Origin: Oscillospiraceae bacterium
GTDB taxonomy: Bacteria > Bacillota > Clostridia > UBA1212
Assembly: GCA_015069195.1 (NCBI GenBank)
Contig: SVJA01000014.1
Location: 1-53,781, forward strand
DNA: 53,781 nucleotides
Direction: 5' to 3'
This document shows, piece by piece, positions 1 through 53,781 of the stretch. Position 1 is the first letter of the stretch. The number at the start of each line of letters is the position of its first letter. The notes beneath the pieces were generated by a model that saw only the letters and a list, made by a program, of their open reading frames with translations, did no database searches and was not told the origin of the DNA. The position numbers were made by a program, and so were the translations under genes.

Positions 1-807
1 GCTACTTCTGTGGCTTCGCCGACTGCGACTGCAGGCGCTACGCCTGAAAGTACAAAGGATGCTTCTTCTGATATTATTTTAACTGCCGCTCCGACGGTTA
101 AGCCTACTGCGACTCCTGTGCCTACTACATATAAGACTCCGCAGCCGGAAGAACCTGTTAATCCTGAAGCCGGAAAAAACAGTGTTATATATCTTACTTT
201 CGATGACGGCCCGAGTAAAAGAACACCGGAGGTTCTTGATATACTCAAAAGATATAATATAAAGGCAACGTTTTTTATAATTAATTTTGATGATTCGCAG
301 ATCCCGATTCTGCAAAGGATTATTGATGAGGGGCATTCCATCGGCATACACGGATATTCACACGAATACGGAGATATATATAAATCTGAGGCGGCTTTTA
401 TGGAGAATGTTACGAAGCTCAGGAAGAAATTGAATGACAAGCTCGGATATGATACTACTATCATGCGCTTCCCCGGCGGATCTTCGAACAGGGTCAGTGC
501 AAATTACAGTACAGGTATTATGACGAAACTTGTTGTTACGGTACAGAATGAGGGTTACCAATATTTTGATTGGAATGTAGATTCCAGGGATGCCGAAAGA
601 TTTGATGCGGCGGGTATTTTGGACAGCGTAAAGAAAAATACTAAAGGTACACGCAAAACAAATATTGTTTTGATGCACGATAACGGAGACAAACATGACA
701 CGGTAAAGGCATTGCCTAATGTTATCGAGTGGGCAAAAGCAAATGGTTACAGTTTCAGCAATTTAAATGCTTATTCCGAAACCGTACATCATGGTGTATA
801 TAACTGA
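1..807 (+). CDS. Polysaccharide deacetylase (NodB domain), 5' end outside window
   Basis: The frame is open from base 1, so this is the C-terminal 268 residues of a longer protein; the GTG at 10 is only an internal codon. The first ~55 visible residues are a Thr/Pro/Ala-rich linker like that of the lipoprotein at 40139, which suggests a surface-anchored enzyme. A NodB carbohydrate esterase 4 domain follows: TFDDGPS (metal-binding Asp pair), HGYSHEY (His ligands), RFPGGSSNR, FDWNVDSRDA and LMHDNGDK with the late catalytic-type His. By family it removes N-acetyl groups from cell-wall or extracellular glycans; whether the substrate is peptidoglycan or a plant polymer cannot be told. The tsaE gene follows after about 20 bases, but the functional link is probably only positional. 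Confidence 0.9.
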   Translation, partial: ATSVASPTATAGATPESTKDASSDIILTAAPTVKPTATPVPTTYKTPQPEEPVNPEAGKNSVIYLTFDDGPSKRTPEVLDILKRYNIKATFFIINFDDSQIPILQRIIDEGHSIGIHGYSHEYGDIYKSEAAFMENVTKLRKKLNDKLGYDTTIMRFPGGSSNRVSANYSTGIMTKLVVTVQNEGYQYFDWNVDSRDAERFDAAGILDSVKKNTKGTRKTNIVLMHDNGDKHDTVKALPNVIEWAKANGYSFSNLNAYSETVHHGVYN

Positions 808-828
808 GTTTATCAGACGGAGATGTTG

Positions 829-1299
829 ATGTTTAAAAAATATGTTTTTCACACAAAGAACGAGGCGCAGACCACTGCTCTCGGCGAGGCTTTCGGTAAA
901 CTTCTGAAAGCCGGTGATGTCGTAGCTATGGACGGCGACTTGGGCGCCGGGAAAACTCATTTTACATACGGTATAGCAAAGGCTCTCGAGATAGATGAGT
1001 ATATAACAAGCCCCACATTTACGATAGTTAATGAGTACCGAAGCGGTTATATTCCGCTGTTTCACTTTGATGCGTACAGGCTATCTTCTGAGGACGAATT
1101 ATATGACATTGGATACGATGACTACCTCGTACAAAACGGTGTTATTGTCATAGAGTGGGCGATAAATACGGATGGGGTTTTTGATGATAAAACTATAAGA
1201 ATCGAAATACTCCGTATGGATGATGTTTCGGAAAGTGACAGAACGATAAATATTTTTATGGACGAGAGGGCGGATAACATTGTTGATACTGAGTATTGA
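829..1299 (+). CDS. tsaE: tRNA N6-threonylcarbamoyladenosine biosynthesis ATPase TsaE
   Basis: TsaE is the P-loop ATPase that drives the TsaB-TsaD complex in t6A37 formation on ANN-decoding tRNAs. The 156-residue product has the family length, the Walker A motif GDLGAGKT near residue 40, the TSPTFTIVNEY segment, FHFDAYRLSSEDEL and the VIEWA motif. I start at the ATG at 829 because GGAG at 819-822 lies six bases upstream; the ATG at 823 would touch that Shine-Dalgarno. The 3' end overlaps tsaB by 20 bases, so translation is probably coupled. No tsaD is visible in the window and must be elsewhere. Confidence 0.95.
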   Translation: MFKKYVFHTKNEAQTTALGEAFGKLLKAGDVVAMDGDLGAGKTHFTYGIAKALEIDEYITSPTFTIVNEYRSGYIPLFHFDAYRLSSEDELYDIGYDDYLVQNGVIVIEWAINTDGVFDDKTIRIEILRMDDVSESDRTINIFMDERADNIVDTEY

Positions 1300-2014
1300 T
1301 ACTTCCTGTGCTACTGCGGGAGTTTCTTTGACAAAGGACGGTATTGTAATAAGCGAAATATCTGTAAAAGACAAAAATACACACTCGGTAAAGTTGATGC
1401 CTGCCATTGAAATGTTATTCAAGAATGTGGTTATGTCTGTATCAGATATTGACGCAGTCGCCGTTGTAAACGGTCCCGGTTCATATACCGGTCTTAGAAT
1501 AGGTGTATCTGCAGCAAAAGCGATTGCATATTCTGCTGATGTTCCCGTTATAGGTGTAAATACACTTGATTACCTTGCTAAGTCGGCGTTCACTATTGGT
1601 GATGAATATGTTTGCTCTGTGATAGATGCCAGAAATACGCATGTATATTACGGTTTGTATAAGAGTACTATCGTCAATGGTAAAAGGGTTTTGTCGCTTA
1701 TAGATGATTACGGTGCTATGCCGTCTGAGGAGCTTTGCCAAAAAATAAAAGCATTTGAAGCGGGAAAGATAGTTTTTGTCGGTGACGGTGTTTTGGCAAA
1801 CAGAGAGATATATAGTGATTTGCTAGGAGACTGTTATGTAGAAGTTGACAACGGTCTGATGCTCGGTCGTATTTCACAAGCTGCGGCTATTGCCGAGGAA
1901 ATATATCTGAAAGAAAAAGATTTAAAGAAATTTACTGCTACAGAGCTGGATGTATATTATCTGAGAACTCCGAGAATTTCGACACCGAAAAATAAAAATA
2001 CTGCGGAAGGATAA
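1280..2014 (+). CDS. tsaB: tRNA threonylcarbamoyladenosine scaffold protein TsaB
   Basis: TsaB (YeaZ) is the non-catalytic ASKHA-fold partner that holds TsaD and TsaE together for t6A synthesis. The 244-residue product begins with the phosphate-1-like LSIDTSCATAGVSL and contains the diagnostic NGPGSYTGLRIG segment near residue 65, followed by AKAIAYSADVPVIGV. The start is a TTG at 1280 behind GAGAGGG at 1264-1270, inside the end of tsaE; the TTG at 1283 is an equally possible start. The product is slightly longer than average at the C-terminus, which is Lys/Thr/Pro-rich. It sits in the classic tsaE-tsaB-rimI order. Confidence 0.95.
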   Translation: MLILSIDTSCATAGVSLTKDGIVISEISVKDKNTHSVKLMPAIEMLFKNVVMSVSDIDAVAVVNGPGSYTGLRIGVSAAKAIAYSADVPVIGVNTLDYLAKSAFTIGDEYVCSVIDARNTHVYYGLYKSTIVNGKRVLSLIDDYGAMPSEELCQKIKAFEAGKIVFVGDGVLANREIYSDLLGDCYVEVDNGLMLGRISQAAAIAEEIYLKEKDLKKFTATELDVYYLRTPRISTPKNKNTAEG

Positions 2015-2025
2015 CCGATATATTT

Positions 2026-2472
2026 ATGGAAAATATAAAGTATGTAAAACTGAATATTTCTCACTCCGAAGATATCCAAAGAATAGAAGAACTCTGTTTT
2101 AAAGATCCGTGGTCGATTGTTTCGGTGGCGAATGAACTGAAAAACAAAAATTCGTTCTACATCGGTATTGTTGATACCAATGTAGATATTTTAGTCGGTT
2201 ATGCAGTGTTCAGACATATAATTGACGAGGTGGAGGTTTTGCGCGTTGCCGTACGTCCCGAATACAGACGGAACGGTTTTGCCGCTAAGATGATAAAAAA
2301 ACTTGAGTCTGAGTGGCTTGATTACGATATTGAATATGCACGTCTCGAAGTACGGGAAGGTAATTTTGCCGCAAGAGGACTTTACGAATCGTTGGGTTTT
2401 GTTCCGGAATTTATACGAAAAGGTTATTACAGTGACGGCGAGAATGCTGTTTTGATGAAGAAAACATATTGA
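2026..2472 (+). CDS. rimI: Ribosomal protein S18-alanine N-acetyltransferase RimI
   Basis: A 148-residue GNAT acetyltransferase. The acetyl-CoA loop reads VLRVAVRPEYRRNGFAAKMI (about residues 65-84, the R/Q-x-x-G-x-G/A type), preceded by the β4 strand and followed by LEVREGNFAARGLYESLGF, the RimI signature with N and Y positioned to contact substrate. By family it acetylates the N-terminal Ala of S18. Its place directly after tsaB supports RimI over a generic GNAT. The best Shine-Dalgarno (GGAAGG, 2005-2010) is 15 bases from the ATG, longer than ideal, so the N-terminus carries slight uncertainty. Confidence 0.92.
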   Translation: MENIKYVKLNISHSEDIQRIEELCFKDPWSIVSVANELKNKNSFYIGIVDTNVDILVGYAVFRHIIDEVEVLRVAVRPEYRRNGFAAKMIKKLESEWLDYDIEYARLEVREGNFAARGLYESLGFVPEFIRKGYYSDGENAVLMKKTY

Positions 2473-2489
2473 CTTTGCGGAGGTAATTT

Positions 2490-3620
2490 GTGGGAAGTGC
2501 GATCATTTATTCAAAAAAATTAAACGGTAAAGTAATTGCAAGACCGTGTCACGAAACCGGTAATACAGCAATGTTTTTTGCAATGCTTTCTAAGAAACCT
2601 TGCAAAATCGAAAATCTTACCTTTGATGATACGGCCCGCTTTTTACTTGTGGCGGCAGAAGAGGCGGGAATTGTTGCGGAGAAAACCGACAACAGTGTTT
2701 CTTTCACCGGTTCTGATGAGCCGATTGAGCTTTATTACAGATTGACAGAGGGACTTTTTGATGACTATACAGAGATACCTCATACGTTGGTTCCCGGAGA
2801 TTACTTTTTGAGAAGTGACGTTCCCGTTGAGATGCTTATCGGCTTGATTGCGGGCCTTGCAGTGTTGGACGGTGATTCTCATATAGTTCTTACAAATACA
2901 CCGGAGCAAATAAGACGTATAGAGCTTGCGCTTCACATACTAGGTCGTTTCGGTGTGCTTATAGAGATTGCAAACGGAGGAACCGATTATCACATAACAG
3001 GCGGTCAACCACTCGTTGCAGATGTATTTGTTAACGAATCCGATTGGAAACAGGCGGCTTTTTATCTTCTTGCCGATGTAATCGGTGCAAATATAACTGT
3101 AAAAGGCCTTCACGAAAAAACAATACAAAGCGGAATTTTGGTACTGAATCCTTTGAAACGAATGGGTGCAAGATTTACGGATACTGCCGACGGAATGATA
3201 ACACACGTAAATTACGACGGATTATTTGCGGTAAATGCAGATGCTTTTGAATGTCCTGAAATGCTTCCTGTAGTAATGGCGGCGGCAACTGTTGCAGACG
3301 GAACTACTGTTATAAAAGAATTCAACGGTCTTGATACAAAGGCGTATGAAACTGCAGTAAATATGCGTGATGAACTGGTAAAACTCGGTGCAAACATTGT
3401 TATCAATGACAACAGTATGATAATAACCGGTAAAAAGAAAATAAGAGGAGGTGCGCGAGTATCCGGTCACGGTGATATAGTAAGTTCACTTGCGTTACTT
3501 GCTCTTGCGGTTCGATGTGAAAAAGCGCTTATTATTAATGACTTTGAAAAGTTTGAAGAAATGTATCCCGGATTTATAGCAGAGTATAAAGAACTCGGCG
3601 GTTGTATCGGAAACTTTTAA
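2490..3620 (+). CDS. Degenerate EPSP-synthase (AroA)-like protein, probably not catalytic
   Basis: Starts at GTG 2490 with GGAGG at 2479-2483. The 376 residues align end to end with clostridial AroA: VPGDYFLRSDVP, then ESDWKQAAFYLLADVIG, LKRMGA, GTTVIKEFNGL and the C-terminal YPGFIAEYKELGG. Yet the active site appears lost. The PxSKSxSxR segment reads PCHETGNTAM; about 45 residues carrying the NAGTAMR and RPM motifs are missing before VPGDYF; SSQ reads PVE; the catalytic Asp position is Glu (PEMLP); DHR-type residues read GDI; and the C-terminal Lys is absent. It is therefore likely a pseudoenzyme or an enzyme of different specificity, although automatic annotation would probably name it aroA. 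It is the last gene of the t6A-rimI operon, before a strong terminator. No other shikimate gene is nearby. Confidence 0.75.
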   Translation: MGSAIIYSKKLNGKVIARPCHETGNTAMFFAMLSKKPCKIENLTFDDTARFLLVAAEEAGIVAEKTDNSVSFTGSDEPIELYYRLTEGLFDDYTEIPHTLVPGDYFLRSDVPVEMLIGLIAGLAVLDGDSHIVLTNTPEQIRRIELALHILGRFGVLIEIANGGTDYHITGGQPLVADVFVNESDWKQAAFYLLADVIGANITVKGLHEKTIQSGILVLNPLKRMGARFTDTADGMITHVNYDGLFAVNADAFECPEMLPVVMAAATVADGTTVIKEFNGLDTKAYETAVNMRDELVKLGANIVINDNSMIITGKKKIRGGARVSGHGDIVSSLALLALAVRCEKALIINDFEKFEEMYPGFIAEYKELGGCIGNF

Positions 3621-3634
3621 AAGAACCCGGGAGA

Positions 3635-3701
3635 GTCAACCAAAATTCCTGGTTTAGGCTTTTGCCTAAACCAGGAATTTTGGTTGGCACTCCGTTTTTT
3701 T
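3635..3701 (+). terminator. Strong intrinsic terminator with 25-bp stem
   Basis: A perfect 23-bp inverted repeat (3637-3659 and 3664-3686), extended by G-C and U·G pairs, closes a four-base T loop. T7 follows at 3695-3701. It ends the tsaE-tsaB-rimI-aroA-like operon and faces the end of the minus-strand DUF308 gene, so it may stop both transcripts. Confidence 0.9.
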
Positions 3702-3723
3702 CGGGTATTATAGAGAGTGTTTT

Positions 3724-4314
3724 TTAGTCTGCCAGTTCGTTTGTATCCTTTTTTTCTGCAACTTCCGCCGGCGCCGGATTACCTTTCTTTTCAAATATGA
3801 TGGTGACGATGTCGAGAATAGATTCTGCAATGAGAACTATGCCTGCAAAGATCCAGAGTCCTGCTGTTGTTGCGAAAGGATTATTGATAATGATGACAGC
3901 GCAGATTATGGAAACCGCTGCACTGATAAGTGCCAAAAACCATTTTTTGTTTCTCTTGCGGAGCATATCACATGTGAGTTGTACTTTGCTGAGACCGGTT
4001 ACAAGAATAACTACGCCGTATATGAGAGTGAGTGCTGATACTGCCGCCACAATCCAACCAGCCTTTATAACACAGAATATTCCGGCGAGCAATGCCAAGA
4101 GACCTATTGTGAGATATTGACTGCCTGCGGCTTCTTCTACGTTTGTTTTGAAGTATTTTACTGCATTTATGAGTCCGAGAAGGATGAGTATTGCACCTGC
4201 TGCAATGATGATACCTTTAGCAAATTCTACGGGCTTCATAAGTAACAAAACACCTACAAGAATTTCGAATAAGCATAAAATGATGCTGCTGAGACTGTTC
4301 TTAAGTTTTTTCAT
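3724..4314 (-). CDS. DUF308 (HdeD-like) integral membrane protein
   Basis: A 196-residue protein with six hydrophobic segments in three pairs of roughly 20 residues, for example LSSIILCLFEILVGVLLLM and GIIIAAGAILILLGLI, each pair repeating the short-loop DUF308 pattern, with a charged C-terminal tail (EKKGNPAPAEVAEKK). The family function is unknown; E. coli HdeD is linked to acid stress. The start is set by GGAGGA just upstream of the ATG. It lies downstream of the NYN gene on the same strand with about 70 bases between and converges on the tsaE operon. Confidence 0.85.
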   Translation of the reverse strand: MKKLKNSLSSIILCLFEILVGVLLLMKPVEFAKGIIIAAGAILILLGLINAVKYFKTNVEEAAGSQYLTIGLLALLAGIFCVIKAGWIVAAVSALTLIYGVVILVTGLSKVQLTCDMLRKRNKKWFLALISAAVSIICAVIIINNPFATTAGLWIFAGIVLIAESILDIVTIIFEKKGNPAPAEVAEKKDTNELAD

Positions 4315-4383
4315 AATGTCCTCCGAATAAATTTAGTGTTGTACAAACCTTGTTAAGAGAAAACAGATTTTGTTACGGTATTG

Positions 4384-5208
4384 TCAGTTGTTGAAAATTG
4401 AAGTTTTTAACCAAAGTCCGTCCTTTTCTATCAAAGTCCAGTTCGGTTCTAATATTCGTATCTGTTCATGCCGGCGGATATTCTTTGTAAGTTGTGTTAT
4501 GTAGCCGTCATTTATAAGCTCCGATAAAAGTTGTTTTATAGTGTCGAATTCTACATCGTGCATACTTGCAACCGTTTCTGCGGTTTTGCGGAAAGTAGGG
4601 TAGATGTCACGTTGCTCTTTAATGTTTTTCAGATATGTGAAAAGCATATTGTAATAGGGCGCGTTCAGTTCGAACTCAAGTGGGATTTCTCTTACCCATG
4701 ATACGTTTTTTATAAGTGTGCTGCTTATGCCGCCTTGCACACCGTAAATTCCGACTTCTTTGTGACAGAAATTTTTCAGGAAAGCGCAAACCGATGAAAA
4801 GTGACCATCACCCGTGAATATTATAAATGTGTTTATGTCCTCGCGGGAGAGTGCTTTTTGGTAAATGTTATCGAGAATGATAAAATCCGTGAAATCTTTT
4901 TTGTAGTGTGCATCCGGATTATATGTATCAATTATAGAGTTTGTCACTGTACGGATACGTTTAATTTCTTTTTCTTTATCACGAAATTTTGAAAAGTTTG
5001 CAAAGAAAATAACTTCTTTTAAGTCGCATTTTTTCTGAACTTCTCTAAGCCACATATGAATGTCAGGTTTCCGACCGTACATCTTTTCGAGTGCTATATA
5101 CCAATGCTCATAGTCGATAAATGCAATACCCATCGGCAGTTCTTTCTTTTTTGAAAAAATATTTTTAAAAGAATAAAAAAGTCCTGTGCGTTTGCTTGCT
5201 TTTGGCAT
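4384..5208 (-). CDS. NYN/LabA-type PIN-like nuclease-domain protein with winged-helix tail
   Basis: A 274-residue protein. I start at the ATG at 5208 because GGAGGTG stands five bases upstream; a longer frame to 5256 lacks a ribosome site. Residues ~25-170 form a NYN (LabA/DUF88) domain with the expected acidic positions: AFIDYEHW, then FTDFIILDNIY and FTGDGHFSSVCAFL. The family binds or cleaves RNA with Mg2+, but the target here is unknown. The C-terminal ~100 residues (YLKNIKEQRDIYPTFRKT to LLSELINDGYI) read as a winged helix, a plausible nucleic-acid-binding module. A basic stretch precedes the NYN domain (KNIFSKKKEL). No partner gene is evident; it lies downstream of the two-component system on the same strand. 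Confidence 0.8.
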   Translation of the reverse strand: MPKASKRTGLFYSFKNIFSKKKELPMGIAFIDYEHWYIALEKMYGRKPDIHMWLREVQKKCDLKEVIFFANFSKFRDKEKEIKRIRTVTNSIIDTYNPDAHYKKDFTDFIILDNIYQKALSREDINTFIIFTGDGHFSSVCAFLKNFCHKEVGIYGVQGGISSTLIKNVSWVREIPLEFELNAPYYNMLFTYLKNIKEQRDIYPTFRKTAETVASMHDVEFDTIKQLLSELINDGYITQLTKNIRRHEQIRILEPNWTLIEKDGLWLKTSIFNN

Positions 5209-5219
5209 TCGTTCACCTC

Positions 5220-5236
5220 CGGTAAAAAATTTACCG
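5220..5236 (-). promoter_or_regulatory. Small palindrome overlapping the NYN gene ribosome-binding region
   Basis: Seven-base arms (CGGTAAA / TTTACCG) around three A residues abut the GGAGG of the gene starting at 5208. It could be an operator or an mRNA hairpin affecting initiation. It is short and AT-rich, so chance is possible. Confidence 0.35.
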
Positions 5237-5318
5237 TAACAATATTCAGTTAACAAGGTTCGTATATTTCATATTATACTAAAAATACATCATTTGTGCA
5301 ATTTTGTATTATCGGTTT

Positions 5319-6566
5319 TCAACTGTGCTTCGTTTTTTTTGTATACTGTTTGTGAAAAGTTACCGTGAACATAGTTCCTTTTTCAACGGAACTTTTTACA
5401 CATATTATCGCACGGTGCTCATCAACAATTGTTTTTGCTATGGCAAGACCGAGACCGTAACCGCCTTCTTTTCTTGCACGTGATGAGTCAACTCGGTAAA
5501 ATCTATCAAAAATGTGTCTGATTTTTTCGGGTGGAATGGCGGCGTCTGTTGTATTTCTGACAAAAAGTTTCACCTTGCCTTGCTTTGAAGTAAGTTTTAC
5601 TGAAACAGTGCCGTTTTCGTTTGCGTACTTTATGGCATTGTCAATTAAAATTACTACCAGCTGGTGAAGTTTCTTTTCATCACCGATTATTTTTATGTCT
5701 GGTTCTATGTCACTTGTAAGAGTTTTGTTTTTTTCATATGCAACCGATTCGAGCGGCAGAACGCTGTCCCATACAACATCCGAAAGTGATACAACTGTTT
5801 TTATATCCTGCTTTGTACCGCTGTCATTCCTTGCAAGAAATATCATATTGTTGAGGAGATCTGTCATCCTTTGCGCTTCGTCTTTTATATAACCAAGCCA
5901 TTTTTGTTGACTTGCAACAGTTTCTTCGGAGTGAGAAGCAATAATATCCGTGTTTGCCGAAATTATTGTAATAGGCGTTTTTAATTCATGCGATGCGTCA
6001 GCAATAAAAAGCATTTGCTGTTGCATAGAATTTTTAATCGGAGATAACAGCCACTTTGAGAGAATGTATGAAATTATGAAAAATGCACACAGACAGCCTG
6101 ATGAAACAAAAAGAAATGTTTTGAGCAGGGAAGCAAGCGTTGCTTTTTCTATGGAGCGGTCGGCAAACATTATCACGGTGTTGTTCTGAACGGATTTTTT
6201 CATATATCTCAGGTCGCCGTTCATTGTGATACCTTTGTCGTCCTCGCTGTTAAAGCAATCGGTCAGATGTTTCAAAAATGCCGCCTCGTCGTTTATCTTT
6301 ACGTTTTCACCGTGGAATTTTACTATTTTACCTTCGCTGTTTATCATAACGTAGAAAGTGAATATCGCAGAAACATTGTCTTTTGCGTCGGAGTAGAACG
6401 GCGGAGAAACTTCTTTGCCTGCAAGTGTGTTGAGCATTGCTTCTTCGCTGTCTTCTATAAGCTGATATTGTGTGTTTGTATAAGTCGCGGTAAAAGCAAT
6501 AGCCATAATGAGTGTCATAAGGCACATAAGTATCGCTATAAACTTTATTTGCATCTTCTTCAGCAT
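5319..6566 (-). CDS. Two-component sensor histidine kinase
   Basis: A 415-residue membrane kinase. Transmembrane helix 1 spans residues ~7-28 and helix 2 ~148-172, enclosing an extracytoplasmic sensor region of ~120 residues. HisKA carries the phosphoacceptor in FIADASHELKTPIT (His193). HATPase_c has the N box (LIDNAIKYANENG), the F box region (IFDRFYRVDSSRARKEGG) and the G2 box (YGLGLAIAKTI). The start is one base past the regulator stop, behind GAGGG. By family it autophosphorylates and passes phosphate to the OmpR-type regulator encoded just upstream. The signal is unknown; the sensor region resembles no domain I can name. Confidence 0.93.
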   Translation of the reverse strand: MLKKMQIKFIAILMCLMTLIMAIAFTATYTNTQYQLIEDSEEAMLNTLAGKEVSPPFYSDAKDNVSAIFTFYVMINSEGKIVKFHGENVKINDEAAFLKHLTDCFNSEDDKGITMNGDLRYMKKSVQNNTVIMFADRSIEKATLASLLKTFLFVSSGCLCAFFIISYILSKWLLSPIKNSMQQQMLFIADASHELKTPITIISANTDIIASHSEETVASQQKWLGYIKDEAQRMTDLLNNMIFLARNDSGTKQDIKTVVSLSDVVWDSVLPLESVAYEKNKTLTSDIEPDIKIIGDEKKLHQLVVILIDNAIKYANENGTVSVKLTSKQGKVKLFVRNTTDAAIPPEKIRHIFDRFYRVDSSRARKEGGYGLGLAIAKTIVDEHRAIICVKSSVEKGTMFTVTFHKQYTKKTKHS

Positions 6567-6567
6567 A

Positions 6568-7245
6568 TTAACCCTCTTTGTATTCTAAATAATAACCGAC
6601 TTTTCTTATCGTGGAAATTGTAACTTTTGAACCGAGATAGAGCAATTTTTTTCTCAGAAAAGAAATGTATGCTTCTACATTGTTGTCCCATGCGTCTTCG
6701 TCATCTCTCCATATTTTTGAAAGTAACGAATCTTTTGAAACCACTATCTTTGAGTTTACCATAAGAATTCGCATAACTTCAAATTCTTTGTAGCCGAGAT
6801 GCAATGATTTTGCACCGCATTCCAAAGTGTAGGTGGATAGGTTGAGAGTGATATCTCCGAATTTAAGTGTATCTAATACAACGTCGCCCTGCCTTCTGAG
6901 CAATGCGCGTATTCTCGCCATAAGTTCGTCTTTCGAAAACGGTTTGGTAAGATAATCGTCAGCACCGCTGTCCAGTCCGCGTATTATGTCATCCGTGGTG
7001 TCTTTTGCCGTCAGGAGTATAACCGGAGTTTTATTGTTCTCTTTGCGCATCTTTTTTACAACATCAAAGCCGTTCATTTTCGGCATCATAACGTCCATCA
7101 CGACAACATCGTAATTTCCGCTCATCGCATAGTCAAATCCGTCTTCTCCGTCATAAACAACATCCGCCGTGAATTTGTTACTCTTCATAATCTCTCCGAG
7201 AGCATCGGCAAGATGTACTTCGTCCTCAACAATCAAAACTCTCAT
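6568..7245 (-). CDS. OmpR/PhoB-family response regulator
   Basis: A 225-residue regulator. I start at the ATG at 7245 because AGGAGG lies seven bases upstream and the receiver begins MRVLIVEDE. The receiver has the acidic pair (ED), phospho-acceptor Asp51 (MDVMMPKMNG), Thr79 (LLTAKD) and Lys101 (LTKPF). Residues ~130-222 are a winged-helix Trans_reg_C domain (GYKEFEVMRILM, WDNNVEAYISFLRKKL, TIRKVGYYLE). It pairs with the histidine kinase that follows without a gap. It diverges from pta across a ~250-bp intergenic region, so control of pta-ackA or of itself is possible but not shown. Confidence 0.95.
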   Translation of the reverse strand: MRVLIVEDEVHLADALGEIMKSNKFTADVVYDGEDGFDYAMSGNYDVVVMDVMMPKMNGFDVVKKMRKENNKTPVILLTAKDTTDDIIRGLDSGADDYLTKPFSKDELMARIRALLRRQGDVVLDTLKFGDITLNLSTYTLECGAKSLHLGYKEFEVMRILMVNSKIVVSKDSLLSKIWRDDEDAWDNNVEAYISFLRKKLLYLGSKVTISTIRKVGYYLEYKEG

Positions 7246-7284
7246 AGATGAACCTCCTGACAAATAATCAAGTATCACATATAT

Positions 7285-7313
7285 GTATAATGCTATTTTA
7301 ACATTATTTACAA
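7285..7313 (-). promoter_or_regulatory. Candidate promoter for the two-component operon
   Basis: On the minus strand TTGTAA (7313-7308) is followed after 17 bases by TTATAC (7290-7285), with an overlapping TATACA one base on. It is about 40 bases upstream of the regulator start. The match is moderate. Confidence 0.45.
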
Positions 7314-7440
7314 TTTATTAAAGAGGATAAACGAAGAAACTGAAAAAAGGCTTAAGGAAAGTGCTAAAAAATGCAAAAGTGAACTTGTAATATTTACAAG
7401 AAAAAGGTACAATGAAAAAGTATTGTGAGATTTGATTGTT

Positions 7441-7469
7441 TAGACCTTGCATACATTAGAAATTATAAT
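7441..7469 (+). promoter_or_regulatory. Candidate sigma-A promoter for pta-ackA
   Basis: TAGACC (4 of 6 to TTGACA), 17-base spacer, perfect TATAAT at 7464-7469, 30 bases before the pta start. Confidence 0.65.
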
Positions 7470-7498
7470 AATTGTTGTTGAAAGGCGGCGCTGAATAA

Positions 7499-8488
<990 letters not shown>

Positions 8489-8558
8489 TTGACGCCCTTA
8501 ACAACCGTTTGAAAATACATTTTATAAATTGATTTTAATTCAGGGAGGTTTTTTGCTA

Positions 8559-9758
8559 ATGAATATTTTGGTAATTAACTGCGGAAGCTCTTCTCTTAAA
8601 TATCAGCTTATCGATACTGATACAGAGAAAGTTCTTGCAAAAGGTCTTTGCGAAAGAATCGGAATAAACGATTCAGTACTTAATCACACACCTAACGGTG
8701 GTGAGAAAGTTGTTATAAAAGTTGATATGCCGAACCACAAGACTGCTATCGAGCAGGTTATCAAAGCTCTTACAGACAAGGAAATCGGTGTTATCGGAAG
8801 CCTTGAGGAAATTGCTGCTATCGGACACAGAGTAGTTCACGGCGGTGAAAAGTTTGCTTCATCAGTTCCAATTACAGACGAGGTTATGAAGGCACTTGAC
8901 GAATGTACTCCTTTGGCACCTCTTCACAATCCTCCGAACATCATCGGTATAAATGCTTGCACAGAGGCTATGCCGGGAGTTCCGCAGGTAGGTGTATTTG
9001 ACACAGCTTATCATCAGACTATGCCTAAGCACGCTTACATGTATGCGCTTCCGTATGAGTACTACGAAAAATACGGTATCAGAAAGTACGGTTTCCACGG
9101 AACATCACATAAGTTCGTTGCAGAGCAGGCTGCCAAGATGCTCAACAAGCCTCTTGAGGAACTCAAAATCATCACTTGCCACGTCGGAAGCGGCGCAAGT
9201 ATTGCAGCTATAAAGTACGGTAAGAGTGTTGATACTACAATGGGATTCACTCCCCTTGACGGACTTGTAATGGGTACACGTTGCGGTACAATCGACCCTG
9301 CAGTTCCGCTCTTTATTATGGATCAGGAAAATCTCACAACTGACCAGATGAGTGCTATTATGAACAAGAAGTCAGGTGTACTCGGTATCAGCGGTGTAAG
9401 TGCAGATACACGTGATGTATGGGCTGCAGCTAAAGCAGGCGACGAGAAAGCTATCCTTGCAAGAGATATGTTCTTCTACCGCATAAGAGGTTATATCGGA
9501 CGTTACATCGCAGCTATGAACGGTGCTGACGCTATCGTATTCACTGCAGGTGTAGGCGAAAATGATGTAGGTTCCAGAGCTCTTATGTGTCAGGATCTTG
9601 ACTTCCTCGGAATAAAGATGGATCCCGAAAAGAACGAAGCTGCAAGAGCCATCGAGTATGATATCTCCGCAGAAGATTCAAAGATCAAACTTCTCGTTGT
9701 TCCTACAAACGAGGAACTTGCTATCGCAAGAGAGACTTTGAAGCTTATAAAAAAATAA
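8559..9758 (+). CDS. ackA: Acetate kinase
   Basis: A 399-residue cytosolic kinase turning acetyl phosphate and ADP into acetate and ATP. The ASKHA-fold signatures are clear: [15 protein letters not shown] at the N-terminus, [11 protein letters not shown] (~85-95), [10 protein letters not shown] (~140-150), [11 protein letters not shown] (~165-176), [10 protein letters not shown] (~200-210) and FTAGVGEND (~322-330). The start is the ATG at 8559 behind GGGAGG at 8543-8548; upstream in-frame codons lack a ribosome site. It forms an operon with pta. Confidence 0.97.
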
Positions 9759-9777
9759 TATTGAATTGATTTGATGT

Positions 9778-9813
9778 CCTACGGCAACCGGCGTGTACGC
9801 CGATTGCCGTAGG
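9778..9813 (+). terminator. Stem-loop after ackA (15 of 16 bp), no T tract
   Basis: Arms 9778-9793 and 9798-9813 pair with one C/A mismatch around a TGTA loop. What follows is A-rich, so it may act as an RNA-stabilising 3' structure more than as an intrinsic terminator. A second 6-bp GC hairpin (9827-9832 with 9845-9850) stands between it and the riboswitch. Confidence 0.6.
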
Positions 9814-9858
9814 CAAAATAATAAAACGGCGCGAAAGACTTTGAGCGCCGCATACATC

Positions 9859-9962
9859 AGAGCAGGTGCCAAGCGTTAAGTACCGGAGGATGGGAGTAGA
9901 GTCTTCGGGCGAAAAATCGCTGATTAAAGTTGCGGTTTGCGGTTTGGCATTTCATCCGCTGT
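9859..9962 (+). ncRNA. Tetrahydrofolate (THF) riboswitch
   Basis: The conserved THF-riboswitch segments are present in order: AGAGCAGG at the 5' side, GCGTTAAGTA (9873-9882), GGATGGGAG (9888-9896), and the 3' segment GGTTTGGCATTTCATCCGCT. The P2 helix forms from GTGCCAA (9866-9872) and TTGGCAT (9943-9949). This is the S. mutans/E. siraeum folT class that binds reduced folates. It lies directly upstream of folT-folC, the expected regulon. Confidence 0.93.
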
Positions 9963-9991
9963 ATTTTATGTGTAAATATGTACATCGGTTG

Positions 9992-10024
9992 CTCTCTTGC
10001 GTATTATCGAAAGGGAGTTTTTTT
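9992..10024 (+). terminator. Riboswitch expression platform: terminator hairpin overlapping the folT ribosome site
   Basis: CTCTCTT (9992-9998) pairs with AAGGGAG (10011-10017) and T7 (10018-10024) runs straight into the ATG at 10025. The right arm is also the Shine-Dalgarno of folT. The hairpin can therefore stop transcription or hide the ribosome site when ligand is bound. Confidence 0.75.
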
Positions 10025-10555
10025 ATGTCAAAAAAAAATAATGTGATTAATATAAAAATTATTGCGGTATGCGGTATGCTTGCCGCTATCAGTTTTCTTA
10101 TCGGATGGGTGTGCAAGACATATATGACATTCGGCCCTATAAGAATAACATTTGATAATATACCGGTTATTCTTGCGGGAATTTGTTTCGGACCGTTGTG
10201 CGGTGCCGCAGTAGGCGCAATTGCTGATTTGCTCAGTTGTGTTTTTTCCGGATTTTCCGTAAATATCGTTATAACGCTGGGTGCGGCTTCAATCGGTGCT
10301 GTTTCAGGCATAGTATCAAACTACATATTAAAAAAACGCGGAGCAGTGCAAGTTTTCACTTCAACTATTTCCGCGCATATAATCGGTTCGATGATAATAA
10401 AATCAATAGGTCTGAGTATAATCGGTTTCGGCGGCTTTGTTCTTTTTTACAGAGTTCCGCTTTACATATGTATTTCGGTGATTGAATTTTATGTAATATA
10501 TCTTTTGCTGAAAAATAAAACTTTTAACCGCGAAATAGAAAAAATAAAACGCTGA
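10025..10555 (+). CDS. folT: Folate-specific ECF transporter S component FolT
   Basis: A 176-residue membrane protein with five to six hydrophobic segments, starting MSKKNNVINIKIIAVCGML. Typical S-component features are the first helix with LAAISFLIG, then the TFGPIRITFDNIPVILAGICFGP block seen in FolT proteins, and GAAVGAIADLLSC. By family it binds folates and works with the shared EcfA/A'/T energising module, which is not encoded here. The start at 10025 is fixed by AAGGGAG seven bases upstream; longer frames run through the riboswitch. The THF riboswitch upstream and folC downstream both support the folate assignment. Confidence 0.93.
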   Translation: MSKKNNVINIKIIAVCGMLAAISFLIGWVCKTYMTFGPIRITFDNIPVILAGICFGPLCGAAVGAIADLLSCVFSGFSVNIVITLGAASIGAVSGIVSNYILKKRGAVQVFTSTISAHIIGSMIIKSIGLSIIGFGGFVLFYRVPLYICISVIEFYVIYLLLKNKTFNREIEKIKR

Positions 10556-10579
10556 TGAATTTTGTCGGCAGGAGTGATT

Positions 10580-11854
10580 ATGAACTACGAACAAGCTTTA
10601 GAATACATACACAGCATAACTTGGAGAGGAAGCAGACCGGGACTTTCAAGAACGCAGGAACTTCTTGATAAAATAGGCAATCCGGAACGAGCTTTCAAGG
10701 CCGTGCATATCGTCGGAACAAACGGCAAAGGCTCTACTTCTGCATTTATAGAGTCTGTTTTGCGCTGTGCAGGCTATAAAACAGGCCTCTATACATCTCC
10801 GTATATATGGCGCTTCAACGAAAGAATAAGATTTTGCGGTGATGAAATATCCGACAGCGACCTTGCGGAAGTCACTGAATTTGTGAAGCCGTTTGCTGAG
10901 GAAATGATTGATCCGCCGACGGAATTCGAGCTTATTACTGCAATAGGCTTTGAATATTTCAGACGAAAAGGTTGCGATATTGCGGTAATAGAAGCCGGTA
11001 TGGGCGGAGAATTTGATTCGACAAATGTTATTCCGTCACCGTTGGTTTCAGTTATTACCGCCATCGGACTTGATCATACAAAAGAACTCGGCTCTACATA
11101 TACAGCGATTGCGACAACAAAAGCCGGCATAATAAAAGAAGGCACACGAGCTGTGTCCTACGGTGAAAATGATGAAGCGTATTCTGCAATCAAATCAAAG
11201 TGCGATTCTATGGGTGTTACGCTTTCTATACCTTCCTTTGACGATATAAAAGTTCATTCAAGTGATATTTTCGGAAGTAATTTTTCTTACGGTAAATACG
11301 ATAACCTAAAAATCAAACTTGTCGGTGAATACCAGATGAAAAACGCTGTCGTTGCCGTTACTGCAATTGAAGAACTTCGTAAATGCGGTGTGAATATTCC
11401 TGATAAAATGTTGTATGATGGTCTGGCGTCTGCTTCATGGGCAGGTCGTTTTGAAGTTTTAATGAATAATCCCGTATTCATTTCTGACGGTGCACACAAT
11501 CCGCACGGTATGGTCGCTACGGTCTCCAATATCAAAAGTCTTTTTGCGGATAAAAAGATTGCAATTATTATGGGTGTAATGGCGGACAAGGATTATCCGC
11601 AGATGCTTGATTTGATTAAAGATGTTACGGCAAAGCTTTATACGGTTACGCCGGATAATCCACGGGCGCTCCCAGCCGCTTCCTTGGCGGAAGCGGCTGG
11701 GAAGCACGGCATCATATCGGAGCCGTACGGCTCGGTGTATGATGCCGCGCACGCTGCTCTGAAAGAGCAGGGCGCCCGCGGAACTATCTGTGCTTTCGGC
11801 TCGCTGTATATGTACAAGGAAGTCAAAGATGCCGCTGAAAGCTTGTACAAATAA
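10580..11854 (+). CDS. folC: Bifunctional folylpolyglutamate synthase/dihydrofolate synthase
   Basis: A 425-residue Mur-ligase-family enzyme that adds glutamates to folates, trapping them in the cell. It shows the P-loop VGTNGKGSTSAFIESVL (~42-58), the TSPYIWRFNERI segment, AGMGGEFDSTNV (~140-151), LDHTKELG and the C-terminal DGAHNPHG (~298-305). The start at ATG 10580 is set by AGGAG at 10570-10574. It follows folT by 24 bases, so uptake and retention share the THF riboswitch. Codons for roughly residues 362-375 contain a perfect GC-rich inverted repeat (11671-11701), unlike the surrounding sequence. Confidence 0.95.
   Translation: MNYEQALEYIHSITWRGSRPGLSRTQELLDKIGNPERAFKAVHIVGTNGKGSTSAFIESVLRCAGYKTGLYTSPYIWRFNERIRFCGDEISDSDLAEVTEFVKPFAEEMIDPPTEFELITAIGFEYFRRKGCDIAVIEAGMGGEFDSTNVIPSPLVSVITAIGLDHTKELGSTYTAIATTKAGIIKEGTRAVSYGENDEAYSAIKSKCDSMGVTLSIPSFDDIKVHSSDIFGSNFSYGKYDNLKIKLVGEYQMKNAVVAVTAIEELRKCGVNIPDKMLYDGLASASWAGRFEVLMNNPVFISDGAHNPHGMVATVSNIKSLFADKKIAIIMGVMADKDYPQMLDLIKDVTAKLYTVTPDNPRALPAASLAEAAGKHGIISEPYGSVYDAAHAALKEQGARGTICAFGSLYMYKEVKDAAESLYK
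11671..11701. repeat. Perfect 13-bp GC-rich inverted repeat inside folC
   Basis: Arms 11671-11683 (CCCAGCCGCTTCC) and 11689-11701 flank a five-base loop. The repeat encodes part of LPAASLAEAAGKH without breaking the frame. The 11660-11790 stretch is visibly more GC-rich than the rest of folC. Confidence 0.8.
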
Positions 11855-11912
11855 AAAACTTTTGATACAATAGCTTCGCTTGGAGTATAAAACATAAAGA
11901 GGTTGTTGATAT

Positions 11913-12605
11913 ATGTCAAAATTTATAAATATTGCGATTGACGGTCCCGCAGGTGCCGGAAAGAGCACAATTGCCAAGGCGATAGCTAAAAAGAAAAAAT
12001 ATATTTATCTTGATACAGGTGCTATGTATCGTTCATTTGCGTTATATTTGCTGAAGAACGGATTTGACTTGAGTCAAAAGGATTCTGCCGAATATTTGCA
12101 GGCGATGGTTGATAAATATCTTGATTCATTTGAGCTTGATGTTGCTTATGACGAGAACGGTCAGCGTGTTATCGTAAACGGTGAGGATTATACGGGAAGC
12201 ATCAGAACTCCTGATGTTACTGCAGTTTCTTCGACTGTTGCTTCCGTTCCTGCTCTCAGGCTGAAACTTGTGGAGCTTCAGAGAATAATTGCATCTAAAA
12301 ATAATGTTGTAATGGACGGCAGGGATATTGGCACTTATGTATTGAAAGATGCTACCGTTAAGATTTTCCTTACTGCGACCGCAGAGGAGAGAGCAAAACG
12401 ACGTTATGATGAACTTGTAGCTTCCGGCAGTGATGTATCTTATGATAAGATTTATGCTGATATGGTAGAGCGTGATCGATTTGATTCATCGAGAGCTATG
12501 GCACCTCTTAAATGTGCAGATGATGCGGTAAAGGTTGATTCTACCGATATGAGTCTTGAAGAAGTTATTGATTATATTTTAAATATTACGGAGGCGAAGA
12601 TTTGA
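11913..12605 (+). CDS. cmk: Cytidylate kinase
   Basis: A 230-residue NMP kinase phosphorylating CMP and dCMP. Walker A is IDGPAGAGKSTIAKAIA (~9-25), followed by YLDTGAMYRSFAL (nucleoside-binding), GRDIGTYVLKDATVKIFLTA (~137-156) and a LID region with RAKRRYDEL. DRFDSSRAMAPL matches the family's DxxRxxxPL motif. The start at 11913 has AGAGG upstream. It overlaps plsC by four bases, beginning the conserved cmk-plsC-ispH/rpsA cluster of Clostridia. Confidence 0.96.
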   Translation: MSKFINIAIDGPAGAGKSTIAKAIAKKKKYIYLDTGAMYRSFALYLLKNGFDLSQKDSAEYLQAMVDKYLDSFELDVAYDENGQRVIVNGEDYTGSIRTPDVTAVSSTVASVPALRLKLVELQRIIASKNNVVMDGRDIGTYVLKDATVKIFLTATAEERAKRRYDELVASGSDVSYDKIYADMVERDRFDSSRAMAPLKCADDAVKVDSTDMSLEEVIDYILNITEAKI

Positions 12606-13216
12606 GAGTTTTTGTTGAAATTTGCAGACCTATAGTAATATTTTTGGCTTCTGTGTTTTTACGTTTAAAAGTATATGACAGAGATAAAGTTGTAAAAGAC
12701 GGTCCGGTTATTTTTGCGGCAAACCATGAAACTGCACTTGACGTTATTTTTATAGAAATGAGAATTAAGCGTCACATTTGCTGGATGGCAAAGGCAGAAC
12801 TGTTTGAGAAAAAATTGATCGGTGCGTTCTTGCGTTTTCTGAAAGCGTTTCCTGTTAAAAGAGGCAGTGCTGACGTTACTGCTGCCAGACAGGTTTATAA
12901 AATTCTTGAAGAGGGCGGTGCGTTCGGTATATTCCCACAGGGTACAAGATCAAAGGGAAGAGGCAGAAATTTAAAAGCACGCCACGGTCTTGCAAAATTT
13001 GCCGTCGAGACAGGTGCTCCTATTCAGCCTGTTGCGATATACGGAAAATTCAAACTTTTCGGTAAAATCCGCGTGAGATACGGTGATCCGATTTATCTTA
13101 AGAAAAAAGAGGACGGAACTCCTTATACACGCGAAGAATATACTGCTATGTCACAGCAGGTACTTGATTATATTTACGATTTGACAGAGGTTCCGGATGG
13201 AAATAGTAAGAGCTAA
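12602..13216 (+). CDS. plsC: 1-acyl-sn-glycerol-3-phosphate acyltransferase
   Basis: A 204-residue membrane-associated acyltransferase making phosphatidic acid. The catalytic HX4D motif appears as ANHETALDVIF (~37-47). The FPVKRGSADV and FGIFPQGTRSKG (~111-122) motifs bind the phosphate, and PIQPVAIYG is motif IV. One hydrophobic segment opens the protein (PIVIFLASVFLRL). It starts with TTG overlapping the cmk stop and ends 20 bases into ispH/rpsA, so the three are translationally coupled. Confidence 0.92.
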   Translation: MRVFVEICRPIVIFLASVFLRLKVYDRDKVVKDGPVIFAANHETALDVIFIEMRIKRHICWMAKAELFEKKLIGAFLRFLKAFPVKRGSADVTAARQVYKILEEGGAFGIFPQGTRSKGRGRNLKARHGLAKFAVETGAPIQPVAIYGKFKLFGKIRVRYGDPIYLKKKEDGTPYTREEYTAMSQQVLDYIYDLTEVPDGNSKS

Positions 13217-15317
13217 GCATGCCGGCTTTTGTTTCGGTGTAAATAATGCGGTAAAGACCGCGTTTGAAAAGGCTGAAAAGAGCAACGTTAAAAAGATTTA
13301 TACATACGGTCCGCTTATTCATAACAGTTCTGTTATAGAAAAACTCGAAGAAAGCGGAATATACACCCTTGATTCGATTGATGACGTTGATTTAAACGGT
13401 GCTGAGGTTATCATCAGGGCTCACGGTGTCACACCGGATGTTGTAAAAATGCTCGAATCGAAAGGTGCCGTTGTGACCGATGCCACATGTCCGTTTGTTA
13501 AAAAAATTCAAAAGCTTGTTCGTGAGGAGTTTTTGAAGGGACACAGAATTATAATAGTCGGAAACGAAAATCATCCGGAGATTATAGGAGTAAACGGTTG
13601 GTGTGACAATTCTGCATATATTGTTGACTCTCTTGAAAAGTGCGAAAACATAAAAGACGAGGGCTTTACATACAGTATTGTGGCTCAAACGACGTTTAAT
13701 GCTCAGAAATTTGCAAAAATTGCCGAATATTTTAAAAAATTCTTTGACAAATGTATAATTTTTGATACAATATGTAATGCGACATCACAGCGCCAACAGG
13801 AAACGGTTGAGATAGCGTCTTCTGTAGATTTGATGGTTGTTGTCGGAGGGCGTCACAGTTCAAATACAGTGAAGCTTTACGAGATAAGCCGCGAGTTGTG
13901 CAGAAATGTTATTTTGGTTGAGACTGCTGCCGAGATTGATGTCAGTAAGTTAGAAAAAATTGAGAGAGTAGGTGTTACAGCCGGAGCGTCTACGCCCGAC
14001 TGGATCATCGAGGAGGTTATTTGTACTATGAGCGAAGTTGATTTTAAAGAAAATGACGATTCTTTTGCGACACTTCTTGAAGAGTCTTTGACTACTATCG
14101 CATCAGGCGAGATAGTAAAGAAACCTATCGTTAAAATAGACTCATCACGTGTCTATGTTGACTTAGGCTTCAAGTTCGAAGGTTATATCCCTGTAGAAGA
14201 GTTTTCGGAAGTTCCCGGTTTTGATATTGCAGAACTTAATATCGGCGATATGGTTGAGGCCATTGTCGTAAGAGTAAGCGATAAGGACGGAGAGGTATTG
14301 CTCTCCAAGAGACGTGTAGATTACAAGAAGAACATTAAGCTTCTTGAGGAATCTTTTGAGAACAAGACTCCTGTTACAGTTGTCGTTACAGAAGTTATAA
14401 AGGGTGGTGTAAACGCTTTCCTCGGGACAGTAAAACTTTTTGTTCCTGCTTCACAGATTTCAGATAGATTCGTACGCGACCTCTCAGGTTATGTAGGTAA
14501 GCCCCTTGAGGTTATTATCACATCATTTGAGAGAGGCATGAAGGGCAGACTCAGAATCGTAGGTTCTGCGAAGGCTATACTCGAGCCTGAGAGAAAAGCT
14601 AAAGAAGAGGCTTTCTGGGCAGATATGTACGTAGGTAAAGTTTGCACAGGTACTGTTAAGAACTTTGCACCGTTCGGCGCATTCATCGACATTGGCGGTC
14701 CTTACGAGGGTCTTATCCACCTTTCAGAGCTTTCATGGAGAAAGATCAGACATCCCCAGGATGTTCTTTCTATCGGTCAGGAAGTAGAAGTTACAGTTCT
14801 TGCTTTTGATCAGGATAAGCACAGCATTTCATTCGGTTACAGAAAACCTGAGGATGATCCGTGGTATGATGCTGAAAACCTTTATCAGGTAGGTGACATC
14901 GTAGAGGTTACTATCGCAAGATTTGTATCATTCGGTGTATTTGTAAATATTGCAGACGGTGTTGACGGTCTTGTACATATTTCACAGATTTCAAACAGAA
15001 GAATTTCAAGTGCTGCTGACTGCCTCAAGATTGGTCAGAAGGTTATGGCTAAGATTATCGAGACAAACATTCCCGAGCATCACATAAACCTCAGCATCAG
15101 AGATGTACAGGCTTATGATCCGGAGCCGAAGCCGGATGAGCTTGACGAAGAGGGCAATCCTATCGTAAAAGAGAAGAAACCTCGCAAGAGCGCTGAAAAG
15201 AAGGCTCCCAAAAAAGCTAAAGAGCCTGCAGAAGAGAAATTTGAGGATGATACAGTTTCATCTGATTCTTCTATCGCAGACATCATCGGCGGAGCATTAA
15301 ACTTTGATGCAGAATAA
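13197..15317 (+). CDS. ispH: Fused HMBPP reductase (IspH) and ribosomal protein S1-like protein
   Basis: A 706-residue fusion known from many Clostridia. Residues 1-280 are IspH, the [4Fe-4S] reductase ending the MEP isoprenoid pathway, with the three cluster cysteines in AGFCFGVNNAV, DATCPFVKK and DTICNATSQRQ. A RpsA-like part follows with about four S1 RNA-binding domains: near 308-370 (VYVDLGFKFEGYIP), 385-450, 478-545 (GTVKNFAPFGAFIDIGG) and 564-630 (ITISRF-type ARFVSFGVFVNI). A Lys/Glu-rich tail of ~65 residues ends the protein. Codon bias sharpens in the S1 part, as expected for a ribosome-associated protein. No separate rpsA is seen. Confidence 0.96.
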   Translation: MEIVRAKHAGFCFGVNNAVKTAFEKAEKSNVKKIYTYGPLIHNSSVIEKLEESGIYTLDSIDDVDLNGAEVIIRAHGVTPDVVKMLESKGAVVTDATCPFVKKIQKLVREEFLKGHRIIIVGNENHPEIIGVNGWCDNSAYIVDSLEKCENIKDEGFTYSIVAQTTFNAQKFAKIAEYFKKFFDKCIIFDTICNATSQRQQETVEIASSVDLMVVVGGRHSSNTVKLYEISRELCRNVILVETAAEIDVSKLEKIERVGVTAGASTPDWIIEEVICTMSEVDFKENDDSFATLLEESLTTIASGEIVKKPIVKIDSSRVYVDLGFKFEGYIPVEEFSEVPGFDIAELNIGDMVEAIVVRVSDKDGEVLLSKRRVDYKKNIKLLEESFENKTPVTVVVTEVIKGGVNAFLGTVKLFVPASQISDRFVRDLSGYVGKPLEVIITSFERGMKGRLRIVGSAKAILEPERKAKEEAFWADMYVGKVCTGTVKNFAPFGAFIDIGGPYEGLIHLSELSWRKIRHPQDVLSIGQEVEVTVLAFDQDKHSISFGYRKPEDDPWYDAENLYQVGDIVEVTIARFVSFGVFVNIADGVDGLVHISQISNRRISSAADCLKIGQKVMAKIIETNIPEHHINLSIRDVQAYDPEPKPDELDEEGNPIVKEKKPRKSAEKKAPKKAKEPAEEKFEDDTVSSDSSIADIIGGALNFDAE

Positions 15318-15338
15318 TCCTAAATGAGATAATTTCCA

Positions 15339-15370
15339 AAAGACAGTACGGCTTTTTTCGTGCTGTCTTT
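15339..15370 (+). terminator. Intrinsic terminator after ispH/rpsA
   Basis: A 12-bp stem (AAAGACAGTACG with CGTGCTGTCTTT, one U·G pair) around GCTTTTTT ends in a T-rich 3' side. It closes the cmk-plsC-ispH/rpsA operon. Confidence 0.85.
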
Positions 15371-15477
15371 GCTTTTGTAAAAATATATTAAAAATTTGTG
15401 TTCAGAAGATAAAAATCTCTATCAAAATATATTTTAATGTGTTATTATGGATGTAATAATTTTATAGGAGGATATTC

Positions 15478-17520
15478 ATGAAAAAATTTTCTAAAAGATT
15501 TTTGTCAATGTTAGTTCTCGTTGCAGTACTTTGCACATCCTTCCCGATGGCTATTGCTACTACAGCGGCTACTGATATTGCACTTGTTTCCGGTTCGGAT
15601 CTTTATTTGGATTCGACAAACGGATACATTTCCGGCTTTTCGCCGGCTACTGAAGTTTCTGACGCATTGGCTGAGTTTGAGTCTTCAAGTGAAATCAAAT
15701 TCGTAGATGATGAAGGCACAGCACTTTCCGGTACTGATGTCATCGGTACCGGTTCAAAAGTTCAGAAAGTTCAGAGCGGCAGTGTTGTTGATGAGTACAC
15801 TGTTGTTGTAAAAGGCGATACTGACGGTGACGGATATGTTACCATCGCTGACGTTCAGGCTTCTTACAAGCATCTCAGAGGTTCTGCAAAACTTGCAAGT
15901 GCTTATGCAAATGCTGCATACACTTATGCAGAGAGAGTTGCAAACAAGAGTATTGATGTTAAAAATGTAGAGAAAACTTCTGTTAATGACGGTGTTGCAG
16001 ATTCTTTGACGTATATTGATTCTCTCGGATTTATGCAGCTTGGTTACAGTGCGTATTTCTCTGTAGGTGAGCTTGATCTCAGCAAATACAGCGAGTGTAG
16101 AATTACATACGGCGCTCCTGCTGCTTTTGATGTAGATGCAGGCGGTATGCCTTGTATCATCGGTCTTAAGAGTACAAACAGCGCTTACGGTTGGCACGAT
16201 CAGACTCCGTACAACCTTAACGGTAACCTTGGCTACGCTGCTATGGAAGAGGCTTCTACTGATTGGGCAAAGAGAGTTGCTACTATTGACCTCAGAGATG
16301 TCACATACAGCGGAGAAGTATTTGTTACATCTTATGTAAGCAATGCTACTGTACAGGCTGTATATGCTGTCGAGTTTATCGGTAACAACGGCTCTGTTGT
16401 TTCAACAAACAGATCACTTTCTATTCTTGACGTTATGGGGGCTATAAACTTGATTCTTTATCCTGACCTTTTGGACGAGGAGTGCTCGGCTTATTCACTT
16501 GAAAAGTATACAAAACCTTATTGGAGCAGCAATATAATTTACAATGAAGCTGTTATGCCGCTCGAAAACAAGGATGGTTCTATTTCTTCTATCCAGCTTT
16601 TGTATGATATAAAGGATATCGTCGAGGTAAGAAGTTCCGATCTTACAGTAAAATACACGGAGGGTGTTGACTATACTGTAGAGGACGGAAAGTTCAAGAT
16701 CATTCCTACAGGCTCAATCAATACTATCGATTACAGCTTTATGTATCCTTCTACAGCATCTAACAACACTCAGCCTGACTCGACACACGGCTATATGTAC
16801 TTTGCAGAGGGTGGTACCTTCCACTCAATGCAACTTGCTATCACATACACTCCTAACAGTGCATGGGGCGGTGCTAAGCCTACTCGTAAAGCAAACTTGC
16901 TTCCTAAGACTATGGCTAAACTTGAAGCAGGAGAAGATCTCAATGTTGTTCTCTTGGGTGACAGTATTTCCGTAGGTGCAAATGCTACAGGATATGTAGG
17001 TGTAGCTCCTTATAGCAAAAACTGGTACGAAATGGCTCTTGATACACTTACAAACAAATACGGTTCACAGATGACATTCACAAACCTTTCAGTAGGCGGA
17101 ATGGATTCTGCATGGGGTGTTACACAGGCTGCTACAGCTGCTGCTAAGAGTCCTGACCTCGTAATTCTCGGTTTCGGTATGAATGACGGTTCTGCTGCAG
17201 TTGCTACTACTACTTATAAGAACAATATGAAGAGCATTATGGACACTATAAAGGCAAGCAACCCTAATGTTGAGTTTGTACTCATTTCCACAATGCTTTC
17301 TAACCCCGATTGGGCTGCTGCACACAATCAGATTTTGTACTTGCCCGTACTCAATTCTTTTGAAACAACAGGTTGCGCAGTTGCTGATATCACAACAATT
17401 CACCAGTATATGCTTACAAGAAAGCGCTTTGTCGACATGACAGGTAACCACGTAAACCACCCGAATGACTTTGTTGTTCGTCTTTACGCACAGGTTGTAA
17501 ACGAAGTGTTTAAGTACTGA
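15478..17520 (+). CDS. Secreted SGNH/GDSL esterase with a split dockerin-like module
   Basis: A 680-residue exported protein: Lys-rich signal peptide 1-31 (MLVLVAVLCTSFPMAIATTA). Residues ~35-112 form a small β-domain that also occurs in the protein ending at 19801 (VIGTGSKVQ ... YTVVVKGD). Residues 113-147 are the first half of a type I dockerin-like repeat (GDTDGDGYVTIADVQ); its expected partner, LSILDVMGAINLIL, appears only at ~313-326. A ~160-residue β-rich insert lies between. The C-terminal ~190 residues are an SGNH hydrolase: VVLLGDSISVG (block I), GGMDSAWG (II), LGFGMNDGS (III), GNHVNHPND (catalytic Asp/His). It probably deacylates plant or host glycans on a scaffold or cell surface. 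AGGAGG precedes the ATG. Confidence 0.88.
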   Translation: MKKFSKRFLSMLVLVAVLCTSFPMAIATTAATDIALVSGSDLYLDSTNGYISGFSPATEVSDALAEFESSSEIKFVDDEGTALSGTDVIGTGSKVQKVQSGSVVDEYTVVVKGDTDGDGYVTIADVQASYKHLRGSAKLASAYANAAYTYAERVANKSIDVKNVEKTSVNDGVADSLTYIDSLGFMQLGYSAYFSVGELDLSKYSECRITYGAPAAFDVDAGGMPCIIGLKSTNSAYGWHDQTPYNLNGNLGYAAMEEASTDWAKRVATIDLRDVTYSGEVFVTSYVSNATVQAVYAVEFIGNNGSVVSTNRSLSILDVMGAINLILYPDLLDEECSAYSLEKYTKPYWSSNIIYNEAVMPLENKDGSISSIQLLYDIKDIVEVRSSDLTVKYTEGVDYTVEDGKFKIIPTGSINTIDYSFMYPSTASNNTQPDSTHGYMYFAEGGTFHSMQLAITYTPNSAWGGAKPTRKANLLPKTMAKLEAGEDLNVVLLGDSISVGANATGYVGVAPYSKNWYEMALDTLTNKYGSQMTFTNLSVGGMDSAWGVTQAATAAAKSPDLVILGFGMNDGSAAVATTTYKNNMKSIMDTIKASNPNVEFVLISTMLSNPDWAAAHNQILYLPVLNSFETTGCAVADITTIHQYMLTRKRFVDMTGNHVNHPNDFVVRLYAQVVNEVFKY

Positions 17521-17547
17521 TAATTCATAAAACAATATTGTTTTTTT

Positions 17548-17579
17548 AGGACAGCTCTTTGTGGGGCTGTCCTTTTTTT
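17548..17579 (+). terminator. Intrinsic terminator after the SGNH esterase gene
   Basis: AGGACAGC and GCTGTCCT pair around a ten-base loop and are followed by a T run (to 17579). Confidence 0.9.
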
Positions 17580-17580
17580 G

Positions 17581-17639
17581 TTATCGCTTGTTTTTTATCG
17601 CTACCTTTTCAAAAAGCAGTGATAAAAAACAAGCGATAA
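17581..17639. repeat. Long intergenic inverted repeat, 22-bp arms
   Basis: Arms 17581-17602 and 17618-17639 are complementary except for one G·T position, around a 15-base loop. The left arm is T-rich and the right arm A-rich, the wrong way round for a terminator on either strand. It directly follows the terminator. Confidence 0.75.
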
Positions 17640-17710
17640 TATGTAGTGAGAAAATAACAGTTACAAAACAAAAGATTGCACTTTGTATTTTTCTTTGTTA
17701 GAATGATAAA

Positions 17711-17871
17711 GCCAAATTAACTTAATATGTGTGAAAAGAGGGTATAAATTTTTTTGCTTAAAAACTGCATAGCATTTTTAAATCATGGGTACATTTTTAG
17801 AGTTTGATAAAAAAGCAAATTCCAAGTATGTACTTGTGGTTTATACCCATTTCATATTAAGTTAGTTTGGC
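17711..17871. repeat. 161-bp hairpin-forming element with 19-bp terminal inverted repeats
   Basis: The ends GCCAAATTAACTTAATATG (17711-17729) and its inverse ending in TTTGGC at 17871 match at 18 of 19 positions. A second inner pair, GGGTATAAA (17740-17748) with TTTATACCC (17840-17848), extends it, and CAAGTATGTACTTG (17823-17836) is a perfect inner palindrome. This could be a small non-autonomous transposon (MITE) or a structured RNA. No clear target duplication is visible. The rest of the 17521-17944 gap is AT-rich with nothing I recognise. Confidence 0.65.
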
Positions 17872-17893
17872 GACTATCGGGGTTTGCGTTTTT

Positions 17894-17922
17894 TGTGCGC
17901 TTGCTTTGGTAGGCGCACTTTT
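17894..17922 (+). terminator. Leader terminator-like hairpin upstream of the LRR/dockerin gene
   Basis: GTGCGC and GCGCAC pair around about 12 bases, followed by T6. It stands only ~8 bases before the AAAGGAGGGG ribosome site of the next gene, so it could be an attenuator. Otherwise it is the 3' end of a short upstream transcript. Confidence 0.6.
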
Positions 17923-17944
17923 TTATTTAAAGGAGGGGATTATA

Positions 17945-19801
17945 TTGAAAACCCAAAAGAATTTGATTAAAAAGTATGTGGCAATGTTTGTTGCGGTTAT
18001 CTTACTTTTTAATGTCGCTGTCGGCGATTTTTCCGTAATTGGATATGCCGAGAAAATTGATGATTCTCAGATAACTGAGAGTATATTACCCGGTTGGATA
18101 TGGTATCCGGCGCGTGACGGTTACTGCAATTGGTCAGGTTTAGCTCCTGTTGATTCGGCGGAGTATACTACGTTTAATGTCCTTAGCTTTGACGGATACT
18201 GTTATCCCGGTCCGAATGCCGGCTCTTTGGTAGGTTCATTGGGTATGATTGATGCTGATGCCAATAAATTTGTCAGGGTTCGTTACAGAACTTCTGAAAC
18301 CGGCGGAACAGGACAGATTCTTGCAAACGGCGGTGCTTTTCAGGAAACTGTTTTTGCTTGGAACGGTGACGGAGAATGGCATGATATTATAGTTGATTTA
18401 TCCGGATACGCTAATTGGTATGGAGAGATAGATTGGTTCAGAATTGACTATATGGACAATCTTGCGTGGGGCAGTATCGATATCGAATACGTAGCGTTTT
18501 TTGAAACTGCTATGGATGCGTATGAGTGGACAGAAGATATGAATGTCGAGGAAGAGGATAATTTTGTTGTTCACGAAGGTAATTGGATCTGGAATTGTGC
18601 AGAGCATAGCTGGTGTTATGAAAACAGTCTGGATTGCGAAGTATCATCGTCAGGGCATTATGTGACTTTTTCCAAAACAGGCGTCGATCCTTATGTTTAT
18701 CCGTGCGAAGATTTTCCGGGAGAATTGTCTGAAACGGTTCTCGGAGCGATAAATGCAGACACACATAAATATTTCCTTATGAATTACCGTATAACATCTG
18801 CGGATCCCGGTGCTTACGGCACTATTGTGGCAAACAGCGGTAGATTTGAATTTGATATGCAGGGATACGTTCAGGATGGTATGTGGCATACGGTTATTGT
18901 TGATTTAAGCCCTGTTTCCGCGTGGAAAGGTATTGTGGATTGGGTTAGATTTGACTTATTTAATGACAATATCTCTGATGCATCGATAGATCTTGCTTAT
19001 GTCGGATTTTTCGAGTCGGAGCAGGATGCCGAAGATTGGGCAGAGCAGAATGCTGTAAATGAAGAGGAAACAGAGGATGGTTTCATATATACAACCGAAT
19101 CGGATGAAGTTACCATTATCGGTTATTTCGGAACTGAAACAATGGTTAAGATCCCGAGCAAAATAGACGGTATGACTGTAAAACATATCGGAAAAGATGC
19201 TTTTGCAAATTGCAGCGATTTAATCAGCGTAGTAACTCCGACAAGCGTAACAAGTATTGGTGCTTCTGCTTTTGTTGAGTGCAATGCTTTTACAGATATT
19301 TATTTCTTGGGCAGTGAAGCAGAGTGGAATGAAATTACTGTTTCGCCTGATGGTAATGAACTTTTGAGTGAAATTTCAGTACACTTTGATTGCAGTATTG
19401 CACTTGACGGCGAATCTTCTCTTAAAATTGATACCGACAAAGGTTTTGTGACCGGTGCGGTTATCGGTACAACTGTGTCGGACATCATAGGTCAGTTTGC
19501 ATCTTCGTATGAAGTCGGAGCTGCCGATGCAGAGGGTAATACTCTTGAAGCTGATGCAGTTATCGGTACAGGTTGCAAAGTTCAGCAAGTTATAGACGGT
19601 GTTGTTTTTGAGGAACTCACAACTGTCATTACCGGTGACACCGACGGAGATGGTGCAGTTACTGTTGCTGATGCACAGATTGGTTATAGTCATCTGTTGG
19701 GCATTGATATTGTCAGTGGTGCGTATGCAGAAGCCGCGAAGGCAAACGGCGGCAACACAATGTCAATTCTTGATGTTATGGCAATACTTAATATGATTTA
19801 A
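17945..19801 (+). CDS. Secreted multidomain protein: two CBM-like repeats, BspA-type LRR, dockerin-like end
   Basis: A 618-residue exported protein. I start at TTG 17945 behind AAAGGAGGGG; it gives a signal peptide (KKYVAMFVAVILLFNVAV) to ~37. Two homologous ~145-residue β-sandwich-like modules follow (~45-190 and ~195-345); both end in the pattern IxWxRxDxxxxxxxxxIDxxYVxFFE, as in EIDWFRIDYMDN and IVDWVRFDLFND. Next comes one LRR_5/BspA-like repeat unit (~360-440, IGKDAFANCSDL, IGASAFVECNAF). Then the shared VIGTGCKVQ domain and an intact dockerin-like pair, GDTDGDGAVTVADAQ and MSILDVMAILNMI, finish the protein. No catalytic domain is seen, so it is probably an adhesive or glycan-binding surface or scaffold component. 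Confidence 0.85.
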   Translation: MKTQKNLIKKYVAMFVAVILLFNVAVGDFSVIGYAEKIDDSQITESILPGWIWYPARDGYCNWSGLAPVDSAEYTTFNVLSFDGYCYPGPNAGSLVGSLGMIDADANKFVRVRYRTSETGGTGQILANGGAFQETVFAWNGDGEWHDIIVDLSGYANWYGEIDWFRIDYMDNLAWGSIDIEYVAFFETAMDAYEWTEDMNVEEEDNFVVHEGNWIWNCAEHSWCYENSLDCEVSSSGHYVTFSKTGVDPYVYPCEDFPGELSETVLGAINADTHKYFLMNYRITSADPGAYGTIVANSGRFEFDMQGYVQDGMWHTVIVDLSPVSAWKGIVDWVRFDLFNDNISDASIDLAYVGFFESEQDAEDWAEQNAVNEEETEDGFIYTTESDEVTIIGYFGTETMVKIPSKIDGMTVKHIGKDAFANCSDLISVVTPTSVTSIGASAFVECNAFTDIYFLGSEAEWNEITVSPDGNELLSEISVHFDCSIALDGESSLKIDTDKGFVTGAVIGTTVSDIIGQFASSYEVGAADAEGNTLEADAVIGTGCKVQQVIDGVVFEELTTVITGDTDGDGAVTVADAQIGYSHLLGIDIVSGAYAEAAKANGGNTMSILDVMAILNMI

Positions 19802-19828
19802 TCGTAAAATCCTGAAAATATTATTGGA

Positions 19829-19868
19829 CAGCACGCCTTTAACTTTTGTTGAAGGCGTGCTGATTTTG
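19829..19868 (+). terminator. Intrinsic terminator after the LRR/dockerin gene
   Basis: CAGCACGCCTT pairs with AAGGCGTGCTG (11 bp) around a twelve-base loop, followed by a short T-rich stretch. Confidence 0.8.
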
Positions 19869-19920
19869 TGTCAAGAAAAAAAGCTTGACAAGCATACATT
19901 CCTGTTGTAATATGTCAAGG
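19869..19920 (+). promoter_or_regulatory. Sigma-A promoter of the ylxM-ffh operon, embedded in inverted repeats
   Basis: TTGACA (19885-19890), 17-base spacer, TAATAT (19908-19913). The -35 lies in CTTGACA, which pairs with TGTCAAG both upstream (19869-19875) and downstream (19914-19920). This could mark an operator, though the repeats are short. Confidence 0.75.
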
Positions 19921-19965
19921 CAATTTGCTTTACAGCTGTTTTGCGGAGAGGAGTGCCTTGTAAAA

Positions 19966-20319
19966 ATGGAGTCATTTGAGATGATAATGCTTATAGATTT
20001 TTACGGACAGCTTCTTACCGAAAATCAGCTTGCGTGCCTAGATATGTACTATAACGATGACATGAGTTATGCAGAGATTGCTGATGAGCTTGATATAAGT
20101 CGTCAGGGTGTTTTCGATTTCGTAAAGAGAGGTCGTATGGCGCTTGAGGAGTATGAGGAAAAGCTCGGTTTGGTGAAGCGTTTTATCGAAACAAAAGAGC
20201 AGATTGCGGCGGTTCAGAGTGATTTGAAAAAAATTGACGGTTCGCGTCTTTCATCAGAGGACAGTGAATTACTTCATAACATAACGGAAACTTTGGACGG
20301 CATTTCATCAGGTTTGTAA
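19966..20319 (+). CDS. ylxM: YlxM/p13-family helix-turn-helix protein, SRP-associated
   Basis: A 117-residue protein with a sigma-70 region 4-like HTH: LTENQLACLDMYYNDDMSYAEIADELDISRQGVFDFVKR (~15-53). The C-terminal half is helical. The family sits directly upstream of ffh in Firmicutes and is thought to modulate SRP assembly or expression. I start at ATG 19966, where the conserved family N-terminus begins; a longer frame would run through the promoter. The nearest ribosome site (GAGGAG, 19948-19953) is twelve bases away. ffh follows after 27 bases. Confidence 0.92.
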   Translation: MESFEMIMLIDFYGQLLTENQLACLDMYYNDDMSYAEIADELDISRQGVFDFVKRGRMALEEYEEKLGLVKRFIETKEQIAAVQSDLKKIDGSRLSSEDSELLHNITETLDGISSGL

Positions 20320-20346
20320 AGAGTTATTTTAAGGAAACGGTGTTTT

Positions 20347-21678
20347 ATGGTATTTGGCAGTTTAGCAGAAAAGCTTCAGGCTTCTATGAAGCGTTTCAGA
20401 GGTAAAACAAGAGTTACCGAAAAAGATATAAAAGAGTTTATGCGAGAGGTTCGCCTTGCACTTTTGGAAGCAGACGTAAACTATAAGGTCGTAAAGGACT
20501 TTATTGCGGCTGTATCGGAAAAGGCTGTCGGACAGTCGGTTATGGAAGGTCTTAATCCCGGTCAGCAGATAGTAAAGATCGTAAACGACGAGCTTACTGT
20601 TTTGCTCGGCAGCAGTGAGGCAAAATTAAATCTCGGAAACGTTCCCCCGAATGTTATTATGATGGTCGGACTTCAGGGTGCCGGTAAGACTACCGCTTCG
20701 GGAAAACTTGCTTTGAAACTTAAAAAAGAAGGTAAGAATCCGTTGCTCGTTGCGTGTGACATATACAGACCTGCTGCTATAAAGCAGTTAGAGGTTTTAG
20801 GAGGTCAGATAGCCGTTCCTGTATATTCCGCTCCTGCAGGCACGTCTGCCGTAGATATTGCAAATGCGGCTGTTAAACAGGCTGTAAGAGGATTAAATGA
20901 AGTTGTTATCATAGATACTGCCGGACGTCTTGAGATAAACGAAGAACTTATGGGCGAGCTTGAGGATATCAAGAACTCCGTAAAGCCTTCCGAAATTCTT
21001 TTGGTAGTAGACTCTATGACAGGTCAGAATGCTGCAAATGTTGCAAAATCTTTTGATGAGCGACTTGATATAACAGGTGTCATTCTTTCAAAACTTGACA
21101 GTGACACAAGAGGCGGTGCGGCGCTTTCCGTACGAGCTATGACCGGCAAGCCGATAAAGTTTGCTTCTGTCGGTGAGAAGATGAATGAGTTTGAAACATT
21201 CCATCCTGACAGAATGGCTGGCAGAATCCTCGGAATGGGCGATGTGCTTTCACTTATTGAGCAGGCAGAGGCTTTGATCGATGAGAAAAAGGCGGCGGAG
21301 CTTGAAAAGAAGATGCGAGAGGAAACTTTCACTTTGGATGACTTCCTTGACCAGCTTCAGCAGATAAAGAAAATGGGCGGTGTTACAAAGCTTCTCGGAA
21401 TGATTCCGGGTGTTGCCGGCCAGATAAAAGAAGAGGACATCGACGAGCGCAGACTCGTGATAACCGAGGCGATTATCCGTTCGATGACGATAAAAGAGAG
21501 AAACAATCCGAATATCCTTAATGCGAGCCGCAGAAAGCGTATTGCTGCAGGTAGCGGAACTTCCGTACAGGAAGTAAACATTCTTATGAAGCAGTTCGAT
21601 CAGATGAAGCAAATGATGAAGATGATGAACGGCAAAGGTATGGGCAAAAAGGGTTTCAAAAAAAGATTCCCGTTTTGA
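20347..21678 (+). CDS. ffh: Signal recognition particle GTPase Ffh
   Basis: A 443-residue protein that binds 4.5S/scRNA and signal sequences and targets ribosomes to the membrane with FtsY. N domain ~1-85; G domain with G1 GLQGAGKTTASGKLA (~107-121), the DIYRPAAIKQL insertion, G3 DTAGRL and G4 SKLDSD; the Met-rich M domain (~300-443) ends in DQMKQMMKMMNGKGMGKKGF. The length is normal. It is the second gene of ylxM-ffh-rpsP-khpA-rimM. Confidence 0.98.
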   Translation: MVFGSLAEKLQASMKRFRGKTRVTEKDIKEFMREVRLALLEADVNYKVVKDFIAAVSEKAVGQSVMEGLNPGQQIVKIVNDELTVLLGSSEAKLNLGNVPPNVIMMVGLQGAGKTTASGKLALKLKKEGKNPLLVACDIYRPAAIKQLEVLGGQIAVPVYSAPAGTSAVDIANAAVKQAVRGLNEVVIIDTAGRLEINEELMGELEDIKNSVKPSEILLVVDSMTGQNAANVAKSFDERLDITGVILSKLDSDTRGGAALSVRAMTGKPIKFASVGEKMNEFETFHPDRMAGRILGMGDVLSLIEQAEALIDEKKAAELEKKMREETFTLDDFLDQLQQIKKMGGVTKLLGMIPGVAGQIKEEDIDERRLVITEAIIRSMTIKERNNPNILNASRRKRIAAGSGTSVQEVNILMKQFDQMKQMMKMMNGKGMGKKGFKKRFPF

Positions 21679-21712
21679 TATAAATATTTAATTTTTCGGA
21701 GGTGACTTCAAA

Positions 21713-21955
21713 ATGGTAAAGATCAGACTTAGAAGACTCGGTGCTAAAAAAGCTCCTTTCTACAGAGTAGTTGTTGCAGAATCAAAGTATGCAAGAGACG
21801 GAAGATTTGTTGAGGAAATCGGTACTTACAACCCCCTTACAGATCCCGCTGAGATTAAAATCGATCTCGAAAGAGCAGACTACTGGATTAAGAACGGTGC
21901 ACAGCCGACTGATACAGTTAAAGCTTTGCTTAACAAGGCAAAAGCACAGGCTTAA
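21713..21955 (+). CDS. rpsP: 30S ribosomal protein S16
   Basis: An 80-residue protein with the full S16 pattern: [20 protein letters not shown], the [18 protein letters not shown] segment (~24-41) and the PTDTVKALL end. GGAGGTG precedes the start. It follows ffh by 34 bases. Confidence 0.98.
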
Positions 21956-21971
21956 TTATGAAAGAACGGAG

Positions 21972-22020
21972 CTTTTGCGTGCAAATTCAAGTGATTTACA
22001 CGCAGAAGTGTTCCTTTTTT
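21972..22020 (+). terminator. Hairpin with T tract between rpsP and khpA
   Basis: CTTTTGCGTG (21972-21981) pairs with CACGCAGAAG (21999-22008) over ten positions including one G·U, and T6 follows at 22015-22020. As the operon continues beyond it, it probably causes partial termination, lowering khpA-rimM-trmD relative to rpsP. Confidence 0.75.
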
Positions 22021-22056
22021 CAAATTGAAAGAAAGCGAATTTATGAGGTTTAGAAT

Positions 22057-22284
22057 ATGAAAGAACTTCTTGAACTTATAGTTAAATCACTTGTTGACGA
22101 TCCGGATTCTGTTGTTATTACAATGACAGAGTCTGAAAAGGGTATAAACCTTGCTGTTTCCGTTGCAAGTGAAGACGTAGGCAGAATAATAGGCAAAGAA
22201 GGCCGCATTGCAAAGTCAATCAGAACTGTTATCAGAGCTGCTTCACGCAATGTAGACAAGCCTGTTTTCGTTGATATTGTCTGA
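22057..22284 (+). CDS. khpA: KH-domain RNA-binding protein KhpA
   Basis: A 75-residue single type II KH domain with the GxxG-type loop RIIGKEGRIAKSIRTVIRAA (~47-66). The rpsP-khpA-rimM-trmD order is standard for Firmicutes. The KhpA-KhpB pair binds RNA and influences cell-length control; KhpB is not encoded here. Confidence 0.95.
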   Translation: MKELLELIVKSLVDDPDSVVITMTESEKGINLAVSVASEDVGRIIGKEGRIAKSIRTVIRAASRNVDKPVFVDIV

Positions 22285-22298
22285 GGAGGAGCATAGTT

Positions 22299-22823
22299 TT
22301 GCTGGAGATTCTCACTATCGGCGAAATTGTTAATGTACACGGGGTCAAGGGCGCACTTAAGGTGCAGCCTTTGACTGATAACCCGTTGCGCTTTAAAAAG
22401 TTAAAAAGCATTAAAATAACCGTCAAGGGCAAGAAAACAGACTATGAGATTACCAATGTTCAATTCTCGGGAAATACCGTTATTTTGGCATTAAAGGGGA
22501 TTGATACGAGGGATCAGGCTGAGTTTATGCGCGGCGGTATCATCGAAATACCTCGCAGTGAGGCGATTGAACTTCCCGAAGACCACTATTTTATCGGTGA
22601 TCTTATCGGTTGCGATGTATATGAAACAGACGGAAATCTTCTCGGAAAGATAAATGACGTGCTTCAGACAGGCAGCAACGATGTTTACAGCGTTAAGGAC
22701 ACAGAGGACAGGACTATACTCATTCCTGCCATAGAAGGCGTTGTAAAGAATGTTGATGTTGCAGGCGGAAAAGTTACGGTCGAGCTTCTTCCGGGTTTAA
22801 AGGAAATATATTATGAGAATTGA
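22299..22823 (+). CDS. rimM: 16S rRNA processing/ribosome maturation factor RimM
   Basis: A 174-residue protein: N-terminal β-barrel (TIGEIVNVHGVKGALKVQPLTD, ~5-26) and C-terminal PRC-type barrel (HYFIGDLIGCDVYETDGNLLGKI near ~97; NDVYSVKD; IPAIEGVVKNVDV). It binds S19 and helps mature the 30S head. It starts with TTG at 22299 behind GAGGAGGA and overlaps the trmD fusion gene by 11 bases. Confidence 0.95.
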   Translation: MLEILTIGEIVNVHGVKGALKVQPLTDNPLRFKKLKSIKITVKGKKTDYEITNVQFSGNTVILALKGIDTRDQAEFMRGGIIEIPRSEAIELPEDHYFIGDLIGCDVYETDGNLLGKINDVLQTGSNDVYSVKDTEDRTILIPAIEGVVKNVDVAGGKVTVELLPGLKEIYYEN

Positions 22824-24690
22824 TTTTCTTACGCTTTTTCCTGAGATGTTCAAAGAGACTCTCGGGGAGAGTATTATTGCCAGAGGTGCAAGCAAGGGAT
22901 TGCTTGACCTCAATTTTTTTCAGATAAGAGATTACACAGAGGACAAGCAGAAAAAAGTTGACGACTATCCGTACGGCGGAGGCCCCGGACTTGTTATGTC
23001 GTATCAACCTATTGTTTCTGCGTATCACGCTGCGGTAGAGTCTGCCGGCGGCGAGAAACCTCATGTCATATATATGACGCCTCAGGGCAAAGTGCACAAT
23101 CAAAAGATTGCAAAGCGCCTGAGCAAAATGCCTTATATAATGATTATTTGCGGTCACTACGAGGGCATTGACGAAAGAATTATAGAAGATATCGTTGATG
23201 AGGAAATTTCTCTCGGAGATTTTGTTCTTACAGGCGGTGAAATCCCTGCAATGGCGCTTGCTGACAGCGTCGGAAGGCTTGTTCCGGGTGTACTTGCTTC
23301 CGTAGAGGCGACAGAATCCGAGTCACATTCCGAAGGTTTGCTCGAATATCCTCAGTACACACGCCCCGAAGTTATTGCAGGAAAAAAAGTTCCCGATGTA
23401 TTGCTAGGCGGAAACCACGCAGATATTGAAAAGTGGCGTTTGGAACAATCCGAAGATCGTACTAAAAGAAAACGTCCCGATATGTACAGCGAGTACAAGG
23501 GCAGTATCTATGATCCGAACAGAGAAATATATCTCGATAACAGTGCTACGACAAAACAATCAAAAGCAGTTACGGAAGAGATGTGCCGCATATACCGAGA
23601 TTTCTACGGAAACCCTTCATCGCTTCACAGACTCGGTTTTGAAGCTGAAAAAGAATTAAAAAGATGTCGCGGTGTTCTTGCTGATATTATTGCGGCTGAT
23701 GAAAGTGAAATTTACTTTACATCGGGCGGTAGTGAGTCAAACAACTGGGCTTTGAGAGGATATCTTGAAAAGAATCCCCGCCAGGGAAAACATATAATTA
23801 TTTCTGCGATAGAGCATCCGTCAGTATCGGAAACTGCAAATGCTCTCAAGAACGTAGGTTTTGAGGTCTCTTTGGTCCCCGTTTCGCAAAGCGGAGTAGT
23901 TTTACTTTCTGAATTAGAAAAGCTTATAAGGCCTGATACGGCACTTATTTCGGTAATGCATGTAAATAGCGAGACCGGTGCAATCCAACCGATTTCGGAG
24001 ATATCGAAGCTCCGTTACAAACTTGCTCCGGATGCTGTGCTTCATGTGGATGCGGTGCAGAGTTTCGGGAAGATTGCTATTGACGTAAACAAAATGGGTA
24101 TCGACTTGCTTTCGGTATCTGCACACAAAATTCATGGTCCGCGCGGTGTCGGAATGCTTTATATTCGCAAAGGTGTGCGTGTAGCGCCTCTCATATATGG
24201 CGGCGGTCAGGAAAAGGGCTTACGATCCGGTACTGAAAATCTTGCAGGCATTGCAGGTTTTGTATATGCGGCAAAAGAAATGACAGAAAATATCGATGTA
24301 AACTACGATCATGTTTCATCGCTTAATAAAAAGCTTTTTGATATGCTGACGGAGCGTTTCGGTGATAAAATCGTAATAACAACAGACCGTGAAGTGTCAT
24401 CGCCGTATGTTTTGAATGTTGCATTCCCGAAGTTCCGTGCAGAAGTTATTTTACACAGTTTGGAGTCGAAAAATGTCTATGTGTCCGTGGGTTCTGCTTG
24501 CTCTTCACACAAAAAGAACAGAAGCACAGTGCTTACCGCTATGGGTTACCCGAACAATGTAATAGACGGTGCTATCCGTATAAGTTTTTCTGCGCAGAAT
24601 ACCGAGGATGATGTAGAAAAAGCTTTTGATGCGATAAACAGAACGATCCGAGAACTGAAAAGTGCCGTATACGCAGGCAAGCGAAAATAA
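22813..24690 (+). CDS. trmD: TrmD-cysteine desulfurase fusion (tRNA m1G37 methyltransferase + NifS/IscS-like)
   Basis: A single 625-codon frame joins two complete enzymes. Residues 1-~230 are TrmD, the SAM-dependent tRNA m1G37 methyltransferase: DDYPYGGGPGLVMSYQP, CGHYEGIDERI (112-122), the trefoil-knot loop SLGDFVLTGGE (133-143) and GLLEYPQYTRPEV. TrmD's usual end (KRPDMYSEYKG) is reached, then REIYLDNSATT (237-247) begins a class V PLP cysteine desulfurase with His335 (EHPSV), Asp413 (HVDAVQSFGK), PLP Lys439 (SAHKIHGPRG) and loop Cys563 (GSACSSHKKNRS). No stop, start codon or ribosome site is visible at the junction. thiI follows after 15 bases, so the desulfurase half is likely ThiI's sulfur donor for s4U8 (inference). 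Confidence 0.93.
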   Translation: MRIDFLTLFPEMFKETLGESIIARGASKGLLDLNFFQIRDYTEDKQKKVDDYPYGGGPGLVMSYQPIVSAYHAAVESAGGEKPHVIYMTPQGKVHNQKIAKRLSKMPYIMIICGHYEGIDERIIEDIVDEEISLGDFVLTGGEIPAMALADSVGRLVPGVLASVEATESESHSEGLLEYPQYTRPEVIAGKKVPDVLLGGNHADIEKWRLEQSEDRTKRKRPDMYSEYKGSIYDPNREIYLDNSATTKQSKAVTEEMCRIYRDFYGNPSSLHRLGFEAEKELKRCRGVLADIIAADESEIYFTSGGSESNNWALRGYLEKNPRQGKHIIISAIEHPSVSETANALKNVGFEVSLVPVSQSGVVLLSELEKLIRPDTALISVMHVNSETGAIQPISEISKLRYKLAPDAVLHVDAVQSFGKIAIDVNKMGIDLLSVSAHKIHGPRGVGMLYIRKGVRVAPLIYGGGQEKGLRSGTENLAGIAGFVYAAKEMTENIDVNYDHVSSLNKKLFDMLTERFGDKIVITTDREVSSPYVLNVAFPKFRAEVILHSLESKNVYVSVGSACSSHKKNRSTVLTAMGYPNNVIDGAIRISFSAQNTEDDVEKAFDAINRTIRELKSAVYAGKRK

Positions 24691-24705
24691 AGTTGGAGTT
24701 TAGTT

Positions 24706-25893
24706 ATGAAAAAATTGATTTTGGTCAGAATAGGCGAGATTGCTCTCAAAGGTCTCAACAGAACAAATTTTGAGCATATGCTTGCAAAAAATATGAAAGA
24801 GGCCGTGAAAAAATACGGTGCCTGCCGCATCGGTTGGTCGCAGTCGCGTTTTTATGTAGAACCCGAAAACGACGAATTTGACTTTGACGGAGCGGTAGAA
24901 GCTCTTTGCAGAGTATTCGGTATCGTGTCGGTCAGTCCTGCTTACGTCGTAGAATCTGAATTTGACGCTATAAAAGACGAAGCCATAAGACTTTGCGGAG
25001 CAAAACTTTCAACTCGCGAATACGAAAGAAAGCAGTCTGTGAAGTTCAAGGTCGAAACAAAGCGTGTCCTCAAATCTTTCCCGATGTCTTCTCATGAAGT
25101 TTCTGCGGAAATAGGCGGAATGCTTTTGGACGAGTACGAAAAACTTACTGTTGATGTAAATAATCCGGACTTCATAGTATATGCCGAAATCAGAGAGAGA
25201 ACCTATGTATATGTGGACATAATCAAAGGTCAGGGCGGTATGCCTGTCGGTTGTAACGGCAGAGGAATGTTGCTTCTATCCGGCGGTATCGACAGCCCCG
25301 TGGCAGGATATATGATAGCAAAGCGCGGCGTAAGGATGTATGCGGTTCACTTTCACAGTTATCCCTACACAAGCGAACGTGCAAAGGAAAAGGTAATAGA
25401 GCTTGCCAGAATTTGCTCAAAGTATTGTAACGACATAAAGCTCTTCATAGTGCCTTATACGGAAACTCAGCTTGCAATCCACGAAAATTGCCGTGAAGAC
25501 TTAGGTACGGTAATAATGCGCCGCTCAATGATGCGAATAGCAGAGCATTTTGCTAGAGAGTGCGGATGCCAGGCACTTGTTACCGGTGAGAGTATAGGTC
25601 AGGTTGCAAGCCAGACGATGCAGGCGATGTACTGTACGAACGATGCTGCAAATATGCCTGTGTTCAGACCTCTTATAGGTATGGACAAGGTAGAGGTTGT
25701 CGAAATCGCAAATCGCATCGGTACTTTTGAAACAAGTATACAGCCTTACGAGGATTGCTGTACGGTATTTACTGCAAAGCACCCCAAGACAAAACCGACT
25801 CTCGCAGAAGTGCTTGCCGAGGAAGAAAAGTACGACTACAAAGAACTCGAGAAGAGAGCGATTGAGGGTGTCGAAGTAATCTGGGCGAAGTGA
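24706..25893 (+). CDS. thiI: tRNA 4-thiouridine synthase ThiI, rhodanese-less
   Basis: A 395-residue protein that adenylates tRNA U8 for sulfuration, and in many bacteria also serves thiazole synthesis. The N-terminal ferredoxin-like part (LVRIGEIALKGLNR) and THUMP domain (~60-165) bind tRNA. The PP-loop ATPase motif is LLLSGGIDSPVAGYMIAKRG (~189-208), followed by TGESIGQVASQT. It lacks the C-terminal rhodanese domain of E. coli ThiI, as in most Firmicutes, so sulfur must come straight from a cysteine desulfurase, here encoded by the preceding fusion gene. Confidence 0.95.
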   Translation: MKKLILVRIGEIALKGLNRTNFEHMLAKNMKEAVKKYGACRIGWSQSRFYVEPENDEFDFDGAVEALCRVFGIVSVSPAYVVESEFDAIKDEAIRLCGAKLSTREYERKQSVKFKVETKRVLKSFPMSSHEVSAEIGGMLLDEYEKLTVDVNNPDFIVYAEIRERTYVYVDIIKGQGGMPVGCNGRGMLLLSGGIDSPVAGYMIAKRGVRMYAVHFHSYPYTSERAKEKVIELARICSKYCNDIKLFIVPYTETQLAIHENCREDLGTVIMRRSMMRIAEHFARECGCQALVTGESIGQVASQTMQAMYCTNDAANMPVFRPLIGMDKVEVVEIANRIGTFETSIQPYEDCCTVFTAKHPKTKPTLAEVLAEEEKYDYKELEKRAIEGVEVIWAK

Positions 25894-25906
25894 GCCGGGA
25901 CAATGT

Positions 25907-25935
25907 TTGGCACTAAACAGTGGAAAGTGTAATAT
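25907..25935 (+). promoter_or_regulatory. Candidate promoter of the antisense (antitoxin) RNA
   Basis: TTGGCA, 17-base spacer, TAATAT, starting 14 bases after thiI. A transcript from ~25942 would end at the terminator at 25991-26037, about 95 nt long and overlapping the 3' end of the opposing toxin mRNA. Confidence 0.6.
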
Positions 25936-25941
25936 AAATAT

Positions 25942-26037
25942 ACAAAGAAATGCTCGGTACATGCGGTCGTTTCCTTTGTGTTTAGATTAGATAATCGTCA
26001 ACAACTTTGGAAAGTGGGGTTGGCGATTATTTTTTTA
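25942..26037 (+). ncRNA. Candidate antisense RNA of a type I toxin-antitoxin pair
   Basis: The predicted transcript is bounded by the promoter at 25907-25935 and the terminator hairpin at 25991-26030 with T7. Its 3' end is complementary to the last codons and 3' UTR of the minus-strand 27-codon toxin gene, the RatA/TxpA-like convergent arrangement. Both ends are inferred from sequence signals only. Confidence 0.5.
25991..26037 (+). terminator. Intrinsic terminator shared by thiI and the candidate antisense RNA
   Basis: ATAATCGTCAAC (25991-26002) pairs with GTTGGCGATTAT (26019-26030), 12 positions with one U·G. T7 follows (26030-26036) and overlaps the 3' end of the opposing toxin frame. Confidence 0.88.
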
Positions 26038-26110
26038 TGGAGTCTATAAGTAAAATTACGATAATTTGGATAATAGTAAGTAGTATCACAAGAATTTCGA
26101 AATCTGTCAT
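26027..26110 (-). CDS. 27-residue hydrophobic peptide, candidate type I (holin-like/TxpA-type) toxin
   Basis: The minus strand encodes MTDFEILVILL followed by TIIQIIVILLIDSIKK: a short polar N-terminus, one ~19-residue membrane helix and a DxxKK-like charged end. This is the layout of the small 'putative holin-like toxin' and TxpA/BsrG peptides of Firmicutes (M-x-x-[FY]-E-x-L start). AGAGGTGG stands about ten bases upstream of the ATG. It faces thiI, overlaps an opposing terminator, and is flanked by a perfect 12-bp inverted repeat (25969-25980 and 26145-26156). By family such peptides insert into the membrane and are silenced by an antisense RNA. Function is inferred from form and context; the peptide is too short for firm homology. 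Confidence 0.65.
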   Translation of the reverse strand: MTDFEILVILLTIIQIIVILLIDSIKK

Positions 26111-26167
26111 ATAAACCACCACCTCTGCGCATTTATATAAAATTCACAAAGGAAACAACTGCACACC

Positions 26168-26391
26168 AAGTATAAGGGCAAGACCTTAAGAAAAGGGTAG
26201 CAGGTTTCCTGAAAATGTAAATGATAACAGTTATTTCCCAGGAAAAATCCGAGGTACGCGTGTGGATTTATGGGTTTACGCCCTGCGGTCGTAAAAATAA
26301 GACCACACGAGTACCTCGGATTTTTGCCCTATACTTATATGTAGCGTGGTGATTTACGTCCTATGTCCGTAAAAATAAATCTAAAATCCAC
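26168..26391. ncRNA. Structured noncoding element with a 23-bp stem and a repeated hairpin motif
   Basis: Outer arms AAGTATAAGGGCA (26168-26180) and TGCCCTATACTT (26325-26336) enclose a 23-bp stem with one mismatch (26243-26265 with 26303-26325). The 37-base loop contains TTTACG...CGTAAAAATAA (26275-26300). A second copy of that 26-base motif (26353-26378, 20 of 26 identical) lies downstream inside its own stem (GTGG/CCAC plus GATTTA/TAAATC). No coding frame fits. It could be a structured RNA on either strand, or a pair of terminator-like hairpins. I cannot match it to a known family. Confidence 0.5.
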
Positions 26392-26482
26392 CTTGGATGT
26401 TTTGCACTAATTTTTTTAAAAGCCCTTTGCATAACTGCCGGAAATTTGATATCGGACCGATTTTAAGTTATGCATCTGGGAG

Positions 26483-26510
26483 TTGACACATTACCGTTAT
26501 CTGTTATAAT
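26483..26510 (+). promoter_or_regulatory. Sigma-A promoter of the zinc-regulator/transporter operon
   Basis: TTGACA (26483-26488), 16-base spacer, TATAAT (26505-26510). It lies about 70 bases before the regulator start and immediately before the palindromic operator. Confidence 0.88.
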
Positions 26511-26511
26511 G

Positions 26512-26532
26512 ATTTGCGAATTGTTCGCAAAT
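26512..26532 (+). promoter_or_regulatory. Zur/Fur-type operator (9-3-9 palindrome) over the transcription start
   Basis: ATTTGCGAA, TTG, TTCGCAAAT: perfect nine-base arms one base after the -10 hexamer, covering the expected +1. The position is ideal for repression, and the palindrome size suits a Fur-family dimer. The adjacent regulator gene implies autoregulation. Confidence 0.8.
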
Positions 26533-26580
26533 TGCCTGAGCTATTTGCAATTCATTCATTATCACAAGAGGTTTTCTTTT

Positions 26581-26988
26581 ATGCGAGAATATATGACGGA
26601 GCAGCGTAAAGTGTTGCTTGCATTTTTAAAAGAGAATACGGACATACAGTTTACTGTTGAAGAAATTTGCGAAGGCGTTAACCAAAGCGGTACTCACGAT
26701 ATAAGTTTAAGTGCCGTTTACAGAAATATTGCGAAGCTTGCAGAGGGCGGTCACGTGAGACGTTTTATGCGTGACGGAAGCAGGACTGCGGTGTATCAGT
26801 ATGTGCACTGCCATGATTGTGAGAAACATCTTCATATGAAGTGTGTTAAGTGCAGTAAGATTTTGCATATGGACGATGAGGCGACTTCGGAGATGCTTGT
26901 TGCGGCTCTGAAAAAGAGCAATTTCAAGATAGACGAAAGAAAAACGATGTTGTACGGTGTGTGCGAAAGTTGCAGTGAGGATATATAG
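26581..26988 (+). CDS. zur: Fur-family transcriptional regulator, probably Zur
   Basis: A 135-residue Fur-family repressor. The winged-helix N-terminus includes TVEEICEGVNQSGTHDISLSAVYRNIAKLAEGGHVRRF with the family's AVYRNIxKL recognition helix. The C-terminal metal domain has HCHDCEKHLHMKCVKCSK with the structural CxxC pair, and CESCSED with the second pair. I start at ATG 26581 because AGAGG stands at 26567-26571 and the promoter-operator lies inside any longer frame. Zinc specificity is inferred from the znuA-znuC-znuB genes directly downstream, which share the operator-controlled promoter. The ATG at 26593 is a possible alternative start. Confidence 0.88.
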   Translation: MREYMTEQRKVLLAFLKENTDIQFTVEEICEGVNQSGTHDISLSAVYRNIAKLAEGGHVRRFMRDGSRTAVYQYVHCHDCEKHLHMKCVKCSKILHMDDEATSEMLVAALKKSNFKIDERKTMLYGVCESCSEDI

Positions 26989-27975
26989 ATGATAAAAGTG
27001 TTGAAAGATAGAGTGAAAAAATTTACAGCACTTGCATTTATGGTTGTTATCTTTATGTCCGTCGCGACAGGTTGCAGTACAGGAAAAGATAATGATGGCA
27101 CAATTAATATTCTTTGCACGATTTTTCCGGCGTATGATTGGGTTCGTGAGATTACTGCAGGTGCCTCAAATGTTGAGGTTGAACTTTTGGTTGATAGCGG
27201 TGCGGATATGCACAGTTATCAGGCGAGCGCATCAGATCTTGTAAAGATTGCATCGTGTGATGTTTTTGTGTATGTGGGCGGTGTTTCTGACGGTTGGGTA
27301 GAGGATGCCTTGGAAAGTGCGCCGAACGATAAAAGAACTGTTCTGAATCTTATGGAGCTTTTGCCTGAGGAAAGAAAGATTTGTGCGAGCAGTGATCACG
27401 ACCACGAAGACGGATACGTTCATACGGAAAAAGATGCTTATGACGAACATCTGTGGCTTTCGATAAATAGTGCAAAGATACTTTGTGAAAAGATTTCCGA
27501 GGAAATATCAAAAGTTGATTCGGTAAATTCGGAAAAATATACCGCGAATACAAATGCTTATTGTAAAGCTCTTGAAGAACTTGACGAAGAGTACAAAAAA
27601 GTGTGTGATAACGCTCAAAATAAGACTCTCGTATTCGGCGGAAGATTTCCTTTTGCATATCTTTTAAATGATTACGGTCTTAAACATTATGCGGCTTTTG
27701 ATGGTTGTTCTGCAGAGAGTGAAGCAAGTTTTGATACGGTTGTTTTCCTCGCAGGAAAGGTTGACGAGCTTGGTGCTCCGGCAGTTTTGTCTGTAAAAGA
27801 TGATTCGGAAGCCCTTGCAAAGACTATCATAGAAAACACAAAGTTAAAGAATCAGCAGATAATTACGCTTGATTCGATACAGGCTGTGACGCGCAAGGAC
27901 ATTGACGGCGGCGCCGCGTATTTAAAGATAATGAAAGCAAATCTTGATGCAATAAAAGTCGCACTTGATTATTGA
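26989..27975 (+). CDS. znuA: Zinc-type ABC transporter substrate-binding lipoprotein
   Basis: A 328-residue cluster A-I metal-binding protein anchored by a lipobox (SVATGC, Cys29). First ligand His sits in GADMHSYQAS; the second in DEHLWLSINSA. The acidic/His loop SSDHDHEDGYVHTEKD is a short version of the zinc-delivery loop of ZnuA proteins. The third His of the family motif is replaced by Arg (GGRFPFAYLLNDYG); the final ligand region is present as FDGCSAESEASFDTV. It starts right at the regulator stop. By family it captures Zn2+ (or Mn2+) outside the membrane for the ZnuBC permease; the Zur context favours zinc. Confidence 0.9.
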   Translation: MIKVLKDRVKKFTALAFMVVIFMSVATGCSTGKDNDGTINILCTIFPAYDWVREITAGASNVEVELLVDSGADMHSYQASASDLVKIASCDVFVYVGGVSDGWVEDALESAPNDKRTVLNLMELLPEERKICASSDHDHEDGYVHTEKDAYDEHLWLSINSAKILCEKISEEISKVDSVNSEKYTANTNAYCKALEELDEEYKKVCDNAQNKTLVFGGRFPFAYLLNDYGLKHYAAFDGCSAESEASFDTVVFLAGKVDELGAPAVLSVKDDSEALAKTIIENTKLKNQQIITLDSIQAVTRKDIDGGAAYLKIMKANLDAIKVALDY

Positions 27976-27990
27976 TATACGGAGGTTTTA

Positions 27991-28704
27991 ATGGCACTTC
28001 TGACATTAAAAGACGTTACACTCGGATATGACGGAATGATTGTAACGGAAAATGTGAACTTTTCAATAGAACATGGTGACTATCTGTGTATAGTCGGTGA
28101 GAACGGTTCGGGAAAAAGTACACTTATGAAAACTATATTAAAACTTGTGAATCCTCTTCGTGGCGAGGTCTCTACGGGTGACGGACTTAAATCAAAAGAG
28201 ATCGGTTATCTTCCTCAGCAGACGGTTGTGCAGAGGGATTTTCCTGCATCGGTTAATGAAATTGTTTTGTCCGGTTGCCTTAATCGCACAGGCCTGAGAC
28301 CTTTCTATACAAAAGCTGAGAAGAAACTTGCCGAAGAGAATATGCGGAAAATGGATATTCTTGAGCTGAAAGACAGATGTTACAGAGATTTGTCCGGCGG
28401 ACAGCAGCAGAGGGTTTTGCTTGCAAGGGCTCTTTGTGCGGCAAAGAAAATGATACTTCTTGATGAGCCTGTTTCGGGACTTGATCCGAAAGTTGCGCGT
28501 GAGATGTACGAACTTATATACAGACTTAATAAAGAAGACGGAATTACGGTTGTAATGATTTCGCACGATATAAATGAAGCTGTAAGATATGCTGATAAGA
28601 TCCTTCATATCGGAAGTCAAAGACCTTTGTTTTTCGGTGATAAATCGGATTATGTGAAAAGCGGAATTGCTGATGCTTTTATTCATACAAAGGGGGCAGA
28701 GTGA
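27991..28704 (+). CDS. znuC: Zinc ABC transporter ATP-binding protein
   Basis: A 237-residue ABC ATPase: Walker A GENGSGKSTL (~36-45), Q loop YLPQQTVVQRDFP, signature DLSGGQQQRVLLARAL (~133-148), Walker B MILLDEPVSGLD and switch His (ISHDI). The length and YLPQ segment fit the metal-type ZnuC/MntB/TroB group. It is encoded 15 bases after znuA, with GGAGG before the ATG, and its stop lies next to the permease start. Confidence 0.93.
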   Translation: MALLTLKDVTLGYDGMIVTENVNFSIEHGDYLCIVGENGSGKSTLMKTILKLVNPLRGEVSTGDGLKSKEIGYLPQQTVVQRDFPASVNEIVLSGCLNRTGLRPFYTKAEKKLAEENMRKMDILELKDRCYRDLSGGQQQRVLLARALCAAKKMILLDEPVSGLDPKVAREMYELIYRLNKEDGITVVMISHDINEAVRYADKILHIGSQRPLFFGDKSDYVKSGIADAFIHTKGAE

Positions 28705-28705
28705 T

Positions 28706-29557
28706 ATGGCAGAGATTTTTGATAAATTGTATCTGTATTTTCAGTTCCCGTTTGTAAGATATGCTTTGATTGTTGCGGTACTTGTGTCGCTTTGTGCTTC
28801 AATGCTGGGCGTTATCCTTGTGCTTAAAAGGTTCTCTTTTATCGGTGACGGACTTTCACATGTGGCATTCGGCGCAATGGCGATAGCGGCAGTTGCAGGT
28901 CTCACAAACAATATGCTTATTGTGATTCCGATAACCGTAATCTGTGCGGTATTGATACTTTGTGCAGGACAGAATTCAAAGATAAAAGGCGATGCTTCGA
29001 TAGCTCTTATATCGGTGAGTTCACTTGCGATAGGTTATCTTTTGTATAATGTGTTTTCGACGTCGTCAAATGTAAGCGGTGATGTGTGCAGTACGCTTTT
29101 CGGTGCTTCGTCGATACTCACGTTAAAACAATCCGATATGTGGATAAGCGTAATAATGTCCGTGATTGTAATGGGACTTTTTGTATTCTTTTACAACAAG
29201 ATATTCAGCGTGACGTTTGATGAAAATTTTGCCTGTGCGACAGGAACATCTGCAAAACTTTACAATCTGATAGTGGCGGTTATTACAGCGGTTATTATAG
29301 TGCTTGCAATGAATCTTGTAGGCTCGCTTTTAATATCTGCGCTTATAATATTTCCGGCGCTTTCTGCGATGAGAGTTTTCAGTACATTCAAATCCGTAAC
29401 AATATGTGCTGTTGTGAATTCAGTTGTTTGCACAAGCGTGGGAATGATAATTTCAATTCTTGCGGAGACTCCCGTAGGTGCTACGATAGTTGCGGTAGAC
29501 GCGGCTTTGTTTATAATTTACACGGTTGTCGGAATGGCGGCAGGTCGCAGAAAATAA
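28706..29557 (+). CDS. znuB: Zinc ABC transporter permease
   Basis: A 283-residue membrane protein with about eight to nine hydrophobic helices. ABC-3 family segments are clear: LGVILVLKRFSFIGDGLSHVAFG (~30-52), the cytoplasmic EAA-like stretch around NKIFSVTFDENFACATG, and NLVGSLLISALIIFPALSAM. I start at ATG 28706, two bases after the ATPase stop, behind AGGGGG; an upstream in-frame ATG inside znuC has no ribosome site. It forms the channel for ZnuA-delivered metal. Confidence 0.93.
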   Translation: MAEIFDKLYLYFQFPFVRYALIVAVLVSLCASMLGVILVLKRFSFIGDGLSHVAFGAMAIAAVAGLTNNMLIVIPITVICAVLILCAGQNSKIKGDASIALISVSSLAIGYLLYNVFSTSSNVSGDVCSTLFGASSILTLKQSDMWISVIMSVIVMGLFVFFYNKIFSVTFDENFACATGTSAKLYNLIVAVITAVIIVLAMNLVGSLLISALIIFPALSAMRVFSTFKSVTICAVVNSVVCTSVGMIISILAETPVGATIVAVDAALFIIYTVVGMAAGRRK

Positions 29558-29581
29558 TTGTTTAATGATTTAATATTTTAC

Positions 29582-29610
29582 TTGACTAAAGCGGTGAAGT
29601 GTGAGATACT
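29582..29610 (+). promoter_or_regulatory. Promoter of the histidine operon
   Basis: TTGACT, 17-base spacer, GATACT, about 43 bases before the hisZ start. The leader is too short for a T-box or a His-codon attenuator, so none is expected here. Confidence 0.65.
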
Positions 29611-29652
29611 GTCGATGTCAAGAAATTTTACTATAATTTTGAGGTGCTTTTG

Positions 29653-30780
29653 ATGGAATCAGAAATCAGCATATTAAAGAAATCCGAGCTTGCAGAACTC
29701 AAACTCAGAAGACTCTACGAGCAGTACGGATATCAAAAATACAGAATGAATCAGTTTGAGGAGTACGCTTTCTACATAGAGAATAAGAACTTTTTGGGTT
29801 CTGACAGCTTTATTACGTTCAATGATAAGGACGGAAAGCTTATGGCTTTGAAGCCGGATGTTACTCTCAGCATGGTTAAAAATACATCTGCGGATATGAC
29901 AGGATCGAAAAAACTTTACTATTCCGAGAATATTTTCAGATTTATAAAGAATGCAGGGGAGTATCGCGAGCTTAATCAGACGGGACTTGAGCTTATCGGA
30001 AAGGTAGATTTGCTCAGCACTGCAGAGATTGTAACCTTGGCGGCAAAGAGTCTTGAGATTATAAATTCATCATATGTTCTTACTGTTTCGCACATGGGCA
30101 TTATTTCCGGTCTCTTAGAAGAAATCAATGCGGACTATACTGTAAAAGAGCGTATTATGGAATGTATTTCCGAAAAGAATCCTCACGACCTCAGAAAACT
30201 CGGGGAGAGTGCAGGTATAAGCGGTGAAATCATAGAGCGTATAGAAAAACTCATTTCGATAAATTGCCCGCTGAATGCCGCTTCCGATGCGCTTGATTCT
30301 GTTGTATGTAATTTCACTACTTTTGAAGCAGTAAAAGAAATAAAGGCTATTTCCGAGGTTATGGCAGGCAGCAAATACGCTGACAGAATACGAATTGATT
30401 TTTCATCGGTAAGTGATATGCAGTATTACAACGGAATTTTGTTCAGCGGCTACATAGAGGGTGTTGCATCAGCTGTTGTAGTGGGCGGTCGTTATGACAA
30501 TCTTCTCCGCAGAATGAATAAAGGAAACCTTCAGGCGATAGGCTTTGCGGTAAACTTCTATGAGCTTGACAGATTTCTGAAAGAAAAGTCAAATATGAGC
30601 GGCAACGGAACTGTTGCGATAAAATATTCCGAAAAAGCTGATTTAAAGAAAGTTTACGAAATTATCGAGAAGTACATTGCAGAAGGCAAAAAAGTAATTT
30701 TTGAAAATGATATTTCAGCGTATGCGGAATATGAGAAATTTATTGAAATTGATGAAAACGGGGAGGTGTCCGTAAAATGA
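29653..30780 (+). CDS. hisZ: ATP phosphoribosyltransferase regulatory subunit HisZ
   Basis: A 375-residue HisRS-like protein without tRNA ligase function. It keeps class II motif 2-like elements (LKPDVTLSMVKN, YYSENIFRF, ELNQTGLELIG) and motif 3-like VVGGRYDNLLRRM ... AIGFAVNFYELD. It forms an octamer with the short HisG and confers histidine inhibition. I start at ATG 29653 because GAGGTG lies six bases upstream. The final four bases overlap hisG (ATGA). Confidence 0.93.
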   Translation: MESEISILKKSELAELKLRRLYEQYGYQKYRMNQFEEYAFYIENKNFLGSDSFITFNDKDGKLMALKPDVTLSMVKNTSADMTGSKKLYYSENIFRFIKNAGEYRELNQTGLELIGKVDLLSTAEIVTLAAKSLEIINSSYVLTVSHMGIISGLLEEINADYTVKERIMECISEKNPHDLRKLGESAGISGEIIERIEKLISINCPLNAASDALDSVVCNFTTFEAVKEIKAISEVMAGSKYADRIRIDFSSVSDMQYYNGILFSGYIEGVASAVVVGGRYDNLLRRMNKGNLQAIGFAVNFYELDRFLKEKSNMSGNGTVAIKYSEKADLKKVYEIIEKYIAEGKKVIFENDISAYAEYEKFIEIDENGEVSVK

Positions 30781-31400
30781 TAAACGTTGCATTGCCGAAA
30801 GGCCGTATCGGTGACAAAGTAAGAAAGATTTTTTCACAGATAGGTTATGAATGTGAAGAACCGGACAAAGATGACAGAAGACTCGTTATAGAAAATGCTG
30901 ACGGTACGATAAGATATCTCTTGATAAAGCCCTCCGACGTAGGTGTTTACGTCGAAAGAGGCGCGGCTGATATAGGAGTTCTCGGAAAGGACACGATCAC
31001 CGAAACAAATCCCGATATATTCGAACTTGCCGACCTTAACATCGGTAAATGCAAAATGTGTGTGTGCGCTCCTAATGACTGGGAGGACGACCCGGACTCC
31101 GTACTTCGTGTTGCAACCAAGTACCCGAACATTGCAAAGACTTATTACAGCAGTGTAAACCGCCAGATAGAGATAATAAAACTCAACGGTTCGATAGAGC
31201 TTGCACCGATTTTAGGACTTTCGGATGTTATAGTGGATATCGTAGAGACCGGCACTACGCTCAAAGAAAACAATTTGCATCCGGTACTGCCGATTCTTGA
31301 CATAAGTGCAAGACTTATAGCAAACAAGAGCAGTTACAGATTCAAATCCGAGGAAATAGAAAATATCACTCGCAAAATAAAGGAGTTAAACGGACAATGA
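30777..31400 (+). CDS. hisG: ATP phosphoribosyltransferase catalytic subunit (short form)
   Basis: A 207-residue short-form HisG lacking the C-terminal regulatory domain and therefore needing HisZ. Family features: INVALPKGRIGDKV at the start, DVGVYVERGAADIGVLGKDT (~53-72), and the PRPP loop DVIVDIVETGTTLKENNL (~146-163). It catalyses the first step, ATP plus PRPP to phosphoribosyl-ATP. It overlaps hisZ and hisD by four bases each. Confidence 0.96.
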   Translation: MINVALPKGRIGDKVRKIFSQIGYECEEPDKDDRRLVIENADGTIRYLLIKPSDVGVYVERGAADIGVLGKDTITETNPDIFELADLNIGKCKMCVCAPNDWEDDPDSVLRVATKYPNIAKTYYSSVNRQIEIIKLNGSIELAPILGLSDVIVDIVETGTTLKENNLHPVLPILDISARLIANKSSYRFKSEEIENITRKIKELNGQ

Positions 31401-32680
31401 TACGAATTTTAGATACGGAAGATGTTGCAATAGAAGATATATTAAAGCGTGAAAGCACATCGTTTGACGAGGCTGACAAGATTGCGGCAGATGTTATAGC
31501 AAACGTTACTGCAAACGGTGATAAGGCGCTTTTTGAATATTGTGAGCGCTTTGATAAAGTTACTCTTACATCACTTGAAGTGACAGCAGACGAGATAGAA
31601 GAGGTGTATGCTAAAGTTGATGCGGAGCTTCTTGAAACAATGAAAAAGGCCGCTGAAAATATCAGAGCATTCCACGAAAAGCAAGTCAGAAACGGTTTTG
31701 CGATTACAGAAAATGACGGCATAGTTCTCGGACAGAAAATAACTCCGATTGAGAAGGCAGGACTTTATGTTCCGGGCGGTACTGCAAGTTATCCGAGTAC
31801 TGTTTTGATGAATGCAATTCCGGCAAAGATTGCAGGCGTAAGCGAGATTGTCATCACAACACCTCCGCAGAAGGACGGAAAGATTGCCGCTCCGATACTT
31901 GCTGCTGCAAAGATTGCAGGCGTTGACAGAATATTTAAGGTGGGCGGCGCGCAGGCGATAGCTGCACTTGCTTATGGTACGGAAACAGTTCCGAAAGTTG
32001 ATAAGATTGTAGGCCCCGGAAATGTATTTGTGGCTGCGGCAAAGAGAAGAGTTTACGGTATCGTAAACATTGATATGATTGCCGGACCGAGTGAGATTTT
32101 AGTAATCGCTGACGGTAAATGTGATCCGGCAGTTGTTGCGGCAGATTTACTTTCACAGGCAGAGCACGACAAAAATGCAAGCAGTGTTCTTATAACAAAC
32201 AGCAGAACTCTTGCCGTTAAGGTTATGAACGAACTTGAAAGACAGATTCCGCTTCTTCCGAGAAATGAAATCTGCAGATCTTCGATTGATAACAACGGAA
32301 AGATAATCATTGTAAACGACCTTAAAGAGGCTGTTGCGATTTCAAATATGATTGCACCGGAGCACCTTGAAGTTTGCGTAGAAGAGCCGTTTGCACTCTT
32401 AAGCGAGATTAAAAATGCCGGTAGTATTTTCCTTGGCAGAAACTGTCCCGAAGCACTCGGTGACTATTTTGCAGGTCCGAACCACACACTTCCTACAAAC
32501 GGTACGGCGAGATTTTCTTCACCGCTTTCGGTTGATGACTTTATAAAGAAATCTTCATTCATTTACTATACAAAGGAAGCACTTTCAAAGGTATCCGACG
32601 GTATTCAGAAATTTGCAGAGAGTGAGGGTCTCAGCGCTCACGCAAGAAGTGTTGCACAGAGATTTGAAAAGAAGGATTGA
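31397..32680 (+). CDS. hisD: Histidinol dehydrogenase
   Basis: A 427-residue zinc enzyme oxidising histidinol to histidine in two steps. Visible are GLYVPGGTASYPSTVLMNAIPAKIAG (~120), VGPGNVFVAAAKR, IDMIAGPSEILVI, DLLSQAEHDKNASS (with catalytic and zinc-binding His/Gln) and the C-terminal GPNHTLPTNGTARF. The length is normal. It overlaps hisG by four bases. Confidence 0.97.
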   Translation: MIRILDTEDVAIEDILKRESTSFDEADKIAADVIANVTANGDKALFEYCERFDKVTLTSLEVTADEIEEVYAKVDAELLETMKKAAENIRAFHEKQVRNGFAITENDGIVLGQKITPIEKAGLYVPGGTASYPSTVLMNAIPAKIAGVSEIVITTPPQKDGKIAAPILAAAKIAGVDRIFKVGGAQAIAALAYGTETVPKVDKIVGPGNVFVAAAKRRVYGIVNIDMIAGPSEILVIADGKCDPAVVAADLLSQAEHDKNASSVLITNSRTLAVKVMNELERQIPLLPRNEICRSSIDNNGKIIIVNDLKEAVAISNMIAPEHLEVCVEEPFALLSEIKNAGSIFLGRNCPEALGDYFAGPNHTLPTNGTARFSSPLSVDDFIKKSSFIYYTKEALSKVSDGIQKFAESEGLSAHARSVAQRFEKKD

Positions 32681-32684
32681 TTTT

Positions 32685-33740
32685 ATGGGCAGATTTTTTT
32701 CGAAAAGACTTTCAGGTCTTTTGCCTTATGTCCCCGGTGAGCAACCGCAGGATATGCAATATATAAAACTTAATACAAATGAGAGTCCCTTTCCTCCTTC
32801 ACCGAAAGTTGTTGAGGCTATTGCAGGTGAATCCGAGAAACTCAACCTTTATTCAGATCCGGAGTGTAAAGTTTTAAACGATGCTATCGCAAAGGCTCTC
32901 GGCGTCGGAAAAGATATGGTTATTTCCGGAAACGGCTCGGATGAGATACTTGCATTTTGTTATATGGCGTTTTGTGACGATGATACGGGAGTTTGCTATC
33001 CTGATATATCTTACGGATTTTATCCTGTATTCAAAGATGTTTTCTATCTTGACGGTAAGGCGATCCCTCTCACAGATGATTTCAAAGTGAACCCTGATGA
33101 CTATATCGCAAGCGGCAGAACGATATTTATTGCTAATCCGAATGCTCCGACAGGAATTTCTCTTGGACTTGATGACATAGAGAAGATCGTTAAGGGTAAT
33201 CCGGACAATATCGTTGTAATCGACGAGGCGTATGTGGACTTCGGCGGAGAGACTGCGATTCCGCTTACATATAAGTACGAGAATCTTATTGTTGTGAGAA
33301 CTTTCTCAAAGTCAAGGAACCTGGCAGGTGCGAGAATCGGTTTTGCTATAGCACAGAAATCATTGATCGACGAGCTGAATAAAATCAAGTTTTCATTCAA
33401 TCCGTACAATGAGGACAGGCTTGCCATTGTTGCAGGTGCCGCCGCTATGGATGACAAAGAATATTTTGAAAAATGCATCGGAGAGATTGTTCGTGTCAGG
33501 GAAGTAACCGTTACAGAGCTTTCTCAGATGGGTTTTGAGATACTTCCGTCAAAGACGAATTTCATTTTTGCAAAAAAAGAAGGCTTTTCGGGAGAAAAAC
33601 TCTACACAGAACTAAAAAAACGCGGTATACTTGTCAGGCATTTTAAATCCGAACGGATTAAGGATTTTGTGAGAATTACGATTGGTACGGAAGAGCAGAT
33701 GAGAACGCTTATCCGTGAGGTTGCAGATATTTTAAAGTAA
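32685..33740 (+). CDS. hisC: Histidinol-phosphate aminotransferase
   Basis: A 351-residue class II PLP aminotransferase. N-terminal LNTNESPFPPSP and NLYSDPE, NGSDEIL (~82-88), the IDEAYVDFGG segment (~178-187), PLP Lys in RTFSKSRNLAGARIGF (~203-218) and FVRITIGT near the end. I start at ATG 32685, four bases after the hisD stop, with GAAGGA upstream. It converts imidazole acetol phosphate to histidinol phosphate. Confidence 0.96.
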   Translation: MGRFFSKRLSGLLPYVPGEQPQDMQYIKLNTNESPFPPSPKVVEAIAGESEKLNLYSDPECKVLNDAIAKALGVGKDMVISGNGSDEILAFCYMAFCDDDTGVCYPDISYGFYPVFKDVFYLDGKAIPLTDDFKVNPDDYIASGRTIFIANPNAPTGISLGLDDIEKIVKGNPDNIVVIDEAYVDFGGETAIPLTYKYENLIVVRTFSKSRNLAGARIGFAIAQKSLIDELNKIKFSFNPYNEDRLAIVAGAAAMDDKEYFEKCIGEIVRVREVTVTELSQMGFEILPSKTNFIFAKKEGFSGEKLYTELKKRGILVRHFKSERIKDFVRITIGTEEQMRTLIREVADILK

Positions 33741-33792
33741 GAATTTTTACAGTGAGCCTGTGCATATACAGGCGGAAAGAAAAGGTGCTACT

Positions 33793-34380
33793 ATGAGAAA
33801 ATCAGTGATTACAAGAAAAACTGCGGAAACCGATATTACACTTGCAATCAATATTGACGGAACAGGCAAGAGTAACATTGAAACAGGTTGCGGATTTCTT
33901 AACCATATGCTCACACTTTTTGCAAAACACAGCGGCTTTGACCTTGATGTGAAGTGCGTGGGAGATGTTGACGTTGATTTTCACCACACGGCAGAGGATA
34001 TAGGCATTGTTCTCGGTAATGCATTTGCCGAGGCTCTCGGTGACAAGAAAGGTATCAAGCGTTACGGAAGCTTTTTACTTCCGATGGACGAATCTTTGGT
34101 TATGATTGCTCTTGATATAAGCGGTCGTTCAATGCTTTGCTTTGACTGCGATATGCCGACTGCGAAGGTAGGAAGTTTTGATACCGAACTTTGCGAGGAA
34201 TTTATGCAGGCTTTTGCACGCTCAATGAATATAACTTTGCACATTAAAAAGTTTGCAGGTTCAAATTCGCACCACATCATAGAGGCTGTTTTCAAAGGTC
34301 TTGCGCACGCTCTCAAAGAGGCTGTCGAGATTGACGAAAAACTCAAAGGTCAAGTATTATCTACAAAGGGTGTAATCTGA
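33793..34380 (+). CDS. hisB: Imidazoleglycerol-phosphate dehydratase
   Basis: A 195-residue monofunctional HisB. The two manganese-site repeats are present: GFLNHMLTLFAKHSGFDL with DFHHTAEDIGI (~58-68), and GSNSHHIIEAVFKG (~161-174). There is no N-terminal phosphatase, so histidinol phosphatase must be encoded elsewhere; none is in this operon. I start at ATG 33793 behind GAAAGGTG. The stop overlaps hisH by one base. Confidence 0.97.
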   Translation: MRKSVITRKTAETDITLAINIDGTGKSNIETGCGFLNHMLTLFAKHSGFDLDVKCVGDVDVDFHHTAEDIGIVLGNAFAEALGDKKGIKRYGSFLLPMDESLVMIALDISGRSMLCFDCDMPTAKVGSFDTELCEEFMQAFARSMNITLHIKKFAGSNSHHIIEAVFKGLAHALKEAVEIDEKLKGQVLSTKGVI

Positions 34381-34991
34381 TGATAGCGATAATAAATTAC
34401 GGAGTCGGAAACTTGTTTTCGTTGTCGGGTTCTCTTAAAAGACTCGGCATTGAAAGTGTTGTTACGGCTGATGAAAATGTTATAAGAAATGCAGACAGAA
34501 TCATTCTTCCGGGAGTCGGTGCTTTCGGAGATGCTGCAGAGAAACTCAGAAAAAGCGGACTTGATAAAGTGATTATCGATGAGGCAAAAAAGGGTAAGCC
34601 ACTTATGGGCATATGTCTCGGTATGCAGATGCTTTTCGAAAAAAGTTATGAGTACGGCGAGCACGAAGGTCTCGGTCTTATACCGGGCAATGTAAAGCCT
34701 ATGAAACCGCTTCTTGACGGCAAACTCAAGGTTCCTCACATCGGCTGGAATTCTTTGCAGATAAAAGATAAAAACGATCCGCTTCTCAAGTATATAGAAG
34801 AGGGCGATTACGTTTACTACGTACATTCTTTTTATGCGACGGATTGTGATGCGTGGATATCGTCAACTTCCGAGTACGGCATTACAGTGACCGGTTCTGT
34901 CAGAAACGGAAATGTATGGGGCACACAGTTTCATCCGGAAAAGAGCGGAGAAAAGGGGCTTTTGATACTCAAAGCATTTTCTGAAATTTAA
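34380..34991 (+). CDS. hisH: Imidazole glycerol phosphate synthase, glutaminase subunit
   Basis: A 203-residue class I glutamine amidotransferase. Nucleophile Cys lies in GICLGMQMLFE (~78-88); the His-Glu pair is in GTQFHPEKSGEKG (~181-193). It supplies ammonia through a tunnel to HisF, encoded two genes downstream. Confidence 0.97.
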   Translation: MIAIINYGVGNLFSLSGSLKRLGIESVVTADENVIRNADRIILPGVGAFGDAAEKLRKSGLDKVIIDEAKKGKPLMGICLGMQMLFEKSYEYGEHEGLGLIPGNVKPMKPLLDGKLKVPHIGWNSLQIKDKNDPLLKYIEEGDYVYYVHSFYATDCDAWISSTSEYGITVTGSVRNGNVWGTQFHPEKSGEKGLLILKAFSEI

Positions 34992-35007
34992 TTAAAGGGG
35001 ACAATTT

Positions 35008-35724
35008 ATGTATATTCTTCCTGCTATTGATATAAGCGAAAAAAAGGTTGTCAGACTTACGGAGGGTGACTATAACCGCGTGAAAGTTTACTCTGACAAT
35101 CCTGTTGATATGATAAAAGAGTTCAAGTCAAAAGGTGCATCGTATTTGCATGTCGTTGACCTTGACGGTGCAAAGTACGGCTCCCTTGTGAATTTAGATG
35201 CGATTTCCGCTATTGCGGCTGAAGGCGGTATTTTTATCGAAGTAGGTGGCGGAATCCGTGATGAAGAAAAGATCAAGACTTATCTTGAAAAAGGTGCAAA
35301 TCGCGTGATTTTGGGCACTGTAGCTATAAAGAACTTTGAATTCACGAAAGAGATGGCGGAAAAGTACGGTGACAAGATTGCAGTAGGCGTAGATGCCAAA
35401 AACGGCAAGGTTGCAGTAAACGGCTGGCTTGAGGACAGCGGAATTGATTCTGTAGAATTTTGTAAAAAACTTGCGACTGCGGGTGTAAAGACAATTATTT
35501 ACACGGACATATCAAAAGACGGTATGCTTTCCGGTTGCAACCTTGATATATACAAAGAACTTTGCAAGATTGAGGGCGTAGACATAGTTGCTTCCGGCGG
35601 TGTTACTTCGGTTTCAGAGGTAAAGACTCTGAAAGAGTACGGTTGTGCAGGTGTAATTATCGGTAAAGCGATTTACGAGGGTAAGATAACTCTCGAAGAA
35701 GCCTTGGAATGTGTGAAATATTAA
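35008..35724 (+). CDS. hisA: ProFAR isomerase
   Basis: A 238-residue (βα)8 barrel. The two catalytic Asp positions are in LPAIDISEKKVVRL (Asp8) and YTDISKDGMLSG (~167-178), with phosphate-binding EVGGGIRD and VASGGVTSV. It opens the Amadori-type sugar ring upstream of HisHF. AAAGGGG precedes the ATG. Confidence 0.96.
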   Translation: MYILPAIDISEKKVVRLTEGDYNRVKVYSDNPVDMIKEFKSKGASYLHVVDLDGAKYGSLVNLDAISAIAAEGGIFIEVGGGIRDEEKIKTYLEKGANRVILGTVAIKNFEFTKEMAEKYGDKIAVGVDAKNGKVAVNGWLEDSGIDSVEFCKKLATAGVKTIIYTDISKDGMLSGCNLDIYKELCKIEGVDIVASGGVTSVSEVKTLKEYGCAGVIIGKAIYEGKITLEEALECVKY

Positions 35725-35740
35725 GGACGGAGCGGGAAAT

Positions 35741-36502
35741 ATGGTAGCAAAAAGAATTATTCCGTGCCTTGATATAAGACACGGCAGAGTTGTAAAAGGC
35801 GTAAATTTTGAAGGAATACAGGACGTTGACGATCCGGTTTCGCTTGCAAGATTTTATAACGAATCGGGCGCTGATGAGCTGGTTTTCTATGACATAACGG
35901 CAAGCGTTGAGGGCAGAGGACTTTTTACCGATGTGCTCGAAAGAGTTGCAAGCGAGGTTTTTATACCGCTCACGGTAGGCGGCAGTATAAATACTCTAGA
36001 TGACTTTGACAGAGTTTTAAAGTGCGGTGCTGACAAAGTAAGTGTAAACTCCGGTGCGATAAAGAATCCTTCGCTTATAGGCGAAGCGGCAAAACGTTAC
36101 GGCGACCAATGTGTAGTTCTTTCAATGGATGTAAAAAGGGTTGACGGAAAGTTTACATTATTCACGGCAGGCGGCAGAGTTAATACCGGAATCGATGCAC
36201 TTGATTGGGCTGTGCGCGGTGAAGCGGCAGGTGCAGGAGAGCTTGTGCTGAACAGTATAGACACCGACGGCGTAAAGAAAGGTTTTGACATCGAAATGCT
36301 TTCTGCATTTGCCGAGAAACTTTCAATTCCGATAATCGCAAGCGGCGGTGCCGGATGCATGGAGGACTTTAAGACTTTGTTTGAAACAGTTCCTAAAGTT
36401 GATGCAGGTCTTGCGGCTTCGATATTCCACTTCAAAACTGTAAACATAAAAGATTTAAAAGACTATTTGATAGAAAACAATATTGAAATGAGGAAAATAT
36501 AA
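35741..36502 (+). CDS. hisF: Imidazole glycerol phosphate synthase, cyclase subunit
   Basis: A 253-residue barrel homologous to HisA. RIIPCLDIRHGRVVKGVNF (Asp11) and LNSIDTDGVKKGFD (~166-179) carry the catalytic acids; VGGSIN and IASGGAG bind phosphate. With HisH it makes IGP and AICAR. It lies 16 bases after hisA. Confidence 0.97.
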   Translation: MVAKRIIPCLDIRHGRVVKGVNFEGIQDVDDPVSLARFYNESGADELVFYDITASVEGRGLFTDVLERVASEVFIPLTVGGSINTLDDFDRVLKCGADKVSVNSGAIKNPSLIGEAAKRYGDQCVVLSMDVKRVDGKFTLFTAGGRVNTGIDALDWAVRGEAAGAGELVLNSIDTDGVKKGFDIEMLSAFAEKLSIPIIASGGAGCMEDFKTLFETVPKVDAGLAASIFHFKTVNIKDLKDYLIENNIEMRKI

Positions 36503-36503
36503 A

Positions 36504-37160
36504 ATGATTAACGAAAGCGTAATTTCTAAACTTAAATTCGATGATAAGGGTTTGATTCCTGCAGTGGTTCAGGATTTCTACACTGGCGAGGTACTCACCG
36601 TTGCATATATGAACAGCGAAAGCCTTAAAATAACACTCGAAGAGAAAATGACTTGCTTCTTCTCTCGTTCAAGACAGGAACTTTGGAGAAAGGGCGAAAC
36701 AAGCGGCAACCGTCAGCACGTTGTAAGCATCGCTGCAGACTGTGACTGCGATGCACTTGTTGTAAAAGTAATCAAAGACGGTCCTGCGTGCCACACCGGC
36801 AAAAACAGTTGTTTCTTTGAGGCACTTTACGCAGACGAAGATAAATCAGAGTTTTCTATGGACGGTCTGTACGAACTGATTTTAGGCAGAAAGCAGGAAA
36901 TGCCGGAAGGTTCCTACACAACATATCTTTTCGCAAAAGGTCTTGAAAAGATTCTTAAAAAAGTAGGCGAGGAGTCATCGGAAGTTCTCATCGGTGCGAT
37001 GAAAAACAGCAAAGAAGAAACAATTTACGAAATTTCTGACCTTGCATACCACGTGCTTGTGTTGATGGTTGAGATGGGGATCTCCGTTGACGACATCAGA
37101 AAGGAACTTGCTTCAAGACATGTCATCGACAAGAAGGTTAAACAGGAGACAATGAAATAA
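36504..37160 (+). CDS. hisI: Bifunctional phosphoribosyl-AMP cyclohydrolase/phosphoribosyl-ATP pyrophosphatase
   Basis: A 218-residue HisIE fusion. Residues 1-~115 are the HisI zinc domain: SRSRQELWRKGETSGN, then DCDCDALVV and GPACHTGKNSCFF with the zinc cysteines. Residues ~120-218 are the HisE MazG-like helical domain (YTTYLFAKGLEKILKKVGEESSEVLIGAMK, EISDLAYHVLVLM). It catalyses steps two and three and is the last biosynthetic gene of the operon. Confidence 0.96.
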   Translation: MINESVISKLKFDDKGLIPAVVQDFYTGEVLTVAYMNSESLKITLEEKMTCFFSRSRQELWRKGETSGNRQHVVSIAADCDCDALVVKVIKDGPACHTGKNSCFFEALYADEDKSEFSMDGLYELILGRKQEMPEGSYTTYLFAKGLEKILKKVGEESSEVLIGAMKNSKEETIYEISDLAYHVLVLMVEMGISVDDIRKELASRHVIDKKVKQETMK

Positions 37161-37553
37161 ATGGCATTCTGGTTATTCTTGTTCGCATCTGTTCTTTTGA
37201 TTCCGCTGACAATGGTTTTCTTCGGAAAATATTTCAGTAAAAAATCGCCGAAAGAAATAAATTGGATTTTCGGCTATCGAACAATGCGATCCACAAAGAA
37301 CGACTCCACTTGGGAATTTGCTCATAATTACTTCGGCAGACTTTGGTTCATAAACGGTTTATGGCTCTGCGCCTTAACCGTTGTGGCTGTGGTCTGTCTT
37401 TTGTTTTTCAGGGATGATCAAGATTTTGTCGGCAACTGTGCAATGATTTTGTTTTATGTCCAGATGGTTGTGATGCTAATTCCGATTTTCTTTACGGAGA
37501 GAGCTCTGAAGAAGAATTTTGACGAGGATGGAAATCGGATAGAGAGGGAATAA
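37161..37553 (+). CDS. SdpI-like small membrane protein
   Basis: A 130-residue protein starting directly at the hisIE stop. It has three hydrophobic segments (~2-22, ~64-84, ~92-113) and the SdpI/YhfL-family motif IFGYRTMRSTKNDSTWEFAHNYFGR (~35-59). B. subtilis SdpI gives immunity to the SdpC killing peptide, but most homologues are of unknown role. The link to histidine synthesis is probably cotranscription only. Confidence 0.8.
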   Translation: MAFWLFLFASVLLIPLTMVFFGKYFSKKSPKEINWIFGYRTMRSTKNDSTWEFAHNYFGRLWFINGLWLCALTVVAVVCLLFFRDDQDFVGNCAMILFYVQMVVMLIPIFFTERALKKNFDEDGNRIERE

Positions 37554-37554
37554 A

Positions 37555-37680
37555 ATGCTTGGTTTTATATACAATAATGAAATAATATCTGTTTCGGATA
37601 CACTTGTAGGTATACTTTCTTTGGATGCTGATGATAAGCAAGCTCGTGCAGAGCGGTTAAAACGTTATGAAGAAAAATAA
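37555..37680 (+). CDS. 41-residue protein of unknown function
   Basis: ATG 37555 with AGAGAGGG at 37541-37548 opens a 41-codon frame beginning MLGFIYNNEII and ending LKRYEEK. It has no membrane segment; the C-terminal half is charged and probably helical. It is two bases after the SdpI-like gene, so it would be cotranscribed. I recognise no family. The good ribosome site and tight spacing support it as a real gene. Confidence 0.6.
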   Translation: MLGFIYNNEIISVSDTLVGILSLDADDKQARAERLKRYEEK

Positions 37681-37725
37681 ATGGAAGAAGGAAACTTGGC
37701 AGAATGTCGCTCTTTCCTCTTCCAT
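37681..37725 (+). terminator. Hairpin ending the histidine operon
   Basis: ATGGAAGAAGGAAA pairs with TTTCCTCTTCCAT with one bulged A around an 18-base loop. Only a short T-rich stretch follows, so it may work with the stronger element at 37786. Confidence 0.6.
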
Positions 37726-37785
37726 TTATAATTAAAGTTAAGTAAATCTCTACAAATTTTGTTCCACCCCGCCAAATCCTGTAAC

Positions 37786-37856
37786 GAGTAAAAAAGCCGA
37801 TATGAATTTCTTTTTAGCGTAAGCTAAACCGGAAATTCATATCGGCTTTTTTACTC
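37786..37856. terminator. Bidirectional terminator, perfect 25-bp stem
   Basis: Arms 37786-37810 and 37832-37856 are perfectly complementary and contain A-tract and T-tract flanks on both strands. The loop holds a further 6-bp hairpin (TTTAGC/GCTAAA). It separates the histidine operon from the minus-strand GTPase genes ending at 37860. Confidence 0.9.
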
Positions 37857-37859
37857 TTC

Positions 37860-38804
37860 TTAGTAGAACGTCACAACATCTTCCGTCGGAGGATTTGCCA
37901 GATCTACATTTATTGCTTTGAGTACCGGACCTACGCGGCCGTAAACGCTGCAGTTTTTAATCTCGATTTTGGCTGTGAGATTTATCCATTCTTTGTTCTT
38001 TATACAAGAACTGCTTTCCCATTCACAGAGAAGTCCGCCGAATGCGATATCATCTGCACAACAAGTCATAATGTGTCTGCCGACGATGAAACTGTTTTTC
38101 GGCAGGTGATCGCCTTTTGCTGTCATAACTTTAAATTTAACGGTTTTGCCGTTGTACTTGTCCATTTCCTCGGTAATATCTCTGTACCAAAGTGCATAGT
38201 CGGTGTCGGCAATTTCTATTATCGGCGCGTTGATGTCAAAGGGCAGGGGATCTTCGATTTCGTCCATCTGAACTTTTCCGTCAACGTGGTCATATATGAT
38301 AGCGGCAGCTCTGCTGATACCTCTTACGATTTTGTGAAGTTCCATTTTGTCCATTTCGTAGGGAACTCTGTTAAAAATGATTGCGTCGCAGTTGTTGAGC
38401 TTGTCTACGACAAGGCTTCTCATATTTGCATTGTAGGTGAGGTAAGTGTTGCTGTCAGCAAAAGACATTTCCTGATAAATGAGCCAACTGCTTGGCATAG
38501 CTTCAAAGAATTTATCAAGTGTCCACATACCGTTGTATTCGACAACAATCTTTTTTGCTTTGTGCTTTTTCTGCATTGCCGCAAGTTCGAATTTGTTTAG
38601 ATGTTCTATATCGTCAATGACTTCGATTGCAACATTCGGATGTACGAATTTGCTCTCATCAAGCTCTTCTTCGCCTTCTTCGCAGAGCAATACAAGAATG
38701 TTTCCTTTGCCGTCATTAAAACGTTCGTCGGTCAAGGTTTCCTGAATGAATTTTGTCTTGCCTGCGTCAAGAAAACCTGTAAATAGATATACCGGTATCT
38801 CCAT
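37860..38804 (-). CDS. COG0523-like GTPase domain fused to a YcgQ/DUF1980-like domain
   Basis: A 314-residue protein. Residues 1-~165 follow the G3E/CobW fold: Walker A LFTGFLDAGKTKFI (~7-20), VVEYNGMW in place of the usual EPSG segment, and FNRVP in place of NKxD. The CxCC metal motif of COG0523 is absent. From ~190 the sequence changes to a YcgQ-like (DUF1980/TIGR03943) OB-type region: VGRHIMTCCADDIAFGGLLCE (~240-260), WINLTAKIEI and a PPTEDVVTFY end. Its stop is close to a bidirectional terminator and it follows the His-rich GTPase gene by 18 bases, so both form one operon. Metal trafficking is an inference from domains. Confidence 0.75.
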   Translation of the reverse strand: MEIPVYLFTGFLDAGKTKFIQETLTDERFNDGKGNILVLLCEEGEEELDESKFVHPNVAIEVIDDIEHLNKFELAAMQKKHKAKKIVVEYNGMWTLDKFFEAMPSSWLIYQEMSFADSNTYLTYNANMRSLVVDKLNNCDAIIFNRVPYEMDKMELHKIVRGISRAAAIIYDHVDGKVQMDEIEDPLPFDINAPIIEIADTDYALWYRDITEEMDKYNGKTVKFKVMTAKGDHLPKNSFIVGRHIMTCCADDIAFGGLLCEWESSSCIKNKEWINLTAKIEIKNCSVYGRVGPVLKAINVDLANPPTEDVVTFY

Positions 38805-38822
38805 ATCGTTTTCCTCCGTGAA

Positions 38823-39974
38823 TTATATTCCGAAAAGCTCGGTAATAGCATCTTCGTTAATCTTTGAACCGATTACGCAAAGTCTGCCTGTTATATCTGC
38901 GGCACCTGTTCTGACATCCGGCTCGCCCGGCACATAGTCAAAGTGAATCCATTGACCGTCTTTTCCTGCAACGATGCCTTTTGCTCTGAGAATGATGCCG
39001 TATTTTGACTCTTCGGTGAAGCTTTCAAGGATATTGTTTATCTCGTCTGCAGTAAATGCTTTTGTGGTTTCCTTACCCCAGCTTGTGAACACATCGTCTG
39101 CGTGATGATGCCCGTGTCCGTGATCATGGTCATGACAACCGCAAGTGCAATGCTCTCCATGCTCGTGGTGGTGCTCATGTTCGTGTTCGTGATGATCTTC
39201 ATGCTCATGCTCGTGACAACCGCAAGTGCAATGTTCACCGTGCTCGTGGTGTTCATGGTGATGGTCGTGTTCATGGTGATGCTCGTGTTCGTGATCGTGG
39301 CAACCGCAAGTGCAGTGCTCGTCATGCTCATGATGGTGTTTGTGTTCTTCCATAAGTTTTTCAAGATCTCCGGAAAGAGTATTTGTCTTTTCGACAGCCG
39401 CGAGAATTTGTTTGCCGGTGATATCTTTCCATGGAGTAGTTACGATAACTGCCTCTGGGTTTAATTCTTTTACGATACCTACGCAGGTGTCAAGTTTGAT
39501 TTCTGTAATATCGTCTGTGTGGCTGAGAATAACGGCGGAAGCACTTTTAATCTGGTCGTTAAAGAATTCACCGAAATTCTTATGATAAATTTTGCACTTT
39601 TTAGCATCGACAACAGTGGTGTAGCTGTTTAATACAACCTCGTCCGAAAGGACTTCTTTTGTGGCCTTAATAACATCTGTGAGTTTGCCGACTCCGGAAG
39701 GCTCAATCAAAATTCTGTCGGGTGAAAATTCGTCAATAACTTTTTTCAAAGCCTTTCCGAAATCCCCGACAAGACTGCAACAGATACAACCGGAATTCAT
39801 CTCTGTAATTTCGATGCCGGCTTCTTTCAAGAAACCGCCGTCAATACCGATTTCACCGAATTCGTTTTCTATGAGAACGAGTTTTTCGCCGGTGTAAGCT
39901 TCTGAAATGAGTTTCTTTATGAGTGTGGTCTTTCCCGCACCGAGAAAGCCTGAGAAAATATCAATTTTTGTCAT
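38823..39974 (-). CDS. COG0523 GTPase with His/Cys-rich metal-binding insert (zinc chaperone-like)
   Basis: A 383-residue CobW/ZNG1-like G3E GTPase. Walker A is FSGFLGAGKTTLIKKL (~6-21), ENEFGEIGID follows, the metal motif CxCC is in MNSGCICCSLVGDFG (~60-74), then ILIEPSGVGKL and LSHTDDITE (NKxD-like). Between ~215 and ~300 lies a His/Glu/Cys-rich insert with three copies of HCTCGCH[DE]H. The CobW C-terminal domain (~305-383) ends the protein. I start at ATG 39974 behind AAGAGGTG. By family it uses GTP to hand zinc to client enzymes. No Zur-type palindrome is visible upstream. Confidence 0.9.
   Translation of the reverse strand: MTKIDIFSGFLGAGKTTLIKKLISEAYTGEKLVLIENEFGEIGIDGGFLKEAGIEITEMNSGCICCSLVGDFGKALKKVIDEFSPDRILIEPSGVGKLTDVIKATKEVLSDEVVLNSYTTVVDAKKCKIYHKNFGEFFNDQIKSASAVILSHTDDITEIKLDTCVGIVKELNPEAVIVTTPWKDITGKQILAAVEKTNTLSGDLEKLMEEHKHHHEHDEHCTCGCHDHEHEHHHEHDHHHEHHEHGEHCTCGCHEHEHEDHHEHEHEHHHEHGEHCTCGCHDHDHGHGHHHADDVFTSWGKETTKAFTADEINNILESFTEESKYGIILRAKGIVAGKDGQWIHFDYVPGEPDVRTGAADITGRLCVIGSKINEDAITELFGI
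39100..39350 (-). repeat. Tandem repeat encoding the His/Cys-rich insert
   Basis: The 14-base core CAACCGCAAGTGCA recurs at 39136, 39217 and 39301 (81 and 84 bases apart), each encoding CTCGC. The intervening DNA is degenerate CAT/CAC and GAG/GAA codons. Copy number could vary between strains. Confidence 0.85.
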
Positions 39975-40052
39975 GTAAAAAACACCTCTTAAATAATTTT
40001 TAATGCATAGGTAAAGGTAACACCAAACGCGCATTTTTTCAAGGATTTTGTA

Positions 40053-40081
40053 TTGAAGCTGATGTGAAAAAATGATAGAAT
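40053..40081 (+). promoter_or_regulatory. Candidate promoter for the SGNH lipoprotein
   Basis: TTGAAG, 17-base spacer, TAGAAT, about 58 bases before the start codon. Confidence 0.55.
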
Positions 40082-40138
40082 AATAAAAATATTAATAATT
40101 TTGATAAATTGTGTACAAACAAAGTTTAGGAGGCATTT

Positions 40139-41281
40139 ATGAAAAAGATAATATGTTTGTTACTCTTGTTGGCAATGCTTGTTTCGGTTGCTGCGTGTGA
40201 AAAAGGAGAGCCGGCAGGTTCTGCGACTCCTACTGTGACTTCCACACAGTCAACAGATAATGAGCCGAGCCCGAGTGCTACGGTTGACGAAGAGACAGAA
40301 GCTACAGAGTCAGTTGTTCCGACTGAAACTTCGACACCTTCCCCGACTGCGAAACCGACTGCAACGGTAAAACCTGTTGAAAAAACTCCGGAGCCGGTCG
40401 ATAGAGGTACACTTTCCATTGAAAATGTATATGCGTTTCTCGATTATCCTGCATCAAATATATACCCGAAGTTTTCTATTCCGAAAATGGCAGAAAAACT
40501 TACCTACACATTTGATGGCAACGGTATAAAGATAGATGCTGACAAAAATACGGTTACTGCTGTGACAAAAGGTACATACACCGTTACGGCTTCTTCCGAG
40601 AACTTTAAAACGACTTTCTCCGTATATGTAAAAGAAGTCAATAAAAATGTTAAAGGTTCAAACGGTGAGCTGAAGTTCGATACTTCAAAATTTACTTCAC
40701 AGGCTGCAAACAGACTTTCCCAGTGGGAAAAAGACGGTGTTGACGGAAAAACCACATTGTTTATAGGTGACTCTTTCTTTGACTCATATTTCTGGTCGGA
40801 TTTTTACACAAAACATTATGCCGGAAAGGATGCTCTTCTTTTAGGTATAGGTTCGACTACAACATACGATTGGGAAGTGTGGGCGGATGAATGGCTCGGC
40901 AAGACTTCACCGAAAAATATAGTTATAAATGTCGGAACAAACAATGTATATGACGATGGTGATAATGTTAATGAAACTATTGTTGCGCTTAAACGTCTTT
41001 TCCTCGTTTTGCATAACAAGTTCCCGGATACGCAGATATATTGGTACGGTATTTCACAGAGAGCATATGGTACTCAACAAATTAATATGGTTACTAAAAT
41101 AAATAGAAATATGAAGGATTGGTGTGACCTGTGCGACTATGTGACATATTTAGACGCTACATCGAAACTGACTGCAGACAAGCTTAAAGACGGGGTTCAT
41201 CCTAAACTTGAACAATATTCGATATTTACGAGAGAACTTTCTAAGACCGATATTGTGATTGAGAAGAAATCCGGTAACTGA
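40139..41281 (+). CDS. Lipoprotein with Ig-like domain and SGNH hydrolase
   Basis: A 380-residue exported lipoprotein: signal with lipobox SVAAC (Cys20), a Thr/Pro/Ser/Glu-rich linker (~25-88) resembling that of the deacetylase at position 1, and a ~70-residue Ig-like β-domain (TAVTKGTYTVTASSENFKTT). A C-terminal SGNH hydrolase follows: LFIGDSFFDSYF (block I Ser), GIGSTTTYDW, VINVGTNNVYDDG (block III Asn) and DGVHPKLEQY (Asp-x-x-His). It is probably an acetyl-esterase on cell-surface or dietary glycans; the substrate is unknown. AGGAGG precedes the start. It diverges from the GTPase pair. Confidence 0.88.
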   Translation: MKKIICLLLLLAMLVSVAACEKGEPAGSATPTVTSTQSTDNEPSPSATVDEETEATESVVPTETSTPSPTAKPTATVKPVEKTPEPVDRGTLSIENVYAFLDYPASNIYPKFSIPKMAEKLTYTFDGNGIKIDADKNTVTAVTKGTYTVTASSENFKTTFSVYVKEVNKNVKGSNGELKFDTSKFTSQAANRLSQWEKDGVDGKTTLFIGDSFFDSYFWSDFYTKHYAGKDALLLGIGSTTTYDWEVWADEWLGKTSPKNIVINVGTNNVYDDGDNVNETIVALKRLFLVLHNKFPDTQIYWYGISQRAYGTQQINMVTKINRNMKDWCDLCDYVTYLDATSKLTADKLKDGVHPKLEQYSIFTRELSKTDIVIEKKSGN

Positions 41282-41328
41282 TAAAGATACTTTTGTAATT
41301 TATATACTTTGTGTAAAGTCGTAACTAT

Positions 41329-41362
41329 AAAAGAGGTTGCCTTTTTGGTTGCCTCTTTTGTT
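41329..41362 (+). terminator. Intrinsic terminator after the SGNH lipoprotein
   Basis: AAAAGAGG (41329-41336) pairs with CCTCTTTT (41352-41359) around a T-rich loop. Confidence 0.8.
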
Positions 41363-41441
41363 GTTGTAGGATCGCGGCACTGTTGGGCATGTATCGGCGA
41401 GTTTGACGACTTCCGTATTGCGATTTTTTAAAGATTTCATA

Positions 41442-41469
41442 TTGATACTGCAATAAAAAAGAATACAAT
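41442..41469 (+). promoter_or_regulatory. Candidate promoter for the cytosolic SGNH protein
   Basis: TTGATA, 16-base spacer, TACAAT, about 30 bases before the start. Confidence 0.6.
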
Positions 41470-41498
41470 ACGAGAAATAACATATGAAGAGGTATACG

Positions 41499-42605
41499 AT
41501 GATATTTTTTAAGACGTACAGTTCAAATACCTATGCAGGCACTTTAAATCAATGCTTTTTTATGTCAGATAAGACGGTGCAGACGGGAAGGGTGTTTTAC
41601 AGGATATCAGTGGGCGGCACATTTAATTATTCACTATTGTTCTCAAATACTGTTGAAAGCACATATCCGCCTGTTGAAGGCAGTTACAGAAATATGAAGT
41701 GTGACGAGTGGAAACTAGATGTGTTGCGCCTTGCTGTTTGCTCAAAAGATGATTTTGATAAGTTTGAAAAAAACGGTGTGATGCCGAATATGAATTTTAC
41801 AGATGTAACTTTCGATGGCAAGTTGTCTAAATGGGTAGCTCCCGGTGAAACTTTTTCAACCGATCCGATAAAGCTGACTTTTGCGAAAAATGACTATCTG
41901 TGCGTGGAAATATCTTTTACGGGAACAAAACTTCCTCATATGTGCGATCTTAATATTCCCGGATTTTTATGCGAGAACGGTAAGTGGATTGAATCAAATC
42001 GGTTGCCAGTGCCTGATATGGTTGGCTGTGACAGAAAGGTTTCTCTTAAAATAGGGTATTTCGGAGATTCTATTACCCAGGGAATAGGAACTGCTAAAAA
42101 CTCATATTCACATTGGAATGCAAAGTTATCCGAGAGACTCGGTACGGAAAATGCTTATTGGAATATCGGTATTGCAGCAGCAAGTGCAAATGATGCGGCG
42201 AGTTTCGGTACGTGGTTTGATAAAGCTGTTCAAAACGATATTGTTGTTATGTGTTTCGGTGTGAATGACATTATGGGCGGCGGTGGTTATGAACAATTGG
42301 TTTCAGATCTTGAAAGTATAGTTTGCAGATTGCACAAAAATGGTTGCAAAGTGATTATTCAGACCGTACCGCCGTTTGTGTACAATGAGTCGATGGCAGT
42401 CGTTTGGCGCAAAGTTAATGACTATATAAAAAATGCGCTTTTGCAAAAGGTTGAAGCGGTGTTCGATAATGTGCCGTACCTTCAGGATGAGGGGGAGAAC
42501 AGCCATATGAATAAATACGGTGACCATCCGAACGCCGTAGGATGCAGTGTATGGGCAGATGCGATTTATCCCTGTGTAAAAGAGGTTACTGAAAAGTTTA
42601 AATAA
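41499..42605 (+). CDS. SGNH/GDSL hydrolase-family protein with N-terminal β-domain
   Basis: A 368-residue protein. I start at ATG 41499 because AAGAGG (41487-41492) lies six bases upstream; the ATG at 41484 has no ribosome site. No signal peptide is visible, so it is probably cytosolic. Residues ~1-170 are β-rich, of a type I cannot name. The SGNH hydrolase part follows: IGYFGDSITQGIG (catalytic Ser), GIAAASANDA, MCFGVNDIMGGGG (Asn) and YGDHPNAVG (Asp-x-x-His-like end). It could trim acyl groups from imported oligosaccharides. It stands alone between terminators. Confidence 0.85.
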   Translation: MIFFKTYSSNTYAGTLNQCFFMSDKTVQTGRVFYRISVGGTFNYSLLFSNTVESTYPPVEGSYRNMKCDEWKLDVLRLAVCSKDDFDKFEKNGVMPNMNFTDVTFDGKLSKWVAPGETFSTDPIKLTFAKNDYLCVEISFTGTKLPHMCDLNIPGFLCENGKWIESNRLPVPDMVGCDRKVSLKIGYFGDSITQGIGTAKNSYSHWNAKLSERLGTENAYWNIGIAAASANDAASFGTWFDKAVQNDIVVMCFGVNDIMGGGGYEQLVSDLESIVCRLHKNGCKVIIQTVPPFVYNESMAVVWRKVNDYIKNALLQKVEAVFDNVPYLQDEGENSHMNKYGDHPNAVGCSVWADAIYPCVKEVTEKFK

Positions 42606-42610
42606 AGTTA

Positions 42611-42642
42611 AACGCGGCTGCCCGAGTAGGCAGCCGCGTTGT
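42611..42642. terminator. Stem-loop between convergent SGNH and ddh genes
   Basis: A perfect 12-bp GC-rich stem, AACGCGGCTGCC with GGCAGCCGCGTT, around CGAGTA. The T tract is weak on both strands. Confidence 0.8.
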
Positions 42643-42669
42643 GTCTATATGCAATACTTAATTAAATTA

Positions 42670-43650
42670 TCAAAGCAATTTCTTGCGAAGTTCCTCGGCG
42701 CTGAGAGGTGAGATGTATGTAGGTGCGATGTCAAGCACAGTGAAGCAACCTGATTTGCCTTCCTGATTGAGCTTGTATGCTGCGCGAGCATATGCTACAA
42801 GTACCGATGATGTGAATTCGGGGTTCGAATCAAGTTTAAGGCTGTACTCAATAATATGTGAATGTTCGCCGTTCCAACCTGTTTTGCCGCTTCTGATAAC
42901 TTTTCCGCCGTGGGGGAGTTCGCTGTGGTTGAGTTTCATTTCTTCGGCAGTGATAAAAGTAACTGTTGTGTCGTAATCTGCAAAGTAGTTGGGCATAGTC
43001 TTGATTTCGTTTTCAATCTTAGCAAGGTCTGCGCCTTCTTCTGCAACAACGAAACATTCACGAGTGTGCTTCTGTCTGGTAGTGAGCTCGGGGTTTGAAC
43101 CTGAGCGTACTGCATCAAGTGCTTCCGGTACGGGAACAGTGTACTGGCGGGCATCTATTACTCCTTCAATTCTTCTGATAGCATCAGAGTGACCCTGGCT
43201 TACACCTTTGCCCCAGAAAGTGTAGTCTGCGCCGTCAGGCAATATTGCACCTGCATACATACGGTTTATAGAGAACATTCCGGGATCCCAACCAACTGAA
43301 ATAACACCGACTTTGCCGCTTTTCTTTGCTACGGCATCTACCTTTGCAAAATGCTCGGGAATCTTTGCGTGTGTATCAAAGCTGTCTATAACATTGAAGT
43401 ATTCTGCATATTTCGGTGTTTGAACAGGCAAGTCGGTAGCACTGCCTCCGCAAATAATAAGCACATCAATTTTGTCTTTCATTTTCTCTGCGTCATCTAT
43501 GTGGAGCACGGGAACATTTTCGGATTTGATTTTGAGAGTCTCCGGTGCACGTCTTGTAAATACGGCAACGAGCTCCATTTCATTGTTCTGACGAATTGCA
43601 GCTTCAACACCTCGACCCAAGTTTCCGTAACCTAAAATAGCTATTTTCAT
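42670..43650 (-). CDS. ddh: meso-Diaminopimelate D-dehydrogenase
   Basis: A 326-residue NADPH enzyme making meso-DAP directly from tetrahydrodipicolinate for lysine and peptidoglycan. The Rossmann motif AILGYGNLGRGVE (~3-15) opens the protein; VISVGWDPGMFSINRMYA (~118-135), FWGKGVSQGHSDAIRRI and the RQKHTRECFVV segment match Ddh of Corynebacterium and Clostridia. I start at ATG 43650 behind GAAGGTG; the longer frame has no ribosome site. It is transcribed divergently from ftsQ. Confidence 0.95.
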   Translation of the reverse strand: MKIAILGYGNLGRGVEAAIRQNNEMELVAVFTRRAPETLKIKSENVPVLHIDDAEKMKDKIDVLIICGGSATDLPVQTPKYAEYFNVIDSFDTHAKIPEHFAKVDAVAKKSGKVGVISVGWDPGMFSINRMYAGAILPDGADYTFWGKGVSQGHSDAIRRIEGVIDARQYTVPVPEALDAVRSGSNPELTTRQKHTRECFVVAEEGADLAKIENEIKTMPNYFADYDTTVTFITAEEMKLNHSELPHGGKVIRSGKTGWNGEHSHIIEYSLKLDSNPEFTSSVLVAYARAAYKLNQEGKSGCFTVLDIAPTYISPLSAEELRKKLL

Positions 43651-43729
43651 AAATAAAACACCTTCCTTATGTGGTAAGTTTTTTAACGGAAAAATTATAT
43701 TACAACAAAAAATCCGTGTCAATAAATCC

Positions 43730-43758
43730 TTGCAAACTATTTAAACAGATTGTATAAT
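43730..43758 (+). promoter_or_regulatory. Promoter of the ftsQ-sbpA unit
   Basis: TTGCAA, 17-base spacer, perfect TATAAT, 46 bases before ftsQ. Confidence 0.8.
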
Positions 43759-43804
43759 GTAAAAGTTAAATTTTATTTTGTTTTTTTACTAAGGAGAAAA
43801 GATA

Positions 43805-44749
43805 ATGCCGCGCGGTGTTGGAGAAGATTTTGACAAAAACGATACAGGTATTCGTAGCAGAGATTTTGACGGTGCGGAATTTGATATTGATGATTTTCGC
43901 AAAGGCGGAAGTGTCGATAACCGATTTATTGTGGCACGTAAGAAAAGAAAGAAAAAAATCTTGCTGACGGTATCGATTTGTGTACTGCTTGTTGTTGCGA
44001 CGGTGTTGTTGTTATTATCTCCCGTGTTTGCGGTAAAAGAGTATGATATTCCCGACTTAAAGTTTTATACCGATGATGAGATTGTTTCCGTGATTGATGA
44101 AATCAGCGGAAAGAACGGTCTTGTCGCTGTTTTTCAAAACACATCGTTTGATGAGGCTGACGGATTGCTTCGCCTACGATTGCCGGATGCTGAAAAGAAA
44201 ATTGTATTTAATTGTCCATATATAGAAAGCGTAATGGTGCGTTTTTCGTTCCCAAACAAGATTATTGTAGAAGCTACAGAACGCAAACCGATTTTTTTAA
44301 CGGATTATCACAATACATATTTATATATCGATTCAAGGGGTATCGTGCTGGAGGCTTTTACGGCGGCAACCCGTCCCGACTTCCCGATTGTCAAAGGTCT
44401 TGAAATAACTGATTACAAAATCGGTTGCAGTATTGCAGAGACGGACAATAATAAGATTTTCATTGCGATGAAGCTTTGTAATTCGCTTTCTGTAATGGGA
44501 ATTCTGGAAAATAATATTGATATTATAGATGTGTCGGATTATAATGATATTTGGATGTTTTGTGCTCCGTCGCTGTCCGTGAAGTTCGGTAATGCAGACG
44601 GATTGGAGATGAAAGTGTCCAAGCTAAAAGGCATTTTTGAAGCAGGCTATGACGGAAAGACTGAGGGAGAACTTGATTTGTATTCGGGAAAAAATCCGGT
44701 ACTGAAACCTACGGTGTCAGAGGAGAAACCGCCTGCAGAAGAGGAGTAA
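43805..44749 (+). CDS. ftsQ: Cell division protein FtsQ/DivIB
   Basis: A 314-residue bitopic protein. A ~45-residue acidic then basic cytoplasmic N-terminus (ARKKRKKK) is followed by one membrane helix (~48-75). A POTRA domain (VKEYDIPDLKFYTDDEIV ... VSFPNKIIVEATERKP type, here VRFSFPNKIIVEATERKP) and the FtsQ β-domain follow, and an acidic Pro/Glu tail ends the protein. It links the divisome scaffold FtsB/FtsL to septal synthesis. It leads the ftsQ-sbpA-ftsA-ftsZ cluster; AAGGAG precedes the start. Confidence 0.9.
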   Translation: MPRGVGEDFDKNDTGIRSRDFDGAEFDIDDFRKGGSVDNRFIVARKKRKKKILLTVSICVLLVVATVLLLLSPVFAVKEYDIPDLKFYTDDEIVSVIDEISGKNGLVAVFQNTSFDEADGLLRLRLPDAEKKIVFNCPYIESVMVRFSFPNKIIVEATERKPIFLTDYHNTYLYIDSRGIVLEAFTAATRPDFPIVKGLEITDYKIGCSIAETDNNKIFIAMKLCNSLSVMGILENNIDIIDVSDYNDIWMFCAPSLSVKFGNADGLEMKVSKLKGIFEAGYDGKTEGELDLYSGKNPVLKPTVSEEKPPAEEE

Positions 44750-44755
44750 CGAAAA

Positions 44756-45133
44756 ATGATTCCGATATTTGGTTTGATAATCGGTCTTGTGGTCGGACTT
44801 GCAGTGCCGTACAGTATTCCCGCGGGATATTCCGTATATGTTGCGGTTGTTATACTTACATTGCTTGATTCGGTTCTCGGCGGTACAGTTGCTGTGTATC
44901 AGGGACGTTTTGATTTGAAAATATTTATTTCAGGATTCTTCGGAAATGTTGCGGTGGCGTTGGCACTTGCTTTTATCGGAGAACAGATGGATGTTCCTCT
45001 GTATCTTGCGGCTGTGTTTGCTTTCGGTAACAGATTGTTTGATAACTTTTCTACCGTTCGACGTCTTATTTCAGCAGAACACGAAAAGAGAAAGGCTCTC
45101 AAGGAGTCGCAAAAGGCGGAGAAAGAAAACTAA
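44756..45133 (+). CDS. sbpA: Small basic protein SbpA (DUF1290)
   Basis: A 125-residue membrane protein with three hydrophobic helices and the DUF1290 core IPAGYSVYVAVVILTLLDSVLGG (~20-42) plus FGNRLFDNFSTVRR near the C-terminus. It is found next to ftsQ or ftsZ in Gram-positives; the role is unclear. It starts six bases after ftsQ. It ends with a basic/acidic helical tail. Confidence 0.9.
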   Translation: MIPIFGLIIGLVVGLAVPYSIPAGYSVYVAVVILTLLDSVLGGTVAVYQGRFDLKIFISGFFGNVAVALALAFIGEQMDVPLYLAAVFAFGNRLFDNFSTVRRLISAEHEKRKALKESQKAEKEN

Positions 45134-45199
45134 GAGTATTGACGTGATTTCACATTACGGTGTTTATAAGAGATTTGTATTTGTAAAGGATGTTGTATT

Positions 45200-46525
45200 A
45201 TGAGTAAAGGTATATCGGTAATAGATATCGGAACAACAGGTGTCAGAGTTCTTGTAGCGAAGATTGCTGAAGGCAGATCACCGCAGATTATTGCAAAAGC
45301 TGATGTTGTTTGCAAAAATGCGGTTAAAAATATGACTATAGAGAACACAGAAGCCGTTTCTTCTGCTATTGAGAAGGCTTTGAGAAGAATAAAAGATCAG
45401 ACAGGACTTATTATAAAGTCTGCTTATTTCGGTATAAGCGGTGATAAGATAAGCTTTATGCCAAACAGTGATGCCATTACTGTAAATGACGATCATTCGG
45501 AAGATGCAGAGGAAAATATAGTTACAGGTAGAACTATCGGTACACTTCTTGACAGAATTGCTTCTGTGGATTTGTATGCGGACGAGATGCTTATAGATGT
45601 GCTTCCGAGACAGTTTTATGTTTCATATGATGACGGTACAAATGATGCCAAGGTCAGCGATCCCACAGGTCTTAATTGCTCAAAGATTCGTGCGGATGCC
45701 GATATTATAATCGGAAAAGGCGATTATATGGATATCGTGAAAAGATGTGCGGAGGGTGCCGGAATAGAAGTTGACGGATTTGTTCCTTATGTATTTACAG
45801 TGCCTTATATTGTTCCCGATGATATGAAAGATTACTTTTCCGAAAAATCGGACAAGAGTGTTTTGGTTATCGATATCGGCGGCGGTATAACAGAATATGC
45901 ACTTTATTACAAAGGTGCGCCGTATACGGTAGGTGCTTTGCCGGTAGGTGGTCTTAATCTTACGAATGACCTTGCTGTAGTACTTAATATCACACCGAGC
46001 GATGCAGAGCAGATAAAACTTGATTATCCTCTTGCCGATGATGCGTTGGTAACCAATGATATAGATGTTGAGTTAAGTCCCATAGATGCGGCTGAGAAGG
46101 AAATTGTAAAGGTTTCGTATATAGTTCAGATAATGAAGGCGCGTATCGAAAGTATACTTGATAATGTTGCTGCAGAACTTGAGGACGAAGGCATAATGTC
46201 ATCATTGATAGACACCGTGATACTTACAGGTGACGGCATAAATAATTTCAAAGGTCTCGACGGTGTGTGCGAATCCGTGATCGGTAAAGTTCCGTCGGTT
46301 ATTGATACTGCTAGATACACCGGCATGAAGTCTTCATATGCTTATGCAGGCGGTATGGTAAGGTATATGGCGCAACAACTCAGATACGGTCGTAAACCGT
46401 CTAAGATTGCACGTGAGTATCAGCAACCACAGGAAACCGCACCCGAAACAAAAAAAGGCAAGGTTGATTTTGTTCAGAATATAAAGACGAAATTCAAAAA
46501 TATGATAGATTCATTTAAAGATTGA
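45200..46525 (+). CDS. ftsA: Cell division protein FtsA
   Basis: A 441-residue actin-like ATPase tethering FtsZ to the membrane. Phosphate 1 motif SVIDIGTTGVRVLV (~6-19), the FtsA-specific 1C subdomain (~85-165), phosphate 2 LVIDIGGGITEYALY (~217-231), adenosine motif LTGDGINNFKGL (~333-344), and a C-terminal amphipathic helix (FVQNIKTKFKNMIDSF) preceded by a Pro/Gln/Lys linker. A weak promoter-like TTGACG/TTTATA pair lies at 45139-45168 upstream. Confidence 0.93.
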   Translation: MSKGISVIDIGTTGVRVLVAKIAEGRSPQIIAKADVVCKNAVKNMTIENTEAVSSAIEKALRRIKDQTGLIIKSAYFGISGDKISFMPNSDAITVNDDHSEDAEENIVTGRTIGTLLDRIASVDLYADEMLIDVLPRQFYVSYDDGTNDAKVSDPTGLNCSKIRADADIIIGKGDYMDIVKRCAEGAGIEVDGFVPYVFTVPYIVPDDMKDYFSEKSDKSVLVIDIGGGITEYALYYKGAPYTVGALPVGGLNLTNDLAVVLNITPSDAEQIKLDYPLADDALVTNDIDVELSPIDAAEKEIVKVSYIVQIMKARIESILDNVAAELEDEGIMSSLIDTVILTGDGINNFKGLDGVCESVIGKVPSVIDTARYTGMKSSYAYAGGMVRYMAQQLRYGRKPSKIAREYQQPQETAPETKKGKVDFVQNIKTKFKNMIDSFKD

Positions 46526-46551
46526 CATAAAATTACAATTAGTTGTATAAT
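46522..46551 (+). promoter_or_regulatory. Strong sigma-A promoter of ftsZ
   Basis: Perfect TTGACA and TATAAT hexamers with an 18-base spacer; the -35 overlaps the ftsA stop codon. It gives ftsZ its own transcript with a ~93-nt leader containing a small CTAAAA/TTTTAG hairpin. Confidence 0.85.
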
Positions 46552-46650
46552 AAGCAAAATAGTGTGCCTAAAAGGTTTATCGTGTTTTAGACATGCTGTT
46601 TCTTATAAATTGGAATATTTTTTCTTTTTTTACTAAGGAGGTTTTTTAAG

Positions 46651-47766
46651 TTGGGTATTGAGTACGATAACGAAGAAGGCAAAAATGCAAAATTGATGGT
46701 CATCGGTGTCGGTGGCGGCGGAAATAATGCAGTTGACAGAATGATTGAGTCAGGTGTTACAGGTGTAGAGTTTGTTGCTATGAATACAGACAAGCTCGTT
46801 CTTTTGAAGAGCAAAGCTCCTGTTAAACTCCAGCTCGGCGAAAAACTTACAAAAGGTCTCGGCGCAGGTGCAAACCCTGAGATAGGTGAGAAAGCTGCTC
46901 TTGAGAGCCAGGAGGAGATTGAGGCTGCACTTAAGGGTGTAGAGATGGTATTCATCACATCCGGTATGGGTGGCGGAACAGGTACAGGTGCTGCTCCTGT
47001 TGTAGCTCAGATTGCTCAGTCTATGGGTATTCTTACAGTAGGCGTAGTTACAAAGCCGTTCACATTCGAGGGCAGAAGAAAGATGTCTGCAGCTCTTAAG
47101 GGTATCGAAAAGTTAAAAGCAAATGTAGACTCACTTGTTATTGTTCCCAATGACAACGTTCTCAATATTGTTGATGACAAGAGCTCTGTTGCTAATGCAT
47201 TCAAATTGGTTGACGAAGTTCTTTCACAGGCAGTTATCGGTATCATCGAGATAATCACACGTGTAGGCGACATCAATATCGACTTTGCTGACGTTAAGAC
47301 AGTTATGACAAAGCGCGGTATTGTACATATGGGTGTTGGTCGTGCTTCCGGTAAGAACCGTTGTGACGACGCTCTCGAGAAAGCTATCCAGAACCCGTTG
47401 CTTGAGACTACAATCGAGGGTGCTACTGCTGTTATCGTTAACTACTACGGTGACAACATCCAGATGCTCGAGATGAACGCTTGTTCAGGTTCCGTAGAGG
47501 ATAAGGTAGATCCCGACGCTCTCATCATCACAGGTATGAAGAATGCCGGAGAAGAGATGAATGACGAGGTTCAGGTAACTGTTATCGCAACAGGTTTTGT
47601 TGATGAGTCTGCTGCAGAGGATAACGGAATGTTCGGTGTTGCAAACAGCACTGTTTCCACAGATGCTCCTGCTGATGATGTTATTTCGTTCAACAGAACA
47701 GCACACACACCGACTCGTACTGAAAGAGACGGATTTGATATTCCTCCCTTCCTTAGAAAAAGATAA
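46651..47766 (+). CDS. ftsZ: Cell division GTPase FtsZ
   Basis: A 371-residue tubulin homologue forming the division ring. It starts with TTG at 46651 behind AAGGAGG. The GTPase motif regions read [19 protein letters not shown] (~15-33), [24 protein letters not shown] (tubulin signature, ~101-119), and [11 protein letters not shown] (synergy loop region). A ~40-residue linker leads to the FtsA-binding tail [14 protein letters not shown]. Codon bias indicates high expression. Confidence 0.98.
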
Positions 47767-47797
47767 TAATTTTTTATAAAATAATAAGTTTGTTAAT

Positions 47798-47839
47798 AAG
47801 CCGCGGCGTACATATCGTAAGAGCGCCGTGGCTTGTTTT
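47798..47839 (+). terminator. Intrinsic terminator after ftsZ
   Basis: AAGCCGCGGCG pairs with CGCCGTGGCTT (11 positions, one wobble), followed by GTTTTAT. Confidence 0.8.
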
Positions 47840-47862
47840 ATATAAAAAATATATGATATAAT
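47833..47862 (+). promoter_or_regulatory. Candidate promoter of addA
   Basis: TTGTTT, 18-base spacer, perfect TATAAT, 30 bases before addA and overlapping the ftsZ terminator tail. Confidence 0.55.
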
Positions 47863-47891
47863 CCAATAAGAATTATTTGGTGGGTGTTAGC

Positions 47892-50800
47892 ATGAAATGG
47901 ACTGACGAACAACAACAGGTTATAGATGCGAGAAATTCGAATTTGCTTGTGGCTGCTGCCGCAGGTTCAGGAAAGACTGCTGTTTTGGTTGAACGACTGG
48001 TAGGTCGTGTTGTTCCGAATTGCGAGGATTTCAAAAAAGAGGATTATACCGATATTGACCGTATGCTCGTAGTTACATTTACACGCGATGCAGCATTGGA
48101 GCTTCGTGAGCGCGTTGATAAAGTTCTTGATAAAAAACTTTCGGAATGTAATTCCGAAAAGATTGCTGGAATATTGAGTCGCCAGAAAACACTGTTGTCA
48201 AAATCATTCATATCGACTATTGACGCATTTTGTATGGATGTTGTGAAACAGAATTTTATTCAGTGCGGAATTGATTCGTTGTTTGCGATAGGAAGCGGTC
48301 CTGAACTTGATTTGCTTGCCGATGACATTCTCAGTGATATATTGGAGAATTATTACAAAGAAAAGTCGCCTGCGTTTCTGAGGGTGGCGAATACATATTC
48401 AGATAAGGTAAATGACACATCTCTTAAGGCTACTATACTGAAAGTGTATAACTTTGCCCAGAATGATGTGAATCCGACGGCATGGATAGAAAATCAAAAG
48501 GAAATTTATTCGTGTGAGGAAGATTTTGATTTTTGGAGTTCGGTATGGGGAAAAGGGCTTCGTGAGTATTACGGTGACTTTATATTATCTGTGTACGAGG
48601 AGTATCTTGAACTTCAAAAGATGTGCACAGAAAACGGTATTACAGGATACCAAAAAAGTATAGATGCAGAAACCGCCGCTTTTGAACGAATTGTGAGTTT
48701 AATTAGAGACGGCAACATAGAAGATGCTACCGCAGTTACTTCCGCCGAAATATTTGCAAAATCCATAGGTCGCATAAGCGGAGAAAATAAAAGTGTTTAC
48801 AGTGTAACGGTGAGTGAAAGACGTGCAAAAGTAAAGGAAAGTTTTGAAAGTCTGTACAATTTACTTTTTGACGGTTCGTCTCCTCGCGAACAGATGAAAC
48901 TTTTGAGCGGGGATATCAGATGTATCTGTGAGATTGTAGGCGAGTTTCAAAAAAAATTACTTGAGGAAAAGGCTTCTCGACGGATTTATTCATTTAATGA
49001 TATTGCTCATTTTGCGCTGGATTTGCTTGTTAAGGACTGCAGAAAAGAGGGGAAAGGATTTGTTCCCACTGACATTGCTCTGCGTTACCAAAAACAATTT
49101 GACGAGATTTATATAGACGAGTATCAGGATACAAGTATCATACAAGAAATATTGTTAAATTCCGTTTCAGGTAAAGGGTGCGGTGCGAAAAATATCTTTA
49201 TGGTCGGAGATATAAAGCAGAGTATTTACGGTTTTCGTCATGCCTGCCCTGAATTTTTTCTTGAAAAATATAATTCGTATGAGGAACGTGAGTGCGACAA
49301 CAGACTCATTTGCCTTTACATGAATTTCAGAAGCCGTAAAAACGTTGTAGGCGGAGTAAATGCTGTGTTCTCCAAGATTATGACACAGAAGACAGCCGAG
49401 ATGGATTACACGGAAAATGAATATCTCAATTACGGTGCGACTTATTATGATGACGATGAAGAATCCGAAAAAATGAGTTCGGAAAAGTGCGAGATAGTGT
49501 TGTTGGGTAAAAGTTTGCGCGGTGATGACTCCGAGTATAACAAAGTTGACAGTGCAACGTTGGAGGCTCGGTATATAGCCGGAAGAATCATTGAAATGAT
49601 GTCTTCTGGATACAAGGTGTTAGATAAGTCGGGAAAAATGCGCCCCGTAAAATACAGTGATTTTGCAATACTTATGCGAAATGCGGCAACGGATGCACCG
49701 AAGTTTGCAGAGGTTTTTGATTTATACGGTATTCCTGTTTTTGCCCCTGCGAAAAAGAGCTTTTACAGTAATTCGGAGATTGCGACAGTTTTGTCGTTTT
49801 TGAAAATTATTGATAATCCTCATCAGGATATTCCGCTTATGTCGGTTATGCGTTCTCCGTTATTTTATTTTACGGACGAGGACATTGCTTTGATAAAAAT
49901 TAAAAATAAATACGGAGACCTTTATGACTCGTGCAAATTTTTTGTAAAGAGTCATTACGAAGATACGCAGTTGCAATCGTTAAAAGGCAGAATCGAAAGC
50001 TTTTTTGCCCGTTTGAATGAACTCAGAGGTCTTTCAGAAATGATATCCGTATATGAACTTATATGGATAATCGTAAACGAAAATGATTTCTACGAAAAAC
50101 TGGGTATACACGAAAACGGAGATGTGAGACAGGCAAATATACGAATGTTGCTTGACACTGCAGATGGTTTTGAAAGTAGCGGAAACAGCGGCCTTTTCGC
50201 GTTTATCAGAAATATTCAGCGTCTTGAGGATGAAAACAAAGCCATAGAAGAGGCGTCCGTCTGCAGTGAAGCTGCCGATGTTGTCAGAATAAAGACTATT
50301 CATAAAAGTAAAGGTCTTGAGTTTCCGGTAGTATTTCTTGCAAATATTGATAAAGGATTCAGCAGTAAGGACAAATACACCGAGAAAAAAACAAAAACAT
50401 TGTTGCTTCACAGAAAATACGGAATAAACCCGCTTTGTTACGAAAAGGGAAGTTACGTGGCTGTTACATATCCTTCCGTTATGAGAAACGTAACAGAGAT
50501 TATGCAGAAAAAAGAACTTTTGGCAGAGGAAATGCGACTTCTTTACGTAGCGCTGACGAGAGCGAGAGAAAAGTTTATCGCAGTAGGCATCGGAGACGAA
50601 AGTGAAATCGATATTAATGCTGCCTGCAAGATGCAAAGTAATACATTCGGCGTATTAAATAACGCTTCTTATAAGTATTGGCTTGTTATGTCGAGCTGCG
50701 AGTCCGATTGTTGGGAAAACTTGTTTGTCACCAGAGAAAATGCTTTTAAATATCCTGACGAAATGACAGAGAAATACGGAAAAGCTGACTTGATTTCACA

Positions 50801-51554
50801 CGGTGAAATTGGTACAACGGACGAAATTAGTACGAATATCAGAGATGAGGTTGTAACTGTATCAGGTGATGCTTACGTTATACCCGTGAAAATATCAGTT
50901 TCCGACATAAAGCGTATTCATGCAGCGAAGGATGACGAGGAAGGTATTGCTGATCTGTTTATTAAAAAACAGGGCGTCACATTGAAAAAGATCGTTCGAG
51001 GTAAGGATTCGGTAAAGAAACGAAGTTTTACACCCTCGGAAAAAGGAACGCTTGCCCATACCTGTCTGCAACTGTTTGATTTTGAAAAGTGCAGAAATAT
51101 TTCGGATTATGACAGCGCGGAAAAATATGTCGGAGAATTTTTGCAGGAAATGGTTTCAAAGGATGTTTTCGACAATGATGAAGCGGATGCCGTTGAAAAA
51201 AGGATTCTGGTGAATTTTATTATGTCTGATATAGGTAAGCGAATTTTCAATGCGGAAAAAGTTTACCGTGAGACACCGTTTACTGTTCGTATGAAATGGT
51301 GCGAAATAAGCGGTGAAAAAGGCGGGCTTGACGGCAATGAATATGTTTCTGTACAAGGCGTAATAGATTGCTTTATCGTGGAAAATGACGGTTGTATCGT
51401 GATTGATTACAAGACTGATTACTTAAAACCTGAAAATGCGGCGGCAGTAGATGAAGCATATAAGGTTCAGATTAAATGTTACAGTGATGCGATTGAGAAA
51501 ATTACCGGTAAAAAGGTAAAAGAATCAAAGATTGTATATCTGAGAAACCTGTAA
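47892..51554 (+). CDS. addA: ATP-dependent helicase/nuclease subunit A
   Basis: A 1220-residue UvrD/RecB-type helicase-nuclease for double-strand break resection. Q-motif and Walker A: WTDEQQQVIDA ... LLVAAAAGSGKTAVLVERL (~14-32); motif Ia VVTFTRDAALELRERV; motif II IDEYQDTS; motif III MVGDIKQSIYGFR; motif V RIKTIHKSKGLEFPVVF; motif VI RLLYVALTRAREKFIAVG. The C-terminal RecB-family nuclease has IVIDYKTDYL with the D-x-K catalytic pair. I start at ATG 47892 with GGTGGG about seven bases upstream; the TTG at 47877 is less likely. addB, usually adjacent, is not in the window. Confidence 0.96.
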   Translation: MKWTDEQQQVIDARNSNLLVAAAAGSGKTAVLVERLVGRVVPNCEDFKKEDYTDIDRMLVVTFTRDAALELRERVDKVLDKKLSECNSEKIAGILSRQKTLLSKSFISTIDAFCMDVVKQNFIQCGIDSLFAIGSGPELDLLADDILSDILENYYKEKSPAFLRVANTYSDKVNDTSLKATILKVYNFAQNDVNPTAWIENQKEIYSCEEDFDFWSSVWGKGLREYYGDFILSVYEEYLELQKMCTENGITGYQKSIDAETAAFERIVSLIRDGNIEDATAVTSAEIFAKSIGRISGENKSVYSVTVSERRAKVKESFESLYNLLFDGSSPREQMKLLSGDIRCICEIVGEFQKKLLEEKASRRIYSFNDIAHFALDLLVKDCRKEGKGFVPTDIALRYQKQFDEIYIDEYQDTSIIQEILLNSVSGKGCGAKNIFMVGDIKQSIYGFRHACPEFFLEKYNSYEERECDNRLICLYMNFRSRKNVVGGVNAVFSKIMTQKTAEMDYTENEYLNYGATYYDDDEESEKMSSEKCEIVLLGKSLRGDDSEYNKVDSATLEARYIAGRIIEMMSSGYKVLDKSGKMRPVKYSDFAILMRNAATDAPKFAEVFDLYGIPVFAPAKKSFYSNSEIATVLSFLKIIDNPHQDIPLMSVMRSPLFYFTDEDIALIKIKNKYGDLYDSCKFFVKSHYEDTQLQSLKGRIESFFARLNELRGLSEMISVYELIWIIVNENDFYEKLGIHENGDVRQANIRMLLDTADGFESSGNSGLFAFIRNIQRLEDENKAIEEASVCSEAADVVRIKTIHKSKGLEFPVVFLANIDKGFSSKDKYTEKKTKTLLLHRKYGINPLCYEKGSYVAVTYPSVMRNVTEIMQKKELLAEEMRLLYVALTRAREKFIAVGIGDESEIDINAACKMQSNTFGVLNNASYKYWLVMSSCESDCWENLFVTRENAFKYPDEMTEKYGKADLISHGEIGTTDEISTNIRDEVVTVSGDAYVIPVKISVSDIKRIHAAKDDEEGIADLFIKKQGVTLKKIVRGKDSVKKRSFTPSEKGTLAHTCLQLFDFEKCRNISDYDSAEKYVGEFLQEMVSKDVFDNDEADAVEKRILVNFIMSDIGKRIFNAEKVYRETPFTVRMKWCEISGEKGGLDGNEYVSVQGVIDCFIVENDGCIVIDYKTDYLKPENAAAVDEAYKVQIKCYSDAIEKITGKKVKESKIVYLRNL

Positions 51555-51567
51555 TGTTAAATTTGTG

Positions 51568-51596
51568 TTGAATAAAATTCCGAAGTATGCTTTAAT
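51568..51596 (+). promoter_or_regulatory. Candidate promoter of ppa
   Basis: TTGAAT, 17-base spacer, TTTAAT, about 32 bases before ppa and just after the addA stop. Confidence 0.5.
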
Positions 51597-51628
51597 AGAA
51601 AGGCAAAAAATTTAGGAGGTTCCTGAAA

Positions 51629-52144
51629 ATGCATATAGTAGAGGCTATTATCGAAATTCCTATGGGAAGTCGAAACAAATATGAGGTAAATCACAGAACA
51701 GGAAAGATAAAGCTCGACCGAGTTTTGTATTCTGCTGCATACTATCCGGTAGAGTACGGTTATATAGACAACACTCTTTCTCTTGACGGAGACCAGCTTG
51801 ATATATTGGTATTCACAACTGCAGGTACATTCCCCGGATGCTACATGGATTGTAAGATTATCGGCGGTATGGACATGATCGACAGCGGTGAGGAAGATAC
51901 TAAAATCATTGCGGTAAATGCCCATGACCCGAGATATATGGATATGAGTTGTCTTGCGGATATTGCTCCGCACTATCTTAAGGAGCTTCAGAATTTCTTC
52001 TCAACTTACAAATCTCTTCAGCATCAGGTGACAGAGGTTATAGGTTTCTTTGATGAAGAAGAAGCTTGGAAGAGAATCTGTCAGTCCAGAGAGCGTTACC
52101 TTAACTGGCTTAATGGTGATACAGAGATAAAGAGCAATTTGTGA
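51629..52144 (+). CDS. ppa: Inorganic pyrophosphatase, family I
   Basis: A 171-residue soluble pyrophosphatase. The conserved active-site elements are IEIPMGSRNKYEV (Lys/Glu), YPVEYGYIDNTLSLDGDQLDILV with the metal-binding DxxxxD pattern (~48-68), then DTKIIAVNAHDPRY and a C-terminal YKSL segment. It pulls biosynthetic reactions forward by hydrolysing PPi. GGAGGT precedes the start. Confidence 0.96.
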   Translation: MHIVEAIIEIPMGSRNKYEVNHRTGKIKLDRVLYSAAYYPVEYGYIDNTLSLDGDQLDILVFTTAGTFPGCYMDCKIIGGMDMIDSGEEDTKIIAVNAHDPRYMDMSCLADIAPHYLKELQNFFSTYKSLQHQVTEVIGFFDEEEAWKRICQSRERYLNWLNGDTEIKSNL

Positions 52145-52167
52145 TAGTGTCTTATGAGTGAGATTTG

Positions 52168-52198
52168 CCGCCGCAGCCCGACAGGACTGCGGCGGTTT
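52168..52198 (+). terminator. Intrinsic terminator after ppa
   Basis: CCGCCGCAG and CTGCGGCGG form a perfect 9-bp GC stem, followed by a short TTT. Confidence 0.8.
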
Positions 52199-52226
52199 GA
52201 TATAGAAGCGGTGGTTGTGATTAATT

Positions 52227-52526
52227 ATGAAAAATATAGTTTTAAGCGCTGACGGTGAAAGGAAAGTCTATTCTGTCCCGGAAGCTGTTGCAGATTATCT
52301 GTATGAATACTGTATGGATTTTGATAAGTGGTTGTGGAGCAGTCCTGATGCGAAGAAATATTGAACTCGCCACGGAGTTTGCTATACCGAGGAAGATTTT
52401 ATCGAATATCTGAACACATGGATTTTCCCTGAGCAAAAATCTGTTCTTGTTGAAAATTTGGGGTGGATTGATTTTAAAACTGAATTGCCGGAACCGTACA
52501 CAGATTGTCCGCGGTTTAATTTTTAA
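52227..52526 (+). pseudogene. Small unknown gene interrupted by an in-frame TGA
   Basis: ATG 52227 opens 45 codons ending KKY at TGA 52362-52364, and the same frame continues for 53 more coding-like codons (TRHGVCYTEEDFIEYLNTWI ... CPRFNF) to TAA 52524-52526. Both halves have uniform codon use and similar aromatic/acidic composition, so I read this as one ~99-residue protein broken by a point change, for example CGA (Arg) to TGA. I recognise no family; the size and acidity would suit a small immunity-type or adaptor protein, which is speculation. Sequencing error or strain polymorphism is possible. It precedes the propeller-like gene on the same strand. Confidence 0.7.
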
Positions 52527-52569
52527 TTGTAATTGTCATATAATTTAGATTGTTTTTTGAGGTTTCAGT

Positions 52570-53577
52570 ATGAAATTGTTGAGAGTACAGTGCAAACATA
52601 TTAAAGGCGCTAAAACTTTTTTAGTTTCGCAGAGGAATATCTTTTTTCTTACGGGAAAAAGATTGATTGTGTTGGATAAGAGTTTAAATTTGGTAACCGA
52701 AGTTGCCGGTTTTGATTATGCGTACGATGCTTATCTGTCACCGGATGAATCTAAATTGTTAATTGTGCCTTCCGGTAATAAATTTTACATAGTAACATTA
52801 GATGATTATAAGGTTTCGAAAGTATTGGTAAAAGACGGATATAATGATAATCTTGATGGTAGGGGATGTTGGTCTTTTGACGGAAAATCAGTGTATATAC
52901 CGGCTGTCAGCCCTAAAACAATATTATCTGACATGAGAAAATACAGTGTGACAGAAATTGATAAATATGAGAGTTTGTTGTGTGGAAAGTATTGGATTAC
53001 CCAGATTCGGGCGATACCGGAATTGAAAAAGTACTTGCTGACAGGTTATGACAGAAATACATTACTGGACTATTTTATATGGTATGATGAAAAAAAGTTT
53101 GTAAGTTATGAAATTAAGGGTTTTGATGACCACATACTTAATATAGATGTAGACACGGAACATTCTGTAATCAGCCTGTTTAGTTTTGATAAATGTGAGA
53201 CTTACAGTTTCGAAGGAGAAAAAATTTCAGATTTGAAATTCCGACCGGAGACTTGTAAGTGTAACTTTTTTGATGTTTTCAAAGATATTCCGGAAATAAC
53301 TGATGAAGGTAAAAAAGAGTTGGAAGCATTAATTACGGAACTTGGTATGAATGATATTTCTGTTACGGAGGATATACATTCCACGTGTTTAAAGCCTAAT
53401 TCGAAACTGCTGTTTTTATGTACTTCTATGGGAATAGTAATAGTGGATTCAACTTCTTATGATGTTATCAAGAGAGTAAATATAGAATATGGTGTAAATA
53501 AAATATATTTTCTGGAAGATGATATGTTTTTGGCAGAGTGCTTTAATAGTGTAAAGTTTTTTAAAATAATTGAATGA
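52570..53577 (+). CDS. Unrecognised protein, probably β-propeller-like
   Basis: A 335-residue protein with no signal peptide or membrane helix. It has repeated strand-turn-strand units of WD40/YVTN style: FFLTGKRLIVLDKSLNLVTE, YLSPDESKLLIVPSGNKFYI, CWSFDGKSVYIPA, and near the end KPNSKLLFLCTSMGIVIVD. A short helical segment (~240-265, EITDEGKKELEALITELG) interrupts the last blades. I cannot assign a function. It is AT-richer than its neighbours and has a poor ribosome site (TTTTTTGAGG). With the broken gene before it, this may be an accessory pair. Confidence 0.7.
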   Translation: MKLLRVQCKHIKGAKTFLVSQRNIFFLTGKRLIVLDKSLNLVTEVAGFDYAYDAYLSPDESKLLIVPSGNKFYIVTLDDYKVSKVLVKDGYNDNLDGRGCWSFDGKSVYIPAVSPKTILSDMRKYSVTEIDKYESLLCGKYWITQIRAIPELKKYLLTGYDRNTLLDYFIWYDEKKFVSYEIKGFDDHILNIDVDTEHSVISLFSFDKCETYSFEGEKISDLKFRPETCKCNFFDVFKDIPEITDEGKKELEALITELGMNDISVTEDIHSTCLKPNSKLLFLCTSMGIVIVDSTSYDVIKRVNIEYGVNKIYFLEDDMFLAECFNSVKFFKIIE

Positions 53578-53615
53578 CGGAGGTAGATTGCCGCAATTTA
53601 CCATGGGAAATAATA

Positions 53616-53644
53616 TTGACACAGAGGCTGCGGCATTGTACTAT
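53616..53644 (+). promoter_or_regulatory. Strong promoter of the terminal noncoding RNA
   Basis: TTGACA (53616-53621), 17-base spacer, TACTAT (53639-53644). The predicted start is near 53651, upstream of a noncoding stretch with RNA-like hairpins. Confidence 0.8.
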
Positions 53645-53650
53645 ATTTTC

Positions 53651-53781
53651 GAAAAGTGAATATGATAAAAACATCCTGGGGTGTTCGAGAAAAACTCGTA
53701 TTTTGAACCTACATCACATATAAGGGATCCGATTTTGATGCTTTGAAAATCAGGCCGTAGGCACATAATTGTGCCATCTCA
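53651..53781 (+). ncRNA. ssrS: 6S RNA (SsrS), 3' part outside window
   Basis: The sequence after the promoter contains ATCCTGGGGTGTTCG, close to the 5' consensus of 6S RNAs (CCTGxGGTGTTCG), then CGAG/CTCG and GATTTT/AAAATC hairpins, GAACCTAC, and GGCACA/TGTGCC. The 3' closing strand would lie beyond the window. 6S RNA mimics an open promoter and sequesters housekeeping RNA polymerase in stationary phase. The identification is from remembered consensus and context, not from a covariance search. Confidence 0.55.

Follow-up and report, generated by a model that had tools for sequence, protein, structure and literature searches.

The window, by which we mean the whole stretch of 53,781 nucleotides that was analysed, begins with five genes on the forward strand. 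The first (10..807), which we take from its TFDDGP motif to encode a polysaccharide-deacetylase-like protein, lies at the contig start and is perhaps cut by the contig end. It is followed by tsaE (823..1299; TIGR00150, 118.5 bits, cut-off 60.1), tsaB (1280..2014; TIGR03725, 148.5 bits, cut-off 69.3) and rimI (2026..2472; TIGR01575, 98.3 bits, cut-off 86.4), all three assigned because they score above the NCBIfam equivalog cut-offs. The tsa genes serve the synthesis of t6A, a modification of tRNA that occurs universally. The fifth gene (2490..3620) has a GTG start, six bases after a GGAGG ribosome-binding site (2479..2483), and a frame of 376 amino acids that is open throughout. The open reading frame list, Pfam, a residue table and a structure model together indicate that it encodes a protein that has the fold of EPSP synthase (EPSPS, AroA), the target of glyphosate, but lacks an active site and has a single helix in place of the second repeat.

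The tsaE and tsaB genes overlap, and the gaps between tsaB and rimI and between rimI and the EPSPS-like gene measure 11 and 17 nucleotides, respectively. Directly 3' of the stop codon of the EPSPS-like gene, folding and a genome-wide stem search identified a long hairpin with a U run (3625..3706, forward strand) that is probably the operon terminator (-57 kcal/mol, z -9.0, none of 200 shuffles equally stable); its stem sequence occurs only once in the genome. The hairpin is nearly perfect and very long, an unusual strength for a terminator. Promoter-like motifs show no excess in window positions 1-4400 (8 found versus 10.7 expected). From the overlap, the short gaps and the hairpin with its U run, one can reasonably infer that the EPSPS-like gene is cotranscribed with tsaE-tsaB-rimI. 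A preliminary description of this DNA had already stated as much; the three genes do lie directly upstream, and the unity of the transcript is read from the gaps and the hairpin.

Substrate site and predicted fold

The EPSPS-like protein passes the gathering cut-off of Pfam PF00275 (101.2 bits versus 22.8) over residues 128-363, but with 109.1 bits it falls below the cut-off of the NCBIfam aroA model TIGR01356 (287.25). The warning in the preliminary description that automatic pipelines would label the gene aroA thus applies to the Pfam cut-off, but not to the NCBIfam one. Residues 1-95 alone yield 9.2 bits with the AroA profile. The MurA model TIGR01072 gives 53.6 bits, far under its cut-off of 392.7; although MurA belongs to the same fold class, the protein scores lower with this model than with the AroA model.

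As substrate site we considered 23 positions of E. coli AroA, including K22, S23, R27, R100, R124, SSQ, D313, E341, R344, H385, R386 and K411. Only one of the 23, K340, is retained. K22, S23, R27, S169-S170-Q171, D313 (to E), E341, R344, H385, R386 and K411 are altered, and the stretch N94-R100 (E. coli AroA numbering) is deleted. Among the 58 comparison AroAs, which are those from the loci fetched up to that point, the invariant site positions are intact in 56, and in the other two the contig ends before the first three are reached; the AroAs of the window protein's own family also retain the substrate-site residues. The loss of the active site, including the change of the catalytic Asp to Glu, was therefore described correctly from the start, but the loss goes beyond point changes, as a whole repeat is absent from the model.

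The AlphaFold model (pLDDT 81.7, pTM 0.74), which like the model of a relative described below rests on a seven-row alignment, has the EPSPS fold. Its best structural matches are open EPSP synthases (7pxy, Z 33.5, rmsd 3.0, 361 aligned; Foldseek E 1.6e-24), and it also resembles unliganded MurA (1dlg, Z 30.4, rmsd 5.7, 355 aligned). The claim that the protein aligns with EPSP synthase along its length holds for the predicted fold, in which model residues 1-372 span 7pxy, but the sequence similarity is weak and is recognisable in the last two thirds of the protein. The EPSPS fold consists of six repeats. The strands and helices of the model, read along the sequence, form five beta-alpha-beta-alpha-beta-beta units; where repeat 2 would stand, the model has a single helix (residues 78-89) and a segment of low confidence. 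In the models the protein is thus an EPSPS fold with five of the six repeats.

A separate AroA is encoded in the same genome, between aroB and aroC, in contrast to the EPSPS-like gene with its place in the tsaE-tsaB-rimI block (the neighbours of this aroA were named by eye, aroC also by PF01264). This second AroA, whose presence had been proposed as a check, retains all site residues and reaches 304.5 bits with the NCBIfam model, above the cut-off.

The gene after rimI in related genomes

In a protein search, relatives match the window protein at only about 30% and are mostly AroAs, but genus g3, which belongs to the same family, also gave weak secondary matches, and these adjoin tsaB. We fetched 20 of the 25 TsaB loci from other genomes (those of G023, G024, G025, G027 and G028 were left out). 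Fourteen of the fetched loci are from outside the family; one of these (L080) ends at rimI and was excluded, which leaves 13 readable loci. Within the family, an EPSPS-like gene lies directly after rimI in genomes G003, G004, G006, G007 and G008, with frames of 422-521 amino acids, and these five are all the fetched family loci whose sequence continues past rimI. The sixth family locus, in G005, ends at tsaB, and the EPSPS-like gene of this genome is found on another contig (L089), directly after a rimI-like fragment. Counting the window, the gene thus follows rimI in seven of seven readable family loci versus none of the 13 readable loci of neighbouring families, which answers the earlier proposal to look for conservation beside tsaB in relatives. 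In genomes G001 and G002 (69 and 76% complete) TsaB matches do not rise above the level of TsaD-like ones, so that the readable family genomes are seven of nine. Homologs of the deacetylase-like gene precede tsaE in all six family loci (E 1e-55 to 1e-61), and the conserved unit is therefore a block of five genes.

A single-sequence scan of a wider contig set with the window protein recovered no relative; a scan with five of the relatives, hereafter cousins, recovered six loci, in genomes G003-G008. The family is small and made up of gut bacteria. Those of its members that have a name are Clostridia assembled from metagenomes, of which three come from goat or yak rumen and two bear the label Mageeibacillus sp.; the viral contigs scanned contained no family member. 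When a seven-row profile was run against 391 genomes of the class, scores above 300 bits occurred only in three family genomes, and the next best match (146 bits) begins at profile position 163 and is AroA-like in appearance. This restriction to the family suggests that the role of the protein would be a lineage-specific addition, and not core t6A synthesis or S18 acetylation. The place after rimI may be inherited rather than functional.

The cousins have lost the substrate site too. In the five that were tabulated, 1-4 of the 23 positions agree with AroA (hand count), and K22, R27, R100, R124, E341 and R386 are retained in none. The NCBIfam aroA model gives 26-43 bits in all five scanned, far below its cut-off; TsaE, TsaB and RimI of one cousin genome score above theirs. 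Repeat 2 is replaced in the cousins by 34-137 D/E-rich residues, partly disordered in the one cousin that was modelled (pLDDT 84.1, residues 109-138 under 50; Z 25.6 to 9uow, rmsd 3.6, 363 aligned), so that the same repeat is absent from both models. If the models are right, this suggests that one unit of the six can be lost without abolishing folding. The window protein and six cousins are acidic, with pI 4.6-4.9 and net charges of -17 to -26; the net charges of six AroAs compared range from +1 to -10.

The closest pair of cousins (85% identical, dS 1.1) has a dN/dS of 0.08, and the other computable pairs lie between 0.12 and 0.31 (13 of 15 pairs were computable, two were saturated). These low ratios reveal that the cousins, six relatives in all, are under purifying selection and are not decaying. 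The six pairs that include the window gene are all saturated in dS, so the ratios speak for the cousins.

Descent and possible role of the EPSPS-like protein

The window gene is most likely the same gene as that of the cousins and descended with the block, a conclusion we draw because of the common genomic place. The sequences themselves speak less clearly. With a profile of the six cousins the window protein scores 76.7 bits and the best ordinary AroAs 80-83; with an AroA profile it scores 188 bits and the cousins 43-68. In the maximum-likelihood tree one branch has all seven on the same side; it is weakly supported (56/56), and the tree came with a warning about long branches. Cousin-typical residues are slightly overrepresented in the window protein, at 5 of 104 positions (4.8%; mean 1.6% and maximum 7.1% in 57 AroAs), and it has 27% of the rare residues in common with the cousins (AroAs: mean 15%, maximum 28%). 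The window protein is 24-26% identical to two cousins, and the figures for RimI (28-32%) and TsaB (33-38%) between the same genomes are similar, which is what joint descent of the block would predict. An alternative explanation is that two AroA-derived genes arrived after rimI separately, one in the lineage of the window and one in that of the cousins. The gap between the AroA-profile scores and the weak branch would fit such a history; however, we regard it as improbable, since it would have to produce twice the same position in the five-gene block, present in all readable loci of the family and in none of those outside it, the same missing repeat and the same acidity. Still less probable is that the window gene is an aroA pseudogene decaying in its own genome. 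Nearly all conserved residues are gone, as one would expect of a pseudogene, but 376 open codons, a good ribosome-binding site, a confidently predicted fold and the purifying selection in the cousins argue against decay. Furthermore, a grouping of the window protein with the AroA of its own family is rejected (p-AU 0.0006), so that the gene is apparently not a recent copy.

Lacking the substrate site and one repeat, the window protein is very unlikely to make EPSP, judging from the sequence and the model. That it is a divergent but working EPSP synthase is hardly credible: it has the fold, but one remaining site position, the missing repeat 2 and the intact AroA elsewhere in the genome all contradict this reading. 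An enzyme repurposed for a different substrate, with a new active site in the EPSPS cleft, deserves more thought, though it too seems unlikely. The fold and the interdomain cleft are retained, and many residues are invariant among five cousins and peculiar to them. However, the residues invariant in all seven proteins are, by eye, mostly glycines, hydrophobics or residues common in AroA, no common polar set is apparent among them, and in the models one domain lacks a whole repeat.

The gene keeps its place and is under selection in the cousins, which speaks for some function, and we are largely confident that it encodes a protein maintained by selection and other than an EPSP synthase. The explanation we prefer, and consider likely, is that it belongs to a set of EPSP synthase paralogs confined to this family, which do not form EPSP and serve in a non-catalytic binding role. 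The EPSPS-like protein would be made from the transcript of the deacetylase-like gene, tsaE, tsaB and rimI and would act as a non-catalytic binding protein, whose target would most likely be an operon product or the translation apparatus served by RimI and t6A. The acidity makes RNA or DNA an improbable ligand and favours contacts with protein; an open, acidic protein of two domains would also suit binding to another protein. That the partner is one of the operon products is a tentative suggestion drawn from the gene order. A narrower and more speculative version, which we hold to be rather unlikely, would make the protein a lineage-specific extra t6A/RimI factor, built on an EPSPS scaffold of five repeats, whose acidic surface serves to regulate or assemble TsaB-TsaD-TsaE or RimI. 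The preliminary description had regarded the protein as a pseudoenzyme recruited to another role. The fold without a site, the intact AroA elsewhere, the conserved place after rimI and the purifying selection in six relatives agree with this proposal, whereas the new role and an action on the operon partners would be interpretation. The EPSPS fold resembles that of RNA 3'-phosphate cyclase; given the acidity, we rated RNA binding low.

In the full text of the open-licence literature we found no bacterial non-catalytic EPSPS, whether described as a pseudoenzyme or as an inactive paralog, and the literature matches on the operon neighbours, in the portions available, do not name an EPSPS-like gene beside them. 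Natural non-catalytic uses of this fold in bacteria thus seem hardly described. PtrEPSP-TF of Populus is reported in a review (PMC8416159) as a copy of EPSP synthase whose role lies outside metabolism, but it is a plant transcriptional repressor that arose by the addition of an N-terminal helix-turn-helix. The bacterial protein, in contrast, has lost parts, and Pfam and NCBIfam scans detect no added domain. OSH18 (4n3p), a de novo designed serine hydrolase, also puts an EPSPS-like fold to other use, but it is a laboratory design and not natural. What is new here is the conservation of the EPSPS-like gene after rimI. The case offers seven members, a fixed genomic place and, in the cousins, measurable selection, and the adjacency to tsaB and rimI opens a direct test of interaction.

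Other AroA and MurA genes in the genomes

The AroA of the window's own genome (L003, 1486-2721) has DSKSEAHR in place of the usual PxSKS, with the Pro replaced and the other site residues intact. The AroA of G006 (L141, a frame of 516 amino acids) contains extra sequence between two matched halves. In two genomes, G005 and G008, a contig ends beside aroC and aroA is truncated or lacking there; because aroA falls at the contig end, these genomes are no evidence that the gene is absent. The apparent lack of AroA in G008 was set aside as counter-evidence for this reason: its aroC lies 34 bases from the contig end, where aroA would follow. Three AroA-like matches in one genus (G295:C21:27842-28657, G261:C4:49534-50349 and G221:C1:19091-19906) contain one in-frame TGA each, probably where the alignment overruns the stop codon.

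The window's own genome also contains two full MurAs and a third murA that is split. The halves of the latter lie on contig C18 on opposite strands, about 30 kb apart (L132, 3312-4289, minus; L133, 3220-3831, plus), and the break point is the catalytic-loop motif HPGGC. A stretch of 21 bases is common to both halves, with 19 matches counted by eye. The C half lacks an ATG, GTG or TTG before the motif; an ATA after GGAGG is a possible start. The same murA is split in G001, G013, G012 and G014, which represent three families of the order, and in the N half of G014 the Cys is changed to Tyr; a further murA is intact in f2 genomes, G009 and G021 among them. The halves have dN/dS values of 0.03-0.05 in three of four comparisons, the fourth being saturated. 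The split gene could encode a two-chain MurA, or a DNA inversion could rejoin the halves. It is possibly of more interest than the EPSPS-like gene.

Follow-up and report, generated by a model that had tools for sequence, protein, structure and literature searches.

A conserved in-frame fusion of the tRNA methyltransferase TrmD with a class I cysteine desulfurase in a clostridial order

We describe a gene that covalently joins the tRNA m1G37 methyltransferase TrmD to a class I cysteine desulfurase, with thiI as the next gene downstream. It is found in the window, i.e., the whole stretch of 53,781 nucleotides from an Oscillospiraceae bacterium that was analysed, and in most genomes of the order to which this organism belongs. 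The best explanation, to which we give a probability of about 0.8, is that the product is a bifunctional enzyme of single origin, in which TrmD would make m1G37 and a desulfurase of the type seen in NifZ-ThiI pairs would feed ThiI, with the benefit lying in the 1:1 co-production of the two. The observed fusion, its single origin, its conservation, the intact active sites and the gene order are the parts of this explanation on which the rest is built; from them we infer the activities, the partners, the assembly and the benefit.

Gene architecture and domain content

The fusion and the gene that follows it are laid out in the window as follows:

22813..24690, + strand: trmD-cysteine desulfurase fusion gene, a single open frame from ATG to TAA, 625 codons
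22813..23487, + strand: TrmD half, residues 1-225, SPOUT tRNA m1G37 methyltransferase (PF01746; NCBIfam TrmD equivalog above cut-off)
23488..23520, + strand: linker, residues 226-236 (SEYKGSIYDPN)
23521..24687, + strand: class I (IscS/NifS-like) cysteine desulfurase half, residues 237-625 (PF00266; NCBIfam PRK02948 above cut-off)
24706..25893, + strand: thiI, 395 aa, with ferredoxin-like, THUMP and ThiI domains by domain search

Both domain profiles are matched over nearly their full length and far above cut-off: the Pfam tRNA_m1G_MT profile (positions 6-195 of 195) covers residues 27-222 of the fusion with an E-value of 1.4e-56, and Aminotran_5 (positions 1-370 of 371) covers residues 239-603 with an E-value of 4e-79. 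Among the NCBIfam models, the TrmD equivalog NF000648 (1-221 of 221) scores 296.8 bits on residues 1-225 against a cut-off of 220, TIGR00088 scores 290 bits on the TrmD half against a cut-off of 195, and the IscS-subfamily desulfurase model PRK02948/NF002806 scores 315 bits on residues 239-617 against a cut-off of 304. The NCBIfam equivalog cut-offs for NifS, IscS and DndA are not reached by the desulfurase half; hence, we do not give it any of these names. Sequence comparisons with the PDB likewise matched 27 TrmD sequences to the first half (best E-value 6e-70) and class I desulfurases to the second. These results bear out the first-pass annotation, which had read the open frame as an in-frame fusion of two enzymes with thiI as the next gene: thiI indeed lies directly downstream across a gap of 15 bases, and Lys439 and Cys563, there named for the desulfurase, are correctly numbered and invariant in 24 full-length fusions. 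The fusion is confirmed as a covalent joining of two intact enzymes that is real rather than accidental.

Distribution of the fusion

The fusion is carried by 27 of the 31 genomes of the order, which belong to the families f1, f4, f5 and f6; 24 of these copies are full-length and three (in G006, G019 and G029) are cut by contig ends, with all of them spanning the junction. Two genomes of family f3 (G010 and G011) have adjacent trmD and desulfurase genes with a 4-bp overlap, and in G009 of family f2 trmD and the desulfurase-thiI pair lie on different contigs; neither TrmD nor thiI was found in G001, which is 69% complete. Thus, a fusion confined to this strain alone, the outcome that the first-pass annotation had named as telling against its claim, is rejected. 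As the domain boundary is identical in 27 independently assembled genomes, chance, sequencing error and misassembly are excluded; the reading in which such an error deleted a stop codon, in favour of which nothing was found, is refuted by the same agreement and retains virtually no credence.

No fusion was found outside the order in 391 genomes of the class (some 375 other genomes) or in 398 genomes of the phylum (397 other genomes), in scans with a threshold reached by fusions only, whose samples partly overlap and which a very divergent fusion could escape. For 280 further class genomes, each of the matches listed is either a desulfurase or a TrmD encoded separately, and the TrmD relatives recovered in a scan of named genomes are all unfused, the nearest of them being the basis for taking the class as Clostridia-like. 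A 689-aa frame at the desulfurase of G226 was considered as a second fusion and rejected, the DNA having no TrmD and encoding an ordinary 389-aa desulfurase before thiI. In Lachnospiraceae bacterium AC2028 (L023:3986-5233), a 415-aa frame encodes a TrmD that is prolonged at its C-terminus by about 165 residues; the added part matches no Pfam or NCBIfam model, and the protein is possibly another TrmD fusion.

Origin of the fusion

A maximum-likelihood tree of TrmD, the desulfurase and ThiI taken together unites the 24 fusions in one clade (support 99/99), to which family f3 is sister (100/100), while G009 and the class outgroups branch outside both; a tree of TrmD only, with named outgroups, agrees on the fused clade (93/96). 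As far as these phylogenies go, the fusion is of single origin, one gain being enough, and the order of states is from separate through overlapping to fused, traversed once. In the outgroups the desulfurase gene adjoins thiI and not trmD; the pairing of desulfurase and thiI thus came first, and TrmD was added to it later.

The junction itself is consistent with this order. In family f3, trmD ends and the desulfurase gene begins within the same four bases, ATGA; the TrmD C-terminus reads ...YEAYIKGENMDK and the desulfurase N-terminus MREIYFDNSATT. The junction region of the window reads ...YSEYKGSIYDPNREIYLDNSATT and from KG onwards is equal in length to that of f3, i.e., KGENMDK followed by MREIYFD in f3 versus KGSIYDPNREIYLD in the window. 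Such an equal length is expected if a change of frame at the ATGA overlap joined the genes. We propose that trmD and the desulfurase-thiI pair would first have become neighbours with a 4-bp overlap, and that a small insertion or deletion at this overlap would then have brought both frames together. The linker, poorly conserved overall, comprises about a dozen residues in families f1 and f5 and more in f6, whereas f4 has none.

Active sites, selection and predicted structure

The key catalytic positions of the two halves map to the window as follows:

24127..24129, + strand: Lys439, PLP Schiff-base lysine (SAHK), invariant in 24 fusions
24499..24501, + strand: Cys563, persulfide cysteine (GSACSS), invariant in 24 fusions
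23320..23322, + strand: Glu170, aligned with Asp169, the catalytic aspartate of TrmD from E. coli and H. influenzae, invariant in 24 fusions

Across the 24 full-length fusions, His335, Asp413 and Gln416 of the desulfurase half are invariant along with Lys439 and Cys563, as are Gly114, Glu117, Arg155 and Glu170 of the TrmD half, in which the SAM-knot and catalytic motifs are also present (PQG, CGHYEG, GD[FY]VLTGGE and the equivalents of R154 and D169). Asp169 is the general base of gammaproteobacterial TrmD. A Glu at this site as a sign of lost activity is rejected, as unfused clostridial TrmDs share the Glu (in the contexts ESH or ESF). In the TrmD half of genus g3 of family f1 (L006-L010) we noted that PQG reads PKG or PRG and that YTRP reads YTKP, these substitutions falling in SAM/tRNA motifs that are otherwise conserved.

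For both halves, dN/dS lies between 0.04 and 0.13 in those pairs where it could be computed, with dS exceeding 1 in most pairs; the closest pair (G026/G028), the sole one free of dS saturation, gives values of 0.065 and 0.099. Judged by these ratios, purifying selection is acting on both halves. The idea of a degenerate half held in frame by chance is rejected given the invariant catalytic residues and the low dN/dS.

The 24 full-length fusions share no internal start, with a ribosome-binding site before it, from which a free desulfurase could be made: 13 of them have no ATG, GTG or TTG in the 40 codons preceding the desulfurase half, and G026 has one internal ATG with GGAGG. Hence, the desulfurase is most likely produced solely as part of the fusion chain; proteolysis or weak internal starts could yield a free form.

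AlphaFold models the fusion as two well-folded domains (mean pLDDT 82, pTM 0.63), with low confidence in TrmD residues 165-189 and in the Cys loop; at this pTM the relative placement of the domains is not firm. Residues 237-615 of the model align with the NifS-like structure 1ecx_B with a Z-score of 48.4 and an rmsd of 1.5 Å over 364 residues (VIA-align). The structural matches listed are desulfurases, this domain filling the list, and the TrmD assignment rests on sequence.

Genomic neighbourhood and sulfur supply

Upstream, the fusion lies in the usual trmD neighbourhood:

22299..22823, + strand: rimM, overlapping the start of the fusion by 11 bp
19885..22284, + strand: ylxM, ffh, rpsP (S16) and khpA, read from their translations, with gene order kept in relatives

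The names ylxM, ffh, rpsP and khpA are given by sequence similarity. In every genome of the order whose contig continues, thiI directly follows the fusion. Within family f1, the locus of genera g2 and g3 has lost its rimM, S16 and ffh neighbours and adjoins what appears by eye to be a glucose-6-phosphate isomerase gene, with the fusion and thiI still together. Two other loci of the window were noted. Positions 26470-29557 likely constitute a Zur-regulated operon for zinc uptake: the gene of a regulator of the Fur family comes first, and after it those of a zinc-binding protein resembling ZnuA, an ABC ATPase and a membrane protein. Positions 17867-19801 encode a protein of 644 aa that looks secreted; it has a leucine-rich repeat of the BspA type and, by eye, a dockerin-like end (GDTDGDGAVTVADAQIGYSHLLGI).

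No rhodanese domain was found in the ThiI of the window by domain search. In B. subtilis, the gene for NifZ directly precedes a thiI that is likewise without this domain, and NifZ and ThiI together suffice for s4U formation (PMC5372745). The desulfurase-thiI pair also occurs in relatives that have no fusion, which agrees with the earlier view of the desulfurase half as the usual partner of ThiI. As the pair predates the fusion and matches NifZ-ThiI, the likely role of the desulfurase half is to supply sulfur to ThiI for s4U8, the grounds for this assignment being gene order and the case of B. subtilis.

Of the 27 genomes that carry the fusion, 15 have a further class I desulfurase, which lies next to IscU in those examined and, in at least two, together with mnmA. 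The other 12 show none, an absence limited by the incompleteness of genomes; 11 of these, several of which are 90-97% complete, are also without IscU, and MnmA is present. The window genome belongs to the latter group: going by its sequence, the fused half is apparently its sole class I desulfurase. Besides MnmA, this genome encodes a class V enzyme of the EF2568 type and a short pair resembling SufC and SufB. In this pair (L121:531-2166, C23 of the window genome), a SufC-like ATPase stands beside a 306-aa SufB/D-like protein that scores below the SufB, SufD and SmsB cut-offs; the two apparently constitute a minimal SUF-type pair in a genome without IscU. The genomes with no second class I desulfurase speak for the fused enzyme being a general sulfur hub that would serve MnmA, and perhaps Fe-S assembly, in addition to ThiI, with the link to TrmD being for dosage only. 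However, the 15 genomes that do have a separate class I desulfurase still keep the fusion and its adjacency to thiI, and the EF2568-type enzyme might supply sulfur in the window genome; we regard a general hub as possible, though not the account that we favour.

Proposed function

In the bifunctional enzyme that we favour, the N-terminal half, the only TrmD of the cell as far as its sequence tells, would make m1G37. TrmD is essential, and the methylation of G37 keeps the reading frame; as the TrmD of the fusion is the sole one in the window genome (2.0 Mb, 96% complete), this activity is ascribed to it. In the C-terminal half, PLP on Lys439 would move the sulfur of cysteine onto Cys563, and the resulting persulfide would pass to ThiI, encoded next, for the formation of s4U8. 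Where a genome has no other class I desulfurase, the fused half may feed MnmA beyond ThiI, and would then probably serve s2U34 as well. Both TrmD and the class I desulfurases are normally homodimers; hence, an assembly of 2:2 or higher order is expected. The benefit would most probably be that an essential tRNA enzyme and the sulfur donor are always made in a 1:1 ratio, and that the donor travels on a protein that binds tRNA; in this, the fusion would replace an earlier coupling via overlapping translation. Fixed 1:1 synthesis is the effect that is safest to infer, and a plainer reading than channelling or coupling.

It is also conceivable that the fusion is a neutral accident, in which the genes became joined through an indel at their overlap and have stayed so only because both halves work and reversal is rare. 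While the overlap seen in f3 makes the fusion a one-step change and the linker is poorly conserved, the fusion has been kept in all 27 examined descendants of the event, in four families and at 54-64% protein identity, it survived the relocation of the locus in f1, and a new stop plus a restart could easily split the gene. We consider such a neutral accident rather unlikely.

Readings in which the two halves cooperate more closely on the tRNA, such as the channelling of tRNA or the coupling of modification levels that the first-pass annotation had put forward, appear weaker. One is a covalent complex in which TrmD would bring the sulfur donor and ThiI (and MnmA, if there is no other class I donor) to tRNA, with m1G37 and thiolation being co-controlled; this we hold to be distinctly doubtful. 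The other is tRNA channelling, in which the TrmD half would hold the tRNA as ThiI, docked on the desulfurase, thiolates U8, such that m1G37 and s4U8 arise in one encounter. TrmD modifies tRNAs for Leu, Pro and Arg-CCG that carry G36-G37, and ThiI modifies tRNAs with U8, so that some tRNAs are substrates for both reactions; this, the covalent linkage of the desulfurase to a tRNA-binding enzyme and the constant position of thiI as the next gene are compatible with channelling. Nevertheless, it is improbable, for only a minority of U8 tRNAs are TrmD substrates, the model (pTM 0.63) does not place the domains with confidence, and a linker that is variable and missing in f4 gives no evident fixed geometry.

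Significance and comparison with known systems

We found no published description of a TrmD-desulfurase pairing in the open-access literature, and no link between the m1G37 and sulfur-donor pathways has been proposed in the open-access literature found. Nature offers few better indications that two proteins work together than a conserved gene fusion, and here the essential m1G37 methyltransferase is joined to the putative sulfur donor of tRNA thiolation. Its history is readable within one order, so the intermediates can be compared and the coupling of two tRNA modification pathways becomes testable. TrmD is also a drug target, which lends practical relevance to a lineage whose TrmD is built differently. 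As both parent enzymes are homodimers, the way in which the fusion assembles deserves attention in its own right.

The closest parallel on the TrmD side is the TrmD-Tm1570 fusion of Calditerrivibrio nitroreducens and others, for which separate, adjacent, overlapping and fused gene arrangements have all been reported (PMC11187310). As in that case, TrmD is the N-terminal half of a two-enzyme chain whose partner acts on tRNA, and a similar series of arrangements is seen; however, TrmD is joined there to another SPOUT methyltransferase (PF09936; PMC11187310), and in our case to a cysteine desulfurase that depends on PLP and belongs to the sulfur pathway. The C-terminal half of our fusion has no match to PF09936 in Pfam, the domain there being PF00266.

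On the sulfur side, the system resembles B. subtilis NifZ-ThiI in that the gene of a class I desulfurase directly precedes a thiI with no rhodanese domain, dedicated transfer being presumed, and differs from it in that NifZ is a free protein while the desulfurase here is the C-terminal half of a TrmD fusion (PMC5372745). Desulfurases fused to other functional domains are known with rhodanese (CD-Rhd of Pseudorhodoferax, which is bifunctional and dimeric) and MOSC (plant ABA3) domains (PMC8931425), and the present protein is comparable to these; unlike TrmD, which as far as known stands outside the sulfur relay, their partners lie within it. Hence, in contrast to these precedents, the fusion described here joins two different tRNA modifications.
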